58,591 bases of DNA, taken from assembly GCA_027031485.1 (NCBI GenBank), contig JALVQI010000242.1, forward strand, positions 1-58,591, written 5' to 3'. This DNA is from Candidatus Aminicenantota bacterium (GTDB lineage: Bacteria > Acidobacteriota > Aminicenantia > JAMOAD01). The translations under genes and the position numbers were made by a program. Shown here in pieces: positions 1-58,591 of this stretch (position 1 is its first letter; the number at the start of each line of letters is the position of its first letter). The notes beneath the pieces were generated by a model. The model worked only from the letters and a program-made list of their open reading frames with translations. It did no database searches and was not told the DNA's origin.

Positions 1-28
1 TGTGATAACATTGTATCTTGATATCCCA

Positions 29-98
29 TGGGACACCTCCTGTGTGGATTTTTTTGTAAATACTTGTATATTATACATCTTCACGCGGAGGTGTCCCA
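29..98. repeat. Inverted repeat with perfect 12-bp arms (TGGGACACCTCC ... GGAGGTGTCCCA), REP/MITE-like
   Basis: Arms read directly at 29-40 and 87-98; the right arm overlaps the 3' end of the ABC ATPase ORF. Confidence 0.75.
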
Positions 99-772
99 AT
101 CCTCTGTTTTTTTCCGGACACTACTGAATTTTGTAATCTCAAGATATAATCCGACAGAAAATCAACTATTTCTTTATTATGGGTGATCATTATTATTGTA
201 AATCCGTATGATTTTTTTATTTTTAAAATTAAATTCATTAGCTGCCCCTGCAAAGAAAGATCAAGTCCTCTTAGAATTTCGTCAAGTATAATTAATTCCG
301 GTCTTAATGTTAGGATTCTTGCAATGGCTATTCTCTGTCTTTGACCTCCGCTCATTTCACGGGGATATCTGTTAAGAAAGGAGGAGTTTAGGCCAACCTC
401 TTCAAGAAGTTTAACCAGGCTTTTATCAGTAAAAGAAATTTTATGGATGAGAAAGGGTTCTTTTAAAATCTCTTTTATCTTTTGTCTTGGATTTAAACTT
501 GATGAAGAATTTTGCAAAATTATTTGAACCTCTCTTCTAAATCTTTTTTTATTCTTTTTTAATAAATCCTCTAAAAGTGACTCTTTATAGTAAATCTCTC
601 CCGAGTCATATTTTTCTAAACCCAATATTATTTTCCCGAGGGTTGACTTACCAGAGCCTGAAGGTCCTACAATTGAGAAGATGGATCCTTTTTTAACGGA
701 AAAGGTAAGATTTTCAAAGACAACATTATCACCAAAACTTTTTTTTAAATTCCTAACTTTTATAATATTCAT
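71..772 (-). CDS. ABC transporter ATP-binding protein, oligopeptide/dipeptide (OppF/DppF-like)
   Basis: Walker A GPSGSGKST, signature MSGGQRQRIAIAR, Walker B LIILDE, and the SLNPRQ motif typical of Opp/Dpp ATPases. Confidence 0.85.
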   Translation of the reverse strand: MNIIKVRNLKKSFGDNVVFENLTFSVKKGSIFSIVGPSGSGKSTLGKIILGLEKYDSGEIYYKESLLEDLLKKNKKRFRREVQIILQNSSSSLNPRQKIKEILKEPFLIHKISFTDKSLVKLLEEVGLNSSFLNRYPREMSGGQRQRIAIARILTLRPELIILDEILRGLDLSLQGQLMNLILKIKKSYGFTIIMITHNKEIVDFLSDYILRLQNSVVSGKKQRIGTPPREDV

Positions 773-1902
773 TATTTTAAAAGTTCTTTGCTTTTAAATT
801 CCCTTTTGAGGGAAAATTCACTCATATTAATATAAAATTTGTCTTCTGTTATAAGAGAGGTGAGGAGTTTTCCGGTGGCGGGACCCAACATAAAACCGTG
901 CCCACTCATTCCACCGGCCACAAAATAACCTTCTATCTCAGTTTTGTCTATTACAGGATTTCCGTCAGGTGTCATTGTATATGAACCTGCCCATTGTCTT
1001 AAAACATGGACTTTCTCAATCGCAGGCACAAGTCTTGCAGCTCTCCTGCTCATTTCATAAAGAAATTCAAAGGTTTCTTTGGTTGATTTTCCCGGATGAT
1101 TGGGGATAGGAGTATAACAACCTATAATTTGTCCGTTAACCCTTTGATTAAAATAGCAACCATCCTTCCTGTAGTCTACAAGCATGGGGATTAAAGGCTT
1201 AAATTTGTTGATTTTCACTGTTATAAACGCCTCATGTCTTTCCGGAGCAAAGGGAAGATCTATGTCAGCTGTCAGGGAAAGCTCTTTAGCCCAGGGACCT
1301 GCCGCATTAACTACAATTTCACTGTTTAATTTTTCTCCTCCTTTTAGTTTTATTCCCTTTATTTTTCCGTTCCTTTCAATTAATCTTTCAACTTCTCTTT
1401 CGGATAAAATCTCTCCGCCATTTTTTATAATACTCTTAATATAACCTTTAAGAACTAAAAAAGGAAATGCCTGTCCATCTTCGGGAGAAAAGGCTCCGCC
1501 AAGAAGATTTTCAGTGTTTACATATGGAAATTCTTTTTTAATCTCTTCAGCTTCTAAAAAATAGACATTTATCCCATACTTTCTCTGAATTTCTATATTT
1601 TTAAGGAAGATTTCTTTTTGATCTTCTGAATGAGCTAATAATAAATATCCCCCCTGATAAAATTCTACTGAAAAACCGAACACCTTCTCCATCTCTTTAA
1701 AAAGATTTACGCTTTCCTTCGCAAGTTGAATTGTTCCCGGTGTTGAGAATTGTTGTCTAATCCCTCCGATACATCTTCCGGTTGAACCTGCGCCGGGATA
1801 GTTTTTTTCTACCACTAAAACTTTTTTTGTAAAAGAGAGGTAATAAGCAGTGGAAAGACCTAAAATACCACCACCAACAATAATAGCATCATAGTTTTTC
1901 AT
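772..1902 (-). CDS. FAD-dependent oxidoreductase (DAO family; sarcosine/glycine oxidase-like)
   Basis: N-terminal dinucleotide-binding GGGILGLSTAYYL; C-terminal GYFVAGGMSGHGFMLGPATGKLL typical of the DAO family. Confidence 0.85.
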   Translation of the reverse strand: MKNYDAIIVGGGILGLSTAYYLSFTKKVLVVEKNYPGAGSTGRCIGGIRQQFSTPGTIQLAKESVNLFKEMEKVFGFSVEFYQGGYLLLAHSEDQKEIFLKNIEIQRKYGINVYFLEAEEIKKEFPYVNTENLLGGAFSPEDGQAFPFLVLKGYIKSIIKNGGEILSEREVERLIERNGKIKGIKLKGGEKLNSEIVVNAAGPWAKELSLTADIDLPFAPERHEAFITVKINKFKPLIPMLVDYRKDGCYFNQRVNGQIIGCYTPIPNHPGKSTKETFEFLYEMSRRAARLVPAIEKVHVLRQWAGSYTMTPDGNPVIDKTEIEGYFVAGGMSGHGFMLGPATGKLLTSLITEDKFYINMSEFSLKREFKSKELLK

Positions 1903-1982
1903 TTTAACTCCTTAAAGGTAAAAATTTTAACTGAAAATTAGTTCCATTTCAATCTTTTTTCTAAAGAGAGAGATTTATGAAA

Positions 1983-3278
1983 TTATAAACTTAAAGGGTC
2001 CTTTTTTATTGTTTCTATTAGATTTGAAAAATCTCTGATTCTATTTAAAAGCTGGTATTTGTGAGGCGAGTGTTTTATTGAGAAAAATAGTCTGTAAAAT
2101 TTTTCCCAGTACTTAAGTTTTAAGTAAAGAAGAAAGTTATTTTCAAAATCCCTCATTTCCTGTAAAAGGGAGCTTTTAAAATCTTCGATATTTTCATTCA
2201 AACTTTTTTCAATTAGATTGTTTAATCTGTCCAATGAACTATAAAGTTCTTTTAAAAATTTTTTCTTATTGGAAAGTTCAGGGAATATCGACAGATTATC
2301 AAGCTCAGGCTCAACTTCTTTTAAAAGAAGTATAATAATCTTCTTCTGCATCTCTGTAAGAATGTTTTTTGATTTTTCAAATAAAATTTCTTTTTTCTTT
2401 TTGGAAAAAATATTTGCCAATATAATATTGTAAACTTTTGATATTGTTTCTTCTATGATTGAAAGAATTTCTTTGTTTCCCTTTATCCCCTTATAATTTT
2501 TAAATCTTTCGAGGTTTCCTCTAATATGAACAAGAATTAAGTAATCTAATGAAGGATTTTTTTCAACTGATATCTCTTGAATTATTCTTAATGTTTTAAA
2601 AGATTCTATTATATTTATACCAAGAACATATCTTATCTCAATATCATCTATTGAAAGAATTATATCTTTTATTTTTTTGTGAATAACTCTGTGGAGTTCA
2701 ATCTTAAAATTTCTTCTTACAAAAGGGTAGATGTATGGATTTTTTACAAGCTCTTGAAGATATATATCGCCTAAAATCATGAATTCTCTGTAGCTGAGGG
2801 ACCTGCTTCTTGAAAAGATATCCGATAACATTTCAATTTCTTCAAGTTTTATCATAAAATAATCTATCCACTGCTCCGGTTTCCATTTTTCTTTTTCCAG
2901 TTCACTTTCAAGAAGATATTCAAGAGATAATTTAAATTTTGATTCCACAAAATTTATGAAATTTTTCTCTTCGTTTCCGCCAAAAAGCTCATTATATATG
3001 GTTCGAATTTTTCTAAACACAGATGTTAGACTCCTCTCTTCTTCAATAAAATTCCATTTATCCTTTGTTTTCTTTGGATGATTTCCAAGATGGAAATAAT
3101 CTCTTACTCCTTTTAATAGATATTCCAATTTAAAAACCTTTTCTGTTTTATCTTCTTTTTTAAAAGTTTGAATATATTTGAAAATTACTTTTTCCTCTTT
3201 CTCAAACCTTTTTAAAGAAAATGTGTCTTTACCTCTAAGTGAAAAGAAATAAGAACCTATATCCTCTTTTTTTATCAT
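1983..3278 (-). CDS. Hypothetical protein, predicted largely helical
   Basis: Long ORF (431 aa) with no recognised motif. Confidence 0.6.
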   Translation of the reverse strand: MIKKEDIGSYFFSLRGKDTFSLKRFEKEEKVIFKYIQTFKKEDKTEKVFKLEYLLKGVRDYFHLGNHPKKTKDKWNFIEEERSLTSVFRKIRTIYNELFGGNEEKNFINFVESKFKLSLEYLLESELEKEKWKPEQWIDYFMIKLEEIEMLSDIFSRSRSLSYREFMILGDIYLQELVKNPYIYPFVRRNFKIELHRVIHKKIKDIILSIDDIEIRYVLGINIIESFKTLRIIQEISVEKNPSLDYLILVHIRGNLERFKNYKGIKGNKEILSIIEETISKVYNIILANIFSKKKKEILFEKSKNILTEMQKKIIILLLKEVEPELDNLSIFPELSNKKKFLKELYSSLDRLNNLIEKSLNENIEDFKSSLLQEMRDFENNFLLYLKLKYWEKFYRLFFSIKHSPHKYQLLNRIRDFSNLIETIKKDPLSL

Positions 3279-3355
3279 TTTTCCCTCATAACTACTATAA
3301 TACTTTAATATTCTTTGTTTTTTTTGTCAATTGTTTTAATAAAAAAACTCCGGTT

Positions 3356-4183
3356 TTAATGAAGTTTGGAAATATCCCTGTCTTTACTGAATCTTTCCTT
3401 TAATATTTTTTCAATCTTTTTTTTACTTAATGTTGTGGAAGAGAGCAAAACACTTAAAAGTTCATCGTAGTTTTTTGGCATTTTTTCTTTCTTAATACCT
3501 TCAACGACTAAAGTGATTTCACCCTTTAACTCTCTGTCTCTTAAGGAATCTCTGATCTCTTCGGCTCTTCCCCTTATGATTTCTTCATGCATTTTAGTAA
3601 GTTCTCTGCATACGGCTATTTCTCTGCCGGGAAAAAGATTTGAAAGAATTTTCATGCTTTTTTTTATCCTTTTGGGGGATTCGAAAAAAATGGTTGTTAG
3701 GGGAAGATTCAGATATCTGCTGAAGACTCTTTTTATTTTTTCTTCGCTATTCGGTAAAAAACCCAGAAAAGCAAATCCATTTTCTGAAGAAATTCCCGAT
3801 GCTATTAATCCTGTCAGAACTGAACTTGGCCCCGGCAGTGATATTATTTTTATTCTTTTTTTTATGGCTTCTTTAACAAGAGAAACTCCCGGGTCTGATA
3901 TTAACGGTGTCCCTGCGTCTGATAGCAATACTGCTTCTTTTTCGTTTAAGATTTTTTCCACGATAGGTTTTGTTTTACTTTTTTCTTTACCTTTGTAAAA
4001 ACTGATGAATTCCTTACCTTTCAGGGATATGTTTAATAAATTCAGGAGTTTTTTTGTATTTCTCGTATCTTCACAAATTATCATTTTTTTTTCTTTTAAA
4101 ATTTCAATGGCTCTTAAAGTTATGTCCTTTTTGTTTCCGATTGGTGTTGGTATTATGTATAATTTCGGATTCTCAACGGACAT
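3356..4183 (-). CDS. rsmI: 16S rRNA (cytidine(1402)-2'-O)-methyltransferase
   Basis: LYIIPTPIGNKKDITLRAIEIL, CEDTRNTKKLL, SDAGTPLISDPG, LPGPSSVLTGLIASG are RsmI signatures. Confidence 0.95.
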   Translation of the reverse strand: MSVENPKLYIIPTPIGNKKDITLRAIEILKEKKMIICEDTRNTKKLLNLLNISLKGKEFISFYKGKEKSKTKPIVEKILNEKEAVLLSDAGTPLISDPGVSLVKEAIKKRIKIISLPGPSSVLTGLIASGISSENGFAFLGFLPNSEEKIKRVFSRYLNLPLTTIFFESPKRIKKSMKILSNLFPGREIAVCRELTKMHEEIIRGRAEEIRDSLRDRELKGEITLVVEGIKKEKMPKNYDELLSVLLSSTTLSKKKIEKILKERFSKDRDISKLH

Positions 4184-4186
4184 TTA

Positions 4187-4693
4187 TCACCTGAGTTTTT
4201 TGGCAAAATCGATTAATTGATTATGGGATGAGAAAGCGAGTTCGGGCAGCTGTTCCGTATTAAAGAATTTTGCATCCACCGCATCATCTCCGGGCAAAAT
4301 TTCACCTTCATATTTATCTATAAGAAATCCAATTATCAGCACAGAATTGTATCTCATACCTTTTTGATTAATTGTTGCTAAAAATCTATACTCTTTTATC
4401 TGCAAAGCTGTCTCCTCTTTAATTTCTCTGATAAGGGCATCTTCTGCGCTTTCGTAAATATCAATAAAGCCTGCGGGTAATGCCCAATATCCTTTTTTAG
4501 GATTAATTCCTCGCTTTACAAGAAGAATTTCATTTTTTTTAATAATAACTCCTGCGACAACAGGAACCGGATTATCATAGATAACTCTATTACATGATTC
4601 GCAAAATCCTCTCCACTTTCCTTCGATAAATATCTTCCCTAAGGGTTTTCCGCAATAGGGACAAAATTTTGCATCTTTTTCAATAGAAGGCAT
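4187..4693 (-). CDS. NUDIX hydrolase with N-terminal zinc ribbon
   Basis: CPYCGKPL...CESC ribbon; Nudix box GFIDIYESAEDALIREIKEETAL. Confidence 0.9.
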   Translation of the reverse strand: MPSIEKDAKFCPYCGKPLGKIFIEGKWRGFCESCNRVIYDNPVPVVAGVIIKKNEILLVKRGINPKKGYWALPAGFIDIYESAEDALIREIKEETALQIKEYRFLATINQKGMRYNSVLIIGFLIDKYEGEILPGDDAVDAKFFNTEQLPELAFSSHNQLIDFAKKLR

Positions 4694-4741
4694 AATATAT
4701 TTTATATTAACCTTTATTTAAAATCAATTTATCCCTCTGCG

Positions 4742-5640
4742 TCAAAAATAATCTTGTCTCACAGCTATTTTACTCTTTGCCTTTAATCTTTTATTGATTA
4801 AATATAAAAGCTCAATGTTCATATAACACGAATGCTCCCATATCATAATTCCACCTAAATTTTATTCTCCTATATACTTAATTTTAAGTTTCAGGCTCTC
4901 TTTATTATCATATTAAATCAATATATCACCAGTGTATAAGAAGGGAGCTTTTGCTGTTTCATCCCAATACTCTTTTAGAAAAAAAATGGAATAAGATTTA
5001 AAATTTTATCATAACCAATACCGTCCTTATAAAGAGCCTTGGTGTGACTTTGATAGAGCCTGTGGCTTTAGACCATTTCACGTATAATTCATATTCCAAC
5101 AAATTAATGTAATCAGCAATTTTAAAAAGTTTTAAAGATTCAATCCAATTCAAATATTCAGAGAAGGCTCCTCCCGCCAAGGAAAGAGTGTGATTCTTTC
5201 CTGTTTTTTCACCGAGAGTGCCAAAACAACCTTTCATTTTGTTCATTATCAGCGTAAAATTCTCTCTATCGGGAGCTCTTAATTTAATACTTCCCCCTCA
5301 AATCACTGAGGATTCCCAATCAATATCAACTCCATTAAAATCATATTTTTCTTTCCGATTTAAAAACATTTTTGTAAATCTCTCCCTTAATTTCCTATAA
5401 AATCCAATATCAGAAAAGCCATCAACATCTCATCCTCCAATTGATAAAAATTTGAAATGGAGCATCCTGTTCCGGACTTCTCATAAAGAGCTCTGCACCG
5501 ATTATAATTTCCTCAAAGCCTGTATTCTGATCAGTTAGCAAATCACCTCTGATATTTTCAGCCTTCCACTAAATATTTATTAGATTAACCTGTTTCAATT
5601 CCCATTTTCTTATGTAAGAAACTAAATTATAAAGATGAAA
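4742..5640 (-). pseudogene. Degenerate glycoside hydrolase family 18 (chitinase-like) gene
   Basis: Conceptual minus-strand translation across frames gives VNLINI*WKAENI, KFLSIGG*DVDGFSDIGFYRKLRERF, YDFNGVDIDWES, ADYINLLEYELY, HTKALYKDGIGYDKILNLIPFF, LKEYWDETAKAPFLYTGDILI*YDNKESLKLKIKYIGE*NLGGIMIWEH; GH18 motifs are interrupted by TAG, TGA and TAA codons and frameshifts. Confidence 0.88.
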
Positions 5641-5671
5641 AGGGAGGACCTAATCAGTTTAAAAAACATTA

Positions 5672-6658
5672 TCAAAATTTTATAAAAGGATCTTCATGAA
5701 AATCCTCTAAAAAGACTCCCATTTTTCTGAATTTATTGTATCTTTCTTCTATAAGGACTTCCGGTTCTTTTTCAAGAAGCTCCTCTATCGTAGATAAAAG
5801 TTTTGTTTTAATCCTTTTAGCCATCTCCTCATGGTTGGTATGAGCACCCTCTCCCGGTTCTTCTATGATCCCATCAATAATTCTGAACTTTAAAAGATCG
5901 TAGGCGGTTAACTTTAATGACTCAGCGGCTTCCTCTGATTTTGTTGCATCTTTCCATAGAATTGCAGCACAACCTTCCGGAGATATAACAGAGTAAATAG
6001 TATTAGAGAGCATAAAAACTCTGTCCGCCACTCCGAGAGCAAGTGCTCCGCCTGAACCACCTTCTCCTGTTATTATTGAAACAATAGGAACTTTCAAACC
6101 GGACATTTTATAAAGATTATACGCAATTGCTTCTGCCTGTCCTCTCTCTTCAGCACCTATTCCCGGATAAGCCCCCGGTGTATCTATGAGGTTAATTATT
6201 GGTCTTCCGAATCTTTCAGCCTGCTCCATAAGTCTTAAGGCTTTTCTATAACCTTCGGGGTGTGCCATCCCGAAATGTCTTTTTAAATTATCCTTCGTAT
6301 TTCTACCTTTTTGATGACCTATGATTGTGACGGGAATATTGTTTAAAAACCCTATTCCCCCTATTATTGCCTTATCATCGGCGAATCTTCTGTCCCCATG
6401 AAGTTCGACGAAATTTCTGAGCATTAATTTTATGTAATCCATAGTGGTTGGCCTTTTTTGATGTCTTGCAAGTCTTACGATATCTATAGGTTTCATCTCC
6501 GTATTCAACCTTTCCAATTCATTAATTTTTGCATTCATCTCCTCAATCAAGGGTTTTATCTTCTTTGCTTCCTTTTTGTCGCCCTTTAAAATTCTTGCTT
6601 CTAATTTTTTAACCTTACCTTTTATTGATTTTATTTCTTTCTTTAATCTTTCATTCAT
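5672..6658 (-). CDS. accA: Acetyl-CoA carboxylase carboxyltransferase subunit alpha
   Basis: LHGDRRFADDKAIIGGIG, IGHQKGR, NFGMAHPEGYRKALRLM-like block, INLIDTPGAYPGIGAEERGQ, GEGGSGGALALGVAD. Confidence 0.97.
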   Translation of the reverse strand: MNERLKKEIKSIKGKVKKLEARILKGDKKEAKKIKPLIEEMNAKINELERLNTEMKPIDIVRLARHQKRPTTMDYIKLMLRNFVELHGDRRFADDKAIIGGIGFLNNIPVTIIGHQKGRNTKDNLKRHFGMAHPEGYRKALRLMEQAERFGRPIINLIDTPGAYPGIGAEERGQAEAIAYNLYKMSGLKVPIVSIITGEGGSGGALALGVADRVFMLSNTIYSVISPEGCAAILWKDATKSEEAAESLKLTAYDLLKFRIIDGIIEEPGEGAHTNHEEMAKRIKTKLLSTIEELLEKEPEVLIEERYNKFRKMGVFLEDFHEDPFIKF

Positions 6659-7460
6659 TTTCTTTCCTCTTTAAATTATTGTAAGCTCTATTATTATGAA
6701 TTTCCAGAATATTTGTAAGAACCGACTTTAACTCCTTTCTTTTGACAACCATATCAATCATTCCATGCTCAAGAAGAAATTCCGATTTCTGAAATCCTTT
6801 GGGAAGCTTTTGTCCGATGGTCTGCTGGATAACTCTTGGACCGGCAAACCCGATAAGAGCATCGGGTTCTGCTATTATTATATCTCCTAACATGGCAAAT
6901 GATGCAGTTACACCTCCGGTTGTTGGGTCAGCTAAAACCGTAAAAAGCGGCAATCCTCTTTCATTCAGTCTCTTTACGGCAGCGGATGTTTTTGCCATTT
7001 GCATTAAAGAATAAATCCCCTCCTGCATTCTTGCTCCTCCTGATGATATGATGATGATGGCCGGAAGATAATTGTCATGAGCATACTCAAGCATCCTTGT
7101 GATTTTTTCTCCCACAACCGAGCCCATTGAGGCCATAATAAAACGTGGATCCATTACTCCAAAGGTTGTTTCATAACCTCCGATTCTGCATTTGCCTGTT
7201 ACAACAGCTTCTTTTAAGCCTGTGCTTTTCATTGATTTTTCAAGTTTTTCCTTATACTTCGGGAAAGATAAAGGGTCAAGACTTTTCATTTCTTTATCAA
7301 ATTCACTAAAACTTCCTTTGTCACACAACATTTTTATTCTTGTGGGAGCATCAAGTCTGAAATGGTAGCCGCATTTTGAGCAAACATATGCGGAGTGCTT
7401 TAAAAAGGAGATAAAATGAGTTGTTTTACACCTTGGGCATTTAATAAACAGTTTTGACAT
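6651..7460 (-). CDS. accD: Acetyl-CoA carboxylase carboxyltransferase subunit beta
   Basis: N-terminal Zn finger CPRC...CSKC; SSGGARMQEGIYSLMQMAKTSAA; LADPTTGGVTASFAMLGD. Confidence 0.97.
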   Translation of the reverse strand: MSKLFIKCPRCKTTHFISFLKHSAYVCSKCGYHFRLDAPTRIKMLCDKGSFSEFDKEMKSLDPLSFPKYKEKLEKSMKSTGLKEAVVTGKCRIGGYETTFGVMDPRFIMASMGSVVGEKITRMLEYAHDNYLPAIIIISSGGARMQEGIYSLMQMAKTSAAVKRLNERGLPLFTVLADPTTGGVTASFAMLGDIIIAEPDALIGFAGPRVIQQTIGQKLPKGFQKSEFLLEHGMIDMVVKRKELKSVLTNILEIHNNRAYNNLKRKENE

Positions 7461-7469
7461 ATTTACTCC

Positions 7470-8816
7470 TTATTTATTAAAAAATTTATCAATAAAGTGT
7501 GTTGTATATTGTCCACTTAAAAAAGTGGAATTTTTGAATACCTCTTGATGAAAAGGAATGGTACTCTTTATTCCCTCCACTATAAATTCTCTCAGTGCTC
7601 TTTTCATCCTGTTTATGGCTTCTTTCCTGTTTTTCCCCCAGACAATTAGTTTAGCAACCATCGAATCATAATAAGGAGGAATCGTATAACCGGGATAAAC
7701 ACCTGAATCTATTCTCACTCCGGGGCCTCCCGGTACGATGAACTGTGTTATTTTACCGGGAGTGGGAGCGAAATTGTTTGATGGATCTTCTGCATTTATT
7801 CTGCACTCAATACAATGTCCGTATCTTTTTATATCTTCCTGTTTTATATCCAGAGGTTCTCCTTTGGCAATTCTAATCTGCTGTTTTATCAAATCTACTC
7901 CTGTTATCTCTTCGGTTATCGGATGTTCAACCTGAATTCTTGTATTCATTTCTATAAAATAGAATTCTTTTGTCTCAAGATTATAAAGAAACTCAACAGT
8001 GCCGGCAGAATCATAATTGGCCGCCTTTGCAGCCTTTACGGCAGCTTCTCCCATCTTTTGCCTTGTTTCTTCATCCAAGACAAAAGATGGAGCTTCTTCT
8101 ATAAGCTTCTGATGTCTTCTCTGGACAGAGCAATCTCTTTCAAAAAGGTGAACTACATTTCCGTGCTTATCTGCCAATATCTGGATTTCAATGTGCTTTG
8201 GATTGGCAATGTATTTTTCTATGTAAACACTTGAATCCCCGAATGCCTGTTGAGCTTCTGTCGCAGCAAAATTAAAAGCATTCTCAAGATCCTCTTCTCT
8301 GTAAACAATTCTCATTCCTCTTCCCCCGCCTCCAGCCGATGCTTTAATAATAATTGGGAATCCTATCTCCCTTGCTATTTCCATGGCTTCATCATAAGTT
8401 TTTATAACACCGTCAGAGCCAGGAACAACCGGAACACCAGCTTCTTTAACAATTTTCTTGGCTGTGGCTTTATCTCCCAATTTTCTTATTGCAAGTGGGT
8501 TTGGTCCGACAAATTTTATGTTTAAAGCTCTACAGGCTTCCGCAAAAGCAGGATTTTCCGCAAGAAAACCATAGCCCGGATGTATTGCATCAGCTGAGAG
8601 TGTTATTGCAGCTGAAAGTATATTCTGGTAATAAAGATAACTCTCTGTTGCGGGAGGAGGCCCAATACAAATTGCTTGGTCTGCTATTTTAACAGGAAGA
8701 GAATCTTTGTCAGCTTCAGAATAAACCACCACAGGGATAATTCCCAATTCTCTTGCAGCTCTTATTATTCTTACCGCAATTTCTCCTCTATTGGCAATTA
8801 AAAGTTTCGAAATCAT
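7470..8816 (-). CDS. accC: Acetyl-CoA carboxylase biotin carboxylase
   Basis: [79 protein letters not shown]. Confidence 0.97.
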
Positions 8817-8817
8817 C

Positions 8818-9306
8818 TTATTCTATTGGTTCTATTTTGAATAATACCTGCCCGTATTCAACAGGTTTTGCATTTTCCACACAAATTTCTTTCACTATAC
8901 CATCAACCTCGGTCTCTATTTCATTCATGTTTTTCATTGCTTCCACAATACAAAGAGTCTGTCCCACTTTAACCTTATCTCCTACTTCGACGAATGGATC
9001 AGCGTCAGGTGCGGGTGCTCTATAAAAAGTACCAACCATCGGGGATTTTACTTCATAATATTTATTCTCATCTTTTTCACTCTCATCTCCGGTCTCTTCT
9101 GATTCTTTTGCAACGGGTTCCTCTTTTTTCGGTATTGTAGCGCTTACAACAGGCTCTACAATACTCTCAACCGTTTGTATAACCTTGTTATTCCCCCCCA
9201 TCTTAATCTCTATTGAGGCTCTTCCCTCCTTCAGATTAATTTCACTTACACCATGCTCTTTCATTAGCTTAATTAATTCTTCAATGTCAATGTTTCTAAA
9301 TCTCAT
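8818..9306 (-). CDS. accB: Acetyl-CoA carboxylase biotin carboxyl carrier protein
   Basis: C-terminal biotinyl domain with [11 protein letters not shown] and [25 protein letters not shown]. Confidence 0.96.
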
Positions 9307-9562
9307 TTTTATCCTCCATTTTCTCTTTTTCCCCCAATAAAATTTCTGTTAATCTTTCAAACTCTTCGGCTTCTTTTACACCCGACTCCATTGCTTCCTT
9401 ATAATAATCCCTGGCTTTTTTCATCTCTCCCACTCCTCTATACAGATGACCAAGTTCCAAAAGATAATCTCCCCTTCTTCTACCTTCTTTTATTTCTCTC
9501 TCCATGTACTCTATGGCACTCCAATAATCAAACTTTTCTATCATCTTTTTTACTCTTTTCAT
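9296..9562 (-). CDS. Small TPR-like protein
   Basis: [35 protein letters not shown] resembles a TPR; overlaps accB start. Confidence 0.6.
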
Positions 9563-9569
9563 ATCTCTC

Positions 9570-10979
9570 CTATAAATTTGGATCGATAAAACCCAATCTT
9601 AAAAATGTCATCCATAGAATTTTTATATCAAGTTTTAATGTCCAGTTTTCAATGTAGTAAAGGTCATATTTAACTCTATCATCTATTGAAGTATTTCCTC
9701 TTAGTCCATGTACCTGAGCCCAGCCTGTCATTCCTGCTTTAACCTTGTGTCTTAGCATATAGTGAGGGAGTTCTTTTTTAAATTTTTCAACAAAAATAGG
9801 TCTTTCAGGGCGGGGACCAACAAGGCTCATTTCTCCCTTTAATACGTTTATTAGCTGAGGTAATTCATCTATACTGTATTTTCTCAAGAATCTCCCGATT
9901 TTCGTAATCCTTGGATCATCGCTTGTGGGAGACCAGACCGGTCCTCTTTGAGCTTCTGCATCTTTAATCATTGTTCTGAATTTTATTATTTTAAAAACTT
10001 TTCCATCTATGCCGACTCTTTCTTGAAGGTAAAAAACAGGCCCTTTGGAAGTAAGCTTGATTAATATCGCAATTACCACAAAAAATGGTAATAGAAGAAT
10101 TAGTCCCGTAAAAGAAAAAAGCAGGTCCAATACCCTTTTGCTGACAGCTTTCCAGCCTTTTAACGGGATGTCATTTAAGTTAATTATCGGAATATCCTCA
10201 ATATGCTGAAGTTCTGCTTTTATTGAAAGAAGATGAATTATATCCGGTACTATTTTAATTTCCGCAAGATTTTTATTTGCAACCCTTATCAATTCCATTA
10301 TTCTGTCATAATCCTTTAAAGGAATTGTTATAAAAACATCCTTAACATCATTTCTCGTAATTATATCCTCAAGGCTATCATAGGAACCTATTATCTTTGT
10401 CCCGAGAAATTCTTCTTCTGTTTTACTTTCATCAATAAAACCGATTATGTCTATTCCCCAATCTTTGTATTTTAAAAGTTTTTCCAGTAATTTTTTGCCC
10501 GTTTCATTAAAACCTATAATTATACCCTTTCTTCTGTTTTTTGGATTTTTGTAAGACTCTTTTAAAACATATCTAAAACCTCTTTCTGTGAGAGAAACAA
10601 TCAATAGCCCCAGGATAAAATACACAAGTAAGAATTTATGAGATATTTCATAATTAATGAAATTATAACTTCTCAAATAACTAAAAAAGGCTAAACTTAT
10701 GAAAATTGTGGCAAAGAAATTGAAAAACACTTCATATAAGGTGTCAAGGACACCTTTTTTCAGCTTAAACTTGAAAAACCCCTGCAAATAGAAAATTATT
10801 TCATGTATTATAAAGGAGATAATAAAAAATAGAATGTATTGATGTATATCTGGAATACCTTTGGGTGCAGAAATAAATTTAAATCTTATAAAAAAAGACA
10901 AAAACATTGAAAAAGGGAGAACTATTAGTGTAGCAACAAAAAGATAAGAAATATATAATTTCTCTCTAACTTTTATCAA
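9570..10979 (-). CDS. Polyprenyl glycosylphosphotransferase (undecaprenyl-phosphate sugar-1-P transferase, WcaJ-type)
   Basis: N-terminal TM segments, CoA-binding-like region, C-terminal bacterial sugar transferase domain (KRVLDLLFS..., FKIIKFRTMIKDAE, RKYSIDELPQLINVLKGEMSLVGPRPERP, GMTGWAQVHGLRG). Confidence 0.93.
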   Translation of the reverse strand: MIKVREKLYISYLFVATLIVLPFSMFLSFFIRFKFISAPKGIPDIHQYILFFIISFIIHEIIFYLQGFFKFKLKKGVLDTLYEVFFNFFATIFISLAFFSYLRSYNFINYEISHKFLLVYFILGLLIVSLTERGFRYVLKESYKNPKNRRKGIIIGFNETGKKLLEKLLKYKDWGIDIIGFIDESKTEEEFLGTKIIGSYDSLEDIITRNDVKDVFITIPLKDYDRIMELIRVANKNLAEIKIVPDIIHLLSIKAELQHIEDIPIINLNDIPLKGWKAVSKRVLDLLFSFTGLILLLPFFVVIAILIKLTSKGPVFYLQERVGIDGKVFKIIKFRTMIKDAEAQRGPVWSPTSDDPRITKIGRFLRKYSIDELPQLINVLKGEMSLVGPRPERPIFVEKFKKELPHYMLRHKVKAGMTGWAQVHGLRGNTSIDDRVKYDLYYIENWTLKLDIKILWMTFLRLGFIDPNL

Positions 10980-12096
10980 TTTTCCTCTCTTTTAAAATTT
11001 TCTCCACAAACAGAGAAAATTTTTTTCTAAAGTTTTCCTTTGAAAACTTTAACGCATTTTCTCTTATTAACACTTTATTAAACCTTTTATTTAAAAATTT
11101 GTCAATAGCAGAGGAAATACCTTCAACTGTCTGTTCATTGAAAAACACTCCGGTATCTTCCTCTTTCACTGTTTCCATAGTACCTCCCTTTCTGAAAGCG
11201 ATCACCGGTGTCCCGCAGGCCTGTGCTTCCACTGGAACAATGCCAAAATCCTCTTCCGCAGGAAACACAAGAGCCCTTGCTTCAGAATAAAGTTTTTTCA
11301 AAGAGAAATCATCAACATATCCTAAAAACTCTATGTTACCCTTTGCCCTTTTGCGAAGCTTTTTGAACTCCGGTCCCTCACCTACAATCTTCAAAGGAAA
11401 TCCAAGATAATTGAAAGCTTCAATTACAATATCAACCTTTTTGTAAGGGACCATGGCTGATACAATAAGAAAAAAATCCTTTTTTTTCTCTCCATTTTCA
11501 CAGTTAAAAAAATCAGTATCAACGGGAGGGTAAATTAATTCGGAATCCCTATCGTAATATCTTTTTATTCTTTTTCTTACATTATTACTGTTAGCAATAA
11601 AAAAATCCACTCTTTCGGATGAGATTTGATCCCACACTCTCAAATAATTGGTTATATAACTGTAGAATACCTTTTTTATGCCTTTTTTATGACCGAAATA
11701 GGAATGAAAGTGATTCCATATGTATCTCATTGGGGTATGACAATAACTTATATGAAGAGAGCCGGGAGGAGGAATAATTCCCTTTGCCACAGCATGGGTT
11801 GAGCTTATTATTAAATTAAACTCCCTGAGATCAAAATATTCAATGGCTGCGGGGAAAAGAGGAAGATAGTTTCTATATTTTCTTAATCCAAAAGGTGCTT
11901 TCTGGATAAAAGAGACATTGATTTTTTGCTTTTCAATTATTTCGGCCTGTGTTCCTTTTCTATAGACGAGGGTAAAAAGTTCGAGCTTTTGAGGTTTAAG
12001 ATTATGCTCAATGACATAAAGAATCTCCTCCAATACTTTTTCTCCCCCTCTTCTTCCTACAAGCCAATCGTGGATGACTGCTATTTTAAGATTCAT
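10966..12096 (-). CDS. Glycosyltransferase family 4 (GT-B)
   Basis: IAVIHDWLVGRRGGEKVLEEI, HTPMRYIWNHF, PAEEDFGIVPVEAQACGTPVIAFRKGGTMETV. Confidence 0.92.
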   Translation of the reverse strand: MNLKIAVIHDWLVGRRGGEKVLEEILYVIEHNLKPQKLELFTLVYRKGTQAEIIEKQKINVSFIQKAPFGLRKYRNYLPLFPAAIEYFDLREFNLIISSTHAVAKGIIPPPGSLHISYCHTPMRYIWNHFHSYFGHKKGIKKVFYSYITNYLRVWDQISSERVDFFIANSNNVRKRIKRYYDRDSELIYPPVDTDFFNCENGEKKKDFFLIVSAMVPYKKVDIVIEAFNYLGFPLKIVGEGPEFKKLRKRAKGNIEFLGYVDDFSLKKLYSEARALVFPAEEDFGIVPVEAQACGTPVIAFRKGGTMETVKEEDTGVFFNEQTVEGISSAIDKFLNKRFNKVLIRENALKFSKENFRKKFSLFVEKILKERKIDKS

Positions 12097-13307
12097 AAAT
12101 CAAGAGTCTTTTTCTTTTCCACTTCTTTATATAATCTTAGAAAATTTAGGCCAAGGATCTTCTTTATCTCGATATCTGTAAACCCGGCTTTAATCATCTC
12201 AACTACAAGATCAGGCAAATGAGTAACATCACTTAATCCCCGTGGGGCAGAATTTCCAATTCCTTCAAAATCAGAACCAATTCCTACATGATCAATTCCT
12301 ACCAATTCCTTAATATATTTAATATGTTTTACAACTATCTTCAAATCAGGCTTTGCATTTTGATACTCTTTTTTCTGATCTTTTTTTATTTCTTCCAATT
12401 TTGTTTCATATTCTTTTCCCTTTTCAGGATATCTTTCTTCAAGTTTTTTTATTAATTGCTTATATCTTTTTGTAATTTCCTTATATCTTTTTATGAAAGT
12501 GCCGTCTAAGTAAAAGGAGGCGAAGTTTACATCTATAAGCCCACCTTTTGAAGCTATTGCTTTGATGAGTTTATCCGATAGATTTCTCGGATGCTCTGCA
12601 AGTGCCCGTGCGCATGAGTGAGAGGCAATTATCGGAGCTGATGAAATGGACAATATATCCTCCACCGCTTTATCAGAAAGATGAGACACATCAACAATCA
12701 TTCCGACTTTATTCATTCTTCTGATAATTTCTTTTCCCAGGGGGCTAAGGCCAGACCATTTTTCTTTGCCGGTTGAAGAATCGCAAAGGTAATTGGATGA
12801 CATATGTGTTAAAGAAGCCATCCTGATTCCCATTTTATAAAAGATGTTGACATACTCGACAGAGTGAAAGACAGAGGCATTTTCTAAGCTAAAGGTAATT
12901 GCAATCTTGCCGTTTTTTACTATTCTTTCAATATCATCACTGGAATATGCTATTTCCGCAAGTTTTTCATTCTTATATATTTCCTTTAAAGTTGCTGCCA
13001 TTACTTTAAGTGCATAAACCTCGGGATCTTTATTATCAAGTTTGTTGGGAATCCAGATGGCAAAAACGGGAGAATTTTGCCCGCCTTCAAGCATTCTGGG
13101 AAAATCTATTTGACCTTTTTCCCTTCTTATTGTTATGCTTTCTCCTTTATAAACAGTGGTAGGGGCATCTTCATGGGTGTCTGCGACAATGCTGGATCTA
13201 ATAAGCTTTATTGCTCTTATCCTTAAGTCAGAGGAGTTTTCAGGAAACAGCGGGAGAGACAGGAATAAAACAATAATAACAGAAATTACAACTACTTTCT
13301 TTCTCAT
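12093..13307 (-). CDS. Secreted membrane dipeptidase (peptidase M19 family)
   Basis: DTHEDAPT, FSLENASVF, LTHMSSN, IVDVSHLSD, IIASHSCARALAEHPRNLSDKLIKAIASKGGLIDVNF, IGSDFEG. Confidence 0.92.
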   Translation of the reverse strand: MRKKVVVISVIIVLFLSLPLFPENSSDLRIRAIKLIRSSIVADTHEDAPTTVYKGESITIRREKGQIDFPRMLEGGQNSPVFAIWIPNKLDNKDPEVYALKVMAATLKEIYKNEKLAEIAYSSDDIERIVKNGKIAITFSLENASVFHSVEYVNIFYKMGIRMASLTHMSSNYLCDSSTGKEKWSGLSPLGKEIIRRMNKVGMIVDVSHLSDKAVEDILSISSAPIIASHSCARALAEHPRNLSDKLIKAIASKGGLIDVNFASFYLDGTFIKRYKEITKRYKQLIKKLEERYPEKGKEYETKLEEIKKDQKKEYQNAKPDLKIVVKHIKYIKELVGIDHVGIGSDFEGIGNSAPRGLSDVTHLPDLVVEMIKAGFTDIEIKKILGLNFLRLYKEVEKKKTLDL

Positions 13308-13387
13308 AAATCCTCCTTTTTTATATAAAAAGATATAATAATTTTAAATGATTATATAGTCAAGGAGAAAATATAGTTTAAAATCTC

Positions 13388-14212
13388 CTATTTGGAAAGT
13401 TTATCCAATTTATTGGGGATTAAAAGGATAGACTTTATAATGTCGATAACCAGAAAATTAACTACAAAAAGCACATAGGCAATGAAAGGAAGAAGTCCTA
13501 CTACGAGAAGTTTACTCATATCACCAAAAACTTTTGCCCAGCTGATTAAAATTTCAAACCCCTTTCCGAATATTCCTGTTGAATGAACTATTAACATTAT
13601 TAACAAGTATATGATTCCAACCCCATAGATAAAAGGAATAAGCTTAAGATAGAGCTTAATAAAAAAACCAAAAATACCGATTGCCTCTTCTCCGGCGGAG
13701 TTCTTTTTTACACTTTTGACAGAAATGAGTGAGGGGTTAAATGAGATTAAGGCTACCAATGTAAAAACTATGAAAATCCCGACTCCCTGAACAAAAGGAA
13801 GAAATTTTGGGATTTTTATTGCCAGATAAAGATCCACAAAGAGATAGACTATACCAATAATCAAAGCAAAAATACCAATGGCTTCGGTAAAACCGGACGA
13901 AGTCATATGTGTTTCATTGTTTTTTATTAAATCTTCATTGATATTATTAAATTTTGACGAAATGAACTGAGCAATTATGAAAGCTATGGCGAAAAAGACC
14001 CCATAAAGAAAACTTTTAAAGGATTCCATCCTGATTGATGCAATCAGTCCGATTATAATAACTAAGACAGCGGCAAGATACAGACCGTAATCTCCTAAGA
14101 TAATCAACCATTTTCTTAAGGTTTCAAAAAGTTTTAAAGATAGTATCTTTTTTACACTTCCAAGAAGATTACCGATAAACCCTTCCAATAAATTTTTTTT
14201 ACTGCTTCCCAT
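13388..14212 (-). CDS. Hypothetical multi-pass membrane protein
   Basis: Multiple hydrophobic segments; internally similar EAIGIF...PF..GVGI segments. Confidence 0.6.
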   Translation of the reverse strand: MGSSKKNLLEGFIGNLLGSVKKILSLKLFETLRKWLIILGDYGLYLAAVLVIIIGLIASIRMESFKSFLYGVFFAIAFIIAQFISSKFNNINEDLIKNNETHMTSSGFTEAIGIFALIIGIVYLFVDLYLAIKIPKFLPFVQGVGIFIVFTLVALISFNPSLISVKSVKKNSAGEEAIGIFGFFIKLYLKLIPFIYGVGIIYLLIMLIVHSTGIFGKGFEILISWAKVFGDMSKLLVVGLLPFIAYVLFVVNFLVIDIIKSILLIPNKLDKLSK

Positions 14213-14239
14213 TTTTTTCCTCCTTATATAAAAATAAAA

Positions 14240-14575
14240 TTATTTTTTTACTCTTATTCTTGTCCCATGTTCTACGGATAAAAGAATTTCTTCCGGAGAT
14301 ATATCAGGAGGAAAATAAACACCGCTTATTCTTGCATGGTTGAAGGAGGCTCCCTCAAGAAGGGCTTCAGAAAGATCCACTCCTCTTAAATCCGCGAGTT
14401 TTAAGTAGGAGTTTTTAAGATCTGCTCTTCTTAAATTTGCACCTCTGAGGTCAATTCCTCTCAGATTACAGTTCTCAAGATCAACTCTTCCATCAAGCTT
14501 TTCTACTTCTTTATTGAACTCTTCGATTTTGCCATCTCTTAAAAGAATGTGAAATTTGTTTTTTCTTAACTCCAT
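14240..14575 (-). CDS. Pentapeptide-repeat protein
   Basis: NLRGIDLRGANLRRADLKNSYLKLADLRGVDLSEALLEGASF. Confidence 0.85.
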   Translation of the reverse strand: MELRKNKFHILLRDGKIEEFNKEVEKLDGRVDLENCNLRGIDLRGANLRRADLKNSYLKLADLRGVDLSEALLEGASFNHARISGVYFPPDISPEEILLSVEHGTRIRVKK

Positions 14576-14682
14576 TTTATCCTCCAGAAAAATTTAACAC
14601 AAAAAAAACTCAATTGTCAATAAAATTTCTTTGGATCACCATATGAAAAAATTAATGCTATAATAGAATATATTAAAAAGAG

Positions 14683-15858
14683 GTGAAAATGTTAGATTTT
14701 AGCATTAAACTGCCTGATTATGTTTTTTTTGGCAAAAACTCCATGGAAAAATTAAAAAAACAAGTCGGAAGGTTCGGAAGAAAAACTCTCATAGTAACAG
14801 GGAAAAATAGTGCTATAAAATCAGGAGCATTGAATGATCTCATACCTATTTTGAAAGAAAAGGATATCAAATACAGGATTTTTGATGAAATAGTAAGCAA
14901 TCCTCTGAATACGATAATTGATACTGGAGCTGTGGTATCAAAAGAGTTCGGAGCAAATTTTTTAATTGCCATAGGGGGCGGTTCTGTGATGGATGCAGCC
15001 AAGGGGATTGCTGTGGTGCATTCGAATGGAGGGAGTATCTGGGATTATGTTTATGATGGGAGAAGGAGTGCTAAAAAGATAAAAAAAGCCCTTTCTGTGA
15101 TTGCAATCCCCACTCTGGCAGCTTCTGGTTCGGAGTTAGACGGTGGAGCTGTGATAACAAATCAGAAGACAAAAGAAAAAATAGCTTTCGGCTCTTTTCA
15201 CACAATCCCAAAAATAGCAGTCCTGAATCCGATATATACTTTTACAACCCCAAAGGAGTATACAGCATACGGAGCAGCGGACATAATAAGTCATTTGACC
15301 GAATCCTTTTTAGGAACAAGAGAGGAAAATTCGAAAATATCGGATCAATTAATTTCATCTCTTATAAGAATTGTAATAAATAATCTGCCAGAAGTACTTA
15401 AAAAACCTGATGATTATGATTCAAGGGCTGAAATAATGCTTGCGTCGAGTCTGGCTCTTTCCGGGATTCCATCTGTTGGAACAAAGGGAAATTTTATAAT
15501 GCACTATCTTGAACATCCCATGTCAGGACATTTGAATATTCCCCACGGCAAAGGCCTGGCAGCTCTTTTTATCCCCTATTTCAAAAAGATGAAAGTAATC
15601 AATAAAAAAAGAGTGGAAAAGTATTTTGAATTAATCTTTAATTCAAATATTGACGAAGGAATTCAAAAATTTGAAATCTGGATAAAAAATAACTTTCTCC
15701 CCTTAAAACTGTCGGAAGATGGAGTTAATGAAAATAATATAAAAGTTTTCGCCGAGGATTGTATAAGAATAAGCTCTTCAGGCAAAGGCTATCTGGGGGA
15801 GTTTAGAGAGCTCGACAGGGATGGAATAATAGAAATTTATAAACAGTTAATCGATTGA
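14683..15858 (+). CDS. Iron-containing alcohol dehydrogenase
   Basis: IAIGGGSVMDAAKGIAV, IPTLAASGSELDGGAVITN, MHYLEHPMSGHLNIPHGKGLAAL. Confidence 0.92.
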   Translation: MKMLDFSIKLPDYVFFGKNSMEKLKKQVGRFGRKTLIVTGKNSAIKSGALNDLIPILKEKDIKYRIFDEIVSNPLNTIIDTGAVVSKEFGANFLIAIGGGSVMDAAKGIAVVHSNGGSIWDYVYDGRRSAKKIKKALSVIAIPTLAASGSELDGGAVITNQKTKEKIAFGSFHTIPKIAVLNPIYTFTTPKEYTAYGAADIISHLTESFLGTREENSKISDQLISSLIRIVINNLPEVLKKPDDYDSRAEIMLASSLALSGIPSVGTKGNFIMHYLEHPMSGHLNIPHGKGLAALFIPYFKKMKVINKKRVEKYFELIFNSNIDEGIQKFEIWIKNNFLPLKLSEDGVNENNIKVFAEDCIRISSSGKGYLGEFRELDRDGIIEIYKQLID

Positions 15859-16041
15859 GATAAAAAGAAATATAAAAGAGAGATAAAAATAATTATTTTA
15901 TTAAAAAGGGCATTTAAATAGGAAGAGTAAACTATTTGGCTTTTGGAAGAAGTTAGAAATCTATTAAACATTTATCTTATAAACTAATTTGTTGACCAGG
16001 AGAATTTGTGGTATTCTTTAAAACATAAAAAAGTTTAAAAA

Positions 16042-17202
16042 ATGAGTATGGATATTAATGCAATTTTATCTTCATGGTCGATTTTCATACAAATTTTGAT
16101 TGAAATCCCTCTGTTTTTACTTTTTCTTATAGCCACTTTTACAACCAAAAAGAGGGTAATGCTAATCTGGACAATAGCATGGTCTTTTAACCTTCTGGCA
16201 CTTTCTTCTGTCTATTATGTAGCGAGAGCTATACTCATACCAGAATATTCTTACTTGAGTGAGATTACTTACAGTACATATGCTATATTTAAAATTACCT
16301 TTGCAATTTTACTCCTCTTTTCAGCTTATCAATACATAACTAAAGAAAGGTACCTGAAATTCCCTTTTAAATATTATATAGCTTTTATTATTCTACTCTT
16401 TGCTCTTTTTTTAAACACAAAAGCAGTTGAAATTCAATTCTGGGTTTATTTAATGGTTTCATTGTCTCTCTTCTGGAGTGGTTTTTTTATGTTAAAAAAC
16501 AAAAAAAGCTCTGACGGAAAAATTATAGCGGCAGGTTTCCTTATAAATGGTACTGTGTTTTTTCATCATGCCATTATTCTTGTTCAATGGTTTTATTTAC
16601 ATCAAACTCCGGCCTATATGAGCAGAATATCATTCTATGATTCGATAAGTGAGTTTATCCTTGCTCTTGGTTTTATTCTTGCCGTAACTGTTGATACTGT
16701 TCGAGAACTCCAGGGTAGTAACAAAAAACTTATGGAAAAACAGGAAATATTAAGAGGTCTTGTTGACTATGATCCTCTTACGGGCTTGAGAAACAGGAGA
16801 ATTTTGAGAGAATTTATAGATAGAATTAAAAAAGGTAAAGGAGTGGTGGTCTTTATTGATATTGACAATTTTAAAAAGATTAATGATAATTTTGGTCATA
16901 TGGTAGGTGATAAATGTATAATGGAAATCGCCAGAGAGATAAAAAATGATTTTAGATCGGAAGATGGCCTTTTCAGATATGGAGGAGATGAATTTCTCTT
17001 AATTCTATCCAATATGACAGTTGATGAGGTTAGTGTAAGATTAAACAGATTAAAAAGTAGGGTTAAAAATTCGGTTAAGGGAGTATATTTAAGTTTTTCA
17101 TTCGGAATCAGTGAATTTGATAAAAATTTAGACTTCAAAGAGGTGCTTAATATGGCGGATAAAAAGATGTATCAGGCAAAAAAAGATGAAAAACAAGAAT
17201 AG
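16042..17202 (+). CDS. Membrane diguanylate cyclase (GGDEF)
   Basis: N-terminal TM region; DPLTGLRNRR...FIDIDNFKKINDNFGHMVGD...FRYGGDEFLLIL (intact GGDEF). Confidence 0.92.
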   Translation: MSMDINAILSSWSIFIQILIEIPLFLLFLIATFTTKKRVMLIWTIAWSFNLLALSSVYYVARAILIPEYSYLSEITYSTYAIFKITFAILLLFSAYQYITKERYLKFPFKYYIAFIILLFALFLNTKAVEIQFWVYLMVSLSLFWSGFFMLKNKKSSDGKIIAAGFLINGTVFFHHAIILVQWFYLHQTPAYMSRISFYDSISEFILALGFILAVTVDTVRELQGSNKKLMEKQEILRGLVDYDPLTGLRNRRILREFIDRIKKGKGVVVFIDIDNFKKINDNFGHMVGDKCIMEIAREIKNDFRSEDGLFRYGGDEFLLILSNMTVDEVSVRLNRLKSRVKNSVKGVYLSFSFGISEFDKNLDFKEVLNMADKKMYQAKKDEKQE

Positions 17203-17320
17203 TAAATCATTTCAGAATACATCGGGTTTAAATTTGATTTTGAGGAAAAATTTCAACGAAAAGGGAAAACCTGAACTCCCGTTTGTATTAAATTATTGTA
17301 AAATATTTAAGGAGGAATAA

Positions 17321-20300
17321 ATGAAGAAAACATCTAAAAAACATCTATTTACCTTCATTCTTATATTTTTGTTAATATCAGGCTTTTCTTTTGCTGAATT
17401 AAAGATAAAGGAAGAAAAGATTAAATTCAGAACCTATGGATTTTCCGACCCTGACCCGATTGCTAAGATGGGGAGAATCTATCCGTACTTTAGGTTTGAT
17501 AAATTTGCTTATAAACCGAAGGATAAATTCTGGAATATGGTTATTCTTGAAAATGATTATATAAAAGTGTGGGTTTCTCCGGAAATTGGAGGTAAGGTCT
17601 GGGGAGCTGTTGAAAAATCCTCAGGTTATCCCTTTGTCTATTTTAATAAGGCAGTAAAATTCAGAGATATTGGAATGAGGGGGCCCTGGACTTCGGGTGG
17701 AATTGAATTTAATTTCGGAACAATCGGTCATACTACCAATGTGGGAACTCCTGTGGATTATTATATAAGGAAAAACAGGGATGACAGTGTAAGTGTTTTT
17801 GTGGGAACTATGGACCTTACTTCAAGAACAAATTGGCAGGTTGAAATAAAACTGAAAGATGATAAGGCATACTTTGAAACAAATACCTTCTGGTTTAATC
17901 CGACAAACCTGGATACCTCTCTCTATCACTGGTTAAACAATGCCATTAATACGGGTGATGATCTCAAATATTTTTTTCAGGGTAATTATCATTTGGACCA
18001 TAATGGGATTCCTTATCCCTGGCCGATAAATAAAGAGGGAATAGATATTTCTTATTATAGAAACAATAATTTTGGAACATACAAACCCTATCATATCTTC
18101 GGGGCTTTTGTTAATTTTTTTTCCGAAGTCTGGCAGAATAAAAAAATAGGAGCAGGTCATTGGGGATTTTTCACAGATAAGCCGGGGAAAAAAATCTGGA
18201 TTTGGGGACTTTCAAGAGAGGGAGCTATCTGGGAAAGCCTGTTGGCAGATCAGGATTTAGGAAACAAGCAATATTCCGAAACACAATCAGGGATTTTATT
18301 CATTCAGGCAGGGCATAGTAGTAAGACTCCATTTAAACATGCATACTTTGCACCTCAAACCATTCAAAATTCCAGAGATATCTGGTTTGTAACAAAGGGG
18401 CTTCGGGAGATTAAAGATGCAAATGAAATAGGAGCTTTTAATTTTAAATTCAAAAACAAAAGTTTTATTTTTGAATTTTGCCCCTTTGAAAATATAAATA
18501 AAGAGCTAAAAATTTTCAATGATCACAAAAGTATATTTAAAGAAAAACTGAATCTCAAACTTTTGCAAATTTACAGGAAGAATATCAATTTAAGTAAAAC
18601 AGGAATAATTAAAGTATTCTTAGGTAACAGACTTATTTATGATTCCTCTTACAGCAATAAAATGAATAGGCCTGTGAAATCAAAGTTTAATCTTGATGAT
18701 GAAAATTATTATAATTATTATATCAAAGGTTTGGAGAAAAGCAGACAGAGGGATTACGGGGAGGCTCTTGAATTATTCAAAAAAGCTTACAAAATAGCCC
18801 CATACTTTTCACCTGTAGCCAATGAGTTGGCGGAAATTTACTACAGAAGAATGGAATACGAAAAGGCTTTAAAGTATGCAAGACTTTCTCTCTCAAATGA
18901 TGCATATGATCCAAAGGGTAACTTTTTTTACGGAGTGATAAACAATGAGTTAGGGAATATAGCTGATGCCAAGGATGGGTTCAGCATAGCCGGTAAATTT
19001 CCGGGATACAGGTCTGCAGCTTTTTCCAACTTAGCTGAAATATATTTTAAAGAAAAAAATTATGATTATTCGAAAGTTTTTGTAAAAAGGTCTTTAAACT
19101 ATAATAAATTCAATCTGAATGCATACAGAATATTGTCCGTAATTTACAGGAAAGAGGGAAAAAAATCAAAAGCATTGGAAGTTCAAAACAAAATACTCTC
19201 CTTTTACCCGCTTTCACACTTTTCAAGATTTGAAAGATTTTTGATTACAAATAATAAATCCGATCTCAATGAATTTAAAAGATACATAAAAAATGAATTT
19301 CCCGAACAGACCTATCTTGAAATAGCTCTTTATTATTATGGATCGGGCCTTTATCAGGAAGCTATAAAATTGCTAAATCTTTCACCGAAAAATCCAATAA
19401 TAAATTACTGGTTAAGCTATCTATATAATTTAGAAGGAAAGATTAAAGAGAGTAAAAAGTTTTTAAACCTTGCTTTAAATAGCTCTCCTTTTCTCATTTT
19501 CCCATTCAGACATGAAACCTTAAAAGTTTTGAAATGGGCTGAGAGTTTGAAGGAAAACTGGAAAAACAAATATTATATGGGTTTAATCTATTGGAGTAAA
19601 TACAGGATTGAAGAGGCAAAAAAATATTTTCTCAAATGTAAAAATCTTCCTGACTATCCCTATTTTTACATAACAAATGGAAGATTGTTTGAAAAAGATA
19701 ATCCAAAATTATCAGAGGAATCATACCTTAGAGCATATAGACTTGCTCCCAAATCATGGAGAATTTATCACTCAATCTATAATTTTTATAAATCTCAAAA
19801 AAACATTGAAAGAGCATACTATTTTGCTAAAAAAGGAGCAAAAAGATTCAAAGACTTTTATCTGCTTCATTTTGATTATGCTGATGCCCTATATCATAAA
19901 GGAAAATACAAGAAAGCTCTGTCAATTTTAAACAGACTAACAATTTTACCATCTGAAGCGGCTACCTTCGGAAGGACTCTTTACAATAGGGTAACCATTA
20001 TGTATGCAATCTCCTTAATGAAAAAAGGAAAATATAAAAAGGCTATTTTTTACCTTGAGAAGGCAAAATTATGGCCTGAACATCTTGGAGCGGGAAAACC
20101 TTTTGATGCTGATGAGAGGATAGAAAATTATCTTGAGGCAATCTCATATAAAAAATTGGGTGATATTAAAAAATCTGAAGAGCTTTTAAAAGATGTTGTT
20201 AAATACACTGTAAGCAGAACAACAGATATATTAACCAAAAGCTACCCTGAGTACGATATTATAGGCTATCTTGCTGCTGATAAATTAAAGGATTTCAAGG

Positions 20301-20458
20301 CAAAAGAGAAAATAGAAAATATAATAAATACAAGAGATAAGGATGTAAGAGAGGTCTTTAAAAATTCAGATAACAAAAATTATTTATCAAAAGCTTTTAA
20401 AAACACAGCTCCGGATTCCAGTATGAATTTTCTTTTAAAGGTTCTATTAAATATATAG
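17321..20458 (+). CDS. Secreted DUF5107-type domain plus TPR repeats
   Basis: Signal peptide; VWVSPEIGGKVWGAVEKSSGYPFVYFNKAVKFRDIGMRGPWTSGGIEFNFG block characteristic of DUF5107 proteins; TPR repeats in the C-terminal half. Confidence 0.8.
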   Translation: MKKTSKKHLFTFILIFLLISGFSFAELKIKEEKIKFRTYGFSDPDPIAKMGRIYPYFRFDKFAYKPKDKFWNMVILENDYIKVWVSPEIGGKVWGAVEKSSGYPFVYFNKAVKFRDIGMRGPWTSGGIEFNFGTIGHTTNVGTPVDYYIRKNRDDSVSVFVGTMDLTSRTNWQVEIKLKDDKAYFETNTFWFNPTNLDTSLYHWLNNAINTGDDLKYFFQGNYHLDHNGIPYPWPINKEGIDISYYRNNNFGTYKPYHIFGAFVNFFSEVWQNKKIGAGHWGFFTDKPGKKIWIWGLSREGAIWESLLADQDLGNKQYSETQSGILFIQAGHSSKTPFKHAYFAPQTIQNSRDIWFVTKGLREIKDANEIGAFNFKFKNKSFIFEFCPFENINKELKIFNDHKSIFKEKLNLKLLQIYRKNINLSKTGIIKVFLGNRLIYDSSYSNKMNRPVKSKFNLDDENYYNYYIKGLEKSRQRDYGEALELFKKAYKIAPYFSPVANELAEIYYRRMEYEKALKYARLSLSNDAYDPKGNFFYGVINNELGNIADAKDGFSIAGKFPGYRSAAFSNLAEIYFKEKNYDYSKVFVKRSLNYNKFNLNAYRILSVIYRKEGKKSKALEVQNKILSFYPLSHFSRFERFLITNNKSDLNEFKRYIKNEFPEQTYLEIALYYYGSGLYQEAIKLLNLSPKNPIINYWLSYLYNLEGKIKESKKFLNLALNSSPFLIFPFRHETLKVLKWAESLKENWKNKYYMGLIYWSKYRIEEAKKYFLKCKNLPDYPYFYITNGRLFEKDNPKLSEESYLRAYRLAPKSWRIYHSIYNFYKSQKNIERAYYFAKKGAKRFKDFYLLHFDYADALYHKGKYKKALSILNRLTILPSEAATFGRTLYNRVTIMYAISLMKKGKYKKAIFYLEKAKLWPEHLGAGKPFDADERIENYLEAISYKKLGDIKKSEELLKDVVKYTVSRTTDILTKSYPEYDIIGYLAADKLKDFKAKEKIENIINTRDKDVREVFKNSDNKNYLSKAFKNTAPDSSMNFLLKVLLNI

Positions 20459-20540
20459 TTAAAAACTAATTTGTAAAGAAGATAGAATTTTAGTTAAATA
20501 GTTAGCGTTGAGAATTTTGTATCTTTAAATGGTGAAATTT

Positions 20541-21518
20541 TTATGTTATTCTCTTTGATCTCTTTATCTCTTTTACCACAAGATAGATACCAAAAAAGAA
20601 ACCTCCAAAGAAGATTGTTGCTGTTATAGGATTAAAGATTAACCACGGTTCCTGAAATATTCTCCACTTTGCCAATATCTCAATATCATTCCAGAACACC
20701 ATTGTGGCAGGAATTGCATATCTCAACCTTGGGCCAAAACCTTTTATTTGCATTAATTTTAAGAACAGATATCCGCTGAAAGAAAAGGAAAGAAAAAATA
20801 CTCCGTAGGTAAACCAGCTGTATACTCCAAATATTTTTTCATCATAGGCAAGCAAAAGAAGCACATAAAAAAACCATGTTACTGTTGAAAACATAAAAGC
20901 TGTATGAGGAGCGTAATTATAAATTTTTCCGTTGGCAACACTACCTCTCATAAGATTAAAGTTTCTTCTGAAATACATAAAGAAATTACATCTTGAACAT
21001 TCAAGAAAGAGCATATATGCAATTATAATCAAGAGAAATCCCCAGGAGTATTTCATTAAGATATACTCGCCATACTCACCTATCAACTTTCCCTTAAAAA
21101 CAGTTATCTTCTTAGCAATCCCTAAAATCCTCGCGGAAATCAAAAGTGAAAATTCAAGACCTGTCCACAAAAACAGACCCGCTATTAACCCTGCTATACT
21201 CTGCGCAGCATCATTGGTGATTCTTTTTGAAAAAAATAAAATCAAAAACCCGATAAGAAAAAGAGATAGCATGGAATAAATTATGAATTTTGAATTCGGT
21301 AATAAATAAAATTTTACCTTTTCATTCTTATTTAAAAGAGAAAGTGAATTTTCATAAACCTTAATTTCCTCGTTGTTTTTCTTCTTTTCACTCTCCTTTA
21401 GATTAAACTCTAATCCCTTTTTAAAGGAATAATCTCCAAACCATTTTCCCTCTGATTTAATATTGTTTTCATAAAAATCTTTTGAAACATTCAAATCAAT
21501 ATGATTGATAATCACCAT
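20541..21518 (-). CDS. Hypothetical multi-pass membrane protein
   Basis: 325 aa ORF with several TM segments; no recognised family; 5' end uncertain. Confidence 0.6.
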   Translation of the reverse strand: MVIINHIDLNVSKDFYENNIKSEGKWFGDYSFKKGLEFNLKESEKKKNNEEIKVYENSLSLLNKNEKVKFYLLPNSKFIIYSMLSLFLIGFLILFFSKRITNDAAQSIAGLIAGLFLWTGLEFSLLISARILGIAKKITVFKGKLIGEYGEYILMKYSWGFLLIIIAYMLFLECSRCNFFMYFRRNFNLMRGSVANGKIYNYAPHTAFMFSTVTWFFYVLLLLAYDEKIFGVYSWFTYGVFFLSFSFSGYLFLKLMQIKGFGPRLRYAIPATMVFWNDIEILAKWRIFQEPWLIFNPITATIFFGGFFFGIYLVVKEIKRSKRIT

Positions 21519-21735
21519 GAAGAGATGCCCGGAGGCAAGGGTAAAAGCACAAGAAAAAATGCTAAAACAGATTGACCTACATAAAGTTTTTTATTACTCA
21601 TAATAAATTCCTCAAAAATTATAGCATTTTTTCTTTTTGAGATATAGTCTTTCTGAAGCTCTTGATAATGATACTTGATTTTTTCCACTTTTTGTATTAT
21701 AAGTCTATACAGATTTCAGAGAAAGGAGGAATTTT

Positions 21736-23793
21736 ATGAAAAATAGAGCGAGGTTGATTAAAAGACTCAGTATTTATCAAAAGATTGTAATAGTCATGTT
21801 ACTCGTAGGTCTTATCCCTATTCTTACAACATATTTTTTTGTTAATGCAAGGACAAAAAATATTCTTCAGGAACAAACCATTACTGATATTAAAGCTTTG
21901 CAATCGGCAAAGGCAATTGATATTGAAAATAATATCAATAATCTTCTAAAACAAATCAAAGCGACGGCGGAGTTAAATCTGATCAGGAAAATTTACGGAC
22001 AACTCAAATCTTATCATGATAGGATGAAAGCGGGAATTAATACATCATACCCGATAAATACAAAAGAATATAAAAAGCTTTATTCCGCCATTTATAATGA
22101 AATAAAAGATTTTGCCACCGACATGGGTTATGCGGATCTTTATCTTATATGTGCAGCTCATGGACATGTTATGTTCTCTTTAAAACAGCTTGATGACCTT
22201 GGAACTAATTTAAGGTATGGAAAGTATAAAGATACGAGCCTTGCCATACTCTGGGATAGTATAGTTCACAAAACAAAAAAAGAGACTGTAATGGATTTTG
22301 AACCTTATCCTCCTGCAAAAAATGAACAAACAGCATTCATAGGAGCTCCCGTTAAAGATAAAACCGGTAAATTATTAGCCATTGTTGTCGTTCCCCTTCC
22401 TTATAGCGACTATATGAAAATAGTGCAGGTAAGAAAAGGTCTGGGAAAAAGCGGAGAGTCATACATAGTTGGAGTGGGAAGGGATGGAAAGACATATCTT
22501 AGAAGCAACAGAATAGTTAAAAAGGGGAAAATAGGGGATCCGAAGAGTGACCGTATTATAAAAAAGTGTTTGTTTGAAAAAAAGACAGGAGTGGAAGAGA
22601 AAACAGGTTCAACAGGTAATAGAGAGATAGTTTTTTACACACCTTTAAGAATAGAGGGACTTAAATGGGGACTTTTTACAACCATAAAAAAGGGTGAGCT
22701 TTTGGCCCCTGTTCACAGGCTTGGCAAAATACTTTTATCTTTTATCTTTCTGACAGTAATAATTATAATAATTGTCATCATTATATTTGGCAAACAGATA
22801 GTAAAGCCAATAAAAAGAATGATTGCAAGAGCTCAGGATCTTGCTACGGGAGAGGCTGATCTAACAAAGAGAGTCGTTGCTGAAAATCAGGATGAATTGG
22901 GAGAGCTTGCGAACTGGTTTAATAAATTTATAGAGAGAATTCAGTCCATTGTGTCAGAGGTAAAAACAAATGCTTCTGTCGTATCATCAGCCTCCACAGA
23001 GCTTTCATCAACATCGGAGGAGCTTACCGCAACAACGGAGGAGCAGAATGCTCAGGCAGCCTCTGTTGCATCCGCTATGGAGGAGTTGACTGCAACAATT
23101 GAAGATAATCAGAGAATGGTGGAACAGGCTCAGGAGAATGTTTCAAACATGGAAAATGTTATGAATGATACATCAGCAACAATTCTCCAGATAACCAACT
23201 CAATAGGGGAGATTGCGGGAAAATTCGAGAATCTTGCGACAATGATAAATGATTTCGGTAAGTCAGCAAAAGGTATAGGGGAGATACTCTCTGTTATAAC
23301 GGATATTGCGGATCAGACAAATCTTCTTGCTCTGAATGCTGCCATAGAGGCTGCAAGAGCAGGAGAGGCCGGAAGGGGTTTTGCAGTTGTTGCGGATGAA
23401 ATAAGAAAGCTTGCGGAGAGAACTGCAAAATCTACAAAGGAGATAGAAGAGATAACCAAAAAGATTCAGGTCGGAGCTGAGAATGCTGTCAATGCAATGG
23501 ATGTATCCTTAAAAGAGGTTATAAAGGGACAGGATTTGGCAAATAATGGAAGAACAATGATTGAAAGATTAATAGAGGAATCAAGAAAGGTTCAGGAAGT
23601 GACAATGGCAGTGTCAACAGCTACAACTGAGCAAGCGGTTACGGTTAAAGAGGTTAATTCCAGTATCCAGCATATTGCACAGGCTTCGGAACAATCCAAA
23701 ATAGCAATATCTCAGATTGCCACGACTTCAAATGATCTTGCACGACAGGCTGAGAATTTGAAAGAGCTTGTGGATAAGTTTAGGACCGAATAG
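21736..23793 (+). CDS. Methyl-accepting chemotaxis protein (Cache-type sensor, HAMP, MCP signalling domain)
   Basis: Hairpin tip [54 protein letters not shown] after TM2. Confidence 0.96.
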
Positions 23794-23926
23794 ATTATGA
23801 TTTATTGATTGGTAAAAAGGTTTAACAAGAGTTCAGAGGAGAAAATCTTATAAAGATTGGATTTAGAGTGAGAAGGAATTTAATGCTTTAAGCAAGACTA
23901 TTTGTCATAGAATAAAGTTCTGGGGC

Positions 23927-25378
23927 TTATTTTATGATTTTAATTAAATCTCCTCTTTTTAAACTGTTGTAAAGAGCAATATTGTTAATAATAGAAATTT
24001 TTTTCCATAATCTTTTCGGGATGGAATTTTTTCGAAGATAATCCTGAAGTGTCCGGGTTTTTCTTACTCTTTTTATATAAACCCTACGGGGTTTTCTATT
24101 TAGGTAATAGGGATTGGTTAGGTTGGAAAATGAATTCATCGTTGAAATTATAGCTCTTTTTCTAATATTATATTTATCAGGAGTTGAAGCAGCCAGGAAG
24201 GTGAACATATAACTTCCTTTTTTAATGGTATCTATTAATGCTCTTACCTTAGAGGTGGTTCCATCATTTTGTTTGTTGTAAATTAAAAAATCGATATAGT
24301 AAGCGGAAAAGCCGTTTACTCTGAAATTCCCATAGGAAATTAGGTCTGTAGTTTCAAATTTCTTGTACAGTCCTTCCGCATAACTCGAGGGATTAGCATT
24401 ATTCCTTTCAGCCATCAGTAAGATTACGGAATTTTTATCCTTTGAGACTATCTTTACTTGTTTAGGTGTGTTGTAGACACTCCAGCCGGGAGGAATTTTA
24501 AAATAGAATCTCATCTCAGGGTGGTAAAAGTATCCGTTTTCCACATAGCCCTGTCTGGGATCTTTACCATAAACAAGTCCATTTATATTTTTTAAATAAT
24601 AGACTCTTTTAACTACAAGATTATTATCCTCTAATTTGAGATAGGAGATAGCTCTTTCAATTCTTTTTTTTGTCAAAGGGTGAGTTGACAGAAAGTTCGG
24701 AAGATGTGGACCTCCCGCCTCTTTTGTGAGATTTTCAAGAGAGTAAAAAAACTTTACAATTCCTTCGGGATTGTAACCAGCTCTTCTTGCGTATAAGATT
24801 CCAAGTGAATCCGCCTCATATTCATTATCTCTGCTATATTTTAAGAATAAAAGCTGAGTTCCGATGGAAATCAGTGGTGCAATATCTCTGACTTTTTTAC
24901 TCAAACCGGCTGCCACAACCAGCCCTGCATTAAAGAGAATTGCCCTTGACATGGCCTTTGCCGAATGTCTTGCGTTTACGTGACCAAGCTCATGCCCTAA
25001 CACTGTGGCTAACTCACATTCACTATTAAGCATTGCAAGAAGTCCTCTTGTTATGTAAATATATCCTCCCGGTGCAGCGAATGCATTGACAACATCACTA
25101 TCCAACACTGAAAAATAATATTTTATGTTTTTTCTATGAACATGTTGAACGAGCTTTTGTCCCACTCGGGTGACATAATTATTTAATTTAGAACTTCGGT
25201 ATATACCATATTCGGCTCTAACGCTTTTATCAACGGATTTACCGATTTCAATTTCCTGAGATTCAGGTATAAGCATTAACTCTTTTTTTCCTGTTACCGG
25301 ATTAACCGCACAGCTTACAATAAAAATGGAAAACGATAATAACAAAAAAAACAAAATATTATATTTTCTTCCTCTCAT
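23927..25378 (-). CDS. M48 family metallopeptidase lipoprotein (BepA/YfgC-like)
   Basis: Lipobox-like FIVSCAVNPVTGKKEL; zinc motif VLGHELGHVNARH; NEYEADSLGILYARRAGYNP. Confidence 0.92.
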   Translation of the reverse strand: MRGRKYNILFFLLLSFSIFIVSCAVNPVTGKKELMLIPESQEIEIGKSVDKSVRAEYGIYRSSKLNNYVTRVGQKLVQHVHRKNIKYYFSVLDSDVVNAFAAPGGYIYITRGLLAMLNSECELATVLGHELGHVNARHSAKAMSRAILFNAGLVVAAGLSKKVRDIAPLISIGTQLLFLKYSRDNEYEADSLGILYARRAGYNPEGIVKFFYSLENLTKEAGGPHLPNFLSTHPLTKKRIERAISYLKLEDNNLVVKRVYYLKNINGLVYGKDPRQGYVENGYFYHPEMRFYFKIPPGWSVYNTPKQVKIVSKDKNSVILLMAERNNANPSSYAEGLYKKFETTDLISYGNFRVNGFSAYYIDFLIYNKQNDGTTSKVRALIDTIKKGSYMFTFLAASTPDKYNIRKRAIISTMNSFSNLTNPYYLNRKPRRVYIKRVRKTRTLQDYLRKNSIPKRLWKKISIINNIALYNSLKRGDLIKIIK

Positions 25379-25484
25379 TACAAACTCCCAGATAATTATT
25401 ACATTTAAAATAAAGAAATGTCAAACTCTCCCTTTGCGTTAAAAATAATCTTACCGAAACGAATAAGTTTAGTCAGAAAAAATC

Positions 25485-26954
25485 TTACTCAAATGGAGGA
25501 GGAGGGAAATTAAAAGATTCTCTATTTCTTATTTTATCGATATCTGTATTTGCGGGATATCTACTCTTAAGGTGATTATAAAGAGAATCAAAATTCCCTT
25601 GATCACCTGTTCTGTAAAAAAGTTCAAGTCTTAGCAATTCGTAGATTATTTTATCTTTTAGCATAATCGCTTTTTCAATTGATTTGAGGGCTTTATCATA
25701 TTTCCCTTGAAAAAAAGAGGCTAAAGACAGTGCATAGTAAACCCTATCATTTAACGGATCATTAAAAAGATATCTTCTTAACAATTTTTCTGAAATAAAA
25801 AGATTCTTATTTTTTAAGGCCTCAATTCCTTCCTTAAAATAATAGGTATCCTTTTTAATAGGAATATCCTCATAGAGAATTGGTAAAAAGGTGGGTTCTT
25901 CATCAGGTGGGAAGAATGAAATATCATTCAAAAGTTCTGAAAGTAAATCTTTCGGATTATTTTTCAGAAAAGTTCCAGAATTTTCCTCTTTTATGCTTTT
26001 TTCCATTATTCTTTTAAAAAGTTCAATCTGTATGGGATTTTTATAAGCAATTTTAACGGATTTTTCTATTTCCTCCTTTGCTTTTTTAAGATTTTTCTCT
26101 TTGAATTCAAAAAGAGAATAATTATAGTAAACTCTCCAATCTTCGGGCGAAAGACTTTCCGCCTCCATCAGGTATTCTCTTATCTCTCCTTTATTCCCTC
26201 CTGATAAAATTAGTAAGACAGCATAATTATTCAAATCGCAAATGCTTTTATTCTGAATTTTATCCAGTAGATTTTTAGCGCTTTCAAAATCAGAAAGTTT
26301 TATTAGGGAGAAAATCTTGATTCTATACTCTTTCATTGTTTTAGGCTCATTTAAAAAATCAACTATACTTTCATAATCTTCTTCGTCTATCAATTCTTTT
26401 AAATATAATTCTCTCAAAAATTGTGACTCGGGGAATTTCTTAAGCCCCTTTCTTATTGTTTCCAATCTCTCACTATTGTATTTTTTTATTGCTTCAACCA
26501 CAACCAAAAGCTCATCTTTATTTAATTCTTTCTCTTTATCACCATAGATAAAATGAGAAAGTGAATTTAGGAGATTCTTAATATTCGTTTCTTTTATCGT
26601 TTTGGAGCTAATTACGAATTTTTTTAAGTTAAATTTTTTTATCTTTAATTGAATCATTCCGGCTTTTTCCGTAATTTCGCCAAAGTAAACATTATTTGCT
26701 TTAAGCTCCATTCCCTTCTTAAGAATGTAACTAAAACTAACTTCTCCTGAAATTTTAACATCTTTTTCGGAAGAATCAGGATAATTTAATCCCAATAAAA
26801 ACTTTTCACCTGATAATGAATCATAAAGGAGAAAAGGAACAGCCACTTGTAACCATTTATTTTCTCTTCTGGCTTTAAACCACCAGACAAGATCTGAGGC
26901 TATGGTAAGCTTTAGAAGGATAAATATGAAAAGAATGATTAAGACTTTTTTCAT
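25485..26954 (-). CDS. TPR-containing protein
   Basis: Signal peptide-like N-terminus, several TPR-like segments (e.g. DRVYYALSLASFFQGKYDKALKSIEKAI). Confidence 0.75.
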   Translation of the reverse strand: MKKVLIILFIFILLKLTIASDLVWWFKARRENKWLQVAVPFLLYDSLSGEKFLLGLNYPDSSEKDVKISGEVSFSYILKKGMELKANNVYFGEITEKAGMIQLKIKKFNLKKFVISSKTIKETNIKNLLNSLSHFIYGDKEKELNKDELLVVVEAIKKYNSERLETIRKGLKKFPESQFLRELYLKELIDEEDYESIVDFLNEPKTMKEYRIKIFSLIKLSDFESAKNLLDKIQNKSICDLNNYAVLLILSGGNKGEIREYLMEAESLSPEDWRVYYNYSLFEFKEKNLKKAKEEIEKSVKIAYKNPIQIELFKRIMEKSIKEENSGTFLKNNPKDLLSELLNDISFFPPDEEPTFLPILYEDIPIKKDTYYFKEGIEALKNKNLFISEKLLRRYLFNDPLNDRVYYALSLASFFQGKYDKALKSIEKAIMLKDKIIYELLRLELFYRTGDQGNFDSLYNHLKSRYPANTDIDKIRNRESFNFPPPPFE

Positions 26955-28570
26955 TTTTTCCTCTTCACTATTAGTATCGTAAAATCATCCAACAGATTTC
27001 CAGCGGATATTTTTTTCACATCTTTCAAAATGTGATTCCATATCTGAGGTAAACTCATATCTCTATATTTATTCAGATACTTTTTTACTCCTCTTAAACC
27101 TATTTCCTTCTTTAAAACACCTATTGATTCGTATAATCCGTCAGTATAAAGAAAAAGAATATTTTCAGGGTTCATTTTTATGTTAAAAGATGAATATTTG
27201 TAGTTTTTAAAGAACCCAAGTATTGTATTGCCCTTTTTCAATGTATAAATTCTTTTTCCTTTGTAAAGTAAGGGGTAATTATGGCCACAATTTATTAACT
27301 CTATATTTCCCCCGTCTATTTTACCAAAAATTGCTGTTATAAATTGATTGCTCTCTGTGTTCTCATAGACAAAAGAGTTTATTTCCTCAACCTTTTCTTC
27401 AAAACTCTTTTCTTTTTTAAATATTATTAAAAAAGCACTCTTAAAAAGGGCGACAAGAAGGGAGGCAGGCACTCCCTTTCCTGAGATATCAGCTATAACA
27501 AAATAAAGAATATCTCCGACTCTGAGAAAATCAAAAAAATCTCCTCCTACTATTTCAGCGGGTTCCGTTCCGCCGAAAATCTCAAAATAATTATGTTTTG
27601 GAAAAGATTTTGGAATCATTCTATCCTGTATCTGTTTTGCAATTTCAAGTTCTCTTTCGATTTTGTTCTTCTCTATTCTTTCTCTATACAAATTTGACCT
27701 TTCTATTGCAATTGCTGCAATGGATGCAAAGGCATTTAAAATTCTTAAATGTTTCTTGGAGTATTGAGATAGTTTATTGCTTTCAAGATTCAAAATACCT
27801 ATTGTTTTATCCTTTGAAATTATCGGAACAACTATTTCGGATTTTGTTTTTTCTCTCGCCTTGACATATATCTTTTCATTGTTAACATTCATACTTATGT
27901 ATGGTTTTCCGTTTTTTGCGACGAGACCAACAAGCCCCTGACCTATCTTTACCTTTAGCTTTTCAAGATTCTTTTTTGGGAAACCCTTAAAATACAATGT
28001 TTTCAGATTATTTTTCTCATGATCCAGAATATATATTGCCACAGCATTGTAGTCTATGATTTTTTTCAATGATTCAACTATCTTTTTTAATATATTGTTG
28101 AGTTCAAGGTATAGGGATAAATCTATATTCACCTGGTACAGTGTCTTTGAAATCTCTTTCTCAAAGTCCAGCCTCTCTTTTATTAAAAAGTTTTTTAAAA
28201 CAATGTTAACCAGATTAACTATTATCTCTTCATCAAAATTTTTAATTTTCTTTTTTGGTTTAAAAATAATGAAACCTAAAAATTCTCCGTCAAACTCGAA
28301 TTTCCAGTATCCTTTTTCTTTTGAATGAATGGAAAAAATTTTCTTTAAATCGCAATCCTCTTCTATTATTGAGTCCAATTTAAGGTATTTTCCATCAGCA
28401 AGATAAAATTTTTCCACACAACCTTTTTTTTCATTTTTCAGGTAAAAAACACACTCTTTTAAACCTTGATTATCTAAAAATTTCAAAAATCCTGAGATAA
28501 ATTTCTTTTTTTTATCGGCTATTTTTACCAAGCTTAAAAGCTTTGCGGAAATCTCTTCTTTTTTAATCAT
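26951..28570 (-). CDS. GAF domain plus PP2C-type SpoIIE/RsbU-like serine phosphatase
   Basis: GAF-like VGLVAKNGKPYISMNV...; KQIQDRMIPKSFP, EIVGGDFFDFLRVG, VIADISGKGVPASLLVAL, FLYTDGLYES, DDFTILIVKRK. Confidence 0.92.
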   Translation of the reverse strand: MIKKEEISAKLLSLVKIADKKKKFISGFLKFLDNQGLKECVFYLKNEKKGCVEKFYLADGKYLKLDSIIEEDCDLKKIFSIHSKEKGYWKFEFDGEFLGFIIFKPKKKIKNFDEEIIVNLVNIVLKNFLIKERLDFEKEISKTLYQVNIDLSLYLELNNILKKIVESLKKIIDYNAVAIYILDHEKNNLKTLYFKGFPKKNLEKLKVKIGQGLVGLVAKNGKPYISMNVNNEKIYVKAREKTKSEIVVPIISKDKTIGILNLESNKLSQYSKKHLRILNAFASIAAIAIERSNLYRERIEKNKIERELEIAKQIQDRMIPKSFPKHNYFEIFGGTEPAEIVGGDFFDFLRVGDILYFVIADISGKGVPASLLVALFKSAFLIIFKKEKSFEEKVEEINSFVYENTESNQFITAIFGKIDGGNIELINCGHNYPLLYKGKRIYTLKKGNTILGFFKNYKYSSFNIKMNPENILFLYTDGLYESIGVLKKEIGLRGVKKYLNKYRDMSLPQIWNHILKDVKKISAGNLLDDFTILIVKRKK

Positions 28571-30852
28571 TAGCTCCTTATTCCGAGATAAAGGTATACA
28601 GCTATTAGTAAGAAAATTATATTAGCTCCCAGAGCGGATAAAGATGGAGGTAAAAGGCCAACACTTCCTAAAGATTTGAAGATTCCAAAGAATATCCAGT
28701 ATAGAAGAGAGATGGTAATTGCAGCACCGACACCTACGAGAGTCCCGCTTTTCCCCAATTTCAAAGAAAAAGGGATACTAAACAATATCATAATAAAATT
28801 TATAAGTGGAAATCCGATCTTGGTATAAAGGTTAACCTCGTATTCTCTTGATTCGAAATTATTCTCTTTAAGATATTTGACATACTTTCTCAGTTGAAAA
28901 AAATTCATCGTTTCAGGATCAACTCTTTTTGAAGTGAAAAAATCTTCGGATTCAAGTATCCCTATTTTTTTCCTCTTAAATTTTTTAAATGAATCCAAAA
29001 ATCCGTTTTTAAAGTCAGCTTCCCAGCCATTTTTTAAAATCATGTGGAAATTACCAAGGTATGCTCTCTTTGCAACAAACCTCTTTTGGGCTTCAAAGTC
29101 CTTATTTAAGGAAAAAAGTTCAAAATTGGTGAATATTTTCTTTTTTCTGTTAAAATGTTTGTAATGATATATATTGTTGTATTTTGATATTTGCCAGCTA
29201 TTAAAAGCACTTATGTAACTATTTTTCCTGTCCATTATATTGTTTCTAATCTCTTCAGCTCTCTTGTTTGAAACAGGTAAAATCTTCTCCTGTATCCAGA
29301 AGCTTCCTGAGCTAATTATAATTCCTAAAAGTAAAAAGTTAACACTTAATCTGAAAACACTTATTCCGAGTGATTTTATGGCGAGAATTTCATTGTTTTT
29401 GACCATAATCCCCACTGTGAGCAAGGTTGTCGCCAGCGAAGAAATTGGTAAAATATATTCAATTATCTGGGGAGTGAAAAAATAGAGATATTTAAACAAA
29501 AGGGAGATACTTTTCTTGTTTTCTAATATATCATCGATAAGCTCAAAAAAAGTAATAATAAGGAAAATCATAAACATGCTTAATATAATGAGAATGAAAA
29601 TCTTAAGAAAGAGTGAGAGTACATAGCGATCTAAAATATTCGGGTATTTAAAACTTAGCTTCTGTATTTTTATCTTAAAAGCGGTTTTTTTCAGATTTGA
29701 AAATCTCTTTTTCTTTACAGTTGTTTCACTCTTGTTTACACCCTTTTTTGCAAAAATATTAAGCTCTTTGAATTTATTGTTTAACAAAAATATTATTCCT
29801 ATGGTTAAGAAAAATATATTTGGTCCCCATAAGCCTAAAAGGGGAGAGATATATCCGTCTATGGAGAAATTTTCTCCCCAGGAAAAAGCGGTAAAGTATA
29901 CAATTATTATTATCAGGCTTAACGAAAAGCCGCCTCTTTTAACACTTAATCCAAGTCCTACTCCTAATATGGCAAAAACTATCGCGGAAAAGGGCAAGGC
30001 CACTCTTTTATGAAGTTCTGAAATATACGCCAATTTTAATTTTTCAGGTAGAATTTTTCTTTTTAGAGTTACAAGTAATTCTTTGTATGTTTTATCTCTT
30101 CGTCTTTTTGAAACATGGAATTTTCTGAAGAAAAAATCCGTATCCAGAGGATGAAGAATGTAGGAGAATTTTGCTGTCGTATAGTTTTCGGGTTTTTTGT
30201 TTTCAAACATATGGACAAAGCCATTCACAAGTTTTACTTCTGCTGTTCTTGCTCTCTTATCTATTCTCAACTCACCCTTTTTAGCTATTAACACTTTGTT
30301 CTTTTCAGGATCCATTTGACTGAAAAGAAAAACATCTCTCCACTTTTTATCTTTCCCTTTATCCTTAATGTAGAGAGTAATTCCCGGCAATCCCCTTACG
30401 AATTTTCTCGGTTCAATTTCCTCGCCGGTTTTTTCAAGAATAATTTTAACAATTGTTTTTGTAAAAGTATAATTTGAGTAAGGAGCTATGTAGAAGGTTA
30501 TCATTATATGAAAAAGGAAAACCAAAATGGAAAGAAAAAGGACAGGTCTGAAAATTCTATTCAGAGAAATTCCCAGGGATCTCATGGCAAGGTATTCAGA
30601 ATCAGCTGACAATCTGCTCATTGCCATAAGTACCGAGAAAAGAAAGGCCATGGGAATTGTTATTGAAAAAAGTCCGGGTAAGAGAGAGCCAAATAATTTA
30701 ATAACAATCAGAATATTTACATTCTTTGATATTAAGAGATCTGTAAGATCAAATATTCTACTGGTTAAGAGTGTGAAGGTGTACAAAAGAAGACCGATTC
30801 CGAAATAGGGTAGGATTTCGTTTATTATATATCTGTCAAGGCTTGTTCTCAT
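28570..30852 (-). CDS. LptF-LptG fusion permease (LPS transport YjgP/YjgQ family)
   Basis: 760 aa with two tandem YjgP/YjgQ-like halves, each starting DRYII.../DRYVLSLFLKIF with matching TM organisation and MAMSRLSADSEYLAMRSLGIS / VGIMVKNNEILAIKSLGIS motifs. Confidence 0.9.
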   Translation of the reverse strand: MRTSLDRYIINEILPYFGIGLLLYTFTLLTSRIFDLTDLLISKNVNILIVIKLFGSLLPGLFSITIPMAFLFSVLMAMSRLSADSEYLAMRSLGISLNRIFRPVLFLSILVFLFHIMITFYIAPYSNYTFTKTIVKIILEKTGEEIEPRKFVRGLPGITLYIKDKGKDKKWRDVFLFSQMDPEKNKVLIAKKGELRIDKRARTAEVKLVNGFVHMFENKKPENYTTAKFSYILHPLDTDFFFRKFHVSKRRRDKTYKELLVTLKRKILPEKLKLAYISELHKRVALPFSAIVFAILGVGLGLSVKRGGFSLSLIIIIVYFTAFSWGENFSIDGYISPLLGLWGPNIFFLTIGIIFLLNNKFKELNIFAKKGVNKSETTVKKKRFSNLKKTAFKIKIQKLSFKYPNILDRYVLSLFLKIFILIILSMFMIFLIITFFELIDDILENKKSISLLFKYLYFFTPQIIEYILPISSLATTLLTVGIMVKNNEILAIKSLGISVFRLSVNFLLLGIIISSGSFWIQEKILPVSNKRAEEIRNNIMDRKNSYISAFNSWQISKYNNIYHYKHFNRKKKIFTNFELFSLNKDFEAQKRFVAKRAYLGNFHMILKNGWEADFKNGFLDSFKKFKRKKIGILESEDFFTSKRVDPETMNFFQLRKYVKYLKENNFESREYEVNLYTKIGFPLINFIMILFSIPFSLKLGKSGTLVGVGAAITISLLYWIFFGIFKSLGSVGLLPPSLSALGANIIFLLIAVYLYLGIRS

Positions 30853-31751
30853 ATGTTAAAGTTTAACATCTCAGCATAATCTTTAAATCTTTTCTCAAAT
30901 TCTTTCCTGGTTAATTTTTTCAATCTTTCAGTTCCGAAATCCTCTATTGTAAAAGAAGAGACTATTGTTCCGTAAACCATGGCTCTTTTAAGAGTTTTTT
31001 CATTGATCTCTTCGGCTTCTTCGAGAAACCCCATAAAAGCTCCGCCATAACTATCACCGGCTCCCGTGGGATCTATGACTGTCTCAACAGGGTAGGGAGG
31101 GATAACTGTAAATTTATTATTAAAATAAAGCATGGAGCCATTTTCTCCTTTTTTTATCAAGACAAATTTAACGCCATACTCCTTTAATGCTTTTGCTGCA
31201 TCATAGATATAGGATTTACCGGTGAGCATTCTTGCTTCCTCATCATTGAGTATGATTCCATCCGCTTTTCTTATAACTTTCTCAAGACCTTCTCTGTCAA
31301 TATTTATCCACAGATTCATAGTATCCATAACATAGAATTTGTTTTCTCCCAATTGTTCCATTACCTTTTCCTGCAAAGAAGGAGCAATGTTTGCAAGAAA
31401 TACATTATTTTCATCTTTGTAAAAATCAGGTATTTTGGGATCAAATTGTTCAAAAACATTAAGTTCAGTACTTATGGTTTCCCTTTCAAGAAAATCGTCC
31501 GAATACTTTCCGGCCCAGAAAAATGTTTTCCCTTTTTCTCTTACAATACCTCTTGTATCTATTCCCCTTTCTTCCATTTCTTCTATTATTTCCTGAGGGA
31601 AATCTTCCCCTACAACACCTACAAGTTTTGGGTTTTCAAAAAGGGAAGCAGCATAGGCATAGTATGTAAGGGAGCCTCCTACTATTCTCTCTCTTTTTCC
31701 GTGAACATTTTCAATTGTGTCAAAAGCAATTGAACCTATGGAAAGACTCAT
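30849..31751 (-). CDS. PfkB family carbohydrate/nucleoside kinase
   Basis: IVGGSLTYYAYAAS; signature VIDPTGAGDSYGGAFMGFL. Confidence 0.9.
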   Translation of the reverse strand: MSLSIGSIAFDTIENVHGKRERIVGGSLTYYAYAASLFENPKLVGVVGEDFPQEIIEEMEERGIDTRGIVREKGKTFFWAGKYSDDFLERETISTELNVFEQFDPKIPDFYKDENNVFLANIAPSLQEKVMEQLGENKFYVMDTMNLWINIDREGLEKVIRKADGIILNDEEARMLTGKSYIYDAAKALKEYGVKFVLIKKGENGSMLYFNNKFTVIPPYPVETVIDPTGAGDSYGGAFMGFLEEAEEINEKTLKRAMVYGTIVSSFTIEDFGTERLKKLTRKEFEKRFKDYAEMLNFNI

Positions 31752-31760
31752 AGTTTCCTC

Positions 31761-32627
31761 CTAAATGTATTTTCCGATTATTAGTCTTAATCTATCCTTA
31801 ACCTCTTCGGAAATAATATCGGGTGAAGTTATTATCGAATATTTTAATGCTGATTTACATTCACAGGAATCATTCCTATTCTCGGGAATCAAAGGAATAA
31901 CTTTTTTAATTAACCTTTGAGCATTTTCAGTGTTCTTTTTCAAGTTTTCTATTACCATTTCCACCGTGACATTATCCTCATCCTCTTTCCAGCAATCATA
32001 GTCTGTAACAAGGGCAACGGTTGTATAGCAGAGCTCAGCTTCTCTGGCAAGTTTAGCCTCAGTGGCATTTGTCATTCCAATCACATCAAAGCCGAATTTC
32101 CTGTATGAGTTGGATTCTGCTATGGTTGAAAAGTGAGGTCCCTCTATATTTATATAGGTCCCTTTATTATGAATACTTAGTCCCAACTCTTTTCCAGCTC
32201 TGTATAAAAGTTCTCTTAGAACCGGGCAGGTAGGATGTGCGAAACTTACATGGGCAACAATTCCTTCTTCAAAAAATGTGTTTTTTCTTTTAATTGTTTT
32301 ATCAAAGAATTGATCCACAAGCACTATATCAAGAGGCTTTACCTCTTCCTTCAGAGAACCTACGGCGGAAACTGAGATAATCCTTTCCACTCCGAGCATT
32401 TTAAACCCATAGATATTAGCCCTGTAATTTATTTCAGATGGATTATACCTGTGTCCTCTTGAATGCCTTGAAAGAAAGGCGACTCTTCTGCCCTCTATCT
32501 CAACAACCATATAATTATCCGAAGGTTTTCCGAAAGGAGTTGTGAGGGATTTTTCTCCGATTAGCTTAACTCCTTCCATCTCATAAAAACCACTACCTCC
32601 GATAATCCCGATTTTTATCCTTTCCAT
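31761..32627 (-). CDS. mtnP: S-methyl-5'-thioadenosine phosphorylase
   Basis: IGIIGGSGFYEMEGV, TPFGKPSD, FLSRHSRGHRYNPSEINYRANIY, EGPHFSTIAESNSYR, IGMTNATEAKLAREAELCY. Confidence 0.92.
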   Translation of the reverse strand: MERIKIGIIGGSGFYEMEGVKLIGEKSLTTPFGKPSDNYMVVEIEGRRVAFLSRHSRGHRYNPSEINYRANIYGFKMLGVERIISVSAVGSLKEEVKPLDIVLVDQFFDKTIKRKNTFFEEGIVAHVSFAHPTCPVLRELLYRAGKELGLSIHNKGTYINIEGPHFSTIAESNSYRKFGFDVIGMTNATEAKLAREAELCYTTVALVTDYDCWKEDEDNVTVEMVIENLKKNTENAQRLIKKVIPLIPENRNDSCECKSALKYSIITSPDIISEEVKDRLRLIIGKYI

Positions 32628-32710
32628 AATTCCTCCTTTTGAGCGTATTTTAGACTATAAAATATTATTTTTAAAGGATAATGTCAATTATCAAATATTA
32701 AATTTATTCT

Positions 32711-34165
32711 TTATCCCGCCAGATGCTCCAGTGTTTTTGTAAGTAGAATCCAGAATCTTTCCACTGTTGAGATCTGAACCTTTTCGTCGGGAGAATGGGG
32801 GTTTTTAATAGTGGGGCCAAATGAGATCATATCCATTCCGGGAAATTTTTCCCCTATGATACCTGTCTCAAGTCCTGCGTGAATAGCCTCAACAACAGGT
32901 TCTTTCCCGAAAATCTCCTTATGGAGTTTTACCATAGTCTTGAGAATTTCAGAATCAGGATTCGGTGTCCATCCGGGATATGGATTCGGCTGCTCTATCT
33001 CTGCTTCTATTAATTTAGCAAAAGCTTTAAGAGAATTAAGCACAAATCTTAATTCGGAGTTTATTGAGCTTCTGCTGCTCTTAACAATTTCAAAAGATTT
33101 TTCTTTTGTATGAACAGCGGCAAGATTCGTGGATGTTTGGACTAATCCTTTTATTGCCTGGCTCATTGCAAGAACTCCGTGGGGAAGAGCAAGTATTGAA
33201 TTAATAATTTTATCTCTAACCATTTTTGTAAATACTTTATCAGGCATCTTTTCATCCTTTGCTTCAATCATAACTCCATCATCCGTTCCCTTAAGCTCCT
33301 CTTTTACCTCTGAGAGGACACATTTTACTATCTTTTCAAGCTCGGGCTCATCTTTCTTGTTTAAAACGATAATCGCATAGGCTTCTCTCGGAATAGCATT
33401 TCTTTTATCTCCACCTTCTATGAGATTAAGCTCATAGTCAACCTTTTCTCTGAGTTCATACAAAACTCTCCCGACAATCTTTATGGCATTTCCTCTACCA
33501 CTGTTTATGTCTACTCCGGAATGTCCTCCTTTTAAACCTGATACAAAAATTCTTACTGCTTTTTCATTTCCCGGAATAATGGTTTCAGTTTCCAGCGTAA
33601 AGATGGAATCTCCTCCTCCTGCACATCCTATTGTAAAAACACCATCATCTTCACTATCAAGATTCAGTAGTATTTTTCCTTTTAAAGAACCTGGTTTTAT
33701 ATAGGCTGCTCCGGTAAGTCCCCTTTCCTCATCAATAGTGAAAAGGGCTTCTATGGGGCCATGAACAAGAGAATTATCTTCAAGCACAGCAAGTGCTGCA
33801 GCAACACCGATTCCATTGTCAGCTCCAAGTGTTGTTCCATCAGCTTTAAGCCAATCTCCTTCCCTTTTTAATTTAATTGGGTCCTTTGTAAAATCGTGGT
33901 CAACATCAGAATTTTTTTCACAGACCATATCTATATGTCCCTGTAGAATAACACCCGGTGCATTCTCCTTACCGGGAGTGGCGGGCTTTCTGACAATGAT
34001 ATTACCCACTTCATCCTTTGTGTAATCAAGTTTATGTGCTTTCGCAAATTCAACAATATAGTTTCCGATAGCTTCTTCATTACCTGAGCATCTCGGGATT
34101 TTCCTGATTTCATCAAAATGTTTCCATAAAATTTCGGGTTTTAAGCCTTCAAGCACTTTATCCAT
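32711..34165 (-). CDS. pepD: Aminoacyl-histidine dipeptidase (PepD, M20)
   Basis: FDEIRKIPRCSGNEEAI, LQGHIDMVCEKN, LGADNGIGVAAALAVLED, FTIDEERGLTGA, GLKGGHSGVDI. Confidence 0.94.
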   Translation of the reverse strand: MDKVLEGLKPEILWKHFDEIRKIPRCSGNEEAIGNYIVEFAKAHKLDYTKDEVGNIIVRKPATPGKENAPGVILQGHIDMVCEKNSDVDHDFTKDPIKLKREGDWLKADGTTLGADNGIGVAAALAVLEDNSLVHGPIEALFTIDEERGLTGAAYIKPGSLKGKILLNLDSEDDGVFTIGCAGGGDSIFTLETETIIPGNEKAVRIFVSGLKGGHSGVDINSGRGNAIKIVGRVLYELREKVDYELNLIEGGDKRNAIPREAYAIIVLNKKDEPELEKIVKCVLSEVKEELKGTDDGVMIEAKDEKMPDKVFTKMVRDKIINSILALPHGVLAMSQAIKGLVQTSTNLAAVHTKEKSFEIVKSSRSSINSELRFVLNSLKAFAKLIEAEIEQPNPYPGWTPNPDSEILKTMVKLHKEIFGKEPVVEAIHAGLETGIIGEKFPGMDMISFGPTIKNPHSPDEKVQISTVERFWILLTKTLEHLAG

Positions 34166-34326
34166 AATTATCCTCCTAAAATTTATTTATTATTTAATAT
34201 ACTTTATTACTACAATAAAAAAAAGTCAACCCAGCACCATCTTTTTTGATTAGTGTTACTTTGGTGAAGGCTTCTTTTTATATTCGTCATTTAGCCGAAG
34301 CGTTTTCACTTTTACTGTTGGAAAGA

Positions 34327-34346
34327 AAGTGCTGGGCACGCCCAGC
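34327..34346. repeat. Short perfect hairpin TGCTGGGC-AC-GCCCAGCA
   Basis: Directly readable in the pepD-NRAMP intergenic region. Confidence 0.7.
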
Positions 34347-34377
34347 ATACACTATCTTTATTGATTAAACATTAACC

Positions 34378-34405
34378 GTAGGGGCAATTCATGAATTGCC
34401 CCTAC
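34378..34405. repeat. 28-bp perfect palindrome GTAGGGGCAATTCATGAATTGCCCCTAC (REP/MITE-like), with a partial copy at 34534-34562
   Basis: Sequence equals its reverse complement; the partial copy ATTGAATTGCCCCTACAAATATTTATTGC matches the right half plus flank. Confidence 0.85.
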
Positions 34406-34582
34406 AGATATTTGTTGCGCTTTGCCATTTTTTAAATTAAAAAAATCAAAAATTAAAAAAAATTAATCACAAAAAATTACCCATATTCCCTGTAATTAGC
34501 TCAAGGCTCAAAGCTCAATGCTCAGGGCTATTACATTGAATTGCCCCTACAAATATTTATTGCAGTTCACCTTATAGTCTTT

Positions 34583-35758
34583 TTAAAAAAATTTCTTTAT
34601 ATTAATTAGAACAATAATTAAAAAGATGATTATGAATAGAAAATTTTGTAAGAGGTTATTTTTAAACTCTTTTACCTCTTTCGTGTTTAAAAGATAAAAC
34701 ACAAAGAGAGCAACTATAGGAAGAAGAAGGGCATTGGTAACCTGAGCTAAAATTATAAGTGAAAGGGGTTTTATCTTTAAAAAACTAATAATCACACCTG
34801 TAAGGATTACTATTGTGAAGATTAATTTAAACAGTGGATTATTTTCTTTCCAGCCGAAAAGTCCCTTTGATGTGAATGATGCGGCATAGGGTGCTGTGAT
34901 CGCCGAAGAAAGGCCCGCGGAGAATAATCCGATACCAAAGCTTATTTCAGCAAAATTCCCGAACAATGGTTTTAATTGTAACGAAAGATCAGCCGGAGAT
35001 GAGATTGTCAAATGCTTTAGAAAGTATGCAACACTTGCGGTTATGATTATTGCAATTGTTATAAATCCGCCCAATCCTATAGCAAGAACAATATCCCATC
35101 TCATAAGTTTTATGCTATCCTTTGATTTCCACTTTTTTAAAACCGATGATGAGTGTAAAAAAAGGTTGTATGGAACAATGGTGGTGCCTAAAAGGGCAAG
35201 AATAAGAGTAATGGAGCCTTTTGGAATTGAAGGTTTCAATCCTTTGATTATCTCTGAAATTTCAGGGCTTACAATTATAGCTGTAATAAAAAAGCTTATT
35301 CCCATAATTACAACCAAAAACACTAAAAATTTTTCTATAATCTTATATTTGCCTATAAAAAGGAGAATAAGAGCAATAAGGCTTATTATTATAACCCAGA
35401 TATTGAGAGAAATTCCTGAAATTATATTAATTCCTAAGGCACCGCCTATTATATTCCCGGCTTCATATGCCGCACATCCAACTATAATTGCTAAAAATGC
35501 AAGGATTTGAAACACTATTTTTATCAAAGAATTTTCAGGTATTTTCACAAGAGCTGAGCCAATATCCATACCTGTTGAGAGGGAGAATTTTCCAACCATC
35601 TCCTGTAAAATGATAGCTGAAACTATGGCTATGATAACCACCCATATCAGAGAATAGCCGAATTTTGCCCCCGCAAGTGTTGCTGATGTCACTGTTCCCG
35701 GGCCTATAAAGGCAGCTGCTATTAAAAATCCGGGACCAAATCTATTCCTTTTTCCCAT
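34583..35758 (-). CDS. Divergent NRAMP (SLC11) superfamily transporter
   Basis: N-terminal GPGFLIAAAFIGPGTVTSATLAGAKFGYSLIWV and TM6-like LLGTTIVPYNLFLHSS fit NRAMP, but canonical DPGN and MPH are replaced. Confidence 0.88.
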   Translation of the reverse strand: MGKRNRFGPGFLIAAAFIGPGTVTSATLAGAKFGYSLIWVVIIAIVSAIILQEMVGKFSLSTGMDIGSALVKIPENSLIKIVFQILAFLAIIVGCAAYEAGNIIGGALGINIISGISLNIWVIIISLIALILLFIGKYKIIEKFLVFLVVIMGISFFITAIIVSPEISEIIKGLKPSIPKGSITLILALLGTTIVPYNLFLHSSSVLKKWKSKDSIKLMRWDIVLAIGLGGFITIAIIITASVAYFLKHLTISSPADLSLQLKPLFGNFAEISFGIGLFSAGLSSAITAPYAASFTSKGLFGWKENNPLFKLIFTIVILTGVIISFLKIKPLSLIILAQVTNALLLPIVALFVFYLLNTKEVKEFKNNLLQNFLFIIIFLIIVLINIKKFF

Positions 35759-37286
35759 AACCTCCTCCTCCCGGTGTTTTTATTATAAGAGAATCTCCCT
35801 TTTTTAATCTTATATTAAATTTGCCACCCATTTTAATTTTTTTATTGTCTTTTATTACAATATTTTCACCCTCTTTTCCACTTTTACCTCCGAAAAGACC
35901 ATATGGTTTGTAAACCCTTCTTTCGGAAAGCACACTAACATCAACATTATCAAGAAAAATATACTCTCTTATAATTCCGTCTCCTCCCCTCCATTTGCCT
36001 TTACCTCCGGAGTTTTTTCTTATTGAATATCTTTTTATAATAACAGGAAAATTTCTTTCTATTGCCTCAATCGGTGTGTTCAGTGAATTTGTCATATGGG
36101 TATGAACAGCCGAACAACCGTTAAAGCCTTTTCCTGCTCCGCTTCCTCCTCCTATTGTTTCATAGTAGGTATAGCCCTTTCCGCCGAAAGAAATATTGTT
36201 CATTGTCCCCTGAGAAGCCGCCGGGATTTTATCTTTAAGCATTTTTGAAAAAGCTCCTAAGAGAACATCAACAATTCTCTGGGATGTTTCAACATTTCCT
36301 CCGGCAATGGCTGATGGCTTTTCCGCATTCACAATACTTCCCTTCTTTATATTAAGTTCAACAGGCCTCATAATTCCCGAGTTTATCGGTATATCTTCTC
36401 CCGAAAGTGTTGTTAGCACATAAAGAACTGCTGAATATGTTATTGCTTTATTGGCATTGATTCCCCCTCTAACCTGAGAATGGGACTTTGAAAAATCTAT
36501 CTTTATTTTATCTCCGCTTTTCTCTATTTCAACATTTATATTTATATTCTTTGAACCGAATCCATCATCATCTAAAAAATCTTCAAAGGAAAATTTACCC
36601 TTCGGGACAGATTTTATAAAATCTTTAAAAATTTTTTCCGTATAATTGATAAGCTCTTCCGAAAAGTATCTGATTTTTTCTACTCCATACTTTTCTATTA
36701 TCTCCTTTAATCTTTTTATTCCCCTTTCATTTGCCGCAATTTGAGCCATTAAATCTCCCTTTCTCTCCTCCGGAGTTCTGACATTGCTCAATATTAAATT
36801 TAAAATATCTTTGTTAAGCTTACCCTTTTTAATTATTTTTAAAGGTGGAATTATCAGTCCTTCCTGAAAGATTTCAGATGCCAGAGGCATGGAACCTGCC
36901 TGCATTCCCCCGACATCACTGTGATGTGCTCTGTTGGCTACTATGAAAAGAAGCTCCCCATTGTAAAAGAGCGGGGAAATAAGGGTTATATCCGGTAGAT
37001 GGGTTCCTCCTCTGTACGGGTCATTGAGTATGACCATATCTCCCTCTTCCAAAATCACCTCTTCAAGTGCTGTCTTTACTGAGAGAGGCATTGCTCCCAA
37101 ATGAACAGGGATATGGGTTCCGAAGGCAAAACTTTCCCCTCCGGATGTAAAAAGTGCGCATGAAAAATCATTCCTCTCCTTTATGTTTGGCGAAAATGCA
37201 GAGCGTTGAAGAATTTTTCCCATCTCATCACTTACAGATTGAAAAATATTTTTGAATATTGTGATTTCTATTGAGTCCTTAATCAT
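35742..37286 (-). CDS. hyuB: Hydantoinase B/oxoprolinase family protein
   Basis: ERNDFSCALFTSGGESFAFGTHIPVHLGAMP, LNDPYRGGTHLPDITLISPLF, RAHHSDVGGMQAGSMP, TPGGGGYG. Confidence 0.95.
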   Translation of the reverse strand: MIKDSIEITIFKNIFQSVSDEMGKILQRSAFSPNIKERNDFSCALFTSGGESFAFGTHIPVHLGAMPLSVKTALEEVILEEGDMVILNDPYRGGTHLPDITLISPLFYNGELLFIVANRAHHSDVGGMQAGSMPLASEIFQEGLIIPPLKIIKKGKLNKDILNLILSNVRTPEERKGDLMAQIAANERGIKRLKEIIEKYGVEKIRYFSEELINYTEKIFKDFIKSVPKGKFSFEDFLDDDGFGSKNININVEIEKSGDKIKIDFSKSHSQVRGGINANKAITYSAVLYVLTTLSGEDIPINSGIMRPVELNIKKGSIVNAEKPSAIAGGNVETSQRIVDVLLGAFSKMLKDKIPAASQGTMNNISFGGKGYTYYETIGGGSGAGKGFNGCSAVHTHMTNSLNTPIEAIERNFPVIIKRYSIRKNSGGKGKWRGGDGIIREYIFLDNVDVSVLSERRVYKPYGLFGGKSGKEGENIVIKDNKKIKMGGKFNIRLKKGDSLIIKTPGGGGYGKKE

Positions 37287-39243
37287 TTTTCACCATCAAA
37301 ATATTTGAAAATTCATCAATTTCAAGGGAAAAGGAGGGCGGAACAACAAGAGTTGAAAATTCTGATATCAAAATTGCCGGAGTTTTTAACTTAGCTTCAG
37401 GATAAAGTTCTTCTCTTTTGTAATAATTGAACTTTGTAAACTTTCCATTATAGTAAATCTTTTTGACCTGAGATTCTATATTTCTTTTCTTTTCTATTTT
37501 AGGATTAAATTTAGCCTCTGATATTTTACCGACTGCTATAAGTCTTATGTTTACTATCTCAATATCCTCGTCTTTTAAAGAGTATGAGTAAAGTTTTCTG
37601 TGTTCTCTGTGAAAATTTGTAATATAGTTTTTATCAAAAGGTATTGAAAGTTCATATGATTGTCCCCTATATCTCATCTCCACATATTTTAAGATCTCAC
37701 TTTTTTCTTCCGGTATGTTTTCATCTTTTAAAATATTAAATGCCTTTTTCTCCAATTTTTTAAATTCATTTTTAATGAAAAATTCCGTTTCTTCAGACTG
37801 CATTTTTAAAATAGGAAGTGAAAATTCTTTTTGAAATTTTGAAAAAATCATTCCCAGAGCTGAAAAAACACCCTGATTATCGGGGATGAGGATTTTCCTG
37901 ATATCAAGCCTTTCCGCAAGAAATGAAGCTATAAGGCCTCCGGCTCCCCCAAAGGGCAAAAGTGTAAAAAATCTCGGATCCTCTCCCTTTTCCACTGTAA
38001 TCCTTCTTAAAGCTCTCTCTATTGAGGAGACAGATATCTTTATAATTCCTTCAGCTGTTTCATAAACTGTTTTCCTCAATTTATCGGCAATCTTTTTAAT
38101 TGCTTTAAAACTCCTTTCCGGGTGGATCTTCATCTTTCCGCCTAAAAAATAATCGGGATCAATTATATTCAGTACGACAAAAGCATCTGTTATGGTTGGA
38201 AGTTCGGATTTTCCATAACATGCGGGACCGGGATCTGCGCCCGCACTTTCGGGTCCCACCTGTAAAACTCCGGCTCTGTCAACCTTTGCAATTGAGCCTC
38301 CCCCGGCTCCCACCGTCTCTATCTCTATCATGGGAATTTTTATCTTTAAATGGTTCATCTCTCTGTCTTTTGACAATATTAAATTTCCATCCTTTATTAG
38401 AGAAACATCTGTTGATGTTCCTCCCATATCCAGAGTTATAAGATTTTTTTCACCTGAAATATCAGCTATGAGTTTTGCGGCAATAAGCCCTCCGGAGGGA
38501 CCTGAGAGCAGAGTTCTTACAGGTTCAATCTTTATCTTTTCAGGGGAAAGAACTCCTCCGTTTGATTGAATGATGTAAAACTTCTTTCCCTTTAAACCTT
38601 CCTGAATTTTATTAATATAGTTTGACACAATTGGCATAAGAGATGAATTTAAGACAGTGATAATTCCCCTTTCATACTCCCTGTATTCGGGAAAGATTTC
38701 GGAGGAGATTGTTATAAAATCAAAACCTTCGTTTTTAAGAATATCTTTCACCCTTTTTTCGTTTTTACTGTTTTTGTAAGAGTGTAAAAAGAGGATTGCA
38801 ATCGCTTTTGCTTTTCTCTCTTTTATTTTTTTTGCTATCTCCGAAATCTCTTTATCTTCCACCTCTTTTAAAACTTTTCCGTCAAAAAGTATTCTTTCAT
38901 TTAGCCCGAATATCATATTATCTTTAATAATCTGAGACGGTTTTTGAGGATTTAGAGAGAAAAGATTCACTCTGTTTTGTCTTCCTATTTTAAGGATATC
39001 CTCAAATCCCTTTGTTGTAATAAAGGCTGTCTTAGTCATCTTATTTTCAAGAAAGGTATTTGTCGCAACAGTAGTTCCGTGGATTAGTAAAAAATCTTTT
39101 TTAAGATAGTGCTTTAAACCATCCAAAATTGTTTTTTCCGGATTTTTGGGGGTTGAAAGAATTTTAAAGCTCTTTATTTTTCCGTTTTCAAACACAACAA
39201 AATCAGTGAATGTTCCACCCGTGTCAATTCCAATTGTAAGCAT
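37279..39243 (-). CDS. hyuA: Hydantoinase/oxoprolinase A family protein
   Basis: IGIDTGGTFTDFVVFENGK, LLIHGTTVATNTFLE, LSGPSGGLIAAKL, LDMGGTSTDVSLI, VGPESAGADPGPACYG. Confidence 0.95.
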   Translation of the reverse strand: MLTIGIDTGGTFTDFVVFENGKIKSFKILSTPKNPEKTILDGLKHYLKKDFLLIHGTTVATNTFLENKMTKTAFITTKGFEDILKIGRQNRVNLFSLNPQKPSQIIKDNMIFGLNERILFDGKVLKEVEDKEISEIAKKIKERKAKAIAILFLHSYKNSKNEKRVKDILKNEGFDFITISSEIFPEYREYERGIITVLNSSLMPIVSNYINKIQEGLKGKKFYIIQSNGGVLSPEKIKIEPVRTLLSGPSGGLIAAKLIADISGEKNLITLDMGGTSTDVSLIKDGNLILSKDREMNHLKIKIPMIEIETVGAGGGSIAKVDRAGVLQVGPESAGADPGPACYGKSELPTITDAFVVLNIIDPDYFLGGKMKIHPERSFKAIKKIADKLRKTVYETAEGIIKISVSSIERALRRITVEKGEDPRFFTLLPFGGAGGLIASFLAERLDIRKILIPDNQGVFSALGMIFSKFQKEFSLPILKMQSEETEFFIKNEFKKLEKKAFNILKDENIPEEKSEILKYVEMRYRGQSYELSIPFDKNYITNFHREHRKLYSYSLKDEDIEIVNIRLIAVGKISEAKFNPKIEKKRNIESQVKKIYYNGKFTKFNYYKREELYPEAKLKTPAILISEFSTLVVPPSFSLEIDEFSNILMVKND

Positions 39244-39377
39244 AAAAGATATTAATATATTTATCTTTCACAGTCAATTTGCTTTTTATGGCTTTTTGGT
39301 ATCAAATTTTAAAATTGTTATTAATTTATGAAAACCTTGTTATATATTTTTCCTGATTTTTTTGATAAAATAGAAAA

Positions 39378-40193
39378 ATGGAAAAATTAAAAAGTATTGG
39401 GACAATTTTTAAAGAAGAAAGAGAAAGAAAAAAAATCTCCATTGAAGAAGTTGGCAAAGTAACAAAGCTTTCAAAAAGTATTATTTTAGCTATTGAAAAT
39501 GATAATTTTGAGGATTTGCCCGGAGGATTTTTTAACAGGGGAATTTTAAAAACTTACGCTGACTTTCTTAAGCTTGATTCAAGAAAAATTCTTGAGTTGT
39601 ATGAAAAAACAGGTGAAAGAAAAGAAGAGCGTGGAAACAAAATCCTTAAAGTAAAAGAGAATTTTAAGCCTGTAATTTTTTCCAGAAAAGTGGTTGTATT
39701 AATAATAATTTTAGTTATTTTTTTATTCTTTGTCTGGATTTTAATTCCAGGGGGGGGCTCAAAGATTAATCTTAAAGAAATGGAAAAATTAAAAAAAACA
39801 GCTGTAAAAAAATCATTGAAAACAGAAAGAGAAAGTAAAACCATTGAGATAAAAGAAAAAGAAAATCTGAAGAATGAAAAAGACAGGGATAAAGGGGGAA
39901 GGGTGAATCAATCTACGGAATTTTATGATAATAATATGCTAAATATAAAAATCGTTTTTAATGATCAATGCTGGATAGAAGTAAAAAAAGGAAATACAAT
40001 CATCGTCTCAAGATTGTTTTACAGAGGAGAGAAATATCAAGTTAAGGGAAAGGAGCTTGTTATAAAATTCGGGAATCCCGGGGCAGTGGAGCTGTTTATA
40101 AACAATAAAAAATATCCATTTGATTATAAGGATGGAATACCAAAAACTTTAAACTTAAATATAAACAAATTATCAGCATTTTTGAAGAGATAG
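39378..40193 (+). CDS. RodZ-like protein (N-terminal HTH, TM, C-terminal DUF4115-like domain)
   Basis: IGTIFKEERERKKISIEEVGKVTKLSKSIILAIENDNFEDLPGGFFNRGILKTYADFL, single TM, C-terminal CWIEVKKGNTIIVSRLFYRGEKY. Confidence 0.88.
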   Translation: MEKLKSIGTIFKEERERKKISIEEVGKVTKLSKSIILAIENDNFEDLPGGFFNRGILKTYADFLKLDSRKILELYEKTGERKEERGNKILKVKENFKPVIFSRKVVVLIIILVIFLFFVWILIPGGGSKINLKEMEKLKKTAVKKSLKTERESKTIEIKEKENLKNEKDRDKGGRVNQSTEFYDNNMLNIKIVFNDQCWIEVKKGNTIIVSRLFYRGEKYQVKGKELVIKFGNPGAVELFINNKKYPFDYKDGIPKTLNLNINKLSAFLKR

Positions 40194-40194
40194 A

Positions 40195-41235
40195 ATGGAT
40201 GCAAAAGAGATTGTTGGAAATCTAAGAAAAGGGAATATTGATTCTACAATTAATGAATTCATCATTAATAGAACAATGCCTCTTCCCAAGAAAGAGTTTA
40301 TTGAGGCATTGTATTTTCTTACAAAAGATTCTGTATTTAAAGAAAGGGCTTTAAAGGAAATAGACAGACTTGATATTGAGTCATTTGAAAATTATTTAAA
40401 AGAAAAAACCTTAATTCCGGAAGTTGCACTTTTTTTGTATAATCATTTCAAAAATAAAATTAAAAGAAAAACTTTAGTGGAAATTCTGAACAATTTTTCT
40501 ATTCCCTCTCAAGTTCTTATGAATATAGCCAAGTCTGATGATTCAGAGCTTTTGGAGCTGCTTTCGATTAAAGAGGTTAAACTACTTGCTCATCCTGAAA
40601 TAATAGATGTGTTGATTTCCAATCCGAACCTTTCGAGAGAAAGAAGATTCAGGTTAATAGAGATGAAAAAAAGATTTATTTTGGGTGAGGAAGATGAAGG
40701 GGAGGAAAGGGAAGAAACGAAGGAGGCTGAAGCAGAAGTTGAAGAAGAAAAGGAAGAGGGAGAAGAAGATTATGATGATAGTGTAATTTCTGTGGAACTT
40801 GATATGGAAGATGGGATAATAGAACAAAAGATTAATTTAAATATGATTAAAAAGATGACTGTGGGGGAGAAAATTAAATTTGCACTTTTCGGAAATAAAG
40901 AGGTAAGAAAAATACTTATAAATGATCCTAATAGACTTGTAAGAGAGGCGGTTTTACAGAGTCCGAAACTTACGGATGCGGAGATTGAGAGCTTTGCAAA
41001 ACTTAAAAGCCTTTCGGATGATGTTATCAGAAGGATTACGCTTAATAAACAGTGGACATCAAAGTATTCTGTTGCTCTTTCCTTGATTAAAAATCCGAAA
41101 ACTCCTATCAGCTTTTCATTAAATTATCTTGATAAATTAATAGTAAGAGACCTTAAACAGATTCAGAAGGATAAGGATATTCCCGAGCCTGTGAGAAAAA
41201 AAGCTAAAATATTAATAGAGAGGAAGTTCGGATGA
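40195..41235 (+). CDS. HEAT-like repeat protein with central acidic linker
   Basis: FGNKEVRKILINDPNRLVREAVLQSPKLTDAEIESFA and other HEAT-like helices; EEDEGEEREETKEAEAEVEEEKEEGEED linker. Confidence 0.7.
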   Translation: MDAKEIVGNLRKGNIDSTINEFIINRTMPLPKKEFIEALYFLTKDSVFKERALKEIDRLDIESFENYLKEKTLIPEVALFLYNHFKNKIKRKTLVEILNNFSIPSQVLMNIAKSDDSELLELLSIKEVKLLAHPEIIDVLISNPNLSRERRFRLIEMKKRFILGEEDEGEEREETKEAEAEVEEEKEEGEEDYDDSVISVELDMEDGIIEQKINLNMIKKMTVGEKIKFALFGNKEVRKILINDPNRLVREAVLQSPKLTDAEIESFAKLKSLSDDVIRRITLNKQWTSKYSVALSLIKNPKTPISFSLNYLDKLIVRDLKQIQKDKDIPEPVRKKAKILIERKFG

Positions 41236-41696
41236 GAAACAAGCTGATTCTTCTGGCGTTTATATTTGTGGTATTCATTGTATTAATTTTTTCAAATTGT
41301 GTTAAAAGAAGCGAGCTTGAATTAATTCCCAAAAAAAGAGCAGGAGTTGTGAGTACGGCACTTTCTCTTATCGGAGCACCCTATTGTTACGGGGGAAAGG
41401 GACCAGGATGCTTTGATTGCAGTGGTTTTGTATCTTATGTTTATAAGATAAACGGATATAAAGTTCCATCCACTACAAAGGAATTGATGAAGATAGGTAA
41501 AAAAATCAAACATATTTCAGAATTAAAAAAGGGAGATATACTTATTTTTAAAATCAAAAGAAAAGTCTACCATACAGCTATTTATATAGGGAATGGTGAT
41601 TTTGTTCACTCGCCTAAAAAAAACACGAGGGTTAGGAAGGAAAGCCTGAACAGGTATTGGAGAAAGAAATTTAAAATGGGGCGGAGAATTATATGA
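41232..41696 (+). CDS. NlpC/P60 (C40) cell-wall peptidase lipoprotein
   Basis: IGAPYCYGGKGPGCFDCSGFVSYVYK; KGDILIFKI...YHTAIYIGNGDFVHSPK. Confidence 0.92.
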   Translation: MRNKLILLAFIFVVFIVLIFSNCVKRSELELIPKKRAGVVSTALSLIGAPYCYGGKGPGCFDCSGFVSYVYKINGYKVPSTTKELMKIGKKIKHISELKKGDILIFKIKRKVYHTAIYIGNGDFVHSPKKNTRVRKESLNRYWRKKFKMGRRII

Positions 41697-42148
41697 GAGA
41701 TGTAAGAATTTCTGTTATAGGCGGACATGCTCCCTCAGAAGAGTGTTATGAGCTTGCCTATGAATTTGGTAAAAAAGCGGCTGAAAAAGGTTGGACTATT
41801 GTGTGCGGAGGGCTTGGCGGTGTAATGGAAGCTGTTTCAAAAGGTGTTTATGAAAAAGGTGGTAATGTGATAGGCATTCTACCCTCGGATGATTTTAGAA
41901 GCGGGAATAAATATTTGAATGTTGCAATTGCAACAGGTTTGGGGTGGATGAGAAATTCCCTGGTGGTTATGAATGGTGATATAGTTGTTGCCATAAGTGG
42001 TAGCTATGGGACATTATCCGAAATCTCCTTTGCTAAAATTATGAATAAAAGAGTATTTACTTTGTGCTCATGGGAAATAGAAGGAACGGAGAAGATTTCT
42101 AATCTCAAAGAATTGATAGAGAAAATAGAGAAAATAGTTGATGCCTAA
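41693..42148 (+). CDS. LOG-like/TIGR00725 family protein
   Basis: IVCGGLGGVMEAVSKGVYEKGGNVIGILP; GSYGTLSEISFA. Confidence 0.88.
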   Translation: MRDVRISVIGGHAPSEECYELAYEFGKKAAEKGWTIVCGGLGGVMEAVSKGVYEKGGNVIGILPSDDFRSGNKYLNVAIATGLGWMRNSLVVMNGDIVVAISGSYGTLSEISFAKIMNKRVFTLCSWEIEGTEKISNLKELIEKIEKIVDA

Positions 42149-42884
42149 CTATAAAATAAAAATTCAGTATGATGGTACGGATTTTTCCGGATGGCAAATA
42201 CAGAAGGATAGAAAAACCGTTCAGGGAGAGATATCAAGGGTTCTTAAAATAATAACAGGTAGTAAAACAAGGGTTACAGGCTCCGGAAGAACGGATGCGG
42301 GTGTTCATGCTCTGGGACAGGTGGCAAACTTTGTAACAAAGCTAAATATAGAGGCAGAATCAATGTTAAAAGCTCTAAATTCTCTTTTACCACCGACAAT
42401 CAGAATAATAGAATCAAAAATTGTTTCCGATAGTTTTAATGCAATGTTCAATTGTATTGAAAAAACCTACAGATACACTATTTTTCAAGGTAAAATAATA
42501 TCTCCGTTTTTATACAGGTATGCACTTCATTATCCCTATTATCTGGATTTTGAAAAAATGAAAAAAGCAGCAAAAATATTGGAAGGGGAGAAAGATTTTT
42601 CTGCTTTTACGGTAAAATCTTCGGCGAAAAATCATGTTAAAAATTTAAAAGAAATAAAGTTTGAGAGAAGAGGGGAGATTACAGATATTTATTTTACCGG
42701 GAATGGTTTTTTAAGGTATATGGTTAGAACTTTAATCGGAACTTTAATTGAGGTGGGAAACGGTAAGATAGAAGTTAATGAAATTGAGAGTATTGTTGAA
42801 TCAAAAGATAGAAGCAAAGCGGGGCCCACTTCCCCTCCCCAGGGGCTTTTTTTAATTGAAGCCAGATATCCTGAGGGATTTTGA
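42138..42884 (+). CDS. truA: tRNA pseudouridine(38-40) synthase
   Basis: IQYDGTDFSGWQIQKDRKTVQGEI, GSGRTDAGVHALGQVANF, FLRYMVRTLIGTLIEVG, GPTSPPQGLFLIEARYP. Confidence 0.96.
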   Translation: MMPNYKIKIQYDGTDFSGWQIQKDRKTVQGEISRVLKIITGSKTRVTGSGRTDAGVHALGQVANFVTKLNIEAESMLKALNSLLPPTIRIIESKIVSDSFNAMFNCIEKTYRYTIFQGKIISPFLYRYALHYPYYLDFEKMKKAAKILEGEKDFSAFTVKSSAKNHVKNLKEIKFERRGEITDIYFTGNGFLRYMVRTLIGTLIEVGNGKIEVNEIESIVESKDRSKAGPTSPPQGLFLIEARYPEGF

Positions 42885-42967
42885 ACAATAAATATTTAAA
42901 AATAAATACTTGATATTTCTTAAATAATAGTTATAAAATACTTAATCTATAGAGAGGAGGAGAAATA

Positions 42968-43882
42968 ATGAGTAAAATTAAGCTTTATTGGAGAGCTTTA
43001 AGAGCATACGCTTTTACGATAACGGTTATTCAAATAATTCTTGGAAGCGTTATTGCAAAATTTGAGATTCCGGACCTTAAATTTAACTATTTTCACTTTT
43101 TCCTTGCCCTCTTAGGTGGTGTTATAGCCCATGCCGGCTCAAATGTAATAGCCGATTACTATGATTTTAAAAAGAATGTTGATAGAAAGGGAACTTTTGG
43201 TTCAAGCGGAGTCTTGGTGGAAAAATTGTTAACTCCGAGGGAGATTTTTATATACGCTGTTTTCCTTTTCTTCCTTGCTTTTTTAATAGGTCTCTATTTT
43301 ATCCTGATTCTTCCCAATAAAATCATCTTGATAATACTTATCGTAATAGGAGGCTTTCTTGGAATATTCTATACTGCAACTCCTATCGGGCTAAAGTATA
43401 AAGCATTGGGAGATATAGCCGTTTTCATCGCATATGGTCCTGTAATGACTCTGGGAGCATACTTTGTCCAATCGGCATCATTCTCCTGGCTCCCTGTTTT
43501 GTACTCTATTCCCCTTGCTTTTCTTGTGGATGCTGTTCTCCATGGCAACAATTTAAGGGATATTGAGAATGATAAGGTGGTGAATATAAAAACAGTTCCT
43601 ATTATTTTGGGAGAGGAAAAGGCAAAGAAAGTTTACTATGTGTTGATATTTTCGGCATACATTAGTCAAATTTTATTAATCATTTTTGCAGACATGCCCT
43701 ATTACACACTTTTAACTCTGTTTTCCTTTCCTTTTGCAATAAAATTGTTAAAAATGGTTAAAAATAAAGAGAAAATAGATAAAAAAGTTTTTGCTTTGAT
43801 TGATATGTATACATCTCAATTTCATCTTATTTTTGGTCTACTTATTATAGCCGGATTTTTTGTTTCATATATTTTTAGATAA
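42968..43882 (+). CDS. menA: UbiA-family prenyltransferase, MenA-like
   Basis: Multi-TM with NVIADYYDFKKNVDRKGTFGSSGVL and NNLRDIENDKVVNIKTVPIILG. Confidence 0.85.
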   Translation: MSKIKLYWRALRAYAFTITVIQIILGSVIAKFEIPDLKFNYFHFFLALLGGVIAHAGSNVIADYYDFKKNVDRKGTFGSSGVLVEKLLTPREIFIYAVFLFFLAFLIGLYFILILPNKIILIILIVIGGFLGIFYTATPIGLKYKALGDIAVFIAYGPVMTLGAYFVQSASFSWLPVLYSIPLAFLVDAVLHGNNLRDIENDKVVNIKTVPIILGEEKAKKVYYVLIFSAYISQILLIIFADMPYYTLLTLFSFPFAIKLLKMVKNKEKIDKKVFALIDMYTSQFHLIFGLLIIAGFFVSYIFR

Positions 43883-44017
43883 TTTTATTTTAATTAGCTA
43901 TTTTCTCTTAAAAGAGGAGTGATGAGTTCCCTTCTGTCTTTTAAAAAAAGTAAAATTGAGTTATAATTCTGCCTTTGTAATTATTTTAAAATAGAAAAGA
44001 GAAAAAGGGAGAATTTT

Positions 44018-45235
44018 TTGAAAAATAAAGAAAAAGATAATAGTAAAGAGAAGGAGTTATTAGAAAAGGAACTCAAAAAAAGCTTCTTTAACCTTAAATT
44101 TTCAAAAGAGATTGAAGGGAAGTTCAGAGAATATTTGTATTCCCAGATGAAAGATTTTATGCAATTTTCAATATTATTGGGGATTGCAATTTATTTTTTG
44201 TTTGGTTTGTTAGATTATGTTGTTTATCACGATGTATATAAAACTCTTTTCTTTTATAGATATATTATAGGTGGCCCCCCTTTGATTTTAGTTAGCTATT
44301 TAATAATGAAATCAAAAACTGAAAAACAAATTCAGATATTATTTACTGTATCTTTAATCATTGCAGGTCTTGTTATTGTTGCAATGATGGCCTTTTTGAA
44401 TGATCCTACACAAAGATATTATGCAGGTTTAACGATAGTTATGCTTTATGCGTACATAGCTGTGGGTCTAAGATTTAGATATACGCTTTTTATAGGTTGG
44501 TCATTGATTGTTATCTATTTTGTATTAGCTTTTTTTGTAAAAAGACCTGATGAAAGTTTTTTCATAAGTAATTTCTTTTCATTAATCTTTTTTAACTTAA
44601 TTGGAATGATTTCAAGTTTTTGGTATGAAAAGAGTCAAAGAAAGATGTTTATATTATCTTCCTTAGTTGAATTGGAAAGAAAAGAACTTAGAGAGGCAAA
44701 TAAAAAACTGAAAGAGCTTTCAATTACAGATCATCTTACAAAACTTCCTAACAGAAGATATTTTCGTGAATTTTTTTCAAGAGAGTGGAAAATAGCTGCA
44801 AGAAATGAAAGCTCTGTTTCCGCAATAATGATAGATATTGATTTTTTTAAAAGGTATAATGATGCGCTGGGACATCAAAGAGGGGACATGGTTTTAAGAA
44901 AAGTGGCAAATGCTTTAAAAAGTATTACGAGAAGAGGAGGAGATCTTGTCGCAAGATATGGTGGAGAAGAATTTATTGTAATATTAATTGGTATATCAAG
45001 TAAAGCGGCTTTAAAGTTGGCTGAAAAGATGAGAAAATCTGTGGAAGATCTTAAAATAATCCATCCTGACTCTTCCATATCAAAATATATAACCATAAGC
45101 TTAGGAGTTTCCACAATTGTACCAGCTAATGATATCGACTGTGATGATTTAGTTAAAGCAGCCGATGAAGCTCTTTATGAGGCAAAAAGAAAGGGTAGAA
45201 ACAGAGTTGAAAAAAAAGAGGTAAAAAAAGCCTAA
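44018..45235 (+). CDS. Membrane diguanylate cyclase (GGEEF)
   Basis: TM region; DHLTKLPNRRYF...IDIDFFKRYNDALGHQRGD...ARYGGEEFIVIL; apparent TTG start. Confidence 0.92.
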   Translation: MKNKEKDNSKEKELLEKELKKSFFNLKFSKEIEGKFREYLYSQMKDFMQFSILLGIAIYFLFGLLDYVVYHDVYKTLFFYRYIIGGPPLILVSYLIMKSKTEKQIQILFTVSLIIAGLVIVAMMAFLNDPTQRYYAGLTIVMLYAYIAVGLRFRYTLFIGWSLIVIYFVLAFFVKRPDESFFISNFFSLIFFNLIGMISSFWYEKSQRKMFILSSLVELERKELREANKKLKELSITDHLTKLPNRRYFREFFSREWKIAARNESSVSAIMIDIDFFKRYNDALGHQRGDMVLRKVANALKSITRRGGDLVARYGGEEFIVILIGISSKAALKLAEKMRKSVEDLKIIHPDSSISKYITISLGVSTIVPANDIDCDDLVKAADEALYEAKRKGRNRVEKKEVKKA

Positions 45236-46515
45236 ATTATTTCATACTTTTTCATCTTTCGCCACAGTGTTGTTCTGTTTATTCCTAATATTTTTGCTGC
45301 TTTTTGTTTTTTCCATTTTGCTTGTTCCAGAGCCTTTAAGATTAGCTCCGCTTCTTTTGAATGTTGAATGGGTGAAGTTTTCGGGGAGGGCTTAATTTTT
45401 ATATAATCAGGAAGATGTTCGGGCTTAATTTCATCCGAATCGCAGAATATATAGGCATATTCAATAATATTTCTCAATTCCCTTATATTGCCGGGATAAT
45501 CATATGAAATTAAAAAATTTAAGGCATCTTTTGAGACAGAGTTGATCTTTTTCTTATGCACTATGTTAAATTTATGAATAAAGAAGTCAATAAAAAGAGG
45601 AATATCTTTTTTCCTTTCTCTCAGAGGAGGGATTTTTATATTGACAACATTCAATCTGTAAAAAAGATCCTCTCTGAAATTTCCCCTTTTCACCTCTTCG
45701 GTTAGGTTTTTGTTGGTGGCGGAGATTATTCTTACATCGACCTTTTCAGCTCTTGTTCCCCCAAGTGGAATTATTTCGCCTGTTTCAACAACTCTTAAAA
45801 GTTTTGCCTGTATATTGAGACTCATTTCACCTATTTCATCCAAGAAAATTGTCCCGCTGTTTGCCTGAACAAAAAGACCCGGTTTGTCTTTTTTTGCATC
45901 GGTAAATGCTCCCTTTTTGTATCCGAAGAGTTCTGATTCAAGAAGAGTATCGGGTAAAGCCGCACAATTAATTTTTATAAAAGGCTTGTTTTTCCTATCA
46001 CTCAGATTCTTTATCGCTGTTGCAAAAACTTCCTTTCCAACTCCGCTCTCTCCTTCAAGAAGAACGGGAACACTGCTTTTTGCTATCCTTGGTAAAACTG
46101 AGATAGTATTTAGTAATTTTTCATCTCTTGTTATAATATCCTCTATTTTAAATCCTTTTTTAATTCTCTTTTCAAGTTCATACTCTCTCGTTATATCCTG
46201 AAATATTTCTATCCAGTTATCTCCCAGTGAAAAAGCCTTAACTTTTATATACTTTTCCTCATTACTCCTGTCAATTATATTAACAATTATCTCTCCTTGC
46301 TTTCTTCCCTCTTTTAATGCTTTAATAGGGCATCTGTTACTGCATGCATCCGCCTTTAATATTTCAAAGCAATGCTTTCCCTCTGCTTCAGACTTATTAA
46401 AGCCTGTTATTTGCGATGCTGCTTTATTTATCTCAATTATTTTAAAATTATTATCAATGATTAAAACCCCTTCAAAAAGATGATTTAAGATTTCCGTATA
46501 ATTGAAATTTTTCAT
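45232..46515 (-). CDS. PAS domain sigma-54-dependent transcriptional activator
   Basis: LLEGESGVGKEVFATAI, ESELFGYKKGAFTDA, GTIFLDEIGEMSLNIQAKLLRVVE, C-terminal Fis-type HTH ALEQAKWKKQKAAKILGINRTTLWRKMKKY. Confidence 0.95.
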   Translation of the reverse strand: MKNFNYTEILNHLFEGVLIIDNNFKIIEINKAASQITGFNKSEAEGKHCFEILKADACSNRCPIKALKEGRKQGEIIVNIIDRSNEEKYIKVKAFSLGDNWIEIFQDITREYELEKRIKKGFKIEDIITRDEKLLNTISVLPRIAKSSVPVLLEGESGVGKEVFATAIKNLSDRKNKPFIKINCAALPDTLLESELFGYKKGAFTDAKKDKPGLFVQANSGTIFLDEIGEMSLNIQAKLLRVVETGEIIPLGGTRAEKVDVRIISATNKNLTEEVKRGNFREDLFYRLNVVNIKIPPLRERKKDIPLFIDFFIHKFNIVHKKKINSVSKDALNFLISYDYPGNIRELRNIIEYAYIFCDSDEIKPEHLPDYIKIKPSPKTSPIQHSKEAELILKALEQAKWKKQKAAKILGINRTTLWRKMKKYEII

Positions 46516-46548
46516 AATATATTATATCTTTGTAATTAACAAATTGCA

Positions 46549-46597
46549 ACATTTGTGAAACAATATGCAGCAATTAGAACAATTTGTTTCAAAATGT
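46549..46597. promoter_or_regulatory. Imperfect dyad ACATTTGTGAAACAA...TTTGTTTCAAAATGT in the divergent promoter region; candidate activator-binding site
   Basis: Inverted repeat between the sigma-54 activator and the first NifX-like gene. Confidence 0.4.
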
Positions 46598-46688
46598 TTT
46601 GGGTGAGAAAATGTCAAATCCGGAGAGATATATATAATAAGGCTTTCTCACAAAAGGAAAGTTGGCATAAATTTTTATATGGAAAAGT

Positions 46689-47081
46689 ATGAAATTAGGA
46701 ATAGCGGTTTTCAGAGGATTGGTTGCTCCGAGAGTGGATTTTTCGGAGCAGCTTTTAATATATGAAATAGAGGGTGGTAGTGTGGTTTTAAAAAACACTG
46801 TAAATCTTATGTTAAACAACTATTTTGAAATTCTGTCTTTTTTGAAAAGCGAAGGTATAAATTGTGTGATCTGTGGTGGCGGACCAAGAGGCTTTTTGAG
46901 AAATCTGTATTTTAACGGAATAGAAATTTTAAACGGTGGTTTTTTAACTCCTGAGAAAGCAATTGATCTGTTTTTAAGCAATCAGTTAGCTCCGCTATCT
47001 CCGAATTTTGCCTTTGGAAAAAATCGGGGTGGAAGAAGGAGGTTCAGAAAAGGTTTTGGAGGTAAAGGAAGGAAAAAATGA
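46689..47081 (+). CDS. NifX/NifB-like (dinitrogenase iron-molybdenum cofactor biosynthesis) domain protein with basic Gly/Arg tail
   Basis: MKLGIAVFRGLVAPRVDFSEQLLIYEIEGG...INCVICGGGPRGFLRNLYFNGIEILNGG; tail KNRGGRRRFRKGFGGKGRKK. Confidence 0.75.
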   Translation: MKLGIAVFRGLVAPRVDFSEQLLIYEIEGGSVVLKNTVNLMLNNYFEILSFLKSEGINCVICGGGPRGFLRNLYFNGIEILNGGFLTPEKAIDLFLSNQLAPLSPNFAFGKNRGGRRRFRKGFGGKGRKK

Positions 47082-47121
47082 TAGTTTTTAAAGTAAAAAA
47101 ATAAAATTAAGGAGGTGCAAA

Positions 47122-47439
47122 ATGTATAATTATATGAATCCCTATTATTATGGTTTCGGAAGATATGGCTTTGGCCGGGGAAGAGGCTTTGGCAGAGGAA
47201 GAGGCTTTGGCAGAGGAAGAGGCTGGGGTAGAGGAAGAGGTTCTGGTTGGGGTAGGGGTTTCGTATACGGAGCGACCCTTGGCTACTGCCCATGGACAGG
47301 ACTTCCGGGAGGATGGAGATGGATGAATACAGGTTACTATCCTGTTAACTATTTTACTCCTTATCAAAATTTCGGTTTTCCTGCACCATTTCAACAAAAC
47401 CCTGTTAACAATCCAGTTAATGAGGAGGTGAAAAAATGA
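47122..47439 (+). CDS. GR-rich small protein (DUF5320-like)
   Basis: GFGRYGFGRGRGFGRGRGFGRGRGWGRGRGSGWGRGF resembles DUF5320 proteins that accompany NifX genes; RBS ggaggtg upstream. Confidence 0.75.
   Translation: MYNYMNPYYYGFGRYGFGRGRGFGRGRGFGRGRGWGRGRGSGWGRGFVYGATLGYCPWTGLPGGWRWMNTGYYPVNYFTPYQNFGFPAPFQQNPVNNPVNEEVKK
47170..47241 (+). repeat. Four tandem 18-bp units encoding (F/W)GRGRG
   Basis: tttggccggggaagaggc / tttggcagaggaagaggc / tttggcagaggaagaggc / tggggtagaggaagaggt. Confidence 0.85.
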
Positions 47440-48041
47440 AGATATTAATAACATCATCAGGACCTGATTTAAATTCTCCAGTTGATATGAGATTTGCAAG
47501 AGCTCCCTATTTTATTATTGTGGATAGTGAGAATCCGGATAATCCTGAAATTATTTCAAATCCATTTATTAACACTCCTTCCGGAGCCGGAATAGTTGCA
47601 GCTCAGTTTATTGTTGAAAAAGGGGTAAATACCGTTATATCCGGAGCCTTCGGCCCCAACTCAAGTATGATTTTAAATTCTTCAGGAATTCGGATGATTC
47701 AGGAAACTTCAGGTTTAACTGTAAAAGATGCAATTAACCGATTTATTGAAGGTAAGTATAAACAGAGTGCTTCCTTCCAGACATCTCCTGATTATTACGG
47801 AGGTGCTAATTACGGATTTTTCCCTTACGGTGGTTTCGGCCGGGGAAGAGGTTTCGGTTGGGGTAGAGGTTTTGGAAGAGGCCGGGCTTTGAATTGGGGA
47901 GTTTTCCCGGTAGCCAATCCTTATCCCGCTTATGATGAAAAAACAGTATTGAAAAATATGATAGATAATCTTAAAAACCAATTGAAATATTATGAAGAAA
48001 GACTGAATGAATTGGAAAAAAATGTTAAGGAGGAAAAATGA
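47436..48041 (+). CDS. NifX-like domain fused to GR-rich/coiled-coil (DUF5320-like) tail
   Basis: MKILITSSGPDLNSPVDMRFARAPYFIIVDSENP, NTVISGAFGPNSSMIL; tail GGFGRGRGFGWGRGFGRGRA...NLKNQLKYYEERLNELEKNV. Confidence 0.85.
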   Translation: MKILITSSGPDLNSPVDMRFARAPYFIIVDSENPDNPEIISNPFINTPSGAGIVAAQFIVEKGVNTVISGAFGPNSSMILNSSGIRMIQETSGLTVKDAINRFIEGKYKQSASFQTSPDYYGGANYGFFPYGGFGRGRGFGWGRGFGRGRALNWGVFPVANPYPAYDEKTVLKNMIDNLKNQLKYYEERLNELEKNVKEEK

Positions 48042-48604
48042 AAATATTAATTACGGCAAGTTCCGAAGATCTAAACGGACAGGTTGATCCGCGATTTGGA
48101 AGAGCACCCTATTATGTGATTTTTGACTCTGAAAATCCTGAGGCTGTCCGGATAGTGCCGAATCCCAATGCAGCTTCACCGAGCGGAGCCGGTATTGCGG
48201 CAGCTCAGTATGTTGCATCGCAGGGTGTTAATATTGTGGTTTCCGGAGCTTTCGGACCCAACGCATCATCTGTTCTTGCGAGTGCCGGGGTGCAGATGGC
48301 ATCGGCTCCCGCCGGAATTAGTGTAAAAGAGGCTTTTGAGATGGCAGTTCAGGGTAAGTTAGCTCAGAACACGCAAAACACTGCCCCTCAAGCTCCAAAT
48401 CCACCTGCAGGTGGTTTTGGTGGCCCCTATGGCGGAGGCTTCGGTGGTCCCGGGACGGGAGGAGGTTTTGGAAGAGGTGGCGGTTTCGGAGGCGGATTTG
48501 GAAAAGGCGGAGGTTTCGGAAGAGGTAGAGGCGGTCACGGAGGTGGCTTCGGAAGAGGAGGCCGCGGAGGCGGTTTTGGCGGAGGATTCGGAAGGGGCTG
48601 GTAA
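48038..48604 (+). CDS. NifX-like domain protein with Gly-rich tail
   Basis: MKILITASSEDLNGQVDPRFGRAPYYVIFDSENPE, NIVVSGAFGPNASSVL; tail GGGFGRGGGFGGGFGKGGGFGRGRGG. Confidence 0.88.
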   Translation: MKILITASSEDLNGQVDPRFGRAPYYVIFDSENPEAVRIVPNPNAASPSGAGIAAAQYVASQGVNIVVSGAFGPNASSVLASAGVQMASAPAGISVKEAFEMAVQGKLAQNTQNTAPQAPNPPAGGFGGPYGGGFGGPGTGGGFGRGGGFGGGFGKGGGFGRGRGGHGGGFGRGGRGGGFGGGFGRGW

Positions 48605-48642
48605 TAAGTCTCTTTTCAAATAAAGATTACCCTCCTTTGTGT

Positions 48643-48676
48643 AAACGGGGCGAGTATTGCTCGCTCCGTTTTTTTT
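48643..48676 (+). terminator. Rho-independent terminator
   Basis: AACGGGGCGAG-TATTG-CTCGCTCCGTT followed by a T tract, downstream of the NifX-like cluster. Confidence 0.85.
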
Positions 48677-48711
48677 GTTGAATTTATTTTTATGATGTTT
48701 TATATTATGAA

Positions 48712-49530
48712 ATGAATTATTTAGTATTCACCGATCTGGATGGTACCCTCCTTGATTATGATACCTATGAATGGAAAGATGCACAAAAATCGCTGAATTT
48801 TCTTAAAAAAAACTCAATACCTGTTATTCCGGTCACGAGTAAAACAAAAAGTGAAACTTTAACTTTTGTTAAAGAGCTTAAGTTAAAAGAGAGAATCTTT
48901 TCGGTTGAAAACGGAGGAGCTGTGTATTTTCCAAGGGATTTTAAAGGGATAGGGAATGAATGTGTTTATGAGAGTGAATTTTGCAAAATTGAATTAGGTG
49001 TTCGAATAGATAAAATTCTTCCGTTTTTAAATGAAATTTCACGGGAAAACGGCGTTGAAATAAAAACTATTTTTGAATTTTCTGATAGGGAAATGAAGGA
49101 AATCCTGAATTTAACAGAGGAAATGTCTTCGAAGGCAAAAGAGAGGGAGTATGATATTCCCTTTATAATAGTTTCAGAAGAAATAGAGAAAATAAATACA
49201 TTTTTAAGGGAGATAGAAAATTCTGAATTTAAGCTCGTTAAAGGGGGAAGGTTTTACCATATCTCGGGGGAATATGATAAAGGTATTGCAGCAAAAAGAA
49301 TTTTAGAAATATTCAGAAAAAAGTGGAAAAAAGATTTTAAAACCATAGGGCTTGGGGATTCTGAGAATGATCTTTCTCTTTTACACTTTGTTGATATTCC
49401 TGTTTTGGTTAGAAAAAAGAGTGGAGAATATTCGGAAAAAATCAAAAAAGAGGTAAAAAATCTATTTTTAACAAAAAAAGCCGCACCTTCCGGATGGAAT
49501 GAAATATTTGAAAAATTGTTTTTTATATAG
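48712..49530 (+). CDS. HAD-IIB phosphatase, mannosyl-/glucosyl-3-phosphoglycerate phosphatase family
   Basis: VFTDLDGTLLDYDTYEWKDA, PVIPVTSKTKSETLTFVKEL, VENGGAVYFPRDF, KTIGLGDSENDLSLL. Confidence 0.88.
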   Translation: MNYLVFTDLDGTLLDYDTYEWKDAQKSLNFLKKNSIPVIPVTSKTKSETLTFVKELKLKERIFSVENGGAVYFPRDFKGIGNECVYESEFCKIELGVRIDKILPFLNEISRENGVEIKTIFEFSDREMKEILNLTEEMSSKAKEREYDIPFIIVSEEIEKINTFLREIENSEFKLVKGGRFYHISGEYDKGIAAKRILEIFRKKWKKDFKTIGLGDSENDLSLLHFVDIPVLVRKKSGEYSEKIKKEVKNLFLTKKAAPSGWNEIFEKLFFI

Positions 49531-49579
49531 TAATATAAAATAAGAAAAAACAGATAAAACCAAATAATGGAGGTGCAAA

Positions 49580-50788
49580 ATGTCGGATTTTTTTCAGTCG
49601 GGGAATATTACAACAATTAATATATTAGGGGAGAAAGGTTCAAGTATAATAGAAGAACATTTAAATAAGTTTTCAAAAAGAAAAAAAACAGCTGTTCTTA
49701 TTCCTGTTTTATACAGTGATTATATCAGACCTGCTATGAAAAGAATTTTAAAGATAATGGAAGATATTAATTTTATTCATGAAGTCGTGTTATCTTTAGG
49801 AAGAGCATCTAAAGAAAAATTTGAAAGGGTAAAGGAGGAAATAAAATCACATCCGAGAAATATAACGGTTTTATGGATGGATAACCCGAAAATTAAGGAT
49901 ATGATATATGACCTTGAAAAGGCAAATTTAAAAATTGGTCCTGAAGGTAAGGGAAAATCTTGCTGGACTGGCTTCGGTTATATTTTAGCTAAAGGAGAAG
50001 CTGATATAATTGCTCTCCATGATTCTGATATTGAAACATATTCAAAAGAGATGCTTGCAAGATTAATTTATCCATTGGTTAGTCCTCACTTGCCTTTTGA
50101 ATTTTCCAAAGGGTTTTATGCCAGATTCAGCAAAAAACTTCATGGAAGAGTAACAAGGCTTTTTGTTATTCCTTTTTTTAAAGCCTTATTGAATGTTTTG
50201 GGGCTTCATCCCTTTATTTATTATCTTAACAGTTTCAGGTATCCACTTTCGGGAGAATTTGCTTTGAGAACGCGCCTTGCAAGAGTAATGCGTTTCCCGG
50301 GAGATTGGGGATTGGAAGTAAGTGTTCTCTATGAAGTTTATAGGAATGTAACACTCAAAAGAATTGTTCAGGTGGAGCTTGCTCATAGATATGATCACAA
50401 GCATCAAAAGGTTTCCGAATCTGATGCGAACATGGGTTTGCATAAGATGACAATTGATATTGCCACAAATGTTCTTAAAAATATTGCTGCCGAAGGAGTT
50501 ATAATTTCTGATGGAAATATAAGAGCTTTACAAAAAACATATTTGAGAATAGCGGAAGATATGATCTCCAGCTATCACGCTATTGCGATGATGAATGGTT
50601 TGGCTTTTGACAGACACAATGAGGAGTCCATAGTTGAAACATTTTACAAAGCACTTATATATTCTTCCGAGAAATTTTTGGAAGATCCCATGGGAGTTCA
50701 AATGCTTCCTAATTGGAATAGAATAACATCTGCCTACCCCAATTTTCTTGACAGACTAAGAAGGATTGTGGAAAAAGATAATAAATAG
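49580..50788 (+). CDS. Glucosyl-3-phosphoglycerate synthase-like glycosyltransferase (GT81-like)
   Basis: TAVLIPVLYSDY, KIGPEGKGKSCWTGFGYILA, ALHDSDIETYSKEML, RYPLSGEFALRTRLARVMRFPGDWGLEVSVLYEVYRN. Confidence 0.85.
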   Translation: MSDFFQSGNITTINILGEKGSSIIEEHLNKFSKRKKTAVLIPVLYSDYIRPAMKRILKIMEDINFIHEVVLSLGRASKEKFERVKEEIKSHPRNITVLWMDNPKIKDMIYDLEKANLKIGPEGKGKSCWTGFGYILAKGEADIIALHDSDIETYSKEMLARLIYPLVSPHLPFEFSKGFYARFSKKLHGRVTRLFVIPFFKALLNVLGLHPFIYYLNSFRYPLSGEFALRTRLARVMRFPGDWGLEVSVLYEVYRNVTLKRIVQVELAHRYDHKHQKVSESDANMGLHKMTIDIATNVLKNIAAEGVIISDGNIRALQKTYLRIAEDMISSYHAIAMMNGLAFDRHNEESIVETFYKALIYSSEKFLEDPMGVQMLPNWNRITSAYPNFLDRLRRIVEKDNK

Positions 50789-50797
50789 GAGAAGTAA

Positions 50798-52060
50798 ATG
50801 GCTTTTAAACCGTATGAAACAGCGCTTCGAGAGGAAGCGATTGAGTGGATAAAAGAGCAACAAAAACTTGATGTTCTTGTGGGTATTCCTTGCTATAATA
50901 ATGAAGATACCATAGCTTTTGTCGTGGAGCAGGTCGGAGCCGGCCTTAGCAAATACTTCCCTGATGTAAAGAAAGGAATCTTCATATCCGACGGAGGTTC
51001 TACGGATAATACGAGAGAAAATGCAATGAAATCAAGGATACCTGATGATGTTTCGAAAATTGTAACCATTTACAGAGGAATACCGGGTAAGGGAACTTCA
51101 TTGAGAGCCATTTTTGAAGTTGCAAAACATCTTGAAACCAAGGCAATAGCTGTGTTTGATTCTGATCTCAGAAGCATAAGACCTGAGTGGGTGAAATATG
51201 TTATTGAACCCATACTTAATGAAGAGACCCATTTTGTGGCACCTTACTATAAGAGGCATAAATATGATGGAACGATAACGAATATGATAGTTTATCCTAC
51301 AACGAGGGCTCTTTACGGCAAAAGAGTAAGACAACCGATAGGAGGTGATTTTGGATTCTCAGGCAAATTGGCAAAATTGTATTCGGATAAAGATGTCTGG
51401 ATGACGGATGTGGCAAAATTCGGAATAGATATCTGGATGACAACAGTGGCAATAAATGAAGTTAATAGTATTGCTCAGGTTAATCTTGGGGTTAAAATCC
51501 ATAATGCAAAGGACCCGGCTTCTGATCTTGTTCATATGTTCATACAGGTTATTTCAACAATGTTTGAACTTATGAATGAGTATGAGGACAACTGGACTAA
51601 AATAGACAAAAGTGTTGATATCCCGCTTTTAAAAGGAGTCAAAGAAAGTGTAGAACCTGAAGAAATCAAAGTTAACCTGAAAAAAATGGAAGATGAATTC
51701 ATAGATGGTTTTGAACAGTTTTCCTCTTTTTACAAGGATATCCTGTCTCCTGATACCTACGGCGGATTGCATAAAGTTTATGAAAGGAAAAAAAGAGGTA
51801 ATGGTATGAATTTAGATGCAGAGCTGTGGAGCAGGGTTGTCTATGATTCAGCCTACACATATCATAATTGGTCGAGAAACAGAAAAAAGTTGATAAATAT
51901 ACTTTCTCCTCTTTATTTCGGAAGAACGGCATCTTTTGTTGAAGAAACAAAAGGAATGAATTGGGAGGAGGCGGAAGTTGTGATTGAGAAACAGGCGGAG
52001 GTTTTTGAAAAGAACAAAAGCTATTTAAAAGATAGAATTTTGAAGTGGGAAGAATTCTGA
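50798..52060 (+). CDS. GT-A glycosyltransferase (GT2/GT78-like), candidate mannosylglucosyl-3-phosphoglycerate synthase
   Basis: VLVGIPCYNNEDTI, GKGTSLRAIF, AVFDSDLRSIRPEW, RQPIGGDFGFSG, FGIDIWMTTVAI; adjacent to GpgS-like and HAD phosphatase genes. Confidence 0.75.
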   Translation: MAFKPYETALREEAIEWIKEQQKLDVLVGIPCYNNEDTIAFVVEQVGAGLSKYFPDVKKGIFISDGGSTDNTRENAMKSRIPDDVSKIVTIYRGIPGKGTSLRAIFEVAKHLETKAIAVFDSDLRSIRPEWVKYVIEPILNEETHFVAPYYKRHKYDGTITNMIVYPTTRALYGKRVRQPIGGDFGFSGKLAKLYSDKDVWMTDVAKFGIDIWMTTVAINEVNSIAQVNLGVKIHNAKDPASDLVHMFIQVISTMFELMNEYEDNWTKIDKSVDIPLLKGVKESVEPEEIKVNLKKMEDEFIDGFEQFSSFYKDILSPDTYGGLHKVYERKKRGNGMNLDAELWSRVVYDSAYTYHNWSRNRKKLINILSPLYFGRTASFVEETKGMNWEEAEVVIEKQAEVFEKNKSYLKDRILKWEEF

Positions 52061-54445
52061 TTATCTGACAATAACAGGTGTGATATAATCTTCCATTATC
52101 TTAATAGATGATGGCTTTTCTTTTAAAGTAAGTTTAAACAATTCCTTTTTTTGTTTAACAACAAGTTTTTTGATTTCCACCATTTTTTTGTAAACTAATT
52201 TAACATATAAGGGGAAAATAAAAGGTTCTGAATTTAGTTGTTTTAGTTCTATTTGAATTTTATTCCTCCGGGAACTAATTTTATAGTGTATTACAGGAAG
52301 TTCTCTTCTAAAAACCCAATCTCTGAAGAATTTGTTTAATAGAGGTTTATCTTTTGTGAATTCATAAATAAAAGTGGCTGTTGTAATGGATTTGTATCTG
52401 TTTTTTTTTAAAACTTCTCTAACTCTTGTGAAAAAGATATCCTCTCCCATCAACTCTTTTAGCATATAGAGAACAAGTGCTGATTTATTGTATATTATTG
52501 AAAAGTAAGCTTTTGGCTTTTCTTCCCAATTTCCCACTCTTTTTCCGTAAAATAAAGGTCCGTAGTTAAAGTATTTTTTTACACTTTTATTCATATCTTT
52601 GATAATTTTTCTAAAAAGTAACCGGTCTTTCATTTTTGCATATTCAAGAATGGAAAATTGAGAAAAACCCTCGGTAAACCATATATCTCTAAAACTTGCC
52701 CACGATATAATACCTCCCCACCATTGGTGGGCAATTTCATGGGTCAAAAAATCAGAAAGATCAATTGTAAATTTTACTGGTGAGGATGGATAGTAAAAAG
52801 TTTTTTTTCTTTTTGGAATTTTCAGTATTAATAGTTCCTGATAACTTGTTCCTGAAAGATCGTCGGAGTGAGTTAAAATAATGTTAATGTTTTTACAGTT
52901 TAAAGGACCAAACATTGTTTTAAGTATTTTGTATATAAAAGGAGCACTTCCAATCCCTTTTTTAACAGAATTATTTGGGATAAAATCGGAAAAGACATTA
53001 AATATCAAATTGCCCTCTTTCACCCTTTTTACAGGAACAAACTCTCCACATACGAGGGGCATCCCCTTTATTGCATCGGAAGAAAAAGTGCTTTCTCCTA
53101 TCTTTTCTCCCCCTCCAAAACATCTTAATCCTCCTGGCATTCTATAATTCAATTTGAATTTGAAGAAATCCAGACTATCTTTTAAGTAATAATTTGAATC
53201 TCTTCCAAAAAAGTAAAAAGGTTTTTTTACAAAGATAAATCTTTCATCGTAGAGTTTTTTGTCAGAGGAATAAAAATCCAACTCATCTTTTTTAACATAG
53301 TGAGCGGAGAAATTTATTTTTATTGAATCCATCGGAAACTTTGATTTGATAAACAATTTGTTCAGAGCTCTGTAATAGGAAACACTGTTATTTTTACTTG
53401 AGATATTTGTTATTTTAATAAATTTCGGTAAATTGATGGAAAGTTTATTTATTTTTTCTTTGAATATTATTGTTTCACGAGCAAAATAATCCTCAATATT
53501 TCTTGAAAACAGAATATTAAAATCAATTCCTGATATTTTACTAATGGAAGAGTCGGTCAAGATCTTAAATGTTTTTAAACTGCTATAGTCGAGAAGGATT
53601 TTATTAAAGTTTAAGCCGAAAAGTTGAGTGTCAGGATAGGTAAATCTGTTGAATTTAAATGCCATGATCTTGTTTGTTTTAAAAGGGAATATTACCAGAT
53701 TGTCATCTCTCTCGTTTAGAAGAAAAGCTCTCCTGTCGATTCCTTCTACTTTGAAACCGAATATACCATAGAATTTTTTAAGGATCTTTTTATCCAGCTT
53801 TTTATAATCTGATAGTAATGGAGATGAAGAATTTATAATGTTTTTAATTTGCTCCTTATAATAAAAGGCTGAAATAATTGTCCATTTTACTTTGAAATCT
53901 TTATAAGGTTTTTTAAACAAATGAATAAAATGCTTACGTTCCTCTCTATCTGAAGGGGCAATTCGGATTTTTATCTTTCCTTTTAAAATAATAGGATAGA
54001 ATGAAGAGGAGAGAAGATAAAGTTCGGCTTTTGTTATAGCAATTACAGAATCTCCGATCCTTATTTCTTTTTTTCTTATTATGTATTTCTTTATTTTCTC
54101 TCCTATTATGTAAAACGGGTTAATGACTTCAATATAGGTCAAATCTTTGTATTTTGACTCTTTTCCTTTCTTTAAGTTAAAGTTAATTATCTCTCCCCGA
54201 TCTTTTTTTAAAACAATTAAAGAAAAGCCATACTCTCCTCTCTCCTTAATTTTCACTATTTTATATTCCTTTAGAAATTTCAGTAATTTTTCATAAGAAT
54301 TGTCTTTAAAAAGGAGTTTTATTTCTTCATATTTTCTTTCTTTTATGAGTGTTGTTAGTGAACTACTTTTTAGAAAACAGGGTGTAAATATTATAAATAT
54401 GAAAGATAAAAGGTTCAGGAATGCAGGCTTGTAAAGATTTCTCAT
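52061..54445 (-). CDS. M1 family metallopeptidase-like protein
   Basis: HEIAHQWWGG with E 18 residues later (HEXXH-X18-E); WFTEGFSQF; signal peptide-like N-terminus. Confidence 0.88.
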   Translation of the reverse strand: MRNLYKPAFLNLLSFIFIIFTPCFLKSSSLTTLIKERKYEEIKLLFKDNSYEKLLKFLKEYKIVKIKERGEYGFSLIVLKKDRGEIINFNLKKGKESKYKDLTYIEVINPFYIIGEKIKKYIIRKKEIRIGDSVIAITKAELYLLSSSFYPIILKGKIKIRIAPSDREERKHFIHLFKKPYKDFKVKWTIISAFYYKEQIKNIINSSSPLLSDYKKLDKKILKKFYGIFGFKVEGIDRRAFLLNERDDNLVIFPFKTNKIMAFKFNRFTYPDTQLFGLNFNKILLDYSSLKTFKILTDSSISKISGIDFNILFSRNIEDYFARETIIFKEKINKLSINLPKFIKITNISSKNNSVSYYRALNKLFIKSKFPMDSIKINFSAHYVKKDELDFYSSDKKLYDERFIFVKKPFYFFGRDSNYYLKDSLDFFKFKLNYRMPGGLRCFGGGEKIGESTFSSDAIKGMPLVCGEFVPVKRVKEGNLIFNVFSDFIPNNSVKKGIGSAPFIYKILKTMFGPLNCKNINIILTHSDDLSGTSYQELLILKIPKRKKTFYYPSSPVKFTIDLSDFLTHEIAHQWWGGIISWASFRDIWFTEGFSQFSILEYAKMKDRLLFRKIIKDMNKSVKKYFNYGPLFYGKRVGNWEEKPKAYFSIIYNKSALVLYMLKELMGEDIFFTRVREVLKKNRYKSITTATFIYEFTKDKPLLNKFFRDWVFRRELPVIHYKISSRRNKIQIELKQLNSEPFIFPLYVKLVYKKMVEIKKLVVKQKKELFKLTLKEKPSSIKIMEDYITPVIVR

Positions 54446-54492
54446 AAAAAATTATATAGCAAAAAAAATGACATGTATAGAATTTTTTTTAT

Positions 54493-56091
54493 TTAATCTT
54501 TTTCTTTTTTTAACTGATGTTTTTTCAGAATATTTTCTAACTCTTTTTTTAGTTTTCTTATCTCTCTTTTAAGTTCAGAACTTATTCTGCTTTTGTTTGT
54601 TTCATTGAATCTCCTTATTTCTTTTTTTAATCTGTTAATTTCTCTTTTCAGTCTCTCCTGCTCTGATAATTCAAAAAATTTTTTCTTCATTTCTTTTAGT
54701 TTTTTCAGTGCCTTTGCAAAACTTTCATCACTCTTTTCCGGAAGAACAGAGACACTGTTTAATTTTCCATCTCTATAATAATCAATTTTCACCTTTTCAT
54801 TATCCTTGAGAGAATTTAATATTGCTCTTATATCCTCTATGGATTTAACAGGCTTGTTTTTAGCTCTGACTATTATATCTCCCGCTTTCAAACCTGCTTG
54901 TTCCGCCGGCGAATCTTTTTGAACCTTTGATATTAGAAGACCGAAACATTCTTTTATCTTAAATTTTTTTGCAAGAGCGGGGGTTAATTCATAAACATTT
55001 ATTCCAAGATGTCTGTTTGAAGTAAAACTAAAAATAATCTTATCAGATTTTGGGAAATTAAAAAATCTGAAATCCGGGAATCTACCTCTTAGATTAAAAC
55101 TCTCATCTTCCGGAATTTTCTCTGAATCAAAATCGTATCTTAGTGTTCCTACCTTTAGTTTTATTATTTTTGAACTTCCGTTTCTTATAATTTTAATTCT
55201 TATCCATTCCCCCGGTGTGAAATTCCTTACCATCCTTACAATATCACCATAGGCTTTTACGGGTTTTCCGTTTATTTCCTCAATTATATCACCTTTTTTC
55301 AGACCATACTTTTTGGCGGGGGTGTCTTCCAAAACTTTTTCTATGTAGACTTTTCCGTTTTTTTCGTTCAAATAAACACCGAGCCATCCTCTTTTCACTT
55401 TTCCGAATTTAATTATTTGATTTTCAACTTTTTTTACTATTTTTGCCGGAATTGCATAGCAAAGATTTTTCCCTGAAACTTCTTCACCTTTAATTATCAT
55501 TTCTTCATTTATATCCTTATAAACATAACTCGGGGAAAGTGAGAAACCTATACCACCTTTGACAATACCGATAAGTTCTCCATATTTATTTACAACGGCT
55601 CCCCCTGAAAGACCCGGTACAATGGGGGCATTGAGTAAAAGGGAATCCTCTTTCTCAGAGCTTAAAATTCCCTGGTAAATTGTCGGGAAATTTTCATATG
55701 AAACACCTATAAGTGCAATCCATTCACCTATTTCTGTATTTTCTGAAAATCTTATAGGCTTTAAATCGGAATTTTCAATTTTAAAAATTGAAAGAGAAGA
55801 AATTCTGTCTTTACCCAATAATTTTGCTCTGTATCTTTTGTTAGAGATTGTTATAATATCAAATTTTAATCCTTTCCTGGCGATCTTATATGTTGACACA
55901 ACTATATTTTTGTCTATCACCACTCCAGATGCTATGTATGTCATTCTATTATAAGCTATGATTTTAACAATGGAAGAGGATGTTTTAGTCAGGACATTTT
56001 TTGCTAAATCACTTTTATTTATCAGAGGTGTTGCCAGCATTAAAAATGTGATAACAAAAATAATAAGAATGAAAATAATTATTTTTTTCAT
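54493..56091 (-). CDS. HtrA/DegP-like protein with PDZ domains; predicted inactive protease
   Basis: Trypsin-like fold motifs (SGVVIDKNIVVSTYKIA, PGLSGGAVVNKYGELIGIVKG) and PDZ motifs (DTPAKKYGLKKGDIIEEINGKPV; DSPAEQAGLKAGDIIVRAKNKPV). Confidence 0.85.
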   Translation of the reverse strand: MKKIIIFILIIFVITFLMLATPLINKSDLAKNVLTKTSSSIVKIIAYNRMTYIASGVVIDKNIVVSTYKIARKGLKFDIITISNKRYRAKLLGKDRISSLSIFKIENSDLKPIRFSENTEIGEWIALIGVSYENFPTIYQGILSSEKEDSLLLNAPIVPGLSGGAVVNKYGELIGIVKGGIGFSLSPSYVYKDINEEMIIKGEEVSGKNLCYAIPAKIVKKVENQIIKFGKVKRGWLGVYLNEKNGKVYIEKVLEDTPAKKYGLKKGDIIEEINGKPVKAYGDIVRMVRNFTPGEWIRIKIIRNGSSKIIKLKVGTLRYDFDSEKIPEDESFNLRGRFPDFRFFNFPKSDKIIFSFTSNRHLGINVYELTPALAKKFKIKECFGLLISKVQKDSPAEQAGLKAGDIIVRAKNKPVKSIEDIRAILNSLKDNEKVKIDYYRDGKLNSVSVLPEKSDESFAKALKKLKEMKKKFFELSEQERLKREINRLKKEIRRFNETNKSRISSELKREIRKLKKELENILKKHQLKKEKD

Positions 56092-56414
56092 AATGGCCTC
56101 CTCTCACTCTTTTTTTTGTCTATTGATATCGTATATTTTACATTTCCGTAATTATCTCCCAGAATAATTTTGTCCGATATAGGAACTATTTCTTTTTTAG
56201 CCAGGGTAAATTTTGAATTGGATTTTGTACTGCTTATTCTTGGTAAAAAAAACGTTAAACCGAGAGCGATAATAAAAATAGATGTAAGAATAACCATGAT
56301 TACAACTCTTTTCTTTTTCTCAGTCTTAATTTTTTCTAAAACCTTATCTTCAAACTCATCGGAAAGCCTTATGTTAATCTTTGATTCTTTTATTAACTCT
56401 TCTATCTCTTTCAT
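56088..56414 (-). CDS. Small single-TM protein, putative anti-sigma factor
   Basis: Cytoplasmic-type charged N-terminus followed by one TM (VVIMVILTSIFIIALGLTFFL); overlaps the upstream ECF sigma gene. Confidence 0.6.
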   Translation of the reverse strand: MKEIEELIKESKINIRLSDEFEDKVLEKIKTEKKKRVVIMVILTSIFIIALGLTFFLPRISSTKSNSKFTLAKKEIVPISDKIILGDNYGNVKYTISIDKKKSERRPL

Positions 56415-56935
56415 TTTTTCACCTCCATCATTGTTTTATATCTATCTTTTAAAAGGGATTTTCCTCTGAATATATATGATTTTATTGTTCCGATCGGTTT
56501 TTTTAGTATTTTTGAAATATTTTCAATGGTTAATCCTTCTATTTCTTTCATCAAAAGAGGGGTTTTGTATTTTTCTGGAATTTCTTTCAAAAGTTCGTTT
56601 ATCAGAATTTTATCAGAGCTTATTTCATCAAATGAAGCTTTTTTTAGATTTTTAATATCAGATAATGGAAATATTTTTTTTAACTTTCTTTTATTGTATT
56701 CTTTTCTTGCGATATTTCTTGCAATGGCAAAAATCCAACCTTTTAGGTTATCTGTTTTTAATGTTTTAGCCTTAAAGTAAACTTTCACAAAGGTTTCCTG
56801 TGTCAGCTCTTCCGCTGTTTCCCTGTTTCCCGATAAAAGATACATATACCTGAAAACCTCCTCCTTATATATATTCATTATTTTAATAAAGGCTTTTTCA
56901 TTGCCGGATTTAAACTCTTTAAGTAAATCCTCCAT
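56411..56935 (-). CDS. ECF-type RNA polymerase sigma factor (sigma-70 family)
   Basis: EEVFRYMYLLSGNRETAEELTQETFVKVY (region 2); LLMKEIEGLTIENISKILKKPIGTIKSYIFRGKSLLKDRY (region 4). Confidence 0.93.
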   Translation of the reverse strand: MEDLLKEFKSGNEKAFIKIMNIYKEEVFRYMYLLSGNRETAEELTQETFVKVYFKAKTLKTDNLKGWIFAIARNIARKEYNKRKLKKIFPLSDIKNLKKASFDEISSDKILINELLKEIPEKYKTPLLMKEIEGLTIENISKILKKPIGTIKSYIFRGKSLLKDRYKTMMEVKK

Positions 56936-56977
56936 ATATATAAGATACCCCTTATTTCAAAAAAGTTGCAAAAAAAA

Positions 56978-57433
56978 TTAGGATTCTAATTTTAAAAGGA
57001 ATTTTTTTATCCAAATCCCACCGGTGAAACCTCCGGGACCTGTGGAAGACACAATTCTATGGCAGGGTATTATAACGGGCAAAGGGTTTTTACCAAGTGC
57101 ATTTCCGACTGCTCTGCAGGCTTTGGGCCTCTTTATTCTCTCGGCAATTTCTTTATAGGTTGCTGTTTTACCAAATTTTATTTTTTTTGTCTCCTCTAAA
57201 ACACTCTTTTCAAAATCTGTTAAAGTATCCGGAAGAATATATTCTATTTCGGAGAGTGGTTTTCTTTTAAAAAAATAGGTCTTAAAGATTTCATTAAAAT
57301 GCGGGTTTTCTTCCCTTTTCAAGCCTTCCACAATTTTTTTTGAAAAAGAGGCTCTCACTATTTTTAATTCATCATTATATATATAATAATAAGTCAGATT
57401 TGAATTAACAGTGATTAAATCATAAAATTTCAT
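56978..57433 (-). CDS. ogt: Methylated-DNA-[protein]-cysteine S-methyltransferase
   Basis: TYKEIAERIKRPKACRAVGNALGKNPLPVIIPCHRIVSSTGPGGFTGG (PCHR active site). Confidence 0.93.
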   Translation of the reverse strand: MKFYDLITVNSNLTYYYIYNDELKIVRASFSKKIVEGLKREENPHFNEIFKTYFFKRKPLSEIEYILPDTLTDFEKSVLEETKKIKFGKTATYKEIAERIKRPKACRAVGNALGKNPLPVIIPCHRIVSSTGPGGFTGGIWIKKFLLKLES

Positions 57434-57912
57434 TACATCTTGTATTTTCCAAGCTCTTCCGGTGTTAACTCCTCAAGCCATTTTTTTAAATCATCCACAT
57501 TATCAATTGAAAGATTTTCTATCTTTTTTAAGAGTGTTTCTTCCGCCAGAATAATGGAATTAAACCTTAAAGCCAAGGCAATGGAGTCAGAAGGTCTTGC
57601 ATCTATTATTAACTCCTTATCACTATCAATATTTCTCAAATATATTTTGGCATAGTATGTATTGTTTTTCAGCTCGTTGATTATTACCTTGGATATTTTA
57701 AATCCTGTTTTGGTGAGGATAGTGTAAAAAAGATCGTATGTTTGAGGTCTCGGGATTTTTATACCTTCAAGAGCTATTGCTATTCCGTTTGCTTCGGCAA
57801 ACCCGATCCATATAGGTAAGATTCTATCCCCTCCCTTTTCCTTTAATACCACGACAGGCATTTTTGCAACAGGGTCAATTATCAGATTCTCAACAACTAC
57901 TTCTATTTCCAT
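57433..57912 (-). CDS. Bifunctional nuclease family protein (DUF151)
   Basis: VVVLKEKGGDRILPIWIGFAEANGIAIALEG; DARPSDSIALALRFNSIILAEE. Confidence 0.9.
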   Translation of the reverse strand: MEIEVVVENLIIDPVAKMPVVVLKEKGGDRILPIWIGFAEANGIAIALEGIKIPRPQTYDLFYTILTKTGFKISKVIINELKNNTYYAKIYLRNIDSDKELIIDARPSDSIALALRFNSIILAEETLLKKIENLSIDNVDDLKKWLEELTPEELGKYKM

Positions 57913-57958
57913 TCTCTTTCTCCTTTACCTCTAAAATATATGTTTTTTTTGTGAAAAG

Positions 57959-58180
57959 TCAAGACTTTTTCCTGGTCTGCTTTTTAAAATATTCACTTTC
58001 CTCTATCAGCTCATTTATGAGCTCCTTAACTTTCCAATTCATAGATGTCTCTGTGGTTGTTGCTAAAATTGTTTCTTTGTATTTCGGAAAATTTTTTTTC
58101 AGTATTTTGATTAAGGTTTCTAACTCTTCTCCTGTAAATCCATGAAAAATTATTACTTTTTCATTTGTTTTTTCTTTCAT
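57959..58180 (-). CDS. DUF3783-like small protein
   Basis: HGFTGEELETLIKILKK...ATTTETSMNWKVKELINELIEESEYF. Confidence 0.7.
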   Translation of the reverse strand: MKEKTNEKVIIFHGFTGEELETLIKILKKNFPKYKETILATTTETSMNWKVKELINELIEESEYFKKQTRKKS

Positions 58181-58181
58181 T

Positions 58182-58550
58182 TTATTTCCCCGCTATTGTT
58201 TCTATGTAAAGTGAAATGAAAAATATAAATGTCAATATGAAAATTATTATTGAAAGGTAGGGGTTTTTTAACAATTCTTCAGGTTCTTCAAGCTCTCCCC
58301 GTTTTTTATTTACAATATATGTCATCCACCCTAAAAATATAGCGAAAGGAAAAGAGAATACAGTAAAAGTAATGATCTTATATTCAATTGAGAAAAGAAA
58401 GATAAGAGCAAATGACATAAACCCTGTAAAGACCATAAAATAAAACAAAACCTTTTCTGAAACATTCTTAAGGGAGGGTCGATAAGCCTGAGAACTCTCT
58501 TCCCCAAGAAATCTTTTTTCCGCTATTCTCTTGCCAATCATTAAAAACAT
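58182..58550 (-). CDS. Hypothetical membrane protein
   Basis: 122 aa ORF with several hydrophobic segments. Confidence 0.55.
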   Translation of the reverse strand: MFLMIGKRIAEKRFLGEESSQAYRPSLKNVSEKVLFYFMVFTGFMSFALIFLFSIEYKIITFTVFSFPFAIFLGWMTYIVNKKRGELEEPEELLKNPYLSIIIFILTFIFFISLYIETIAGK

Positions 58551-58591
58551 TCCGAAAAACCACCACCAGATCAGAAGAAGATACGGAGGAA

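Follow-up and report, generated by a model that had tools for sequence, protein, structure and literature searches.

A divergent NRAMP-related permease encoded with a predicted ATP-dependent lactam hydrolase in Candidatus Aminicenantota, and its probable role in 5-oxoproline import

The window, i.e. the whole stretch of 58,591 nucleotides analysed here (contig JALVQI010000242.1 of a Candidatus Aminicenantota bacterium), carries on its reverse strand the genes hyuA, hyuB and nramp, which encode the two subunits of a predicted ATP-dependent hydrolase and a permease of the NRAMP family. The features of the locus are the following.

37279..39243, reverse strand: hyuA, 654 aa, ATP-binding subunit with Hydantoinase_A, Hydant_A_N and Hydant_A_C domains (PF05378, PF01968, PF19278)
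35742..37286, reverse strand: hyuB, 514 aa, metal-binding subunit of the predicted ATP-dependent lactam/hydantoin hydrolase (Hydantoinase_B, PF02538, 680 bits)
35761..35771, reverse strand: GGAGGAGGAGG, directly 5' of the nramp ATG, in the glycine codons of the HyuB C-terminal PGGGGYG
35742..35758, reverse strand: overlap of the hyuB stop with the nramp start, 17 bp by direct reading
34583..35758, reverse strand: nramp, 391 aa, permease related to the NRAMPs and placed in the GPGT clade (Pfam Nramp score 283 bits, cut-off 29.8)
35693..35704, reverse strand: codons of G19-P20-G21-T22, unwound centre of TM1, DPGN in canonical NRAMPs (phmmer alignment to DraNramp)
35453..35467, reverse strand: codons of Y98-E99-A-G-N102 in TM3, at the DraNramp positions T130, D131 and E134
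35165..35188, reverse strand: codons of G191-T-T-I-V-P-Y-N198, unwound centre of TM6, GATVMPHV in DraNramp
32711..34165, reverse strand: pepD, M20 aminoacyl-histidine/cytosol dipeptidase (TIGR01893, 617 bits)

A preliminary description of this DNA had proposed a hyuA-hyuB-nramp operon with a 17-bp overlap, and this was borne out, with the three open reading frames at the coordinates above and all of them confirmed by Pfam. The hyuB start likewise overlaps the hyuA stop by 8 bp on direct reading. The 17-bp overlap of hyuB and nramp is present in 11 of the 12 Aminicenantia loci compared, and a chance overlap of the two genes is therefore ruled out. The sequence GGAGGAGGAGG resembles a Shine-Dalgarno sequence and may serve as the ribosome-binding site of nramp. 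Another Candidatus Aminicenantes contig carries an NRAMP 98% identical to that of the window. The pepD gene lies downstream of nramp on the same strand, separated from it by a 417-bp gap with a repeat, and is possible context only; pepD and RidA-family genes also adjoin HyuAB in other Aminicenantia.

The nramp product belongs to the NRAMP/SLC11 superfamily by its Pfam score and its predicted fold. An AF2 model built from 31 sequences (pLDDT 86, pTM 0.88) has TM1 broken at residues 18-19 and TM6 at residues 194-195, i.e. at the motifs listed above. Foldseek aligned this model with EleNRMT and DraNramp (TM 0.86) and with an integrative YcsG model, 9a52 (TM 0.81). More distant relatives with the LeuT-type fold were ApcT (TM 0.67) and the hydantoin permease Mhp1 (TM 0.65), which serves hydantoin uptake; both are of different families and share no sequence-level membership with the window protein. 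Canonical NRAMP/MntH proteins such as DraNramp and BfraNramp have the fold (TM 0.83-0.86), the broken TM1 and TM6 and the Pfam family in common with it, but differ in the metal-ligand side chains, the TM3 proton-path residues and the gene neighbourhood. The phmmer alignment to DraNramp confirmed the claimed substitutions, with GPGT in place of DPGN in TM1 and VPY in place of MPH in TM6. At the metal site D56 is replaced by G19, N59 by T22 and M230 by V195; further changes in TM6 are A227 to T192 and H232 to Y197, and in the TM3 proton path D131 is replaced by E99 and E134 by N102. Hence, with its metal ligands replaced, the protein is an NRAMP by family and fold and not by its metal site. The D56A variant of DraNramp is transport-inactive (PMC13060092), whereas EcoDMT with its N, A and M changed to the NRMT residues and the aspartate kept retains Mn2+ transport (PMC8806188), and therefore the aspartate is the critical loss. 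The Mg2+ transporter EleNRMT is the closest solved fold, and its TM6 begins with GTT as in the window protein. However, NRMTs keep the TM1 aspartate in their signature DxxG-TxxA/T (PMC8806188), whereas the window protein has G19..T22 and T192..V195 and falls outside the NRMT clade.

A careful tree of 66 sequences separated the GPGT (100/99), YcsG-type (100/100), NRMT (100/99) and canonical DPGN (100/100) clades, and a quick tree of 122 rows agreed, with the GPGT sequences on one side of a branch of support 97. The window protein lies inside the GPGT clade and carries its motifs FIGPGT, Y[EQ]xGN and GTT[VI]V[PG]YN. One further sequence (L264) has the GPGT motif with a different TM6 and falls outside the clade. 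The clade spans Aminicenantes, Bacteroidota, Haloarchaea, Pseudomonadota, Bacillota, Actinomycetota and SAR324. GPGT is invariant across it, N102 is invariant in 83 of the 83 enzyme-linked members, and TM6 is conserved in the latter as GTT[VI]V[PG]YN. The genome-scan loci were retrieved with TM1/TM6 patterns, and the conservation of these two helices is therefore partly by construction, a circularity from which the TM3 conservation and the gene neighbourhood are free.

The association of GPGT-type NRAMPs with oxoprolinase or hydantoinase genes, named beforehand as a test, turned out to be strongly positive. Among the matches listed, 83 of 97 GPGT members lie within 3 kb of 5-oxoprolinase-type genes, all co-directional, whereas the 46 other NRAMPs compared, the majority of them from these genomes or from the window's class, include no case beside PxpABC or HyuAB (Fisher p about 2e-25, which is descriptive as the rows are related). 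The loci were retrieved by similarity and with the TM1/TM6 patterns, up to the best 80 in a retrieval; many are from Flavobacteriia and not independent, and many of the genomes are MAGs. The neighbour search was seeded with the window and three other loci, so that remote partners could escape it, and the linked members include one (L039) whose nramp is preceded directly by a HyuB fragment cut off at the contig edge. In Bacilli and Gammaproteobacteria sampled less selectively, 14 of 16 YcsG-type NRAMPs stood beside Pxp genes and no canonical NRAMP was found in a Pxp/HyuAB operon. At two canonical NRAMP loci (L232 and L236) a gene of the HyuA family occurs at a distance of about 2.5 kb, and a regulator gene separates the two.

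The partners of the 83 linked members are PxpABC (52), split HyuA-HyuB (26) and fused HyuAB of 1231-1263 aa (5). The gene order is HyuA-HyuB-NRAMP in Aminicenantes, NRAMP-HyuA-HyuB in Haloarchaea and NRAMP-PxpA-PxpB-PxpC in Flavobacteriia. On the GPGT tree the type of partner changed at least five times, and the TM1, TM3 and TM6 motifs remained unchanged. PxpABC is not similar in sequence to the HyuAB/OPLAH superfamily (PMC8453981); therefore, the partners share a reaction and not an ancestry. The known overlap of the three enzyme architectures is the opening of 5-oxoproline, which narrows the candidate substrates to 5-oxoproline first and hydantoins second.

The enzyme of the window conforms to the ATP-dependent HyuAB/OPLAH type and keeps the ATP motifs and metal ligands of these lactamases and hydantoinases, which include OPLAH 5-oxoprolinase, HyuAB, CapAB caprolactamase and N-methylhydantoinase. 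In the alignment, HyuA carries DTGGTFTD, DMGGTSTD and GADPGP at the P1, P2 and A motifs (phosphate DxGGTxTD and DxGGT, adenosine GxxPGP), and HyuB keeps the Asp-His-Asp-His metal ligands of CapB (D41, H99, D102 and H124 in CapB; PMC8453981). The best NCBIfam scores of HyuA and HyuB are to caprolactamase (480 and 264 bits) and lie below the equivalog cut-off of 1000 bits, so that the sequence does not settle which lactam is used; among PDB entries the best relative carries the name N-methylhydantoinase. In the HyuB tree, however, the nramp-linked split, haloarchaeal, fused and MFS-linked enzymes group together (support 93), the window HyuB among them, and CapB and N-methylhydantoinase fall outside, a placement of moderate weight given their long branches. 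A published remark on 'Lys40' (PMC8453981) was considered as a discriminator of oxoprolinases from hydantoinases and dropped, as the printed CapA sequence has no Lys at position 40. The window's own genome has no PxpA and a single HyuB, that of the window. Thus, if 5-oxoproline is opened there by a known enzyme, the window HyuAB does so. The equivalence of its neighbourhood with those of PxpABC and the fused enzymes suggests that the window HyuAB is a 5-oxoprolinase.

The nearest known systems are YcsG (MntG) of B. subtilis and PxpT of C. glutamicum, which are likewise NRAMP-family proteins without the DPGN/MPH site. PxpT shares 50% identity with YcsG; C. glutamicum depends on it to grow on 5-oxoproline, and pxpT supplied in trans complements the mutant. 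The authors deduce uptake from this and consider metal transport still possible, and growth evidence on 5-oxoproline is published for both proteins (PMC13274462). That an NRAMP relative can be needed for 5-oxoproline use is therefore already published. YcsG was renamed MntG since its overexpression raises cell Mn2+, and the authors of that work suggest that the older 5-oxoproline data may stem from polar effects (PMC10448178). In a 2026 preprint with a tree of 36,700 sequences, MntG is assigned to 'G-motif 3', and the Nramp-related groups other than G-motif 3 and the NRMT-like ones are described as entirely uncharacterised (PMC12873925). The YcsG type shares with the GPGT clade a GPG in TM1, a GN in TM3, a Gly/Pro-Tyr in TM6 and a 5-oxoprolinase (PxpABC) encoded alongside. 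However, it forms its own long-branch clade, with GPGF and GGY where the GPGT clade has GPGT and VPYN, and the window protein lies outside that clade. Among the sampled loci the partners of the YcsG type are Pxp only and never HyuAB. YcsG-type proteins were labelled by the gene order pxpA-ycsG-(ycsI-like)-pxpB-pxpC, as in L276, because searching the PDB with the sequence of one of them gave no match. A joint GPGT and YcsG clade was not rejected (AU p = 0.35), and with the long YcsG branch one or two origins of the link to 5-oxoprolinase are both possible. The comparison with B. subtilis ycsG drawn in the preliminary description thus stands as regards the published ycsG/pxp neighbourhood (PMC13274462, PMC10448178), but YcsG belongs to a different lineage. 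A literature search found no paper that treats an NRAMP and a hydantoinase together, and the separate GPGT clade, its pairing with HyuAB or fused enzymes and its sub-clade beside ureohydrolases are new as far as searched.

The reading preferred here, at a probability of roughly 70%, is that the window nramp takes up 5-oxo-L-proline (pyroglutamate), or else a closely similar lactam, for ring opening by HyuAB, both the substrate and the inward direction being deduced from gene context and motifs. The protein would be an NRAMP-related secondary permease of the LeuT fold in which the metal site has been exchanged for a small-organic site. The TM1 GPG backbone, together with the polar residues Y98, N102, Y197 and N198 of TM3 and TM6, would hold the carboxylate and the lactam. 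In the APC amino-acid transporters a TM1 glycine motif acts likewise in binding. Inside the cell, HyuA would use ATP to phosphorylate the lactam and the metal-bearing HyuB would open the ring, which would yield glutamate for catabolism. A transporter swap is consistent with such a role. In three Aminicenantia genomes the place of nramp behind HyuA-HyuB is taken by an MFS permease, and the HyuB proteins of these genomes branch as sister to the Aminicenantia group in which the nramp-linked HyuB proteins fall. MFS permeases are mostly organic-solute carriers, and such a replacement would be expected of a gene that transports the substrate, whereas metal supply hardly explains it.

The main rival, though an unlikely one, is that nramp still imports a divalent metal (Mn2+ or other) and supplies a metalloenzyme partner, be it HyuB, PxpA or a ureohydrolase. 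The partners are metalloenzymes or probable ones, so that metal supply would also produce the association: the window HyuB keeps the four CapB ligands, PxpA is probably metal-dependent, and the acetone carboxylase of the HyuAB superfamily depends on Mn (PMC8453981 and work cited therein). Moreover, the YcsG type lacks the TM1 aspartate like the window protein, yet the Mn2+ effect of its overexpression was observed, and MntR binds to its operon (PMC10448178). Some Aminicenantia have pepD-ridA-hyuAB without nramp and with a ZnuA-type metal ABC importer near, which would also fit. On the other hand, the TM1 aspartate, the TM1 asparagine and the TM6 methionine are all replaced in the window protein, the slot is taken elsewhere by a permease that is no metal importer, and DPGN/MPH NRAMPs were not found in such operons, with L232 and L236 the nearest cases. 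The window's own genome carries a separate ZnuA-type protein, and pxpT alone restored the growth of a pxpT mutant on 5-oxoproline (PMC13274462). These points favour an organic substrate, although it is not proven by sequence that the GPGT NRAMP is not a metal transporter.

Similarly improbable is the import of a ring amide other than 5-oxoproline for HyuAB, such as hydantoin, N-methylhydantoin, a caprolactam-like lactam or a dihydropyrimidine. The known substrates of the HyuA/HyuB family include hydantoins, N-methylhydantoin and caprolactam beside 5-oxoproline (PMC8453981 and general knowledge), and the sub-cut-off caprolactamase scores and the name of the best PDB relative point the same way. 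Nevertheless, identical pocket motifs stand beside PxpABC, a 5-oxoprolinase, in 52 loci, CapB and N-methylhydantoinase fall, on long branches, outside the nramp-linked group of the HyuB tree, and no carbamoylase or other hydantoin-pathway gene was seen adjoining the window operon. Export of 5-oxoproline or its product, or equilibration across the membrane, is very unlikely. The direction is unreadable from sequence, 5-oxoproline arises spontaneously in cells (PMC13274462) and the window's own genome has no C15 pyroglutamyl peptidase, but co-expression with a ring-opening enzyme and the growth phenotype of pxpT favour import.

The GPGT clade is not uniform, as some of its members are linked to a different enzyme. 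Three of the 14 members unlinked to 5-oxoprolinase-type genes (L132, L140 and L148), and one from the later sample (L255), lie beside an arginase-family ureohydrolase, identified by PF00491 in L255 and agmatinase-like in L140. In this sub-clade TM3 reads YI[AST]GD, as opposed to Y[EQ]xGN in the 5-oxoprolinase-linked members. Arginase-family ureohydrolases usually use Mn2+, and the sub-clade could reflect a changed organic substrate or could support metal supply, which would suit Mn enzymes. A tentative generalisation, less likely true than not, is that the GPGT clade consists of organic-solute permeases in bacteria and haloarchaea whose TM1, TM3 and TM6 set the substrate, with Y[EQ]xGN for 5-oxoproline and YI[AST]GD for a guanidino-type compound. 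In that case, metal transport by NRAMPs would be one specialisation within a broader lineage of solute transporters.

Metal transport is the textbook function of NRAMPs, and annotation still labels those that lack the metal site as divalent metal transporters. The reading of nramp as a 5-oxoproline importer offers a specific and testable substrate for one widespread Nramp-related group and might put many annotations right. It is also relevant to the dispute on whether YcsG handles Mn2+ or 5-oxoproline, as a second NRAMP lineage shows the same gene association with three enzyme types. For uncultured Aminicenantes and haloarchaea it suggests a pyroglutamate route.

Several NRAMPs of the GPGT clade, which is named for its TM1 motif, lie beside an arginase-family ureohydrolase, and in their TM3 the Y[EQ]xGN usual for clade members linked to PxpABC, HyuAB or fused HyuAB is replaced by YI[AST]GD:

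L132:7923-9206, GPGT-clade NRAMP, ureohydrolase-adjoining
L140:7977-9182, the same arrangement
L148:7947-9203, the same arrangement
L255:4908-6125, the same arrangement

The slot immediately after HyuA-HyuB is occupied in three Aminicenantia genomes by an MFS permease:

L298:8575-9798, MFS permease in the nramp slot
L299:8657-10033, likewise
L300:5596-6966, likewise

Other nramp-less HyuAB loci of Aminicenantia (L292, L293, L296, L302, L306, L307, L308) have a pepD dipeptidase and a RidA-family gene nearby, and several of these also a divergent ZnuA-type metal ABC importer. The window itself holds two further features:

28570-30852, minus strand, 760-aa ORF with two LptF_LptG stretches
34373-34563, pepD-nramp gap, 27-nt repeat (2 copies, 93%) and 19-nt palindrome

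LptF and LptG appear to be joined in a single protein. The repeat and palindrome in the gap possibly form a small repeat of a mobile or terminator-like kind.

Non-canonical sites also occur in other NRAMP paralogues. The second paralogue of the window's own genome (L069, G000:C211:23491-24777) carries GMIGAGAVAT in TM1, with no Hyu or Pxp genes beside it. A further uncharacterised group consists of haloarchaeal paralogues (L188-L190, L192, L196) whose TM1 reads AAGPAT and whose TM6 reads GGAVHxTL. At L232 and L236, a HyuA-family gene, possibly acetone-carboxylase-like, lies ~2.5 kb from a canonical DPGN/MPH NRAMP; these loci could represent true manganese supply by an NRAMP with an intact metal site.
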